This document shows positions 1-38,698 of a stretch of DNA of 38,698 bases, in pieces. Location: the NCBI GenBank assembly GCA_009841475.1, contig VXLT01000367.1:1-38698 (forward strand), read 5' to 3'. The notes below the pieces were generated by a model, which searched no databases, had not been told where the DNA came from, and saw only the letters and a program-made list of their open reading frames with translations. Source of the stretch: Gemmatimonadota bacterium. Its GTDB lineage: Bacteria > Gemmatimonadota > Gemmatimonadetes > Longimicrobiales > Gaopeijiaceae. Position numbers and translations under genes: made by a program. Position 1 is the stretch's first letter; each line of letters starts with the position of its first letter.

Positions 1-49
1 AGGCGGCCGCACGGTGGGTGCCGGCGTCGTTACTGCAATCATCGAGTAG
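1..49 (+). CDS. tuf: Elongation factor Tu, C-terminal end (partial)
   Basis: Reading codons backwards from the TAG at 47-49 gives [15 protein letters not shown], which is the almost invariant C-terminus of bacterial EF-Tu (family consensus [14 protein letters not shown]). EF-Tu is the GTPase that delivers aminoacyl-tRNA to the ribosome. Only the last 15 codons lie in the window, so nothing can be said about the rest of the gene. Its position directly before rpsJ matches the classical str-S10 arrangement. The stop codon is 7 bases before the first rpsJ start candidate, and the TAG forms part of the AGGAG ribosome-binding site. Confidence 0.93.
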
Positions 50-56
50 GAGTACC

Positions 57-413
57 ATGGCACGCGCGACCAGCCCGATCACTCCCGCGAGGGGACCGAA
101 GGGGATGACGAACCGGATCAGGATCCGCCTGAAGGCCTTCGACCACTGGGTCGTGGACCAGACGGCAGCCGACATCGTGCGCACCGCGCAGAAGACGGGC
201 GCCAAGATCCGCGGGCCCATCCCGCTTCCGACCCGCCGCCAGCGCTGGACCGTGCTGCGCTCGCCCCATATCGACAAGAAGAGCCGGGAGCAGTTCGAAC
301 TCAGGACCCACAAGCGCCTGATCGACATCGTCGAGAGCCGCCCCCAGACCATTGACGCACTGACCAAGCTGGACCTGCCCGCCGGCGTGGACGTCGAGAT
401 CAAGGTGGACTGA
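57..413 (+). CDS. rpsJ: Small ribosomal subunit protein S10
   Basis: S10 of the 30S subunit, also the NusE partner of antitermination complexes. The family core begins at [13 protein letters not shown] and continues through the GPIPLPT loop and the basic [16 protein letters not shown] segment. From ATG 57 the product is 118 aa, about 16 residues longer than typical S10. An internal ATG at 105 gives the usual 102 aa. ATG 57 has an AGGAG 4 bases upstream that overlaps the tuf stop. ATG 105 has GAGGGG 10 bases upstream. Both starts are credible; the longer one is listed because of the AGGAG, but homology favours 105. The extension [16 protein letters not shown] is Pro/Arg rich and has no counterpart in the S10 core. 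Confidence 0.95.
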
Positions 414-415
414 CG

Positions 416-1033
416 ATGCCTGGACTGATTGGCAGGAAGGTCGGGATGACCCGAGTCTTCACGGAAGAGGGCCGCTCGATACCGGTCACCGTGCTGGAAG
501 CCGGTCCGTGTTCGGTCGTCCAGGTGAAGAGCGAGGAGTCCGACGGCTACTCGGCGGTGCAGGTCGGGTTCGGCGCAAGGAAACACAAGCGCACCAGCAA
601 GCCGGAGCTGGGCCACGCCGCGAAGGCGGGCCTGGAGGCCGCGCCGCGCCTGCTGCGCGAGTTCGCTTCCGCGGATGGCGACGCCTATGAGCCGGGCCAG
701 CAGCTGACCGTCGGGATGTTCGAAGCCGGACAGCGGGTGCGCGTCACGGGCGTCACCAAGGGGCGCGGCTTCCAGGGCGTCGTGAAGCGGTACGGATTCA
801 CCGGCCGCCCGGCGTCGCACGGACACCCGATGTCGCGCACTCCGGGCTCGATGGGGCCCGGCACCGATCCCTCCCGGGTGATCAAGGGTAAGAAGCTGCC
901 CGGACGCATGGGCGGCAGCCGCGAGACGATCCGCAACCTGGAGGTCGTGAGGGTCGATTCGGAGCGGAACCTGCTCTTCGTTCAGGGAGGGGTTCCAGGG
1001 AGCAGGAACAGCTACGTACTGATTCGGAAATAG
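416..1033 (+). CDS. rplC: Large ribosomal subunit protein L3
   Basis: L3 binds 23S rRNA early in 50S assembly and reaches the peptidyl-transferase region with its long central loop. The 205-aa length is normal. The N-terminal [10 protein letters not shown] and the [16 protein letters not shown] segment (around residues 107-122) are family signatures. So is the glycine-rich loop that follows, [20 protein letters not shown], ending in [12 protein letters not shown] 416 lies 2 bases after the rpsJ stop, so translational coupling is likely. Confidence 0.97.
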
Positions 1034-1037
1034 AAGC

Positions 1038-1739
1038 ATGTACCAAGCCCGCTACATCAGAATGGACGGCAGCGCCGGAGCGGAAGTCGCCCTTCCGCCC
1101 GCACTGTTCGACGGCGTGATCCACGAGGGAGCGCTCCACCAGGCGGTCACGGCCTACCTGGCCAACCAGCGGCAGGGCACCGTCCAGAGAAAGAACCGGA
1201 GCGCCGTCGCCGGGGGCAGCCGCAAGCCCTGGCGGCAGAAGGGCACCGGCAGGGCCAGGCAGGGCACCATTCGGGCCGCGCAGTGGCGGGGGGGCGGAAT
1301 CGCGTTTCCGCCGCAAAGCCGCTCCTGGACCCGGCGCGTGCCGAAGCGCATCCGCGCCCTGGCCCGTTCCTCGGCCTTCAACAGCCGCGCTGCCGAAGGC
1401 CGGGTGGCGGTCATCGAGGGGTTCGACTTCGAGGAGCCGCGGACCCGCAAGCTCACGCAGCTCCTGGCCGCGATCGCCGGCGAGGGCAAGATCCTCTTCC
1501 TGACCAACGGGGTGAACCGCGAACTCTACCTCTCCGGGCGCAACCTGGCCGGGGTGCGGGTGTTGCCATTCGGGCAGGAGTCGTCGTTCGACGTCGTGTG
1601 GGCCGGAACGGTGATCATCGAGGAGGCGGCGCTCGCCGCCATCGCTGACGTGCAGCGGCCGGACGACCGTCCCCGCCGGCGCCCCCTCGCTGGTGCGGGC
1701 GCCACGGCCGCCGACGGTGAGAACCAGGAGGAAGGCTGA
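1038..1739 (+). CDS. rplD: Large ribosomal subunit protein L4
   Basis: L4 lines the 50S exit tunnel. In enterobacteria it is also the autogenous repressor of the S10 operon, but no such site can be judged here because the operon leader is outside the window. The rRNA-binding loop [20 protein letters not shown] (around residues 54-73) followed by the [15 protein letters not shown] stretch is clear. The product is 233 aa, somewhat longer than the common 200-210. The surplus is a low-complexity Pro/Arg/Ala/Gly/Glu tail after the conserved [11 protein letters not shown] segment. The stop overlaps the rplW start by one base (TGATG). Confidence 0.96.
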
Positions 1740-2047
1740 TGCGCGAGGCCTGGGACGTGATCGTGTCGCCGGTCGTCACCGAGAAGACCACCCGGCAGAT
1801 GGAGACGAGCCTCTACACCTTCGTCGTCAACAAGCACGCCAACAAGCACGAGATTACCCGCGCGGTGGAAGCGCTGTGGGACGTGACGGTGGAGGACGTG
1901 CGCACCATGAGGTATCCGGGCAAGGCCAAGCGCGCCCTGCTCGGCCGCATGGCCAAGAACTGGAACCTGGGTCGCCGGCCGTCCTTCAAGAAGGCGGTCG
2001 TTCAGCTCGCCGAGGGCGACGAGATCGAATTCTACGAGATGGGTTGA
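1739..2047 (+). CDS. rplW: Large ribosomal subunit protein L23
   Basis: L23 sits at the tunnel exit, where trigger factor and SRP dock. The protein shows the family features: VIVSPVVTEKTTRQM at the start, FVVNKHANKHEITRAVE in the middle, and the RRPSFKKAVVQLAEGDEIEF C-terminal strand. The length of 102 aa is normal. The ATG at 1739 shares a base with the rplD stop, so it is likely translated by ribosomes finishing rplD. Confidence 0.96.
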   Translation: MREAWDVIVSPVVTEKTTRQMETSLYTFVVNKHANKHEITRAVEALWDVTVEDVRTMRYPGKAKRALLGRMAKNWNLGRRPSFKKAVVQLAEGDEIEFYEMG

Positions 2048-2050
2048 TTG

Positions 2051-2890
2051 ATGGCGCTGAAGAAATTCAAGCCCGTGACGCCGGGTACCCGGTTCCGGTC
2101 GATCACGGCCAAGGATACGGTGACCCGCAAAGGGCCGGAGAAGTCGCTGACCGAACCCCTGACGCGTTCGGGGGGGCGGAACCATCACGGCAGGATCACT
2201 GTGCGCAGGCGGGGCGGGGGCAACAAGCGCCGCTACCGCATCATCGACTTCAAGCGCGACAAGCACGGGATCAAGGGCAGGATCGCCGCCGTCGAGTACG
2301 ATCCCAACCGGTCGGCGTTCATCTCCCTGGTGCACTACGAGGACGGCGAAAAACGCTACATCCTCTACGTGCGGGGCACGGGAGTCGGCGACACCGTGGT
2401 GTCGGGTCCGGGCGCGGATGTCCGCCCCGGCAACGCGCTGCCGCTCGAGCGCGTTCCCCTCGGCACGATGGTCCATAATGTGGAGATGAAGCCGGGCAAG
2501 GGCGGGCAGATGGCGCGTTCGGCGGGCGCCGGCGTGCAGGTCGTCGCGAAGGAGGGCGACTACGTCACCGTTCGGCTCCCCTCCACCGAGGTGCGGCGGA
2601 TCCACAAGCGCTGCATGGCGACGGTGGGACAGGTCGGGAACGCCGACCACAGCCTGCGCTCGCTCGGGAAGGCGGGCGCGAGCCGCTGGCGGGGACGCCG
2701 TCCCAAGGTGCGGGGCGTGGCCATGAACCCGGTGGACCACCCGCTGGGCGGTGGCGAAGGCAAGGCGTCCGGCGGACGCCCACCCGTGACCCCGTGGGGC
2801 AAGCCGGAAGGTGCCAAGACGCGGAAGCGAAAGAAGGAATCGAACAAGTTCATCGTCCGCGGGCGGAAGCGCGGCAAGGCGACGCGCTGA
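2051..2890 (+). CDS. rplB: Large ribosomal subunit protein L2
   Basis: L2 is required for subunit joining and peptidyl transfer. The start is taken at ATG 2051, giving 279 aa beginning [17 protein letters not shown]; a TTG one codon earlier is less likely. Visible signatures are [20 protein letters not shown] near residue 50 and the C-terminal [19 protein letters not shown], which contains the conserved histidine near the peptidyl-transferase centre. The tail is strongly basic ([19 protein letters not shown]). No clear purine-rich ribosome-binding site precedes it, which fits coupling to rplW four bases upstream. Confidence 0.97.
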
Positions 2891-2921
2891 GCGCGGACTA
2901 CGAGGAGACTGGGCAAGGGCT

Positions 2922-3206
2922 ATGTCACGAAGTGTGAAGAAGGGCCCGTTCATCGACGAGAAACTGCTCCGCAAGGTGGAGTCGATGAACTCGCGCAACG
3001 AGCGGACGGTGATCCGCACCTGGGCCCGCGCATCGACGATCTCGCCGGAGTTCGTCGGTCACACCATCGCCGTCCACAACGGGAACAAGTTCATCCCCGT
3101 CTACATCACCGAGAACATGGTCGGCCACAAGCTGGGCGAGTTCTCCCCCACGCGCCTCTTCCGCGGACACGGGGGCAAGCTTGCCGACAAGCGGTCGAAG
3201 AGGTAG
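2922..3206 (+). CDS. rpsS: Small ribosomal subunit protein S19
   Basis: S19 forms part of the 30S head with S13. From ATG 2922 the product is 94 aa, beginning [20 protein letters not shown]. It carries the conserved [20 protein letters not shown] and ending [16 protein letters not shown]. The open frame runs upstream to 2811, but that part is inside rplB and has no S19 similarity, so it is excluded. AAGGG lies just before the start and GAGGAG 14 bases before it. Confidence 0.96.
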
Positions 3207-3216
3207 GGGGACGGCA

Positions 3217-3570
3217 ATGGAAGCGCGCGCGATCGCCCGGCACATCCGGATGAGCCCGAGGAAGGTCCGCCTGGTCGTCGACCAGATCCGCGGCCGGTCC
3301 GTAAACGAGGCCATCTCCGTGCTCACGTTTTCGAAGAAGGCGGCGGCGGTGCCGGTGAGCAAGACCCTCCTGTCGGCCATTGCGAACGCGCAGGACCTGG
3401 CGGACCGGGACGGGGATTCGGTGGACGTGGACGAACTGGTGGTCAGCCGGGCTTTCGTCGACGAGGGCCCCACGCTGAAACGGTGGCGGGCGCGCGCCAT
3501 GGGACGAGCATCTCCCCGGCGGCGCCGGACGAGCCACATCACGGTCGAAGTGACAGCGAAGGAGAATTAG
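3217..3570 (+). CDS. rplV: Large ribosomal subunit protein L22
   Basis: L22 contacts all 23S rRNA domains, and its beta-hairpin forms part of the exit-tunnel wall (macrolide resistance changes map there). ATG 3217 follows an AGGGGGA at 5-base spacing and gives 117 aa, starting [20 protein letters not shown]. The hairpin and C-terminal strand are seen as [18 protein letters not shown]. The open frame starting at 3181 adds a tail with no L22 similarity, so the internal ATG is preferred. Confidence 0.96.
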
Positions 3571-3573
3571 CGG

Positions 3574-4251
3574 ATGGGTCAGAAAACCCACCCACGCGGT
3601 TTCAGGCTGGGCATCGTAGCGGACTGGCGCTCCAGGTGGTACGCCGAGCGCGACTTCCCGAAGCTGCTCAAGGAGGACCACACGATCCGGACCTACCTGC
3701 ACCGGCGGCTCCACCACGCGGCCATCGCCAAGGTGGAGATCGCCCGCAAGCCGTCCAAGCTGGTCGTCACGGTGCACACCGGGCGCCCCGGAGTCGTGAT
3801 CGGCAAGCGGGGTGCCGAGGTGGACAAGCTCCGCGACGAACTGGCCGTGCTGACCAACAGCGAGGTCTCCGTGAACGTGGAGGAGATCAAGCGTCCGGAG
3901 CTGAGCGCGCGCCTGGTGGCGGACAACGTCGCCCACCAGATCCGACAGCGCATTTCGTTCCGGAGGGCGATGAAGAAGGCCGTGCAGTCCGCGATGCGCG
4001 CAGGCGCGGAAGGGATCCGCATCCAGTGCGCCGGCAGGCTGGGCGGGGCCGAAATCGCGCGCACCGAGGGCTACAGCGAGGGCCGCGTGCCCCTTCATAC
4101 GCTGCGTGCGGACATCGACTACTCGCACGTCGAGGCGGCCACGACCTACGGGGTCGTCGGCGTGAAGTGCTGGGTCTTCAAGGGCGAAGTGATCGAGGAC
4201 CGGTTCGGCCGCACCTATTCGGCGGGGCCCTCCAAGGTGGCGAGGAGCTGA
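3574..4251 (+). CDS. rpsC: Small ribosomal subunit protein S3
   Basis: S3 lies at the mRNA entry channel of the 30S subunit and contributes to helicase activity. The start [14 protein letters not shown] is the canonical S3 N-terminus. A KH domain is visible with its GxxG loop ([13 protein letters not shown], around residues 74-86). The C-terminal domain contains [20 protein letters not shown] and [16 protein letters not shown]. At 225 aa it is of ordinary length. It starts 3 bases after rplV. Confidence 0.97.
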
Positions 4252-4252
4252 G

Positions 4253-4669
4253 ATGCTTGCACCGAAGCGCATAAAGCGCAGAAAGACCCACAAGGGGAAG
4301 ATGCGCGGGAAGGCATACCGGGGTAGCAAGGTTTCCTTCGGCGAATACGGCCTCCAGGCCACGGAGGCGAGCTGGATCACGAACCGGCAGATCGAGTCCG
4401 CCCGTGTGGCCATCACCCGGCATGTGAAGCGAGGCGGCAAGGTCTGGATCCGCATCTTCCCGGACAAGCCCGTCACGAAAAAGCCGGCCGAGACCCGCAT
4501 GGGCAAGGGCAAGGGCAATCCCGAGGAGTGGGTGGCCGTTGTCAAGCCCGGGCGGATCATGTTCGAACTGGAAGGCGTCCCTGTCGAGACCGCGCGGCGG
4601 GCGATGCAGCTGGCGTCGTTCAAGCTGCCGGTCAAGACCCGCTTCGTCGTCCGGGAGACCCAACTGTGA
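4253..4669 (+). CDS. rplP: Large ribosomal subunit protein L16
   Basis: L16 helps form the tRNA A-site region of the 50S subunit. The 138-aa product begins [20 protein letters not shown] and contains [20 protein letters not shown], the hallmark FGxYGLxA segment. It then shows [20 protein letters not shown] and [20 protein letters not shown]. All are strong family signatures. Only one base separates it from rpsC. Confidence 0.97.
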
Positions 4670-4694
4670 ACCAATCGACCCCTGGAGCGACACC

Positions 4695-4895
4695 GTGAAG
4701 GCCGAGGAGATTCGCGAACTGGACAGCGTGGAGCTGGGGCACCGCCTCGGGGAACTGCAGATGGAGCAGTTCCGGCTTCGCTTCCGGAGCGCCACGATGC
4801 AACTGGAAAACCCGAAATTGCTGCGAGAAATCCGGCGGGAGATCGCCCGGATCAAGACCATACTGCACGAGCGCCGGAGCGCGGAAGATGAGTGA
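4695..4895 (+). CDS. rpmC: Large ribosomal subunit protein L29
   Basis: L29 is a small two-helix protein at the tunnel exit next to L23. The start is GTG 4695 with TGGAG 7 bases upstream, giving 66 aa beginning [18 protein letters not shown]. This matches the family pattern of an N-terminal (A/S)xELRxLSxxEL motif and helical pairing. The conserved second half [19 protein letters not shown] is clear. The open frame extends back into rplP from 4539, but that part is a shadow. The last 8 bases overlap rpsQ. Confidence 0.94.
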
Positions 4896-5154
4896 AGACA
4901 GCGTGCGGAACCGGCGCAAGTTGCGTACGGGCGTGGTGGTGGGAGACCGGGCCGACAAGACGGTCACCGTCCTGGTCGAGCGCCGCCTGGCCCATCCCCT
5001 GTACGGGAAGCAGATCAAGCGATCGAAGAAGTATCACGCCCACGACGAGGAGAACGAATGCCGGGTCGGAGACACCGTCTCGATCATGGAGACCCGGCCG
5101 CTCTCGAAGACCAAGCGCTGGCGTGTTGTTGAACTCCTGGAACGGCCTGCCTGA
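4888..5154 (+). CDS. rpsQ: Small ribosomal subunit protein S17
   Basis: S17 is a primary 16S rRNA binder with an OB fold. The 88-aa protein shows the family signatures [20 protein letters not shown] and [20 protein letters not shown]. These are followed by the [21 protein letters not shown]-terminal strand, which fits the S17 consensus GDxVxIxExRPLSKxKxWxL. ATG 4888 lies inside the end of rpmC (8-base overlap), so expression is probably coupled. Confidence 0.97.
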
Positions 5155-5185
5155 AGGCCTGGCGCAAGGAACTGGGTGAGATCCG

Positions 5186-5554
5186 ATGATCCAACAGGAA
5201 TCGATGCTGAAGATCGCCGACAACACCGGCGCCAAACGGGCTCTCTGTATCCGCGTGCTGGGAGGGTCGAGGCGGCGCTACGCGCGGATCGGCGACCGGG
5301 TCATCGTCACGATCAAGGATGCCGTGCCCAACGCCCCGGTCAAGAAGGGCGAAATCATGGAGGCCGTGGTCGTGCGCACGGCCAAGGAGATGCGGCGGCG
5401 TGACGGGACGTACATCCGCTTCGACGACAACGCCGCCGTGCTGATCAACGCGCAGAAGGAGCCGCGGGGCACACGCATCTTCGGTCCCGTCGGGCGCGAA
5501 TTGCGCGAGAAGCGGTACATGAGGATCGTGTCGCTCGCTCCGGAGGTACTCTAG
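5186..5554 (+). CDS. rplN: Large ribosomal subunit protein L14
   Basis: L14 sits at the subunit interface and is a landing site for ribosome silencing factor. The 122-aa length is universal for bacteria. The start [18 protein letters not shown] and the C-terminus [20 protein letters not shown] are textbook L14 motifs. The internal [20 protein letters not shown] is also typical. A 31-base gap follows rpsQ; a GGGTGAGA purine stretch lies before the ATG. Confidence 0.97.
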
Positions 5555-5556
5555 CG

Positions 5557-5892
5557 ATGGCCAGGACCACTACCAGGATTGTGAAGGGGGACCGCGTCCG
5601 GGTGATTCGCGGCAACCACCGCGACGCCGAGGGTACGGTGCTCAGGGTTCTGCGCGGATCGGACCGCGTGGTCGTCCAGGGTGTGAACATGCGCAAGCGC
5701 CACGTCCGGCCGACCCAGGCGAACCCGGAGGGAGGCATCGTCACCTCCGAGGCGCCGGTCCACATCTCGAACGTCATGCTCATCGATCCGGCCGGCGGCG
5801 AAGCCAGCCGCATCCGGATGCGGGTCGAGCCCGACGGCTTCAAGGAAAGGATCGCCGTGAAGAGCGGCAACCCGGTGCCGAAACCGGGTTGA
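5557..5892 (+). CDS. rplX: Large ribosomal subunit protein L24
   Basis: L24 is an assembly initiator of the 50S subunit with a KOW domain. Visible are the KOW segment [20 protein letters not shown] (residues about 9-28) and [22 protein letters not shown]-terminal part after [10 protein letters not shown] is also visible. The 111-aa length is normal. It begins 2 bases after the rplN stop. Confidence 0.96.
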
Positions 5893-5914
5893 TAGAGCGG
5901 AGACACCGAAAGAA

Positions 5915-6493
5915 ATGATGGAACCACGACTACAGACCCACTACCGGGAGGTCGCGAGGCCGGTATTGCGGGAGCAGTTCGGCTTCACCAACCCGCATCA
6001 GATCCCGCAGGTCCGCAAGGTGACGCTCAACGTGGGCGTCGGCGAAGGCAGCCGGGATCGCAAGCTGATCGATTCGGTCGCCGAGGAGCTGGCGGTGATC
6101 TCGGGGCAGAAGCCGGTGATCACGCGGGCCCGGAAGTCGATCTCGAACTTCCGCCTGCGCGAGGGAATGCCGGTGGGCGCGTCCGTCACGCTGAGGCGCC
6201 GGGGGATGTGGGAGTTCCTCGACCGCTTCGTGTCGATCGCGGTCCCCCGCATCCGGGACTTCCGCGGTCTCAACACCCGTTCCTTCGATGGCCGCGGCAA
6301 CTACACGGTCGGCATCAGGGAGCAGATCATCTTCCCCGAGGTCGACTACGACCGCGTCAAGCAGATTCACGGAATGGACATCTCGGTGGTGACCTCGACC
6401 AACAAGGACGACCAGGCCTATGCCCTGCTTCGGCAGCTGGGCTTCCCCTTCCGCGGCGAGATTCCCGTGATCATCGGGGGCGCCAGCGCCTGA
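5915..6493 (+). CDS. rplE: Large ribosomal subunit protein L5
   Basis: L5 binds 5S rRNA and contacts S13 across the subunit interface. The protein has [20 protein letters not shown] near the start, then [14 protein letters not shown] and [20 protein letters not shown]. The C-terminal segments include [20 protein letters not shown] and [14 protein letters not shown]. Length is 192 aa. ATG 5915 and ATG 5918 are both possible (MM start). In most spc operons rpsN follows, but here rpsH starts only 22 bases later. Confidence 0.97.
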
Positions 6494-6515
6494 GTGAGGA
6501 GAACGAACACGCATC

Positions 6516-6908
6516 ATGATGACCGATCCCATCGCCGACATGCTCACTCGCATCCGCAACGCCGGGAGCGCGGGGCACCGGTGGGCCGACGTGCCCCTTT
6601 CGAAGCTGAAGGTGGAGCTGGCGCGCATCCTGAAGGAGAACGCCTTCGTCCACGACTACAAGGTTCTGAACGACGGTCGCCACGGGCTCGTCCGCGTCTA
6701 CCTCAAATACCACGAAGGACGGCCCGTGATCAGGCGCATCGCACGCGTCTCCCGGCCCGGCCGGCGGCGGTACGTGGGCGTCGACGACATCCCCAGGGTC
6801 AGGAACGGCCTGGGAATCGCGGTGCTGTCCACGTCGCGCGGCCTGCTCTCGGACCGCGCCGCACGGGCGGCCAACGTGGGCGGCGAAGTTCTCGCCGAGG
6901 TCTGGTAG
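6516..6908 (+). CDS. rpsH: Small ribosomal subunit protein S8
   Basis: S8 binds the central domain of 16S rRNA and, in E. coli, represses the spc operon by binding near rplE. The 130-aa product starts [17 protein letters not shown] and ends with the conserved [20 protein letters not shown] and [20 protein letters not shown] purine stretch lies upstream. ATG 6516 or 6519 could be used. The gene directly follows rplE with no rpsN between them. Confidence 0.97.
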
Positions 6909-6916
6909 GAGGTCCG

Positions 6917-7465
6917 ATGTCACGTATTGGCAAACAGCCGGTGAACGTCCCTGCGGGGGTCAAGGTCACCCTTGACGGGCAGCAAGTCGCGGCCAGGGGC
7001 CCCAAGGGACAACTCGCGATGGAGGTGCGCGACCCGATCACCGTGAACTGGGACGGGGAGCCCGGCGCGACCCTCGTGGTCAGGCGGCCGAGCGACCAGA
7101 AGGAGCACCGCGCGCTGCACGGCCTGACCCGCGCCCTGGTGGCCAACCTGGTCCAGGGGGTCAGCGAGGGGTTCAGCAAGACGCTGGAGATCGTGGGAGT
7201 GGGGTACCGCGCCGAAGCCAAGGGCAAGGGACTGCAGCTCAGGCTCGGATTCTCGCACAACATCGACTATCCGGCGCCGGAGGGGATCACCCTCGAGACG
7301 CCGAACCCGACGACCATCGTCGTCAGCGGGGCGGACAAGCAGCAGGTGGGCCACACCGCCGCCGTGATCCGGTCGTTCCGCCCGCCGGAGCCGTACAAGG
7401 GCAAGGGTGTCAGGTACCAGGGAGAATACGTCCGGCGCAAGGCCGGCAAGACGGCCGGAAAGTGA
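6917..7465 (+). CDS. rplF: Large ribosomal subunit protein L6
   Basis: L6 has two homologous domains and lies near the sarcin-ricin loop. ATG 6917 follows a perfect AGGAGG at 4-base spacing and gives 182 aa starting [19 protein letters not shown]. The mid-protein segment [20 protein letters not shown] and the C-terminal [20 protein letters not shown] are family signatures. The much longer open frame from 6494 is a shadow through rpsH. Confidence 0.97.
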
Positions 7466-7479
7466 CGGTCCGATTGACG

Positions 7480-7866
7480 ATGATCAAGGCAAGCAAACTG
7501 AGGAAGAGCCGCCGGCTCCAGCGCCGCCGCCGCCACACCCGCATCCGCAAGAAGGTGCACGGCACCGGCGAGAGGCCGCGGCTGGCGGTGTACCGGTCGC
7601 TCCGGAACATCGAGGGACAGGTGATCGACGACGACCGCCGCCACACGCTGGTGGGGCTTTCCACCCTGGCGCCGGAGTTGCGAGACGCCGCCCCCAATGG
7701 GAGAGACGGCAAGATCGGTGCAGCGCGCGCGGCCGGAAAGCTTTTGGCCGAGCGGGCGTGTGAGCGCGGCGTTACGCGCGTGGTGTTCGACCGTGGGGGG
7801 TATCGCTATCACGGCCGGGTGAGGGCTTTCGCCGAAGGTGCCCGTGAAGGAGGACTGATCTTCTGA
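7480..7866 (+). CDS. rplR: Large ribosomal subunit protein L18
   Basis: L18 carries 5S rRNA into the 50S subunit. The basic N-terminus ([19 protein letters not shown]) is followed by [20 protein letters not shown] and the C-terminal [20 protein letters not shown]. All are typical. ATG 7480 gives 128 aa. A GTG at 7462 overlaps the rplF stop (GTGA) and would add six residues. Neither start has a good ribosome-binding site, so the GTG cannot be excluded. The stop overlaps the rpsE start by one base. Confidence 0.94.
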
Positions 7867-8387
7867 TGGCCAGGGACAAGAGACCGCCCCGCGAGGGAGC
7901 CGAGCAGGTCGAGAACCTCATCCACATCAACCGGGTGGCGAAGGTCGTGAAGGGCGGCCGCCGCTTCTCCTTCACCGCGCTCGTCGCCGTCGGCAGCCAA
8001 TCGGGCCGCGTGGGGATCGCCCACGCAAAGGCCAACGAAGTTGCCGAGGCCATACGCAAGGCGTTCGAGCAGGCGCGCCGGGAGATGGTCGACGTGCCAA
8101 TCATCAACGGCACGATCCCGCACGACATCATCGGACGGTGGGGCGCGGGGCGTGTGCTCCTGCGCCCGGCCGCTCCGGGAACCGGGGTGATCGCGGGCGG
8201 GCCCGTGCGGGCCGTGCTGGAAGCCGCGGGATACACCGACGTGCTTACCAAGAGCCTGGGGACGAACAACCCCATCAACGTGGTGCGCGCCACTCTGACG
8301 GGGCTGGAAAACCTGGACACGGCCTACGACGTGGCGGCTCGCCGCGGCATTTCGCTGCAGGAGCTGGGAGTGGCGAACCATGGCTAG
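7866..8387 (+). CDS. rpsE: Small ribosomal subunit protein S5
   Basis: S5 contributes to translational accuracy at the 30S body-head junction. The N-terminal double-stranded RNA-binding-like domain contains [20 protein letters not shown] and [18 protein letters not shown]. The C-terminal domain contains [20 protein letters not shown] and [13 protein letters not shown]. Length of 173 aa is normal. The TGATG junction with rplR and the 8-base overlap with rpmD show tight packing. Confidence 0.97.
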
Positions 8388-8565
8388 GAGAATCAGGATC
8401 AAGCAGGTTCGGAGCGCCGTCGGGCGCCAGAAGATCCAGCGCCGCACGCTCGCCGCCCTCGGAATCCGGAGACACCAGCAGTCCGTAGTGCATGAAGACA
8501 CGCCCGCCATCCGCGGGATGATCGCCAGGATCGACTATCTGCTAGAGGTCACGGAGGTGGATTGA
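8380..8565 (+). CDS. rpmD: Large ribosomal subunit protein L30
   Basis: A 61-aa protein beginning [20 protein letters not shown], matching L30 (KITLVRSxIGRxxxQRxTLxALGL). The central [20 protein letters not shown] and the end [13 protein letters not shown] are conserved. L30 stabilises 5S rRNA contacts and is dispensable in some bacteria. Its position between rpsE and rplO is the standard one. Confidence 0.95.
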
Positions 8566-8568
8566 ACG

Positions 8569-9030
8569 ATGATCGAACTGCACAATCTCCGGCCCGCGGG
8601 AGGATCCCGCCGGGCGCGCAAGCGCGTCGGCCGGGGTCCGGGGTCCGGGAAGGGCAAGACGGCCGGCAGGGGTGAGAAGGGCCAGAACTCGCGCTCGGGC
8701 GGGGGCGTGCCGGCGTGGTTCGAAGGCGGCCAGATGCCCTTGCAGCGTCGCATTCCGAAGCGCGGCTTCACGAATCGCACCCGCGTCGAATACCAGGTGG
8801 TGAATGTCGGCGACCTGCATATCGCAGGCGGAAGAGCCACACCGGAAGCGCTCAGGGAGGCCGGGCTGATCCGGTCGCTGCGGACGCCGGTGAAGATCCT
8901 GGGCCACGGCGAAATCAGCGCGGCCGTGGACTGCACGGTCCACGCCGCGAGCGCCGCCGCCCGTGCCAAGATCGAGGCCGCGGGGGGCTCGGTGACACTG
9001 TTGCCCCTGCGTGGCGGGGAAGGGGAATAG
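8569..9030 (+). CDS. rplO: Large ribosomal subunit protein L15
   Basis: L15 is a late-assembly 50S protein. The glycine-rich N-terminal arm is obvious: [20 protein letters not shown], then [20 protein letters not shown]. It is followed by [19 protein letters not shown]. The C-terminal domain [20 protein letters not shown] resembles the usual LTVKAHxFSxSAxxxIEAAGG region. Length is 153 aa. The start is 3 bases after rpmD. Confidence 0.96.
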
Positions 9031-9039
9031 GCGGCGCTC

Positions 9040-10350
9040 ATGGCCAACCCGATCCCGGCCCTTTTCCGGGCTCCAGAGCTCAAGGACAAGATCCTCTTCA
9101 CGCTCCTCATGATGCTCATCTACCGGCTCGGATCGCACATCACCGTGCCGGGGGTGGACGTGGGGGTGCTCCAGGAAAGGGCTGGCCAGTTCTCGAACAC
9201 ATTCCTCGGCGTCTACGACCTTTTCGTGGGCGGGAACGTCAGCCGGGCCACGATCTTCGCCCTCGGGATCATGCCCTACATCTCGGCGAGCATCATGTTC
9301 CAGCTGCTCAGCGCCGTGTTCCCCACGGTCCAGAAGCTGCAGAGGGAAGGCGAGCAGGGCCGCAAGAAACTCACGCAATGGACCCGCTACACGACGGTGC
9401 TCCTCTGCGCGGTCCAGGCGTTCGGGTATTCGTCCTTCCTTGAGAGCATGGGTGCGGTCAATTCCCCGGGGATGGGCTTCGTCTTCACCACCGTGATCGT
9501 TCTGACCGTCGGCGGCGTCTTCATCATGTGGATGGGGGAACAGATCACGGAACGGGGCGTGGGCAACGGCATGTCGCTGATGATCCTGTTCTCGATCATC
9601 CAGAGCTTCCCGACGACGGCGCGCGGCGTCATGGAGTCGCTCCGGACCGAGCAGATGTCCCTGTTCGGCCTGATCATCATGGTGGTGATGATGGTGGCCA
9701 TCACGGCCGGCGTAGTGGCGATGACCATGGCCGCGCGCAAGATCCCCATTCAGATCCCGCGCAAGGTCGTCGGGCGGGGCCGCATCCGCGAGGGGCAGAA
9801 GAGTCACATCCCGCTCCGCATCAACTCCGCAGGCGTGATGCCGATCATTTTCGCCCTCTCTTTCATGGCGGTCCCGGGGACGCTCGCCGCGTTCAGTTCG
9901 GTCGGGTTCGTCGAGGAACTGGCGAACATCTTCCAGCCGCAGACCATGGTCTACTACTGTACCTATGCTGCGCTGATCATCTTCTTCACCTACTTCTACA
10001 CGGCGATCATCTTCAACCCCGTCGACCTGGCGGAGAATCTGAAGAAGCAGGGTGCCTTCATCCCCGGGGTGAAGCCCGGCGCGCGCACCGCCCAATACAT
10101 CGACCGAATTCTCACGCGCGTCACCCTGCCCGGGTCGGTCTACCTGGCGGTCATCGCGCTGATTCCGTCCTGGATGCTCAGCTACACCGGCAACCAGAGC
10201 CTGATGTTCGGCGGGACGAGCCTGCTGATCGTGGTCGGGGTGGGTCTCGACACGGTGCAGCAGGCCCAGCAACACCTCCTGCTGCGCCACTACGACGGCT
10301 TCATGAAGAAGGGCCGGGTAAAGATGCGCGGCCGGCAGCGCTACATGTAG
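9040..10350 (+). CDS. secY: Protein translocase subunit SecY
   Basis: SecY is the channel of the SecYEG translocon in the inner membrane; SecA, encoded further right in this window, drives it. The 436-aa protein begins ANPIPALFRAPELKDKILFT and has about ten hydrophobic segments. Conserved stretches include YRLGSHITVPGVDV (plug region), GIMPYISASIMFQLL, QITERGVGNGMSLMI, and IPLRINSAGVMPIIFALSF. The cytoplasmic-loop segment FNPVDLAENLKKQGAFIPGV and the C-terminal sequence DTVQQAQQHLLLRHYDGFMK are also typical. It follows rplO by 9 bases, as in most spc operons. Confidence 0.97.
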   Translation: MANPIPALFRAPELKDKILFTLLMMLIYRLGSHITVPGVDVGVLQERAGQFSNTFLGVYDLFVGGNVSRATIFALGIMPYISASIMFQLLSAVFPTVQKLQREGEQGRKKLTQWTRYTTVLLCAVQAFGYSSFLESMGAVNSPGMGFVFTTVIVLTVGGVFIMWMGEQITERGVGNGMSLMILFSIIQSFPTTARGVMESLRTEQMSLFGLIIMVVMMVAITAGVVAMTMAARKIPIQIPRKVVGRGRIREGQKSHIPLRINSAGVMPIIFALSFMAVPGTLAAFSSVGFVEELANIFQPQTMVYYCTYAALIIFFTYFYTAIIFNPVDLAENLKKQGAFIPGVKPGARTAQYIDRILTRVTLPGSVYLAVIALIPSWMLSYTGNQSLMFGGTSLLIVVGVGLDTVQQAQQHLLLRHYDGFMKKGRVKMRGRQRYM

Positions 10351-10389
10351 CAGGCCGTGGACAATCCCCACGTTGCACCAGGCAGGCAG

Positions 10390-11088
10390 ATGCCGGGCGT
10401 GAAAACGGCGGGCAGGATCGTCGTGCTCCTGGGGGCCCCGGGGGTCGGGAAGGGAACGCAGGGCATCCGACTCGGACGGGAACTGGGGTGGGCGCACGTC
10501 TCCACGGGGGACCTGCTGCGCGCCGCCCGGCGGGATGGCAGCGTTCTGGGACTCGAGGCGCGCAAGTACATGGACGCCGGGAAACTGGTGCCCGATGGCG
10601 TCATGGTCGATCTGGTGCGGGAGCACCTGGCGGGCCTCGGGTCGGGGAGAGGGGTGGTCTTCGACGGCTTCCCGCGCACCGTGCAGCAGGCCGAAGCACT
10701 GGATCGGGCGCTCGCTCCCGAGCGCGAGGTCAGCGCCGCCGCTCTCCTGGACGCTCCCGAGGCCGTGCTCTTCAAGCGCATCTCGGGACGGCGCTCGTCG
10801 CCGGGCGGCCGCGTGTACAACGTCTACTTCGACCCCCCCCGCCGGGACGGAGTCTGTGATGAAACCGGGGAGCCGCTGATCCACCGCACGGACGACCAGC
10901 CGGACACGGTGCACACCCGGCTTGCCGTTTACAGGGAGGCCACGGCCCCGCTCATCGGTTATTACGAGGCGAAGGGGCTGCTGGTGCGGGTCGACGCGGA
11001 GGGCGATATCGACCAGGTCTACGCGGGGCTCCGGGCGGCGGTGGCCGACCGAAAACCCGCCGCGGACCGCGCCGCCACGGGTTCCTGA
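10390..11088 (+). CDS. adk: Adenylate kinase
   Basis: Adenylate kinase interconverts ATP + AMP and 2 ADP in the cytoplasm. The P-loop GAPGVGKGTQ is at residues 15-24 and the AMP-binding segment HVSTGDLLRAA follows. The signature VVFDGFPRTVQQAEALD is around residue 88. The long-form LID domain is present, containing GGRVYNVYFDPPRRDGVCDE and GEPLIHRTDDQPDTVHTRL. It lacks a four-cysteine zinc site. ATG 10390 gives 232 aa; a GTG at 10357 would add 11 residues without homology. The secY-adk-map order is the classical one. Confidence 0.95.
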   Translation: MPGVKTAGRIVVLLGAPGVGKGTQGIRLGRELGWAHVSTGDLLRAARRDGSVLGLEARKYMDAGKLVPDGVMVDLVREHLAGLGSGRGVVFDGFPRTVQQAEALDRALAPEREVSAAALLDAPEAVLFKRISGRRSSPGGRVYNVYFDPPRRDGVCDETGEPLIHRTDDQPDTVHTRLAVYREATAPLIGYYEAKGLLVRVDAEGDIDQVYAGLRAAVADRKPAADRAATGS

Positions 11089-11095
11089 CGACGCG

Positions 11096-11932
11096 ATGCC
11101 CGGAAAAAGGGCCGCAGGGGTCCACCTCAAGTCGAAGGCCGAGATCGAGGCCATGGGACGGTCCGGAGCGATCATCGCGGCGCTCTTCGCGGAACTGCAG
11201 CCTCGAGTCGCGCCGGGCGTCACCACGACCGCGCTGAACCGCTTCGCCGACACCTTCGTCCGCTCGCACAGGGGGGCGGTGCCGGCCTTCAAGGGGCTTT
11301 ACGGCTTCCCCGGAAGCGCCTGCATCAGCATCAACGAGGAGGTGGTCCACGGGATTCCCTCCAGGCGCAGCCTCAAGGAGGGGGACATCGTGTCCATCGA
11401 CGTGGGGGTGAAGCAGGGGGGCTGGTGCGCCGACTCCGCCTTCACCTTCCCGGTGGGGGAGATCGGTGCCGAGGCCGCGCACATCATGAATGTGACGCGG
11501 AAGGCGCTGCGCGCGGCGGTGGCGGCCGCCCGCCCCGGCCACCATGTGGGCGACATCGGCGCCGCCGTGGTGGAGACCGTGAGAGGAACCGGTCTCGCGA
11601 TCATACGCGACCTCGTCGGTCACGGCGTCGGCCGCGCGATCCACGAGGAGCCCCAGGTGTCGAACATCGGCCGGCGCGGCTTCGGCATGCCGCTGCGCGA
11701 GGGAATGGTCCTCGCGATCGAGCCGATGCTCGCGATGGGAACCGAGCGCATCGCCACGCTCGAGGACCGCTGGACCGTCATCACTGCCGACCGTTCGCTC
11801 TCCGCACACTTCGAGCACACCGTAGCGGTCACCGCGGACGGTCCCCGGGTGCTCACCGGCGGCGGAATATGGGACGAGCCGGAATGGAGTATGGAGCCCA
11901 CCGCGCTTCCCCAGGATGTGCGGATGCGTTAA
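11096..11932 (+). CDS. map: Type I methionine aminopeptidase
   Basis: Removes the initiator methionine from new proteins using two divalent metal ions. From ATG 11096 the product is 278 aa. The metal ligands of the pita-bread fold are all visible: Asp102 (VSIDVGV), Asp113 (CADSAF), His176 ([12 protein letters not shown]), Glu209 (AIEPML) and Glu240 (FEHTVAV). His85 in VVHGIP is the substrate-side histidine. There is no N-terminal zinc finger. The start lies 7 bases after adk. The C-terminal roughly 20 residues after [11 protein letters not shown] are a short unconserved tail. Confidence 0.96.
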
Positions 11933-12005
11933 CTTAATATGCTGTGCCCTATTCGAGCATCCGGGAGTTCGGGAATCCGGAAAACGGACCGGGAGGTCAG
12001 ATTCC

Positions 12006-12122
12006 ATGAAAGTGCGTACGAGCGTGAAGCCGATGTGTGAGTACTGTCGCGTTATCCGCCGCAAGGGCGTCGTGAGGGTGATCTGCAGCCGGAATCCGAG
12101 ACACAAGCAGCGGCAGGGCTGA
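12006..12122 (+). CDS. rpmJ: Large ribosomal subunit protein L36 (zinc-binding form)
   Basis: A 38-aa protein, [20 protein letters not shown] followed by [18 protein letters not shown], which is the canonical L36. The zinc ligands Cys11, Cys14, Cys27 and His33 are intact, so this is the C+ form. A GGGAGG lies 9 bases upstream of ATG 12006. It directly follows map; the usual infA between them is missing. Confidence 0.97.
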
Positions 12123-12134
12123 GGAGAACGGGGC

Positions 12135-12515
12135 ATGGCACGGATCGCCGGGATCGACCTTCCCAGGGGCAAGCGCATCGAGGTAGCGCTCACCTACCTC
12201 TATGGCGTGGGCGCCACGCGCTCGAAGCGCATCCTCGAGGCTACGGGGATCGATCCGGATCTCCGCACCCACGAGCTGACCGACGAGGACGCGAGCCTCC
12301 TGCGCCGCGAGATCGAGAGCAACCACAAGGTGGAGGGCGCGCTCCGCACCGAGGTGTCCATGAACATCAAGCGACTCATGGACATCGGTTGCTACCGGGG
12401 CCTGCGTCACCGGCGAGGGCTGCCCGTGAGGGGGCAGCGGACCCACACCAACGCCCGTACCAAGAAGGGCCCGCGGCGCGCCATCGCGGGCAAGAAGAAG
12501 GCTCCCAAGAAGTAG
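12135..12515 (+). CDS. rpsM: Small ribosomal subunit protein S13
   Basis: S13 forms bridges between the 30S head and the 50S subunit. The protein begins [20 protein letters not shown] and contains [18 protein letters not shown] (helix-hairpin-helix region). It also has the [20 protein letters not shown] and [15 protein letters not shown] signatures. The 126-aa length and lysine-rich tail are normal. A GAGGAG precedes ATG 12135. Confidence 0.97.
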
Positions 12516-12570
12516 AACGAGGTAACGAACAGGAACCCGTAACGCGCGGGTCGGACCCGGGCCGTCGCAT

Positions 12571-12579
12571 GGAGGAAGG
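12571..12579 (+). promoter_or_regulatory. Ribosome-binding site deciding the rpsK TTG start
   Basis: GGAGGAAGG, an extended match to the anti-Shine-Dalgarno sequence, ends 6 bases before TTG 12586. Together with the absence of any other in-frame start it fixes the rpsK start codon. Confidence 0.8.
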
Positions 12580-12585
12580 TGCCGT

Positions 12586-12978
12586 TTGGCAAGACCCAGA
12601 TCGACAAGACCGAGGAAGACGAAGAAGATCGTCGCCGCGGACGGTGTCGCCCACATCAAGGCGACGTTCAACAACACGCTGATCACGATAGCCGACCAGG
12701 CCGGCAACGTCCTGGTGTGGTCGTCGGCGGGGACCGCCGGCTTCAAGGGATCAAAGAAGTCCACCCCCTTCGCAGCCACGATGGCAGCCGAGGAGGCGGG
12801 TCGCGAGGCCCACGCCATGGGGGTGCGCAATCTGGTTGTGCGGGTTCAGGGCCCTGGTTCGGGCCGGGAGTCGGCCATCCAGGCGCTCGCTTCGGCGGGC
12901 CTCAACATCCAGTCGATTCACGATGTGACGCCACTCCCGCACAACGGGTGCCGGCCACCCAAGAAACGCCGCGTCTGA
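12586..12978 (+). CDS. rpsK: Small ribosomal subunit protein S11 (TTG start)
   Basis: S11 forms the platform of the 30S subunit near the E site. From TTG 12586 the product is 130 aa, beginning [14 protein letters not shown] and continuing [20 protein letters not shown]. This aligns end to end with the usual 129-aa S11. The C-terminus [18 protein letters not shown] is invariant. No ATG or GTG lies in frame before the conserved DGVAHI segment. A GGAGGAAGG sits at 12571-12579, 6 bases before the TTG. A 70-base leader separates it from rpsM and contains a possible hairpin (ACCCG near 12535 pairing with CGGGT). Confidence 0.95.
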
Positions 12979-12997
12979 CGGAAGAAGAACCCAGCAA

Positions 12998-13633
12998 ATG
13001 GCACGATACACAGGTCCGGTCTGCAAGCGTTGCCGCCGGGAGGGACAGAAGCTCTTCCTCAAGGGCACGAAGTGCTACACGGAGAAATGCCCGGTGGAGA
13101 GGCGCCAGTACCCGCCCGGTCAGCACGGTCCCGCGTCGGTCCGCCGCCGCAAGCAGTCGGACTACGCCGTCCAGCTGCGCGAGAAGCAGAAGGTCAAGCG
13201 GATCTACGGACTCCATGAGAAGCAGTTCCGCAACCTCTTCGAATACGCGGCCGCCCGCCCCGGCGTGACCGGAGAGAACCTCATCGTGGCGCTCGAAAGC
13301 CGACTGGACAATGTCGTGTTTCGCATGGGGCTGGCGACCAGCCGGCGCCAGGCGCGCCAGCTCGTGCGTCACCGCCACATCGAAGTCAACGGCAGGGTCG
13401 TCAACATACCCAGCTACCGGCTTTCAGCCGGGGACGAAGTGGCCCTGCGGCCCGGTTCGCGTGAACTGGAGCTGGTGGACGCGAGTCTCGGTGCCCGGTC
13501 ACGCCCCCAGCTCCTCGAGTGGCTGGCGCTCGACGAGAAGAAGCGTGTCGGCAGGGTGGTGAGGCAGCCCACCCGGGGCGACATACCGCTGGCGGCTCAG
13601 GAGCAGCTGATCGTCGAACTCTATTCCAAGTAG
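12998..13633 (+). CDS. rpsD: Small ribosomal subunit protein S4 (zinc-binding form)
   Basis: S4 nucleates 30S assembly and in E. coli represses the alpha operon. The 211-aa protein begins MARYTGPVCKRCRREGQKLF and has four cysteines (Cys9, Cys12, Cys26, Cys31) in a C-x2-C-x13-C-x4-C arrangement. This is the zinc-containing C+ form. The S4 RNA-binding domain is seen as SRLDNVVFRMGLATSRRQAR, then LVRHRHIEVNGRVVNIPSYR. The ending PLAAQEQLIVELYSK matches the family. Confidence 0.97.
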   Translation: MARYTGPVCKRCRREGQKLFLKGTKCYTEKCPVERRQYPPGQHGPASVRRRKQSDYAVQLREKQKVKRIYGLHEKQFRNLFEYAAARPGVTGENLIVALESRLDNVVFRMGLATSRRQARQLVRHRHIEVNGRVVNIPSYRLSAGDEVALRPGSRELELVDASLGARSRPQLLEWLALDEKKRVGRVVRQPTRGDIPLAAQEQLIVELYSK

Positions 13634-13710
13634 TCCGGAAGGCGGAGTGCGAGGCACTTGCGTCGCCGACTTCCGAACGAAAAGCAACTAGACCAGAGGG
13701 GGACAACGAG

Positions 13711-14772
13711 GTGAATTCGGAGAATCTGGAGAATCTGGAGATCGATCTTTCCGGTTTGGTGCTCCCGGAGCGCATCGAGATCACCAGCATGGCGGAAGAC
13801 GGCCGGTCCGCCGCCTTCGTCATGGAGCCGCTGGAGCGCGGGTTCGGGCATACGCTCGGCAATTCGGTCCGCCGGGTGCTTCTTTCCTCGCTTCCGGGGG
13901 CTGCGGTGCGGGCGTTCCGGATCAGCGGCGTCGTCCACGAGCACCAGACCATCTCGTCTGTCGTCGAGGACGTGCACCAGGTCATTCAGAACCTGAAGTC
14001 GATCGTCCTGAGCATGGACGATGACGTGGAGGCAGCGGTACTCGACATTCGTGCCCAGAAGGCGGGGCCGGTCAAGGCCGCCCGGATCCGGGGGCCGGCT
14101 TCGGTGACGGTCCATAACCCCGACCACCACATCCTGACACTCGAAGACGACCTCGAAGTGAACATCGAACTCTACGTCAACAAGGGCCGCGGCTACGTGC
14201 TGGCCGACCAGCAGGAGCCGCCCGAGGATGCGCCCGTGGATCTGGTTCGGATCGACGCCATCTACAATCCGGTCCTCCGTGCGAGTTTCAAGGTCGAGGA
14301 GACGCGGGTCGGGCAGCGCACCGACTTCGACCGGCTCCTGCTCCATGTGGAGACGAACGGCGCGGTGGATCCCGAGAGCGCGGTCAGGTATTCGGCCGAA
14401 CTCGTTCGCAGACACCTCGAGTACATGTTCTTCTTCAAGGAGGGAGGTCCGCCGCGCGAGGATGAGCCCGAGCCGGATCCGGTGCCGGAGAAGATGGCCG
14501 AGCTGTTCGGAACCCCGATCGACGACCTCGCGGAGTTGAGCGTCAGGTCCCGCAACTCCCTCCAGAGGGAGTCGATCGAGAACCTGGGCGATCTGGTCGG
14601 CCGCACCGAGGAAGAGATGCTCGCGATCGATAACTTCGGCCAGAAGTCGCTGGGCGAAATCTACGAGTTCCTGCGCGAACACGGCCTGCACTTCGGCATG
14701 AAGACAAAGCGGGGCGGCGATGGCCGCCTCTACTGGGCCGAAGAAGCCGCGCGCGCCGGGACGAGTGACTAG
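13711..14772 (+). CDS. rpoA: DNA-directed RNA polymerase subunit alpha
   Basis: Alpha dimerises to scaffold RNA polymerase; its C-terminal domain contacts UP elements and activators. GTG 13711 follows a GAGGGGG stretch and gives 353 aa. The N-terminal domain shows FVMEPLERGFGHTLGNSVRR, the hallmark LxxGxGxTLGNxLRR motif, and VEDVHQVIQNLKSIVL. An acidic linker (PPREDEPEPDPVPE) leads to the C-terminal domain. That domain has LSVRSRNSLQRESIENLGDL and the IDNFGQKSLGEIYEFL helix-hairpin-helix. The open frame from 13519 is a shadow through rpsD. Confidence 0.96.
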   Translation: MNSENLENLEIDLSGLVLPERIEITSMAEDGRSAAFVMEPLERGFGHTLGNSVRRVLLSSLPGAAVRAFRISGVVHEHQTISSVVEDVHQVIQNLKSIVLSMDDDVEAAVLDIRAQKAGPVKAARIRGPASVTVHNPDHHILTLEDDLEVNIELYVNKGRGYVLADQQEPPEDAPVDLVRIDAIYNPVLRASFKVEETRVGQRTDFDRLLLHVETNGAVDPESAVRYSAELVRRHLEYMFFFKEGGPPREDEPEPDPVPEKMAELFGTPIDDLAELSVRSRNSLQRESIENLGDLVGRTEEEMLAIDNFGQKSLGEIYEFLREHGLHFGMKTKRGGDGRLYWAEEAARAGTSD

Positions 14773-14823
14773 CAATCCGAGGACAGTCCCCGCATGGCAC
14801 CGGGCGGCGGCGCTCCGGGAGCC

Positions 14824-14869
14824 TTGGAAAGTAAAGATGACATGACAACTTGTAATGTTCTCGTTACAT
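14824..14869 (+). promoter_or_regulatory. AT-rich island with dyad and possible promoter before rplQ
   Basis: The 201-bp gap between rpoA and rplQ contains an AT-rich patch unusual for this GC-rich operon. It includes an inverted repeat TGTAA (14851-14855), 8-base spacer, TTACA (14864-14868). ATGACA (14842-14847) and TTACAT (14864-14869) with a 16-base spacer resemble a sigma-70-type promoter. This would let rplQ and the genes after it be transcribed separately. The assignment is by eye only. Confidence 0.35.
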
Positions 14870-14973
14870 GCCGAGTGCGTGAGCGACGCGGTTCGGCCCG
14901 CGCGCATCGCCGCCCGAATGCCGCGAGGACTTGTTCCGCGGGCTTCTAGGCCGGCAGGAAGGGATACCGGAGA

Positions 14974-15324
14974 ATGCGCCACAGAAAGAAGGGCAGAAAC
15001 CTGTCGCGGTCGCCGAGCCACAGGCGGGCGCTCCTGCGCAACATGGCCACTTCGCTGTTCCGTCACGAGCGGATCCGGACCACCACGGCCCGGGCCAGGG
15101 AACTGCGCCCGTACGCGGAACGGCTGGTCACGCTGGCCCGGCGCGGGGATCTCCACGCGCGGCGTCTGGCGGCGCGGAAAATCGCCGACCGGGAAATCCT
15201 CGGGAAGCTGTTCGACGACATCGGCCCCCGATACGCCGATCGGCCCGGCGGATACACGCGCATTCTCAAGCTGGGTCCGCGCAAGGGAGATGCGGCGGAT
15301 ATGGCGCTCATCGAGCTGGTATGA
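14974..15324 (+). CDS. rplQ: Large ribosomal subunit protein L17
   Basis: L17 lies near the tunnel exit of the 50S subunit. The 116-aa protein starts [20 protein letters not shown], then shows [20 protein letters not shown], both family signatures. It ends [20 protein letters not shown] plus LIELV. It is the last ribosomal gene of the cluster and the only one separated from its neighbour by about 200 bp. Confidence 0.97.
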
Positions 15325-15450
15325 TAGAATCCTGCCGCAGGGCGCCGCGCCGGGTGCCGGGTTCCCACTGTGGAGGGAATGCGCGGGGGGTTTTCCGGAT
15401 CCCGGAGTCGAAACGGCGAATTACCTCAACCCGGTAGAAGAGGAAGGCAG

Positions 15451-16017
15451 ATGCAGATGTTTCCGAAGTCTCGCGCGGGCGCCGCGAAACTGGGCACACC
15501 GTTGATGATCGTGTCCTTCCTCGCGATGGCCGGCTTCCTGTACTGGATGTCCAGATACGAAGCCCCGGAAGTCGATTCCGACGCAATGGCCACGGTCAGC
15601 GACGATGGCCTCAACGAAGTGGTGTTCGACGATTTCGTTCTGGAAACCCAGGGCTACATGGGCGTGGAGATCACCCTGCGCCAGGTCGATGTGAACTCCA
15701 CGATCGGCGACCGTCTCTTCTGGACGATGCTCCCCGGCGATAACCCGTACCTGATGCATGTCTCCGACGAGGCGCTGGCCGACTCGGTGGAGGTTCTCGG
15801 CGGCCTCAGGGTGGACATCACGGGAACGGTCGTGGCGCTATCCGATTCCCTCCTGGGCGTGTGGATGGAGGCCAATGTCCTGAGGAGCGTCGGTGACAGC
15901 CTGCAGGCGCTGTACGCGCTCGACAAGGGGGACTACTTCCACGTCCTGCGTTTCGAAATGGACGACGAAGGCGAGTCCGGCGACGAGCCCGGCAACGAGT
16001 CCGGGGAGTCCGGATAG
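15451..16017 (+). CDS. Unknown single-pass membrane protein
   Basis: I do not recognise this 188-aa protein. ATG 15451 is preceded by GAGGAAGG at 3-base spacing; an upstream start at 15370 lacks such a site. A short basic N-terminus is followed by one membrane helix at about residues 15-33 (LGTPLMIVSFLAMAGFLYWM). About 130 residues rich in beta-prone sequence follow, with repeated VEVLGGLRVDITGTVVALSD-like strands. The tail is acidic (DDEGESGDEPGNESGESG). The topology suggests an inner-membrane anchor with the domain outside. It lies between rplQ and the nucleotide-sugar genes, so a cell-envelope role is conceivable but unsupported. Confidence 0.75.
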   Translation: MQMFPKSRAGAAKLGTPLMIVSFLAMAGFLYWMSRYEAPEVDSDAMATVSDDGLNEVVFDDFVLETQGYMGVEITLRQVDVNSTIGDRLFWTMLPGDNPYLMHVSDEALADSVEVLGGLRVDITGTVVALSDSLLGVWMEANVLRSVGDSLQALYALDKGDYFHVLRFEMDDEGESGDEPGNESGESG

Positions 16018-16063
16018 TCCGTTCCCCGGCCCGCGGGCGCGACCGGTGAACGCGGTGACCGGA

Positions 16064-17371
16064 ATGTCCTCCCGGGATGCGATCTTCGGGGTGGTGGGCC
16101 TCGGCTACGTGGGATTGCCGCTCGCCGCCCGGGCGGCAGGAGGCGGGATCCGCGTCATCGGATTCGATGTGAACCCGGCGGTGGCCGACGGCGTGAACGC
16201 GGGACGCAGCCATATTTCGGATCTCGATGACGGGGAGGTGGCGGTAGCTCGCAGTCGGGGACTGCTGGAAGCGACCACCGACATGTCGCGCCTGGCCGCC
16301 TGCGACGCGATTGCGATCTGCGTGCCGACGCCGCTGTCCAGAACCCGCGATCCAGACATCGGGCATGTCCTGGCGGCTTCCGAGGCGGTGGCGGACTCGC
16401 TGCGCGAGGGGCAACTCGTGGTCCTGGAATCCACCACCTATCCGGGCACGACTCGCGAGGTGGTGCTCCCGATCCTGCGCCGGGCCGGTCTGGAGCCGGG
16501 GAAGGGTTTCTTCCTGTGCTTCTCCCCCGAGCGCGTCGATCCCGGCAACGCAACCTGGAAGATCGGCAACACCCCGAAGATCATCGGCGGGGTCACGCCG
16601 GCCTGCACCGAGAGGGGGGTGGCGTTCTACTCCCGCTTCGTGGACAGGATGGTGCCCGTTTCCTCGCTCGAGGCGGCCGAGCTCGCAAAGATCCTCGAGA
16701 ACGCCTTCAGGGCGGTCAACATAGGACTCGTCAACGAGATGGCACTGATCGCCGACCGCCTCGGGCTGAACATCTGGGAGGTGATCGACGCCGCGGCCAC
16801 CAAGCCCTTCGGATTCATGAAGTTCACGCCCGGCCCGGGGTTGGGGGGACACTGCCTTCCGGTAGACCCTCACTATCTCGCCTGGAAGATGCGGACGATG
16901 GACTTCCGCACGCGCTTCATCGACGTGGCGGCCGAGATCAACGCGGAGATGCCGGCTTTCGTGGCCGGCAAGGTCCGCGAGGCGCTGAACGTGGCCGCCA
17001 AGCCGGTCAAGGGTGCGCGCGTCCTGCTCCTCGGCGTGGCCTACAAGAAGGATGTCGATGACGTCAGGGAGTCGCCGGCCACGGAGATTCTGGAGCTGCT
17101 GGCCAGGGACGGGGCCGAGGTGTGCTACCACGATCCCTACGTGCCGCGGTGGCAGGCCATGGAAGGCCGGGCGCTCACCTCCGTGGCCCTCACCGACAAC
17201 ATCCTCGGCGAAACCGACGTAGTGGTCATCGTGACCGACCACACCTGCCTCGATTTCGAACGCATCTTCCGCATGTCGCGCGTGCTCGTCGACGCACGTA
17301 ACGCGACCGGCTCGATCCCGGACGGCTTGACCGCGGGAACGGGCCGGCAGTGGATCGTGAAACAGACATGA
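16064..17371 (+). CDS. UDP-N-acetylglucosamine 6-dehydrogenase-like enzyme (WbpA/WecC family)
   Basis: A nucleotide-sugar dehydrogenase that would oxidise C6 of a UDP-HexNAc to the uronic acid with 2 NAD+, for surface polysaccharide synthesis. The NAD-binding motif VVGLGYVGLP is near the N-terminus. The catalytic cysteine is Cys264 in GPGLGGHCLPVDPHYLAWK. ESTTYPGTT and FSPERVDPGN are typical of the WbpA/TviB branch rather than the Ugd branch. ATG 16064 gives 435 aa; GTGs at 16046 and 16055 are possible alternative starts. The stop overlaps the next gene (ATGA), so the two dehydrogenases are co-translated. The exact sugar substrate is inferred from subfamily motifs only. Confidence 0.88.
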   Translation: MSSRDAIFGVVGLGYVGLPLAARAAGGGIRVIGFDVNPAVADGVNAGRSHISDLDDGEVAVARSRGLLEATTDMSRLAACDAIAICVPTPLSRTRDPDIGHVLAASEAVADSLREGQLVVLESTTYPGTTREVVLPILRRAGLEPGKGFFLCFSPERVDPGNATWKIGNTPKIIGGVTPACTERGVAFYSRFVDRMVPVSSLEAAELAKILENAFRAVNIGLVNEMALIADRLGLNIWEVIDAAATKPFGFMKFTPGPGLGGHCLPVDPHYLAWKMRTMDFRTRFIDVAAEINAEMPAFVAGKVREALNVAAKPVKGARVLLLGVAYKKDVDDVRESPATEILELLARDGAEVCYHDPYVPRWQAMEGRALTSVALTDNILGETDVVVIVTDHTCLDFERIFRMSRVLVDARNATGSIPDGLTAGTGRQWIVKQT

Positions 17372-18693
17372 GAATCGCGGTCGTGGGAACCGGGTATGTG
17401 GGGCTGACGACCGGGGCCTGTCTCGCCGAGACCGGCAACGACGTCATCTGCGCCGACATCATCAAGGACAAGGTGGAAGCGCTCGGGCGCGGCGAAATCC
17501 CCTTCTACGAGCCGGGGCTGGCCGCGCTGGTCAGGCAGAACGTCGCCGAGGGGCGCCTGTCCTTCACCACCGATGTGGCCGGGGCGGTGCGCGCTTCGTA
17601 CGTCATCTTCATCGCGGTGGGCACCCCGCCCGACGAGGACGGCTCCGCCGACCTCAGCGCGGTGGTGGCCGCCGCCGCCGACATCGGGCGCGCGATGGAC
17701 GGCGAGCGGATCGTCATCACAAAGAGCACGGTCCCCGTGGGTACGGCCCGGCTGGTGCGCGAGGCGATCGAGGCCGAGACCGGGCACCGCGCCCGGGTGT
17801 GCTCCAACCCCGAGTTCCTGAAGGAGGGGGCCGCGCTGAGCGACTTCAGGAAGCCGGACCGGGTCGTGATCGGCGTGGACGATCCGGTCGCCGGGGAGGT
17901 CATGCAGGGACTCTACGCGCCGTTCGTGCGGACCGGCAACGAGATCCTCGTGATGGACACGGCGTCGGCGGAGATCACGAAGTACGCAGCCAACGCTATG
18001 CTCGCGACGCGCATCAGTTTCATGAACACGATCGCCCGTCTGTGCGAGCAAACCGGCGCCGACGTGGACATGGTTCGCCTCGGAGTCGGCTCTGACCGGC
18101 GCATCGGCCCGACCTTCCTGTTCCCTGGAGTGGGGTACGGCGGCTCCTGCTTTCCCAAGGACGTGAAGGCGCTGGCGGGCACGTTGAAGCGGCGCGGGGT
18201 GGACTCCTCCCTCCTCGACGCCGTCGAGAGCGTCAACGAGAGCCAGAAACGGCTGCTTCTGGAGCTGGTGATCGAGCGATTCGGGGAGGCTCTGTCGAAC
18301 AGGACTTTTGCCGTATGGGGACTGGCTTTCAAGCCGAACACGGACGACATGCGAGAAGCACCCAGCCTGGTCACGATCCGGGGACTCCTGGAGCGGGGAG
18401 CCAGGGTGGTGGCGCACGATCCGGTCGCGATGCCGGAGGCCCGGCGGATCCTCGGCGACGCGATCGAATACCGCGAACAGAACTACGATGTCCTCGAAGG
18501 CGCGGATGCGCTGATCATCCACACGGAGTGGCATCCCTACCGCCACCCCGATTTCGCGCGCATGCACGATCTGCTCCGGGAGGCGGTGGTCCTGGACGGG
18601 CGCAACCTCTACTCGCCGCCGGCGATGCGCGACCTGGGCTTCGAGTACCACTCGGTGGGTCGCCGTCCGGTCCTCCCGCGAGGGGCCGGCTGA
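17368..18693 (+). CDS. ugd: UDP-glucose 6-dehydrogenase
   Basis: Oxidises UDP-glucose to UDP-glucuronate with two NAD+. The product is 441 aa. It begins MRIAVVGTGYVGLTTGACLA, the Rossmann motif of this family. Further signatures are VGTPPDEDGSADLS, KSTVPVGTA, SNPEFLKEGAALSDF and the ITKYAANAMLATRISFMN helix. The active-site cysteine is Cys261 in GVGYGGSCFPKDVKAL. The C-terminal domain has WGLAFKPNTDDMREAPSL. The start overlaps the previous gene by 4 bases. A UDP-glucuronate decarboxylase follows 3 bases later, so the product is probably channelled to UDP-xylose. Confidence 0.95.
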   Translation: MRIAVVGTGYVGLTTGACLAETGNDVICADIIKDKVEALGRGEIPFYEPGLAALVRQNVAEGRLSFTTDVAGAVRASYVIFIAVGTPPDEDGSADLSAVVAAAADIGRAMDGERIVITKSTVPVGTARLVREAIEAETGHRARVCSNPEFLKEGAALSDFRKPDRVVIGVDDPVAGEVMQGLYAPFVRTGNEILVMDTASAEITKYAANAMLATRISFMNTIARLCEQTGADVDMVRLGVGSDRRIGPTFLFPGVGYGGSCFPKDVKALAGTLKRRGVDSSLLDAVESVNESQKRLLLELVIERFGEALSNRTFAVWGLAFKPNTDDMREAPSLVTIRGLLERGARVVAHDPVAMPEARRILGDAIEYREQNYDVLEGADALIIHTEWHPYRHPDFARMHDLLREAVVLDGRNLYSPPAMRDLGFEYHSVGRRPVLPRGAG

Positions 18694-18696
18694 CCC

Positions 18697-19665
18697 GTGC
18701 GCGTCGCGATCACCGGAGCCGCGGGATTCCTCGGGTCCCACCTCGTGGACCGGTTCCTCGCCGAGGGGTGCGAGGTGATCGGCGTGGACAACTTCATAAC
18801 GGGCTCACCGCGGAACCTGGCCCACCTCGACGACCATCCCCGCTTCCGGCTCATCGACCACGACATCTCGCGGCCGCTTTACCTGGACACGAAGCTGGAC
18901 GGCGTTCTTCATTTTGCCTCCCCGGCAAGTCCGGTCGACTACCTGGAGCTCCCGATACAGACGCTCAAGGTGGGGTCCCTGGGCACCCACAACACGCTCG
19001 GGCTGGCACGGAGGCACGGTGCCCGCTACCTGCTTGCCTCGACTTCCGAGGTCTACGGCGATCCTCTGGTCCACCCGCAGCCGGAGAGCTACTGGGGCAA
19101 CGTGAATCCGGTCGGCCCGAGAGGGGTCTACGACGAGGCGAAGCGCTTCGCCGAGGCGATGACGATGGCCTACCACCGGGCCCATGGGCTCGAGACGCGA
19201 ATCGTCAGGATCTTCAACACCTACGGGACGCGCATGAGACCAGGCGACGGGCGCGTGGTTTCCAACTTCATCGTCCAGGGGTTGCGCGGCGAGGCGATGA
19301 CCGTCTATGGCGACGGTTCGCAAACGCGGTCGTTCTGTTTCGTCGACGATACCATCGACGGCGTCTTTCGCCTCTTCCGTTCGGCGTGCGCCGACCCTCT
19401 GAACGTCGGGAATCCGGACGAGTTCTCCATCGGCGAGCTGGCCGCATTGGTCATGGAGAAGACCGGGTCTTCGATCGGCCCGAAACACCTGCCGCTGCCG
19501 GTCGACGATCCCGCCGTGCGACGTCCCGACATCGGCCGCGCGCGCAGGGAACTGGGATGGCGTCCTGCGACCGGGCTGCGCGAGGGGCTCGAGAAGACGG
19601 TTCCGTACTTCCGCCGGCTGGTCGTGGAGGAGGAAGTACGGTCGCGCACGCTGGGCGGGACTTGA
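18697..19665 (+). CDS. UDP-glucuronate decarboxylase (UDP-xylose synthase)
   Basis: An extended short-chain dehydrogenase/reductase that decarboxylates UDP-glucuronate to UDP-xylose. The NAD motif GAAGFLGSH is at residues 7-15. The catalytic Tyr145 and Lys149 are in [11 protein letters not shown]. The stretches [40 protein letters not shown] and [16 protein letters not shown] are specific to the UXS branch rather than generic epimerases. It starts with GTG 18697, three bases after ugd, and is 322 aa, close to the usual 310-320. UDP-xylose would feed glycan or lipopolysaccharide assembly, but no glycosyltransferase is present in the window. Confidence 0.93.
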
Positions 19666-19719
19666 CTATGGTCCCCGGCTTTGTGGAACCTCATAGGGTG
19701 ATTCCAGTAACAGTAGACG

Positions 19720-19749
19720 GGCCCGGGAACCTCGCCCGGGACCGCAACC
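19720..19749 (+). other. Inverted repeat in the gap before the lipoprotein gene
   Basis: The roughly 100 bases after the epimerase stop include two copies of CCCGGG flanking a short AACCTCG spacer, able to form a GC stem. There is no following T-run, so it is not a standard terminator. The region could be leader sequence for the next gene. Low certainty. Confidence 0.3.
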
Positions 19750-19766
19750 CCTCGGGATGGATTCAG

Positions 19767-20783
19767 GTGGAAGACATACGACTCGGAACAGGGCGCGACG
19801 CGGCAACCCGGGCGGGCATCCCCCGGGAGGGCCGGACTCCATGCTGGCGCCGCTTCCGGGCGGGATTGCGAACCCTGGCCGGGCTCCTGCTTCTGGCCCC
19901 GGCCGCCGCGGGATGCGCATCCGACCCGAGCGAAGAGACGGCCAGGCTGCGCGGCGATCTCGCGTTCGCGCGCGGAGACTACGAGGAGGCGCTTTCGGAG
20001 TACCGGCTTTCCGTGCTGCGGGAGGATCCGGGCGCCGGCGGATTGGTGCGCGCCGCCCACGCCTACATCGAGCTGGGCCGGGTGGACGAGGCCCGCGTGC
20101 TCTACGACCAGGCCATCGTGGCGGACAGCAGCTATGTCGACCAGGCCGTGTCGGATTTTGTGGCCCGCGCCAGGCGGGAACTCGTGAACGGGGACTTTTT
20201 CGGCGCCGCTTCCGCGATGGAGGCCGCCTCCCACTTCCGTCCCGGCGTTCTGGCCCGGGGGCTCAACCTGCCGCTGGCCCGCCATTACCGCGACAGCGGG
20301 GAACACCTGCGGGCGCAGGCTCTCTTCCTGAGCGCGCTCGGGGAGCGGCGCGGCGACCCCGACCTCCTCTTCGAGACGGCGCTGGCGCACCTCGAGATCG
20401 GGGACTGCGAGCGCGCCCTCGGGTTCTTCGACGAGTTCGGGAGTCTCGTTCCCAGGCGGAAGCAGGAGACCCACACGCATGTGGGGACGTGCGCCTTTCA
20501 GCTTGCCGGGGAACTCGCGGAGGGGACCGGGGAGGAGGGCGCGGCCGAGGAAGCACTCGTCTACCTGGACCTGGTGCTGGAACTGGGCGAGCCCAGGATG
20601 CTCCAGTCCCGCGCCTGGTTCGCGAAGGCCGAAATCCTGGAGGGGCTGGGCGAGTGCGCGGCGGCGATCGCGGCCTACCGCATGGTGCAGACCTCGGATC
20701 CTGCCGGTTCGGGTCCGCTCAGCCGCACGGCGCTGCAGCGGGCCGACGAGATCCGGTTCGGGCAGGGGGAGGGGCCATGCTGA
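19767..20783 (+). CDS. Tetratricopeptide-like repeat lipoprotein
   Basis: A probable lipoprotein with helical repeats of TPR type. A hydrophobic stretch LRTLAGLLLLAPAAAGC carries a lipobox (AAAGC), predicting lipid attachment to the cysteine. The mature part has TPR-like pairs such as GDLAFARGDYEEALSEYRLS, AYIELGRVDEARVLYDQAIV and ALAHLEIGDCERALGFFDEF. The start is uncertain. GTG 19767 puts the cysteine at residue 50, and TTG 19866 would give a more typical 16-residue signal. ATG 19668 would add over 80 residues before the cysteine. Its end overlaps the BamD gene by 7 bases. Context suggests an accessory factor in outer-membrane assembly or envelope integrity, but a specific function cannot be assigned. 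Confidence 0.75.
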   Translation: MEDIRLGTGRDAATRAGIPREGRTPCWRRFRAGLRTLAGLLLLAPAAAGCASDPSEETARLRGDLAFARGDYEEALSEYRLSVLREDPGAGGLVRAAHAYIELGRVDEARVLYDQAIVADSSYVDQAVSDFVARARRELVNGDFFGAASAMEAASHFRPGVLARGLNLPLARHYRDSGEHLRAQALFLSALGERRGDPDLLFETALAHLEIGDCERALGFFDEFGSLVPRRKQETHTHVGTCAFQLAGELAEGTGEEGAAEEALVYLDLVLELGEPRMLQSRAWFAKAEILEGLGECAAAIAAYRMVQTSDPAGSGPLSRTALQRADEIRFGQGEGPC

Positions 20784-21556
20784 AGCGGTCGATCGCCGCG
20801 AGCGCCCTCGTCAGCCTGCTCGGCACGGCGTGTTCGTCGGCTCCACCGTATTCGGGGTGGACGCCGGAGCAGCTTTACGAGCACGCGCAACGCGCCTTCG
20901 AGGACGGCAACTGGGGCGAAGCCCGCCAGGCCTTCGAGCGGCTGGTGCTGCAGTTCCCGACGTTCGATCAGGCCGTTGACGCCCGCTACTACATGGCCCG
21001 GTCGTTCCACGAGGGCCGGGACTACATCAGCGCGATCGCGGAGTTCACACGCATCGTGCAGGTCTACCCGGACCACGAACTCGCGGCTGACGCGTGGATG
21101 GGGCTGTGCGCGTCATACGCTGCCATGTCCCCGCATCCGCAGCGGGACCAGGGGCCCACCGCCCAGGCGCTGATCAACTGCAGAAACGTCGCCGACGACC
21201 TGCAGGGTACCACCATCGGGGATTCCGCCGCATTCCTCGCGCGCCAAATGGAGGACAAGCTTGCCGAGAGGGCTTTCGGCGAGGGCGACCACTACTTTCG
21301 AAACAGACTCCTCGATTCCGCCGAACTGTATTTCCTCAGCCTTCTGGAGCTCTACCCGAACACCGACTCCGCCCCCCGGGCGATGTCCCGGCTGGTTCAG
21401 ATCTACGAACGCTGGGGTTGGGAAGACCAGCGGGACGAGTTTCGCAGGCGGCTGCTGGAAACGTTCCCTGACTCCCGCGAAGCCAGGTCCCTGGATGTAC
21501 CGCCGGCGCGAGACACCCTGTCGCCGGTTCGGAGCCGTGCCCCACCCCGCAACTAG
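20777..21556 (+). CDS. bamD: Outer membrane protein assembly factor BamD
   Basis: BamD is an outer-membrane lipoprotein that, with BamA, inserts beta-barrel proteins. ATG 20777 gives 259 aa. The signal MLKRSIAASALVSLLGTAC ends in a lipobox with Cys19. Helical TPR repeats follow: EQLYEHAQRAFEDGNWGEAR, then FERLVLQFPTFDQAVDARYY and FTRIVQVYPDHELAADAWMG. This is the BamD/YfiO pattern, with YPxxxxAxxA motifs at repeat ends. The C-terminal repeats (LYFLSLLELYPNTDSAPRAM) fit too. The upstream open frame is a shadow of the preceding gene. It confirms a Gram-negative envelope. Confidence 0.88.
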   Translation: MLKRSIAASALVSLLGTACSSAPPYSGWTPEQLYEHAQRAFEDGNWGEARQAFERLVLQFPTFDQAVDARYYMARSFHEGRDYISAIAEFTRIVQVYPDHELAADAWMGLCASYAAMSPHPQRDQGPTAQALINCRNVADDLQGTTIGDSAAFLARQMEDKLAERAFGEGDHYFRNRLLDSAELYFLSLLELYPNTDSAPRAMSRLVQIYERWGWEDQRDEFRRRLLETFPDSREARSLDVPPARDTLSPVRSRAPPRN

Positions 21557-21562
21557 CCGTTC

Positions 21563-22216
21563 GTGGTGAGTTCCGGAGGCGAGCCGCGGGGAGGCTGCCG
21601 GGGTTCGACGCGTCCCGGCCGGGATGCGTCGAACCGGGTCGGCGTTTTCGGCGGAACCTTCGACCCACCACATCTGGGTCACGCGATCGTCGCCCGCGAG
21701 GTGGCCGATTCGCTGGCGCTGGGGCGCCTGCTCTGGGTCCCCGCGTCGATTCCGCCCCACAAGGCCGGAAGAACCATCACGCCGGGGGCGGTTCGGCGGC
21801 GTCTCGTCGAAGCGGCGGTCGCGCATGACCCGAGATTCGAGCTGTGTGACCTGGAGCTGGAGCGCGGAGGCGTGTCGTACACCGTTGACACATTGCGAAG
21901 ACTGAGGGCCGACCACCCCGGTTGGTCGCTGTCGCTGGTCCTGGGCAGTGACCTGGCAGGGGGGCTCTGGAGCTGGAAGGAGCCGGAGGCCGTCCTCGAT
22001 CTCGCTGAGCTGGCGGTGATTTCCCGGCCGGGGACCGGGGCCGGCGGCACAGGGGGATGGCACGCCACCGGTCGCGTTCGCACCGTCCAGGTCACGCCGG
22101 TCGACATCTCGTCTTCCAGGGTTCGCGAACGGGTCCGACAGGGGATGTCCGTTTGCGACATGGTGTCGCCCACGGTATTGGCCATTATTCAGAGGGAAGG
22201 CCTCTACCGGGACTGA
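21563..22216 (+). CDS. nadD: Nicotinate-nucleotide adenylyltransferase
   Basis: NadD joins nicotinate mononucleotide and ATP to deaminoNAD in NAD synthesis. The nucleotidyltransferase motif GGTFDPPHLGH is at residues 30-40. The family SYTVDTLRRLR, LVLGSDLAGGLWSWKEPEAV and VDISSSRVRERVRQG (ISSTxIR-type) segments are present. The only in-frame starts before the motif are GTG 21563 and GTG 21566, neither with a clear ribosome-binding site. The 217-aa product therefore carries about 25 unusual N-terminal residues, encoded in part by the palindrome at 21602-21635. It lies 6 bases after bamD. Confidence 0.9.
   Translation: MVSSGGEPRGGCRGSTRPGRDASNRVGVFGGTFDPPHLGHAIVAREVADSLALGRLLWVPASIPPHKAGRTITPGAVRRRLVEAAVAHDPRFELCDLELERGGVSYTVDTLRRLRADHPGWSLSLVLGSDLAGGLWSWKEPEAVLDLAELAVISRPGTGAGGTGGWHATGRVRTVQVTPVDISSSRVRERVRQGMSVCDMVSPTVLAIIQREGLYRD
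21602..21635 (+). repeat. 34-nt near-perfect palindrome in the nadD 5' region
   Basis: Left arm GGTTCGACGCGTCCCGG (21602-21618) is followed directly by right arm CCGGGATGCGTCGAACC (21619-21635). The arms are complementary at 16 of 17 positions, and the odd one out is a G-T pair that would be a G-U wobble in RNA. As RNA it would fold into a very stable hairpin of about 15 pairs. It lies 45 bases after the bamD stop, within the first codons of nadD. There is no T-run immediately after it, though TTTT occurs about 10 bases downstream. Confidence 0.85.
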
Positions 22217-22265
22217 GCGTCCGTCCCGGAACCGGGGCGGCGCGGAACTGCCGAGGGAACAGGGA

Positions 22266-25564
<3,299 letters not shown>

Positions 25565-25586
<22 letters not shown>

Positions 25587-26293
25587 CGGTCTGCCGCGAG
25601 GCCCCGCCTGCCGCGCGTCCGCGGGAGCGGCTGCAGCGCTTCGGGCCCGGCCCGCTCTCCGAACAGGAATTGCTGGCGCTTCTGATCGGAGCCGGTGGCC
25701 GCGACGCCCCCGCTCGCCACCTCGCCGAGCGCGTCCTGGACCTCTCGGGCGGGCAGCTGCGCGAACTCGCGCGTATGGACCACGGGCGCCTCGTGCGCAT
25801 CCCCGGGATCGGCCCGGCCATGGCCGCCAGGATCGTTGCGGCGATCGAACTGGGCAGGCGCGTCGGTTCGGCCCGCGCCGACCACGCGCACCCTGTCATG
25901 GGGCCGGCCGACGTCCACGACCTGTTCGCTCCCGCGCTCGCACACCTCGCCCACGAGGAGTTCCACGTCCTCCTCCTGAACTCCCAGAACTGTCCCATCT
26001 GCCAGCGCCAGGTCACGCGGGGCATCCTGGACGCGTCCCTCATCCATCCTCGCGAGGTCTTCCGCGACGCGATCGTGCTCCGCGCTGCGGCGCTGATCCT
26101 CGTCCACAACCACCCGTCGGGGAATCCCGAACCGTCGGCCGAAGACCTAAAGGTGACGCGCCAGCTGAGCAGGGCCGGCGACCAGCTCGGCATCCCGGTG
26201 CTCGACCACATCATCGTCGCGGGCGATTCGTTCTCTTCGCTGGCCGGCCGCGGGTGTCTGCGGGGGTCTGCGGGCCCGAACGGGGTGGATTGA
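25565..26293 (+). CDS. radC: RadC family JAMM/MPN+ domain protein
   Basis: RadC proteins carry a helix-hairpin-helix DNA-binding region (MDHGRLVRIPGIGPAMAARI, around residues 72-91). They also have a JAMM metalloprotease-like domain with the HNHPSGNPEPSAED motif (histidines near residues 181 and 183). Their historical link to DNA repair is doubtful. The start is set at GTG 25565, 8 bases after an AGGAAG. This gives 242 aa with 18 residues before the conserved RPRERLQRFGPGPLSEQELL, in line with the family. The first 22 bases overlap the end of secA in another frame. The long upstream frame is a secA shadow. Confidence 0.92.
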
Positions 26294-26371
26294 AGGAACC
26301 CGGGTCCGAGAGCGTACTTGACATATGTGCCTGTTCGTGGGCGCCGCGCGTCCGTGATCGGCGGCTGTTCC

Positions 26372-26404
26372 CCCGCCGCTGCATTGCCAATCCCGCCGCT
26401 GCAT
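26372..26404 (+). repeat. Two 13-bp direct repeats, 20-bp period, before the M16 gene
   Basis: CCCGCCGCTGCAT occurs perfectly at 26372-26384 and again at 26392-26404, separated by TGCCAAT. The 20-bp period is close to two helical turns, as expected for a protein binding two adjacent sites on one face of DNA. It lies immediately upstream of a candidate -10 element. Confidence 0.6.
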
Positions 26405-26414
26405 CCGTTATCTT
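26384..26414 (+). promoter_or_regulatory. Candidate promoter for the M16 protease gene
   Basis: TTGCCA at 26384-26389 and TATCTT at 26409-26414 are separated by 19 bases, and a T-run follows. The TAnnTTT form resembles the -7 element known from Bacteroidota. Downstream, AGCGCC at 26430-26435 can pair either with a nearby GGCGC (26441-26445) or with GGCGCT (26450-26455), so the leader may adopt alternative hairpins. Assigned by eye. Confidence 0.4.
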
Positions 26415-26507
26415 TTTTGGGGGGTGGCCAGCGCCGTACCGGCGCGAGTGGCGCTCCCGAGTATGGGCGCACGCTCCCCCGTGTTTTCACCATCAGGAAA
26501 GAGGACC

Positions 26508-29345
26508 ATGAAGAACTTTCTGACTCCCGGGATCGCTCTGTTTTGTCTCCTCGCGCTCGGAGGACCGGTCGCCGGAGGCGCCAGTGCGCAGCAGTACAAC
26601 CCGGCCGACCCGATCCCGCCCGACCCCGAGGTGACCACCGGCACGCTGGCGAACGGACTCACCTACTTCGTCCATGTGAACGACGAGCCCGAGAACCGCG
26701 CCGAGCTGCGCCTGGTCGTCAACGCCGGCTCGATCCTCGAGGACGAAGACCAGCTCGGGCTGGCCCACTTCGTCGAGCACATGGCCTTCAACGGCACGGA
26801 GAACTTCGAGAAGCTGGAGCTGGTGAACTACCTCGAGTCGATCGGGATGCAGTTCGGCCCCGACGTCAACGCCTACACCAGCTTCAACGAGACCGTGTAC
26901 ATGCTGCAGGTCCCGATGGACGACCCCGAGGTACTCGCGACGGCCTTCCAGATCCTGGTGGACTGGGCAGGCGGCATCCTCTTCGACCCGGAGGAGGTCG
27001 ACAAGGAGCGCGGAGTGGTGATCGAGGAGTGGCGCGGACGGCGCGGGGGCATGGCCCGGATCCAGGATGAGCAGATTCCGTTCCTCTTCCACGGCTCGCG
27101 CTACGTGGAGCGGCTCCCGATCGGGGACACCGACATCCTGGCGAACGCGCCCACCGAACGGCTGCGCAGATTCTATGAGGACTGGTACCGGCCGGACCTG
27201 ATGGCGGTCATCGCGGTGGGCGACTTCGACGGCGACGCCATCGAGACGATGATCCGCGAGAGCTTCGGTGGTTTGCAGGGCCCGGACAACCCGCGCCCCA
27301 GGGGCGAGACGGAAGTCCCGGTCGACCACCCGCCGCTGGTTACCATCGCGACCGATCCGGAGATGCCCCAGACCCAGGTGGGCGTTCTCTACAAGCAGCC
27401 GGCGAGTCCTCGTGGCACGGTGGCCGATTTCCGCACCGCGCGGGTGCGCTCTCTCTATTCCGGAATGCTCAACGACCGGCTCCGTGAACTGACCGTGCAG
27501 GCCGATCCGCCCTTCCTCTTCGCGTCAGCGTCGGGTGGCGGCTCCTTCATTCGCGGTGCGGACGCCTCGGAGTTCTTCGCCGGTGTTGCGGAAGACGGGA
27601 TCGAGCGCGGACTCGACGCGCTGCTCACGGAGGCGGAGCGGGTTGCGCGGCACGGCTTTACCGCGAGCGAGCTGGAGCGGGAGAAGGCGTCGCTGCGCCG
27701 GTCCTACGAATCCCGGCTGGCGGAGGCGGAAAACAGGACATCGGGCTCACTTGCCAGCCGCTATATCAGCGTGTTCCTGAACGACATCCCCTACCCCAGC
27801 GTCGAGACGGAGGTTGCCCTCCTCGAAGCCGTCCTGCCAGGGATCACCCTCGAGGAGACCAACGCCTATGCGCAGGGGTGGCTCACGGAGCGCGGACGGG
27901 TCATCGTGGTCGCCGGACCGGAGAAGGAAGGGCTTGTGACCCCGACGGCGGAAGACCTGACCGCGGTCTTCGCGGCCGTGTCCGAAAGGGAAATCGCTCC
28001 CTACGAGGACGCCGAGGTGGAGGCGCCGCTGGTTGCCGAGATTCCCGAGGGCTCACCGGTCGTCTCCGAGGAGACGGTTGACGAGATCGGCGTAACGATC
28101 TGGGAGCTGGGCAACGGAGTGCGGGTGGTGCTCAAGCCGACCGACTTCCGCGACGACCAGGTCATCTTTTCTGCGACGAGCCCGGGCGGGTATTCGCTGG
28201 CGTCGGATGAGGTCCTGAGGAGCGCCGAGCTGGCGAGCATGCTGGTCAACCAGGGCGGTGTCGGGGAATTCGATCAGATCGCGCTGGGGAAGAAGCTGAC
28301 TGGAAAACGGGCTTCCGCCTCCACGGGAGTGGGGTCGCTGACCGAGAGCGTCAGCGGTTCGGCCTCGCCGCAGGATCTGGAGACGGCGTTCCAGCTCATC
28401 TACCTGCGTTTCACGGAACCGCGGAAGGATGAGACGGCGTTTGCGGCCTGGAAGGCCCAGATGACGGGAATGATGGCCAACATGGGAGCGACTCCGGAGA
28501 TGGTGTTCAACGACACGGTGTCGACGGTCATGAGCCAGGGCCATCCACGCTCGACCGCTACCCTCGCGGACGCCCTCCAACAGCTGGAAGAGGCGAACCT
28601 GGACATTGCCTACGACTTCTACCGCGAGCGCTTCGCGGATGCGTCCGACTTCACCTTCTACTTCGTCGGGACCTTTGATCTCGAGGGGATCCGGCCCCTG
28701 GTCGAGACGTACCTGGGCGGACTGCCCAACCTGGGACGCACCGAGATGTGGGTCGACCACGGGATGGACCCGCCGCCGGGGGTGATCGAAAAGGTTGTGC
28801 GCAAGGGGGTCGAGCCCCAGAGCAGGACAATGATCGCGTTCACCGGAGACGGTGAGTATTCGATTGAAGAGTCGACGGTCATCCGGGCGATGGCGGACAT
28901 CCTCCAGATCGAACTGCGCGAGCTGCTCCGCGAGGATCTGGGAGGCACCTACGGAGTGGGTGTGTCCGGCTCGATCAGCTATCGTCCCGATGAGGAGTAC
29001 AGGGTCCAGATCCAGTTCAGCTCGGATCCGGAGCGTGCCGAAGAGCTGGCCGCGGTCGTGTTCGAGGAGATCGAGCGACTGAAGGCCGAGGGACCCGACC
29101 CCGAGACTGTTGCCAAGGTGCGCGAAACGGACCGTCGCACCAAGGAGACCAGCCTGCAGCAGAACGGGTACTGGCTCGGCCAGCTTTCCGCCTATGGCAA
29201 CCTGGGATTGGACATCAGAATGATCCCCAGTTACGACAGGATCGAGAGCTGGACGGCGGAGCAGGTGCAGGAGGCGGCGATCCGCTACCTCCGCACCGAC
29301 CAGTACGCGAAGTTCGTGTTGCTTCCCGAGAACAAGATCGGGTAG
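26508..29345 (+). CDS. Secreted M16 family zinc protease (pitrilysin-like)
   Basis: A 945-aa two-half M16 protease. ATG 26508 follows an AGGAAAGAGGA stretch and begins a signal peptide, MKNFLTPGIALFCLLALGGP, with likely cleavage after ASA at residue 27. The zinc motif HxxEH is HFVEH with His87, Glu90 and His91. The downstream glutamate ligand would be Glu174, with Glu167 also conserved, in EVDKERGVVIEEWRGRRG. The second half (from about residue 510) lacks the zinc motif but keeps the fold, including GGTYGVGVSGSISYRPDEEY. It probably acts in the periplasm on peptides or misfolded envelope proteins. An in-frame ATG at 26424 would mask the signal and is rejected. Confidence 0.93.
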   Translation: MKNFLTPGIALFCLLALGGPVAGGASAQQYNPADPIPPDPEVTTGTLANGLTYFVHVNDEPENRAELRLVVNAGSILEDEDQLGLAHFVEHMAFNGTENFEKLELVNYLESIGMQFGPDVNAYTSFNETVYMLQVPMDDPEVLATAFQILVDWAGGILFDPEEVDKERGVVIEEWRGRRGGMARIQDEQIPFLFHGSRYVERLPIGDTDILANAPTERLRRFYEDWYRPDLMAVIAVGDFDGDAIETMIRESFGGLQGPDNPRPRGETEVPVDHPPLVTIATDPEMPQTQVGVLYKQPASPRGTVADFRTARVRSLYSGMLNDRLRELTVQADPPFLFASASGGGSFIRGADASEFFAGVAEDGIERGLDALLTEAERVARHGFTASELEREKASLRRSYESRLAEAENRTSGSLASRYISVFLNDIPYPSVETEVALLEAVLPGITLEETNAYAQGWLTERGRVIVVAGPEKEGLVTPTAEDLTAVFAAVSEREIAPYEDAEVEAPLVAEIPEGSPVVSEETVDEIGVTIWELGNGVRVVLKPTDFRDDQVIFSATSPGGYSLASDEVLRSAELASMLVNQGGVGEFDQIALGKKLTGKRASASTGVGSLTESVSGSASPQDLETAFQLIYLRFTEPRKDETAFAAWKAQMTGMMANMGATPEMVFNDTVSTVMSQGHPRSTATLADALQQLEEANLDIAYDFYRERFADASDFTFYFVGTFDLEGIRPLVETYLGGLPNLGRTEMWVDHGMDPPPGVIEKVVRKGVEPQSRTMIAFTGDGEYSIEESTVIRAMADILQIELRELLREDLGGTYGVGVSGSISYRPDEEYRVQIQFSSDPERAEELAAVVFEEIERLKAEGPDPETVAKVRETDRRTKETSLQQNGYWLGQLSAYGNLGLDIRMIPSYDRIESWTAEQVQEAAIRYLRTDQYAKFVLLPENKIG

Positions 29346-29360
29346 CAGTCCCGGGCCGAC

Positions 29361-31271
29361 ATGTCCGAGTCCGCGTACGCGCGCCGGGAGCGCATCCCGG
29401 TGCGTGTGATGGAGCATGACGAGATCGCCACCGAGGTGGCCGGCCGCATCGCGTCCCTCGTTCGCGCACGCGCAAACGAGGGACGCGATGCCGTTCTCGG
29501 CCTCGCCACCGGCTCCACTCCGGTCGGTGTCTACCGGGAGCTGATCCGCCTCCACCGCGAAGAGGGGCTCGACTTCGCGAACGTCGTCACCTTCAACCTC
29601 GACGAGTACTTCCCCATGCGGCCCGGGAGCATCCACAGCTACCACCGCTACATGCGCGAGAACCTCTTCGACCACGTCAATATCCGGCCCGAGCGCTGCC
29701 ACATCCCCCGGGGCGACCTGCCCGAGGACGAGGTCGAGGCCCACTGCGCGGACTTCGAGCGGCGGATCCGCGAGGCGGGCGGGATCGACCTGCAGCTCCT
29801 GGGGATCGGCCGCAGCGGGCACATCGGGTTCAACGAGCCGGGCTCGGTGCGGGATTCACGCACCCGGCGCCTCTACCTCGACACGGTGACGCGCGCCGAT
29901 GCGGCCGCCGACTTCTTCGGCGAGGAGAACGTGCCGCCCCAGGCGCTCACGATGGGGGTGGCGACGATTCTGGAGGCGCGCGAGGTCGTGCTGCTGGCGA
30001 CCGGCGAGCACAAGGCCGAGATCGTGCTGCGGGCGGTGGAGGGGGAGGTGCACGCCGACGTGGCCGCGACGTTCCTTCAGCAGCACCCGGCGGCGACCGT
30101 CTATCTCGATCCGGCCGCTGCCGCCGACCTCACCCGCATTCGCACCCCGTGGCTGGTCGGCGACGTGGAGTGGACGCCGCACCTGGAGACCGACGCGGTC
30201 ATCTGGCTCAGCCGGCAGACGAACAAGCCGATCCTGCACCTCGCGAACGAGGACTACCGGGCGCACCACCTCGGCTCGCTGGTCGCGCGGCACCGGTCGG
30301 CGGAGCCGCTGAACGGCCAGGTCTTCAACGCGCTCATCTCCAAGATCCGCGGCAAGAGCCGCCTGCCGCGCGGGCAGAAGATCGTCGTCTTCTCGCCGCA
30401 CCCGGACGACGACGTGATCTCGATGGGCGGACTGCTGCGCAAGCTGGTCGAGAACGGCAACCGCGTGACGGTCGCGTATCAGACGTCCGGGAACATCGCG
30501 GTCTTCGACCACGAGGTGCGCCGGTATCTGGACCTGATGAGGCGCGCGTCGCACGTGATCGAGCTGGGCGGTGCGGAGGTCGTGGAGGGGGTGATGGCGT
30601 CGGTGGAGGAGCAGCTGGGTGCCAAGGAGCCGGGCGATGTCGACCCGCCGGTGGTGCAGGACCTGAAGCGGATCATTCGCGAGAGCGAGGCGTCGGCGGC
30701 GATCGAGGCGCTGGGCCTGTCGGCGGACAATGCCCGCTTCCTCGACCTTCCGTTCTACCGGACGGGGATGGTCCGCAAGAATCCGATCTCGGAGGCGGAC
30801 ATCGAGATCGTCGCGGAGCTGCTGGAGGAGTTGCGCCCGTCGATGGTCTTCGCCGCCGGCGATCTCTCCGACCCCCACGGCACGCACCGGATGTGCCTCG
30901 AGGCAGTCGAACGGGCGCTCGCCCGCTACAGCGGTGATCCGCCATTGATCTGGTACTACCGGGGCGCCTGGGTGGAGTGGGGCGTCAGCGAGGCCACGGT
31001 CCTCGTGCCGCTCTCGGAACACGAGATGCGCGCCAAGGTCCAGGCCATCTTCCGCCACGAGTCGCAGAAGGACTCGGCCCCCTTCCCGGGCGCGGACCCG
31101 CGCGAGTTCTGGCAGCGCGTGGTCGACCGCAACCGCGAGACGGCCGACCTGCTGGCGTCGCTGGGCCTGCCGGCGTACCGGGCCATGGAGGCGTATGTGA
31201 CGATGCGTTGCGGAGACCGGGTCGAGGCGCAGGAGATCCCGACGGCGTCGCTGGGGGAGGAGGGGGGGTGA
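29361..31271 (+). CDS. NagB-type glucosamine-6-phosphate deaminase fused to PIG-L deacetylase
   Basis: A two-domain protein of 636 aa. Residues about 15-265 form a NagB sugar-isomerase domain with GLATGSTPVGVYREL, NLDEYF (Asp81) and GRSGHIGFNEPGS (His154, Glu159). It would convert glucosamine-6-phosphate to fructose-6-phosphate and ammonia. Residues about 340-620 form a PIG-L/LmbE zinc deacetylase domain with SPHPDDDVISMGG (His347, Asp349, Asp350) and DPHGTHRMC (His506, His509). Such fusions, often annotated nagB, are known in Bacteroidota. The pairing suggests de-N-acetylation followed by deamination of an amino sugar. It begins 15 bases after the M16 gene and could share its transcript. Confidence 0.92.
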   Translation: MSESAYARRERIPVRVMEHDEIATEVAGRIASLVRARANEGRDAVLGLATGSTPVGVYRELIRLHREEGLDFANVVTFNLDEYFPMRPGSIHSYHRYMRENLFDHVNIRPERCHIPRGDLPEDEVEAHCADFERRIREAGGIDLQLLGIGRSGHIGFNEPGSVRDSRTRRLYLDTVTRADAAADFFGEENVPPQALTMGVATILEAREVVLLATGEHKAEIVLRAVEGEVHADVAATFLQQHPAATVYLDPAAAADLTRIRTPWLVGDVEWTPHLETDAVIWLSRQTNKPILHLANEDYRAHHLGSLVARHRSAEPLNGQVFNALISKIRGKSRLPRGQKIVVFSPHPDDDVISMGGLLRKLVENGNRVTVAYQTSGNIAVFDHEVRRYLDLMRRASHVIELGGAEVVEGVMASVEEQLGAKEPGDVDPPVVQDLKRIIRESEASAAIEALGLSADNARFLDLPFYRTGMVRKNPISEADIEIVAELLEELRPSMVFAAGDLSDPHGTHRMCLEAVERALARYSGDPPLIWYYRGAWVEWGVSEATVLVPLSEHEMRAKVQAIFRHESQKDSAPFPGADPREFWQRVVDRNRETADLLASLGLPAYRAMEAYVTMRCGDRVEAQEIPTASLGEEGG

Positions 31272-31300
31272 GGGGCTCTTCACTCCCGTTTCCGATCCGG

Positions 31301-31306
31301 TAGATT
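31301..31306 (+). promoter_or_regulatory. Candidate -10 element before the LysW operon
   Basis: TAGATT followed by TCC lies in the 163-bp gap between the NagB fusion and lysW, in a comparatively AT-rich patch. It fits the same TAnnTT pattern as the element before the M16 gene. The matching upstream box is weak (CTTCAC at 31278-31283, 17 bases away). Tentative. Confidence 0.3.
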
Positions 31307-31358
31307 TCCTCTTCCGCAATTGCCGGGTGCCTAATGGGGGTGTGATCGCGCGACATCT

Positions 31359-31415
31359 GGCCCCAACCGGGGTACCGCCGGTCTCGCAACACCCGGCCCC
31401 AACCGGTGTACCACC
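31359..31415 (+). repeat. Pair of 21-bp imperfect direct repeats upstream of lysW
   Basis: A 21-bp unit beginning GGCCCCAACCGG occurs at 31359-31379 and 31395-31415, matching at 19 of 21 positions, with a 36-bp period. Each unit contains a GGTACC- or TGTACC-type core. The repeats lie just before the lysW ribosome-binding site (AGAGG at 31421-31425), so they could be operator sites or a leader element. In the lysW frame they would read as a repeated APTGVPP, but canonical LysW starts after them. Confidence 0.55.
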
Positions 31416-31434
31416 CACGCAGAGGTATCCCACG

Positions 31435-31599
31435 ATGCACGAATGTCCCGTTTGCGAAGCGGAAGTCCCCATCTCCGAAGATCCCCTCGAGGGAGAACTC
31501 CTCGAGTGCGAGGAGTGCGGCATGGAGCTCGAGATCCTCGCGCTCGATCCCGTCACCCTTGGCGAAGCGCCGGACGCGGAGGAAGACTGGGGTGAGTGA
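31435..31599 (+). CDS. lysW: Amino-group carrier protein LysW
   Basis: LysW is a small acidic zinc protein that carries the growing amino acid on the gamma-carboxyl of its C-terminal glutamate, protecting the amino group. ATG 31435 gives 54 aa. Zinc ligands are Cys4, Cys7, Cys25 and Cys28. The C-terminus is EEDWGE, matching the invariant EDWGE attachment motif. Length and composition closely match Thermus LysW (54 aa). It is the first gene of a lysW-lysX-lysY-amidotransferase-lysZ-lysJ operon. The frame is open further upstream to 31327, but that segment consists of the direct repeats and is not part of known LysW. Confidence 0.95.
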   Translation: MHECPVCEAEVPISEDPLEGELLECEECGMELEILALDPVTLGEAPDAEEDWGE

Positions 31600-31642
31600 C
31601 CGGAGCGCACCCCGCGCGGCGCCCGGTCGCCCCCGGCGCACG

Positions 31643-31684
31643 GCCCGCCGCCGCTCCCTGCGCGCCCGCCGCCGCTCATTGCGC
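31643..31684 (+). repeat. 21-bp tandem repeat, two copies, between lysW and lysX
   Basis: GCCCGCCGCCGCTC recurs at 31643-31656 and 31664-31677, each followed by a three-base variable spot and TGCGC. This makes a 21-bp tandem duplication in the 115-bp low-complexity gap. No function is evident; it may simply be replication slippage in very GC-rich sequence. Confidence 0.5.
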
Positions 31685-31714
31685 GCGCCCCGCCGGCCCG
31701 GCTGGAGCGCTTGA

Positions 31715-32551
31715 ATGAGGGTCGGGTTCCTACATTCGCTCATCCGCAAGGACGAGAAGCTGCTGATCGCCGAGCTCAGGAAGCGCGGCGACATGGAGCT
31801 CGTCTTTCTGGACGACCGCCGGCTCGTCTTCGACCTGGCCGCGCGGCCGCCCGTGGACGTGGTGCTGGAGCGGTCGATCAACCACTCGCGCGCCATGCAC
31901 GCGCTGCGCCTCTTCGAGGGGGTCGGGACCGTGTGCGTGAACGCGTACGAGGTCGCGCGCCGGTGCGGCGACAAGATCCTGACGGCCGCCTCGCTGCGCG
32001 ACCACGGTGTGCCGCAGCCGGAAGTGCGGATCGCCTTCACGCCGGAGTCCGCGCTCGACGCGATCGAGGAGCTGGGCTACCCGGCGGTGCTGAAGCCCGC
32101 GGTGGGGTCGTGGGGCCGGCTGCTCTCCAGGGTGAACGACCGCGACGCCGCCGAGACGATCCTGGAGCACAAGGCGATCCTGGGGAGCTACCACCACTCG
32201 ATCTTCTTCGTGCAGAAGTACGTGGAGAAGCGCGGCCGCGACATCCGCAGCTTCGTGGTGGGTGACGAGTGTGTCGCCGCGATCTACCGGACATCGGATC
32301 ACTGGATCACCAACACGGCGCGGGGCGGGCGGGCGAGCGACTGCCCTGTTACCGCCGAGCTCGCGGAGATCTCGCTACGGGCGGCGGAAGCGATGGGTGG
32401 CGGTGTGCTGGCGGTGGACATCTTCGAGAGCGACGGCGGGTTCCTCGTCAACGAGGTCAACTACACAATGGAGTTCCGGAACAGCATCGACGTGACGGGA
32501 GTGAACATTCCCGAGCGGATCGTGTCGTACCTGCGGGGGGTGGTGCGGTGA
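31715..32551 (+). CDS. lysX: LysW-aminoadipate/glutamate ligase LysX
   Basis: An ATP-grasp ligase that attaches the alpha-amino group of 2-aminoadipate (or glutamate in the arginine version) to the C-terminal glutamate of LysW. The 278-aa protein has the ATP-grasp elements [39 protein letters not shown] and [15 protein letters not shown]. The LysX signature [12 protein letters not shown] is also present. The GSWGRLL segment is typical of the LysX/ArgX group. Motifs alone do not tell me which substrate it uses. ATG 31715 has GGAG about 8 bases before it. Confidence 0.93.
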
Positions 32552-32615
32552 GCGGCGGGTGCCGCAAGCTGGCCTGGCCGCCATGGGCCGCGGACGGCCG
32601 GAGCGGAGCGGCACC

Positions 32616-33728
32616 GTGATCCGCGTCGCGATCGCCGGGGGTTCCGGATACGCGGGCGGTGAGCTGCTGCGCCTGCTTCTGGCACACCCCGACGCCGAAG
32701 TGGCGCAGGTCACGTCCGAGCGCTTCGCGGGGAAGTTCGTGCACCGCACCCATCCCAACCTCCGCGGCCTCACCCGGCTCAAGTACGTGCCCCTCGGCGA
32801 GCTGTCATCCTGCGACCTCCTCTTCTCATGTCTCCCGCATGGCGCGTCCGCGCGCCACATCGACCTGTTCCTCGCCAACGCGGAGCGCGTCATCGACCTC
32901 GGCGCCGACTTCCGCCTCGGCGACGTCGGCGAATACGAGCGCTTCTACGGCGAGCCGCATCCGCGCCCCGGCCTCCTCGGCCGTTTCGTCTACGGGATCC
33001 CGGAGCTGAACCGGGACGCGCTGCGGAGCACCAGCCTGGTGGCATGCGCGGGGTGCAACGCCACCGTCTCCATCCTGGCGCTGCGTCCGCTCTTCCTGGA
33101 GCAGGTGGCGAAGTCGGCCGTGATCGAGGTGAAGGTGGGGTCGAGCGAGGCGGGCAACCGGGCGAGCGAGGCCAGCCATCATCCCGAACGGAGCGGCGCG
33201 ATGCGGTCCTACAAGCCCACCGGGCACCGCCACCTGGCCGAGATCCGGGCCGTGCTGAACGGGAGGGATGCCGTGCAGGCCGGTGCCGCGGTCGCGATCA
33301 CCGCCGGGGGCGCGGCGGCCGGGTCCGAGGCGAGAACGCCCGCTCCGCTGCCCCACATCCACTTCTCGGCCACCGCGGTCGAAATGGTGCGGGGCATCCT
33401 CGCGACCTGCCACGTCTTCCTGCGCGAGGATCTCGACGAGAAGGATCTCTGGAGGATCTACCGGCGCGCCTACGCGGACGAGCCGTTCGTACGGATCGTG
33501 AAGGAGCGCACGGGGATTCACCGCTATCCGGACCCCAAGCTGCTCGCCGGGTCGAACTACTGCGACATCGGCTTCGAGCGGGATCCCCACGCACGGCGGG
33601 TGGTGGTGATGGCCGCGATCGACAACCTGATGAAGGGCGCCGCGGGGCAGGCCGTGCAGGCGTTCAACATCATGCACGGGCTGCCGGAGCGGCGCGGGCT
33701 GGAGTTCCCGGGGCTCCACCCGGCCTGA
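32616..33728 (+). CDS. LysW-aminoadipate/glutamate semialdehyde reductase (LysY/ArgC family)
   Basis: NADPH-dependent reductase of the LysW-bound acyl phosphate. The nucleotide motif AGGSGYAGGELLRLLLAHPD is at the N-terminus. The catalytic cysteine is Cys147 in CAGCNATVS. The LysY-like segments SSEAGNRASEASHHPERSGA and YKPTGHRHLAEI are present and distinguish it from classical ArgC. GTG 32616 is preceded by GGAGCGGAG and gives 370 aa; ATG 32583 is an alternative. Symbols in use are lysY or argC. It follows lysX and precedes the amidotransferase by 32 bases. Confidence 0.92.
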   Translation: MIRVAIAGGSGYAGGELLRLLLAHPDAEVAQVTSERFAGKFVHRTHPNLRGLTRLKYVPLGELSSCDLLFSCLPHGASARHIDLFLANAERVIDLGADFRLGDVGEYERFYGEPHPRPGLLGRFVYGIPELNRDALRSTSLVACAGCNATVSILALRPLFLEQVAKSAVIEVKVGSSEAGNRASEASHHPERSGAMRSYKPTGHRHLAEIRAVLNGRDAVQAGAAVAITAGGAAAGSEARTPAPLPHIHFSATAVEMVRGILATCHVFLREDLDEKDLWRIYRRAYADEPFVRIVKERTGIHRYPDPKLLAGSNYCDIGFERDPHARRVVVMAAIDNLMKGAAGQAVQAFNIMHGLPERRGLEFPGLHPA

Positions 33729-33760
33729 AGGCAGACGGAACGAGGGCGAGGACACGGATC

Positions 33761-34483
33761 GTGTGCCGGATGCTCTGCGTGCGCTCGCGCGGCAACGAGA
33801 CCTTCGAGATGGAGGAGCACCTCGCCGCGCTCGCACGAATCGCGCGGGACAGCAAGGAGTACCAGGGGCACGGCTGGGGATGCGCGTGGCTGGAGAACGC
33901 CGGCGCCGGCGATGACGGCATCCAGGCCCACGGACCCGACATCGCCGGGAGCCCGCAGCGCCGCCTCGCCCGCTGGCGCTTTCACCACGACATCGCGCCG
34001 ATCTGGGTGGACACCGCGCGGCCGGTGAGCCGCACCACGCTGCTGGTCGCCCACGCCCGCAGCGCGTTTCGCGACGAGGGCATCCGGGTCGAGAACAACA
34101 TGCCGTTCGCCGACGGCGAGCGGGTCTTCGCCTTCAACGGCGAACTGCACGGCGTTCGCATCCGGGAGCGGGGGCGAATCGGCGCCGAGAAGGTCTTCAA
34201 CTTCGTGAAGCGGTTCGACCGGGGCGACTTCACGACCGCGCTCACCCGGGGACTCGACGCCATCGAGCGGCGGACCCGCTACATGCGCGCGACGAATCTG
34301 GTCGTCGCCGACCGGGCGCGGCGAGTCCACTTCGCGTCTCGCTTCAGCGAGGATCCAGAGTATTTTCAAATGCACACGGCGATCGTGGACGGCGCCCGCG
34401 TGCTCTGTTCGGAACCGTATCCGGGGACGGCAGCTCGGGTGCGCTGGACTCCCGTCGCAAACGGTCAAACGGGAACGCTCTGA
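33761..34483 (+). CDS. Class II glutamine amidotransferase-like protein
   Basis: A stand-alone glutaminase domain of the N-terminal-nucleophile (GATase type 2, YafJ/EgtC-like) fold. GTG 33761 is followed directly by TGC, so Cys2 (MCRMLCVRSRG) would become the N-terminal nucleophile after Met removal. The family's ENNMPFADGERVFAFNGELH segment (NG dipeptide of the glutamine pocket) and LVAHARSAF are clear. Length is 240 aa, and GAGGGCGAGG lies before the start. It sits inside the LysW operon, 32 bases after lysY and 18 before lysZ. It might supply ammonia to a partner or act as a glutamyl hydrolase. The known LysW pathway has no step that needs it. Confidence 0.85.
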   Translation: MCRMLCVRSRGNETFEMEEHLAALARIARDSKEYQGHGWGCAWLENAGAGDDGIQAHGPDIAGSPQRRLARWRFHHDIAPIWVDTARPVSRTTLLVAHARSAFRDEGIRVENNMPFADGERVFAFNGELHGVRIRERGRIGAEKVFNFVKRFDRGDFTTALTRGLDAIERRTRYMRATNLVVADRARRVHFASRFSEDPEYFQMHTAIVDGARVLCSEPYPGTAARVRWTPVANGQTGTL

Positions 34484-34501
34484 CAGATCCGGGAGCTGGC
34501 A

Positions 34502-35293
34502 ATGCTTCTCATAAAGATCGGCGGGGGCGAGGGCATCAACCTGGAGGGAATCGCGCGCGACGTGTCCGAACTGGACGATCATATCGTGATCGTCCACGGG
34601 GCCAACGCGCTGCGCGACGAACTGGCTGCCCGCCTGGGGGTCGAAAAACAGGTCCTCACCTCGGTGTCCGGCTACACCAGCGTATACTCCGACGAAGCGC
34701 TGATCGACGTCATGCTCATGGCGTACTCGGGGCTGCGCAACAAGCGGATCGTCGAGTTGCTGCACCAGCAGGGGGTCAACGCGGTCGGCCTGACCGGGGC
34801 GGACGGCGCTCTGGTGCGCGGGATGCGCAACAAGGGTATCCGGGTGCGCGAGGGAGGCAAGACGCTGATCAGGCGCGACCTGTCGGGCAAGCCCGTTGCC
34901 GTCAACCGAAAACTGCTCGGATGGCTGCTCGAGACCGGCTTTACGCCGGTCGTGACCTTCCCGCTCATCGATGAACGCAACGTGCTGATCAACACCGAGA
35001 ACGACGACGTCGTCACCCTGCTCGCGCTGGCCCTGCGCCCGGCCTGGGTGATCCAGCTGATCGAGGCGCCGGGGCTGCTTGAGGATGCGGACGACCCGTC
35101 GTCGGTGGTGTCGCTGGTGCCGCCCCAGCAGCTGGCCCGCTGGGAGGACAAGGTCGCCGGCCGCATGAAGCGAAAGCTTAAGGCGATCGGGCAGATTACG
35201 CAGGTGCGCGGCATGAAGGTGCTGATCGCGGACGGGCGCACCGACACGCCGATCTCCGACGCGATGGCGGGCAAGGGGACGGTGATCGGGTGA
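34502..35293 (+). CDS. lysZ: LysW-aminoadipate/glutamate kinase (LysZ/ArgB family)
   Basis: Phosphorylates the side-chain carboxyl of the LysW-bound intermediate. The 263-aa amino-acid-kinase-fold protein begins LLIKIGGGEGINLEGIARDV, the KxGG phosphate-binding motif. It continues with IVIVHGANALRDELAARLG and GVNAVGLTGADGALVRGMRN. KTLIRRDLSGKPVAVN and the ending LIADGRTDTPISDAMAGKGT (then VIG) are like LysZ. ATG 34502 starts 18 bases after the amidotransferase. LysZ and ArgB are one family; LysZ is chosen because of the LysW context. Confidence 0.93.
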   Translation: MLLIKIGGGEGINLEGIARDVSELDDHIVIVHGANALRDELAARLGVEKQVLTSVSGYTSVYSDEALIDVMLMAYSGLRNKRIVELLHQQGVNAVGLTGADGALVRGMRNKGIRVREGGKTLIRRDLSGKPVAVNRKLLGWLLETGFTPVVTFPLIDERNVLINTENDDVVTLLALALRPAWVIQLIEAPGLLEDADDPSSVVSLVPPQQLARWEDKVAGRMKRKLKAIGQITQVRGMKVLIADGRTDTPISDAMAGKGTVIG

Positions 35294-35338
35294 GCGGGGC
35301 CGCGGTCGTGCCAGGATTCGTAAACGCGCCGGACGCCG

Positions 35339-36496
35339 ATGACTGAGAGCGCCCGTGACATCGAGCGCCGCTACGCGCTGGAGGTCTTCCCGAAACGCGA
35401 CATCACGCTGGTGCGGGGCAGGGGGGCGGTGGTCTGGGACGACGAGGGGCGCCGCTACATCGATTGCGTGGCCGGGATTGGGGTGGCGAGCGTGGGGCAC
35501 GCCAACGAGGCCGTGGCCGATGCGCTGGCGGCGCAGGCCCGCACGCTGGTCACATGCCCCGGGACCTTCTACAACGATGCGCGCGCCCGGTTGCTGGAGA
35601 AGCTGGCCTCGATCGCGCCGGCGGGGCTGACGCGCGGGTTCCTCTGCAACTCGGGGGCGGAGAGCGTCGAGGCGGCGATCAAGTTCGCGCGGCTGACGAC
35701 AGAGCGGGCGGGGGTCGTGTCCGCGATGCGGGGCTTTCATGGGCGGACGCTGGGCGCGCTCTCGGCGACGTGGAAGAAGGACTATCGCGAGGCCTTCGAG
35801 CCGCTGGTGCCGGGATTCTCCTTCGTGCCCTTCAACAACGCCGCGAAGCTGCGCGCGGCGGTGGGTGCCGATACCGCGGCCGTCGTGCTCGAACCGGTGC
35901 AGGGGGAGGGCGGGATCCGGCCGGCGAGCGCCGAGTTCCTGCGGATGGCACGCGAGGTGTGTGACGAGACCGGGGCTCTGCTGGTCTTCGACGAGATTCA
36001 GACGGGCTTCTGCCGCACGGGGAGGATGTTCGCGTGCGAGCACCACGGCGTCGTCCCCGACATGCTCTGTCTGGCCAAGGCGATCGCGGGGGGCGTGCCG
36101 CTCGGGGCGGTGCTGGCGAACGACCGTATCCGCCCGCCCCCGGGCAAGCACGGGACCACCTTCGGGGGCAATCCGCTCGTCTGCGCAGCGGCGCTGGCGG
36201 CGATCGGGTTCATGGAGCGGGAGGGGCTGGCGGACCGGGCGGAAGCCCTGGGCACGCGTTTTCGTGCGAGCTTCGAGCCTCGGATGCCGGGGCGCGTCCG
36301 GGCGTTGCGCCAGGTGGGGCTCATGATAGGGATCGAGCTCAGGGAGCGGTGCCGACCATACATTAATGCGCTCGCCGAGGCGGGAGTGCTGACGCTGCCG
36401 GCGGGGACGACCGTGATCCGCCTGCTGCCGCCGCTGGTGATCAGAGAGGAGCAGGTGGACGAAGTGGTTGCGGTGCTGGTGCGCGTGCTCGGGTAG
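35339..36496 (+). CDS. lysJ: LysW-lysine/ornithine aminotransferase (LysJ/ArgD family)
   Basis: A class III PLP-dependent aminotransferase that aminates the LysW-bound semialdehyde. The PLP lysine is Lys247 in [20 protein letters not shown]. Other signatures are [54 protein letters not shown] and [20 protein letters not shown]. The 385-aa length is normal for LysJ/ArgD. It is the last gene of the LysW operon; a LysK-type peptidase to release the product is not in the window. Confidence 0.93.
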
Positions 36497-36556
36497 GCGG
36501 GCCGGTGCCAGCCGGAACCTGCGATCTGAAGCCGTGGGCCGGGATAGGGTGCGCCT

Positions 36557-36585
36557 TTGCATGCGGGCGGCCTGCAGCCTAGCTT
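36557..36585 (+). promoter_or_regulatory. Candidate promoter for the His/Glu-rich lipoprotein gene
   Basis: TTGCAT (36557-36562) and TAGCTT (36580-36585) are spaced by 17 bases in the 163-bp gap after lysJ. The second box again has the TAnnTT form. Assigned by eye. Confidence 0.35.
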
Positions 36586-36659
36586 CGGATTCACGTCCGG
36601 GCCCGGGCGCATTCCTTCGTCGGGCCGACACGCCGGAACCGAAACAGGTGGTGAGAGAC

Positions 36660-37268
36660 ATGCAAAGCGTATCCTGTGGATCAGCAGTTTCAGTCATCCT
36701 GCTGTTTGCCCTCTTCTCGATCGCCGGATGCGGAGACCGGTCCGACTCGGAGGGCGAGGGTGCGCTGGAGGCGACCGAGTTGCAACCCGCCGAGGGTACT
36801 GACGTGGCGACCGAGCTGCAGCCCGCCGAGGGTGGGGGAGAGGGTGAGGGTGGCGAGCACGCCGAGGGTGGCGAGGGCGAGCACAACGAAGGCGGCGAGC
36901 ACGGCGAAGAGGGCGAACACGGGGAAGAGGGCGAGCACGGCGAAGAGGGCGAGCACGGGGAAGAGGGCGAGGAGTCCGGCGACTACATCGGTCGCGCCGA
37001 AAGCTGGGACGAGACGCGCCGGGGAATGCGCCTGACGCTCTCCTACGATGCGGAGCGGGATGCCTTCGTGGGTACGGTCGAGAACACCACCGACGCGACT
37101 ATCTGTGCCGTTCGCGTGGAAGTCCACCTCGCCGATGGCCCAGAACTCGGGCCCACAGAGCGGCAGGATGTCGGCGCGGGCGAGTCCGTCTCGGTGGAGC
37201 TGTCGGCGGAGGGGGAGAGCTTCGAGCGCTGGACTGCTCACCCGGAGAGCTCGGCCTGTAGCGCTTGA
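36660..37268 (+). CDS. Unknown lipoprotein with His-Gly-Glu tandem repeats
   Basis: ATG 36660 gives a 202-aa product with signal [20 protein letters not shown] and a lipobox ending at Cys24 (SIAGC). Next comes a highly acidic low-complexity linker with an imperfect repeat (ATELQPAEG twice) and then four copies of GEHGEE. The C-terminal 95 residues look like a small beta-sandwich ([20 protein letters not shown] and [20 protein letters not shown]), resembling FxLYD-type domains. The His/Glu linker could bind divalent metals, but this is inference. I cannot assign a function. The upstream frame to 36468 belongs to no recognisable protein. Confidence 0.8.
36771..36833 (+). repeat. 27-bp imperfect duplication, 36-bp period, in the lipoprotein gene
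   Basis: The stretch encoding ATELQPAEG occurs at 36771-36797 and again at 36807-36833, with 25 of 27 bases identical. The two differences are synonymous, which points to a duplication kept in frame. Confidence 0.7.
36894..36965 (+). repeat. Four 18-bp tandem repeats encoding GEHGEE
   Basis: Units of 18 bp (GGCGAGCACGGCGAAGAG and variants) run at 36894-36911, 36912-36929, 36930-36947 and 36948-36965. Units 1 and 3 are identical; unit 2 differs at two positions and unit 4 at one, all synonymous. The array could vary in copy number between strains without breaking the frame. Confidence 0.85.
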
Positions 37269-37296
37269 GCGCCGGATTCCGCTGAGCCGGAGCCGA

Positions 37297-38646
37297 TCAG
37301 GGTTGCGGCTGGCCGTGGCCGTGCCAGGGGAGCGGGTCTTCCGAGTCCTGCTCCAGCGCGCCGAGGGCAAGTAGCGGGCCCCAGCTCTGGAATCGCTGGC
37401 CGCACCCGCGGCCGGTGCGTGCGTCAAAATACTCGCGGCACATCCCCGTGCGGCGCCGGTCCGCCAGGAACATCTCCGCGCCTTTGCGGGCAAGGTCGGC
37501 GGCGAGGCGTGCGAAGCCGTAGCGGCGGAGGCCCTGCAGGACCAGGTAGTTCATCGGCGGCCATATCGATCCGCGCCAGTAGTGCTGGTCGGCGAAGGCG
37601 GGGTCGTCGCGGGAGATGGTTGGGAGCATCCAGTCGCCCCGGAAGCGATGGGGGTCGCGGAGTGTATCGGCCATGCGGCGGGCGCGGGCGGGCGACGGGA
37701 TGCCCGCGATGAGGGGGAGGAAGTTCGACGCCGCGACCCGGGTGGAGTGGCCGGTGGGGAGTTCATCCAGATAGAGACCGGCCGCCTCCGACCAGAGGAC
37801 TTTGTTGACGGTTGCGGCGAGGTGGCGGTAGTCGGCGGTGAGGCGGTGGGCGGTGGGCTCGTCGCCGAGGATGCGGGCGATGCGGGAGAGGCACTCGAGG
37901 TCGAGCGCGCGGTAGCTGCAAAGGTCGACCGCCGACATTGCGAGGACCTGCCGCTCCGGGTCCCACTCGGCCTCGTCCCAGAGGGGGAGGTCGTCCTGGC
38001 CGGATTCCCAGGCCGCGCGCAGGTGGCCGCTCGCCCCCTCCTCCCAGGGAGGGACCTGGCCGGGGCCGGGGACTAGCGCCGTGTCCGAGCCCCATGACAG
38101 GAGTCCCGGGGTGAGGCCCTCCCGGCGCGGCCGCCCGCCCTTGTCGGCCACCCACCAGTCGCACCAGGCGAGGAGGCCGGGGTAGGCGGCGGCCAGGGCA
38201 TCGAGGTCGGGGTGGAGGTGGTGCAGCTTCAGCGCCGCGAAGGAGCCGACGGGAGGCTGGGAGCGGTCGGGGGTCCCGCCCAGGCGGCTCCGCCAGTTGG
38301 GGACGTTGCCGTTGGAGTAGCGCGACTCGATGCCGGCCAGTAGGGCCGACCAGGCGAGCTCGCCAGAGGCTGTCGCCAGCAGGAGGGCGTTGAAGAAGCT
38401 GTCCCAGCCGAAGACGGTCCAGTCGTCGGGCTCGAGTGGGGCGGGTTCGGGTCGCGGACTGTCGCCCGCTCTATGCGGGTCGTCCGGATCGGTGGGATCC
38501 GGTCCGGAGTCGCGCGGCTTCGGGAAGATCCAGCGGCGGCCGGCGGGGGCGTATAGCCGTCCGGTCTCCGGCTGGAGGAGCACCGTCCACATCAGGTTGT
38601 CGGTGACGCTCTCAACGAGGTCCTGCCGGGCTGTCGAACGGGAGCG

Positions 38647-38649
<3 letters not shown>
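37297..38649 (-). CDS. Glycoside hydrolase, GH63/trehalase-like (5'-truncated)
   Basis: The only gene on the minus strand, convergent with the lipoprotein 28 bp away. The (alpha/alpha)6-barrel family is indicated by DDWTVFGWDSFFNALLLATA, whose GWDS aspartate is the likely general acid. REYFDARTGRGCGQRFQSWG holds the likely general-base glutamate, and HYWRGSIWPPMNYLVLQGLR is also typical. It probably removes glucose or mannose from small oligosaccharides or glycosylglycerates. The first Met in the frame (38590-38592) is not the real start. The frame continues upstream as LVESVTDNL before it and runs into the poly-G, so the N-terminus is missing. A closely fitting family start cannot be given. 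Confidence 0.82.

Positions 38650-38698
<49 letters not shown>

Follow-up and report, generated by a model that had tools for sequence, protein, structure and literature searches.

The window, by which we mean the whole 38,698-nucleotide stretch of DNA analysed here, contains an operon in the order lysW-lysX-lysY-gene in question-lysZ-lysJ (Table 1). The gene in question is separated from lysY by 32 nt and from lysZ by 18 nt, and its second codon specifies a Cys that is intact as an N-terminal nucleophile and invariant in 97 of 97 distinct members of its family; the original prediction of such a gene, set between lysY and lysZ with short gaps, is thus borne out. That the surrounding genes form a LysW pathway is evident from a zinc-ribbon LysW ending in EDWGE that is encoded in one operon with LysX, LysZ, LysY and LysJ, and the LysW of the window could be aligned with the LysW in the PDB from T. 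kodakarensis, Thermus and Sulfolobus. The best model for LysJ is NF042418 (LysJ), which scores 456 bits and stays below its own cut-off of 700. In such pathways, LysX joins the substrate to the γ-carboxyl of the last Glu of LysW.

Table 1. Genes and other features of the window, with positions counted from its first nucleotide
Feature	Position	Strand	Characteristics
Glucosamine-6-phosphate deaminase fused to PIG-L deacetylase domain	29361-31271		PRK02122 type
lysW, amino-group carrier protein	31435-31599	+	54 aa; ATG at 31435; four Zn-ribbon Cys; C-terminus EDWGE; PF21344 54.5 bits, over cut-off; TIGR01206 52.5 against 53.2, just under; NF041070 matched
lysX, ATP-grasp ligase	31715-32551	+	TIGR02144 339 bits, over cut-off; nearest solved relatives Thermus-type LysX 3vpd/1uc8
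lysY/argC, [LysW]-acyl-phosphate reductase	32616-33728	+	TIGR01850 371 bits, over cut-off; probable GTG start at 32616
Gene in question, EgtC-like Ntn hydrolase, proposed [LysW]-γ-glutamyl-amide hydrolase	33761-34483	+	ORF of 240 aa; begins GTG TGC CGG ATG (M-C-R-M); stop TGA; Cys2 nucleophile, Arg100, oxyanion Asn126-Gly127, Phe125, Gly141
lysZ, [LysW]-glutamate/aminoadipate kinase	34502-35293	+	NF010659 226 bits, over cut-off
lysJ/argD, [LysW]-semialdehyde aminotransferase	35339-36496	+	TIGR00707 422 bits, over cut-off
Protein with long Glu/Gly/His repeat	36468-37268		weak FxLYD-domain match
MGH1-like glycoside hydrolase gene	37297-38592	−
Proline-type/G-rich simple repeat run	38600-38698		contig end

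Several features outside the operon were also observed. Throughout the genus, and also in family f7, the deaminase/PIG-L fusion gene keeps its position upstream of lysW. Just downstream of lysJ lies the gene for the repeat-containing protein, and the simple repeat at the contig end, inside or beside the glycoside hydrolase gene, is possibly an assembly edge.

Linkage of the gene to lys operons and mutual exclusion with LysK

The operon membership and linkage of the gene were computed across genomes. The gene is strongly present in 35 of 298 Gemmatimonadota genomes, all 35 with a true LysX, and a strong match to the gene without LysX occurs in none of the 298. In 33 of the 35 genomes, lysY and lysZ flank it directly. 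A wider scan, with one genome per species, gave 261 stretches that encode relatives, the best 80 of which were looked at, and direct flanking by lysY and lysZ was found in 72 of these 80 loci; the gene therefore belongs to the LysW operon, as had been predicted. The best 80 come from Gemmatimonadota, Acidobacteria, Gammaproteobacteria (including SUP05), Bacteroidetes, KSB1, Spirochaetia, Phycisphaerales, Calditrichota, Ignavibacteria, Binatia and others, these group names being bin names from record titles, in which mis-assignment is possible. Because relatives at 37-86% identity occupy the same operon slot, a chance open reading frame is ruled out. The exceptions to direct flanking are mostly contig ends or split operons with all pieces still present: in one genome (G160; L150, L151 and L037) the operon lies in three distant pieces, lysWXY, lysZJ and the hydrolase gene, all of them retained, and in two others (G300 and G302) lysWXY with the gene and lysZJ are at separate places.

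LysK (TIGR01902), an M20 hydrolase, frees the finished product by cutting the γ-glutamyl bond that holds it to LysW. Neither the operon of the window nor its genome gave a TIGR01902 match at E <= 1e-30; the original prediction was right about the operon slot and missed this absence. Because lysK is absent from both operon and genome, what looks like an extra enzyme becomes the probable missing last step.

The same relationship holds across Gemmatimonadota, where 38 of the 298 genomes have a true LysX: 35 carry the gene and no LysK, and three (G013, G198 and G271) carry LysK and not the gene. These three are also the only genomes of the 298 in which LysK scores over its cut-off. Absence of the gene from the operon of close relatives, which the original prediction had asked about, is thus confined among Gemmatimonadota with LysX to the three genomes with lysK. 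In the phylum of Sulfidibacter corallicola, which we take to be an acidobacteriote, 29 of 227 genomes have LysX, and of these, LysK is found in 19 and the gene in eight, no genome combines the two and two genomes lack both. When the two phyla are pooled, the 67 LysX genomes divide into 43 with the gene only, 22 with LysK only, none with both and two with neither (Fisher p = 8e-18, a value that takes no account of kinship). The gene/LysK label takes only about two changes on a 108-row LysX tree, so few replacement events lie behind the exclusion, however many genomes display it.

The two LysX genomes with neither enzyme group with the LysK types on this tree; in one of them (G477) the contig stops just after lysY, and in the other (G420) a GFO/IDH-type gene comes after lysY. 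LysK was over its cut-off in none of 50 more gene-positive genomes from other groups, and the controls of the LysK search (Thermus, Deinobacterium, Haloferax and Sulfolobus) all matched. Where LysK is present, lysK ends the same operon, in the order W-X-Y-Z-J-K (G013, G198, G271, G357 and G472).

Pathway product and the carrier C-terminus

In the genome of the window and its relatives (families f1 and f7) there is no true ArgB and no homocitrate synthase, LysA is present, and ArgG occurs with an adjoining argH. This combination makes ornithine for arginine the likeliest product in the window genome, and the different end product that had been considered is not supported there. A secondary-metabolite cluster was rejected for this genome, as no such genes lie nearby. 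Two other LysX loci were inspected: in a Streptomyces LysX cluster, lysX has an M20 hydrolase as its neighbour and the Ntn hydrolase gene is missing, and a plasmid Thermomicrobium locus has lysX without the other operon genes. ArgG is a weak marker of arginine synthesis, because it is also found in LysX-negative, gene-negative congeners (G138, G192 and G197). In G138 and G192, ArgB is absent as well and argH lies beside argG; these three congeners perhaps have truncated arginine routes, fed by imported ornithine or citrulline.

Other gene-type operons (L106, L125-L127, G319, G349, G352 and G410) have a homocitrate synthase, which in L106, L125, L127, G319, G349, G352 and G410 lies between lysW and lysX, and LysA is absent in G319, G352 and G410. 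Judging from these sequences, we infer that the homocitrate-synthase operons would make lysine. Because the gene occurs in operons with and without homocitrate synthase, one release enzyme would serve both the ornithine and the lysine routes, and this is expected of an enzyme that would read the end of LysW and not the product. LysK likewise serves both the lysine and the arginine routes in Sulfolobus. The LysX signature is NS in all loci, whether or not homocitrate synthase is present, and matches that of Thermus LysX; it does not tell these cases apart. In a set of Gammaproteobacteria that includes SUP05/Thioglobus (G300-G307; L087, L089, L091, L092, L098, L101, L103 and L105), the LysW operon is accompanied by a true ArgB and by LysA, and homocitrate synthase is absent.

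The C-terminus of the carrier itself was also compared between operon types. The three LysW of the PDB (Thermus, Thermococcus and Sulfolobus) end in EDWGE, and 62 of 79 gene-type LysW end in Glu. The other 17 gene-type rows (L038, L039, L040, L087, L090, L091, L100, L105, L109, L113, L116, L118, L126, L127, L129, L171 and L190) read EDWGQ right before the stop codon, compared with 0 of 22 LysK-type rows; among the rows compared, EDWGQ LysW is found only in operons with the Ntn hydrolase gene. The end of LysW switches between Glu and Gln about eight times on the LysX tree, and the association of the Gln tail with the gene has a Fisher p of 0.02, uncorrected for kinship. Since LysX needs a γ-carboxylate, a Gln end must be deamidated before it can be loaded. 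A C-terminal Gln is the simplest γ-glutamyl amide of LysW, which the proposed activity could hydrolyse. Taken alone the association is weak, and it would be supporting evidence for the proposed activity and not proof of it.

These tails bear directly on an alternative in which the enzyme acts only in maturation or editing, that is, it deamidates Gln-ended LysW or strips off wrongly loaded or stalled amino acids, and an unrecognised M20 peptidase releases the product. Such a role would account for the confinement of EDWGQ to gene-type operons, but the gene-type carriers that already end in Glu are so numerous that deamidation cannot be the reason the gene is kept. The active site described below suits any LysW γ-glutamyl amide, and generic M20 hydrolases below the LysK cut-off are present in many gene-positive genomes (the highest score being 116 bits, in G331), and release by one of them is conceivable in principle; the mutual absence of the gene and LysK is nevertheless left unexplained, and we regard this alternative as unlikely. 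The original prediction had offered an editing hydrolase on glutamyl-LysW as one possibility; a hydrolase that acts on a LysW γ-glutamyl bond is close to what we now favour, whereas a role in editing only is disfavoured by the LysK exclusion.

Fold and active site of the gene product

An AlphaFold model of the gene product, made with 22 relatives, has a pLDDT of 88.7. When this predicted fold was compared with the PDB by Foldseek, the 13 best matches were all EgtC (E about 1e-11, TM 0.7), followed by GlmS, GFAT and GPATase. A phmmer search of the protein against the PDB gave no match, and the relation was found by profile and fold searches. No curated amidotransferase model is matched by the gene at its cut-off: GATase_6 gives 19.7 bits against 27, and the EgtC model TIGR03442 gives 23.5 against 218.65. 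'Glutamine amidotransferase' is therefore a fold-level name only, and the class II amidotransferase originally proposed survives in its fold and its Cys2 but not in the curated models. The gene product has no M20 Pfam match, and neither its sequence nor its fold is that of an M20 metallopeptidase.

The residue pattern was computed over the 97 distinct members, and the roles of residues are taken over from GlmS, GPATase and EgtC. Arg100, Asn126 and Gly127 are, like Cys2, invariant in all 97; the Cys after the initiator Met, the Arg, the Asn-Gly oxyanion hole and the fold together place the family among the Ntn, class II amidotransferase-like proteins. Two positions that characterize glutamine-using class II amidotransferases are replaced throughout: Gly141 stands in place of the α-amino-binding Asp of the (S/T)D(S/T)E motif, and Phe125 in place of the HNG His, each in 97 of 97 members. 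Canonical relatives, such as the neighbours in L046-L048, keep both the STDSE Asp and the HNG His. In GlmS and GPATase, this Asp binds the α-amino group of free glutamine. In the last Glu of LysW, the α-carboxylate is free, but the α-nitrogen is in a peptide bond and there is no free α-amino group; for this reason, the Arg should persist and the Asp be lost in an enzyme directed at LysW. At the level of sequence, this is the pattern seen in the gene family, with the Arg putatively serving the carrier's α-carboxylate.

The same residues make it very improbable that the gene encodes a true glutaminase or amidotransferase that feeds the LysW pathway with ammonia or glutamate, both of which the original prediction had considered. 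The class II fold with its Cys2, Arg and Asn-Gly oxyanion hole would be in keeping with such an enzyme, but the residue that would bind the α-amino group of glutamine is Gly and the HNG His is Phe in every member, no synthase domain or ammonia-using partner was found in the operon, the pathway has no ammonia-using step, and the exclusion of LysK would again go unexplained. Least probable of all is a loading enzyme that attaches the substrate amino acid by transamidation to LysW, for instance to Gln-ended LysW, with LysX in another role or as a backup: Ntn amidohydrolases do form transferable γ-glutamyl thioesters and Gln-ended LysW exists, but in nearly all loci with the gene an intact LysX in the same operon already does this step with ATP, and the last step would be without an enzyme.

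Comparison with characterized proteins places the gene product near, and apart from, two groups. EgtC of the ergothioneine pathway (PDB 4zfj, 4zfk and 4zfl) is the nearest solved fold, shares Cys2, the Arg and the Asn-Gly, and hydrolyses a γ-glutamyl amide, the same type of bond proposed for the gene product. In contrast to EgtC, with which it has about 16% identity, the gene product has changed Asp and His positions, its proposed substrate is a protein C-terminus instead of a free γ-glutamyl compound, and its gene lies in a lys operon and has no egt neighbourhood. The class II glutamine amidotransferases (GlmS, GPATase and YafJ-like/GATase_4 proteins) share the fold, Cys2, the α-carboxylate Arg and the oxyanion Asn-Gly, but the gene product differs from them in its Gly for Asp, its FNG for HNG, and its lack of a synthase domain and of a glutamine-dependent partner.

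A divergent copy of the gene, 25% identical, was observed in a homocitrate-synthase operon of genome G410 (L225, 4871-5701, minus strand). It lies after lysJ, which is the lysK position, and still keeps FNG and the Gly for Asp; part of it reads N.

A proposed release step for LysW pathways

We consider it highly probable that the gene encodes a terminal, product-releasing Cys-Ntn [LysW]-γ-glutamyl-amide hydrolase that stands in for LysK. That the gene product would hydrolyse LysW-γ-lysine or LysW-γ-ornithine we infer only from the exclusion of LysK and the active-site pattern. In the mechanism we propose, LysX would join the α-amino group of glutamate (or aminoadipate) to the C-terminal Glu of LysW, and LysZ, LysY and LysJ would convert the loaded carrier to LysW-γ-ornithine (or LysW-γ-lysine). 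Cys2 of the hydrolase would then attack the γ-amide carbonyl of the C-terminal Glu, with Arg100 holding its free α-carboxylate and Asn126 and Gly127 forming the oxyanion hole. Ornithine or lysine would depart, water would hydrolyse the thioester, and LysW-Glu would be freed for the next round. Where the carrier is encoded with a Gln end, the same enzyme may deamidate the C-terminal Gln first.

The proposed enzyme resembles LysK/ArgE (M20, TIGR01902) in its operon membership and in the predicted release of product from the γ-glutamyl bond of LysW, but its fold and chemistry are unrelated, LysK/ArgE being a metal-dependent M20 peptidase and the gene product a Cys N-terminal-nucleophile hydrolase. 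The two also differ in position, lysK standing last in its operon and the gene between lysY and lysZ, and none of the 67 LysX genomes of the two phyla has both. The LysW pathways for lysine in Thermus, for arginine and lysine in Sulfolobus and Thermococcus, and for arginine in Natrinema (PMC10433800) have LysW, LysX, LysZ, LysY, LysJ and the EDWGE tail in common with the operons described here; the gene-type operons differ in that they are without LysK/ArgE and have the Ntn hydrolase instead, and some members have EDWGQ. In the Caldithrix abyssi genome paper, LysWXZYJ and Hcs are described in one locus with no LysK, and the rest of the pathway is left for further analysis (PMC5317091). A paper on marine Gemmatimonadota notes LysW-glutamate ornithine synthesis and does not discuss the release step. 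Our search of the literature on LysW, with subscription journals mostly outside its reach, found no link to a glutamine amidotransferase save in one unrelated rumen review. What would be new is a LysW pathway in which release falls to an enzyme unrelated to LysK, although earlier notice of it is possible.

A broader scenario is put forward tentatively, as we think it more doubtful than probable. One enzyme family may both mature EDWGQ to EDWGE and release ornithine or lysine, and in many bacterial phyla it may be the usual enzyme for release from LysW, having replaced LysK or been replaced by it; the operon of SUP05-like Gammaproteobacteria, in which full ArgB and LysA routes are kept, might then make a third diamino acid.

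If the proposed function is correct, the gap that arginine or lysine synthesis now shows at its last step would be closed in many uncultured Gemmatimonadota and their relatives, groups whose genomes are now scored as incomplete because LysK is missing. It would also be a clean non-orthologous replacement, in which a metallopeptidase gives way to a cysteine Ntn hydrolase that acts on the same protein-bound substrate, and a further prediction is that a carrier protein encoded with a C-terminal Gln needs deamidation before use.
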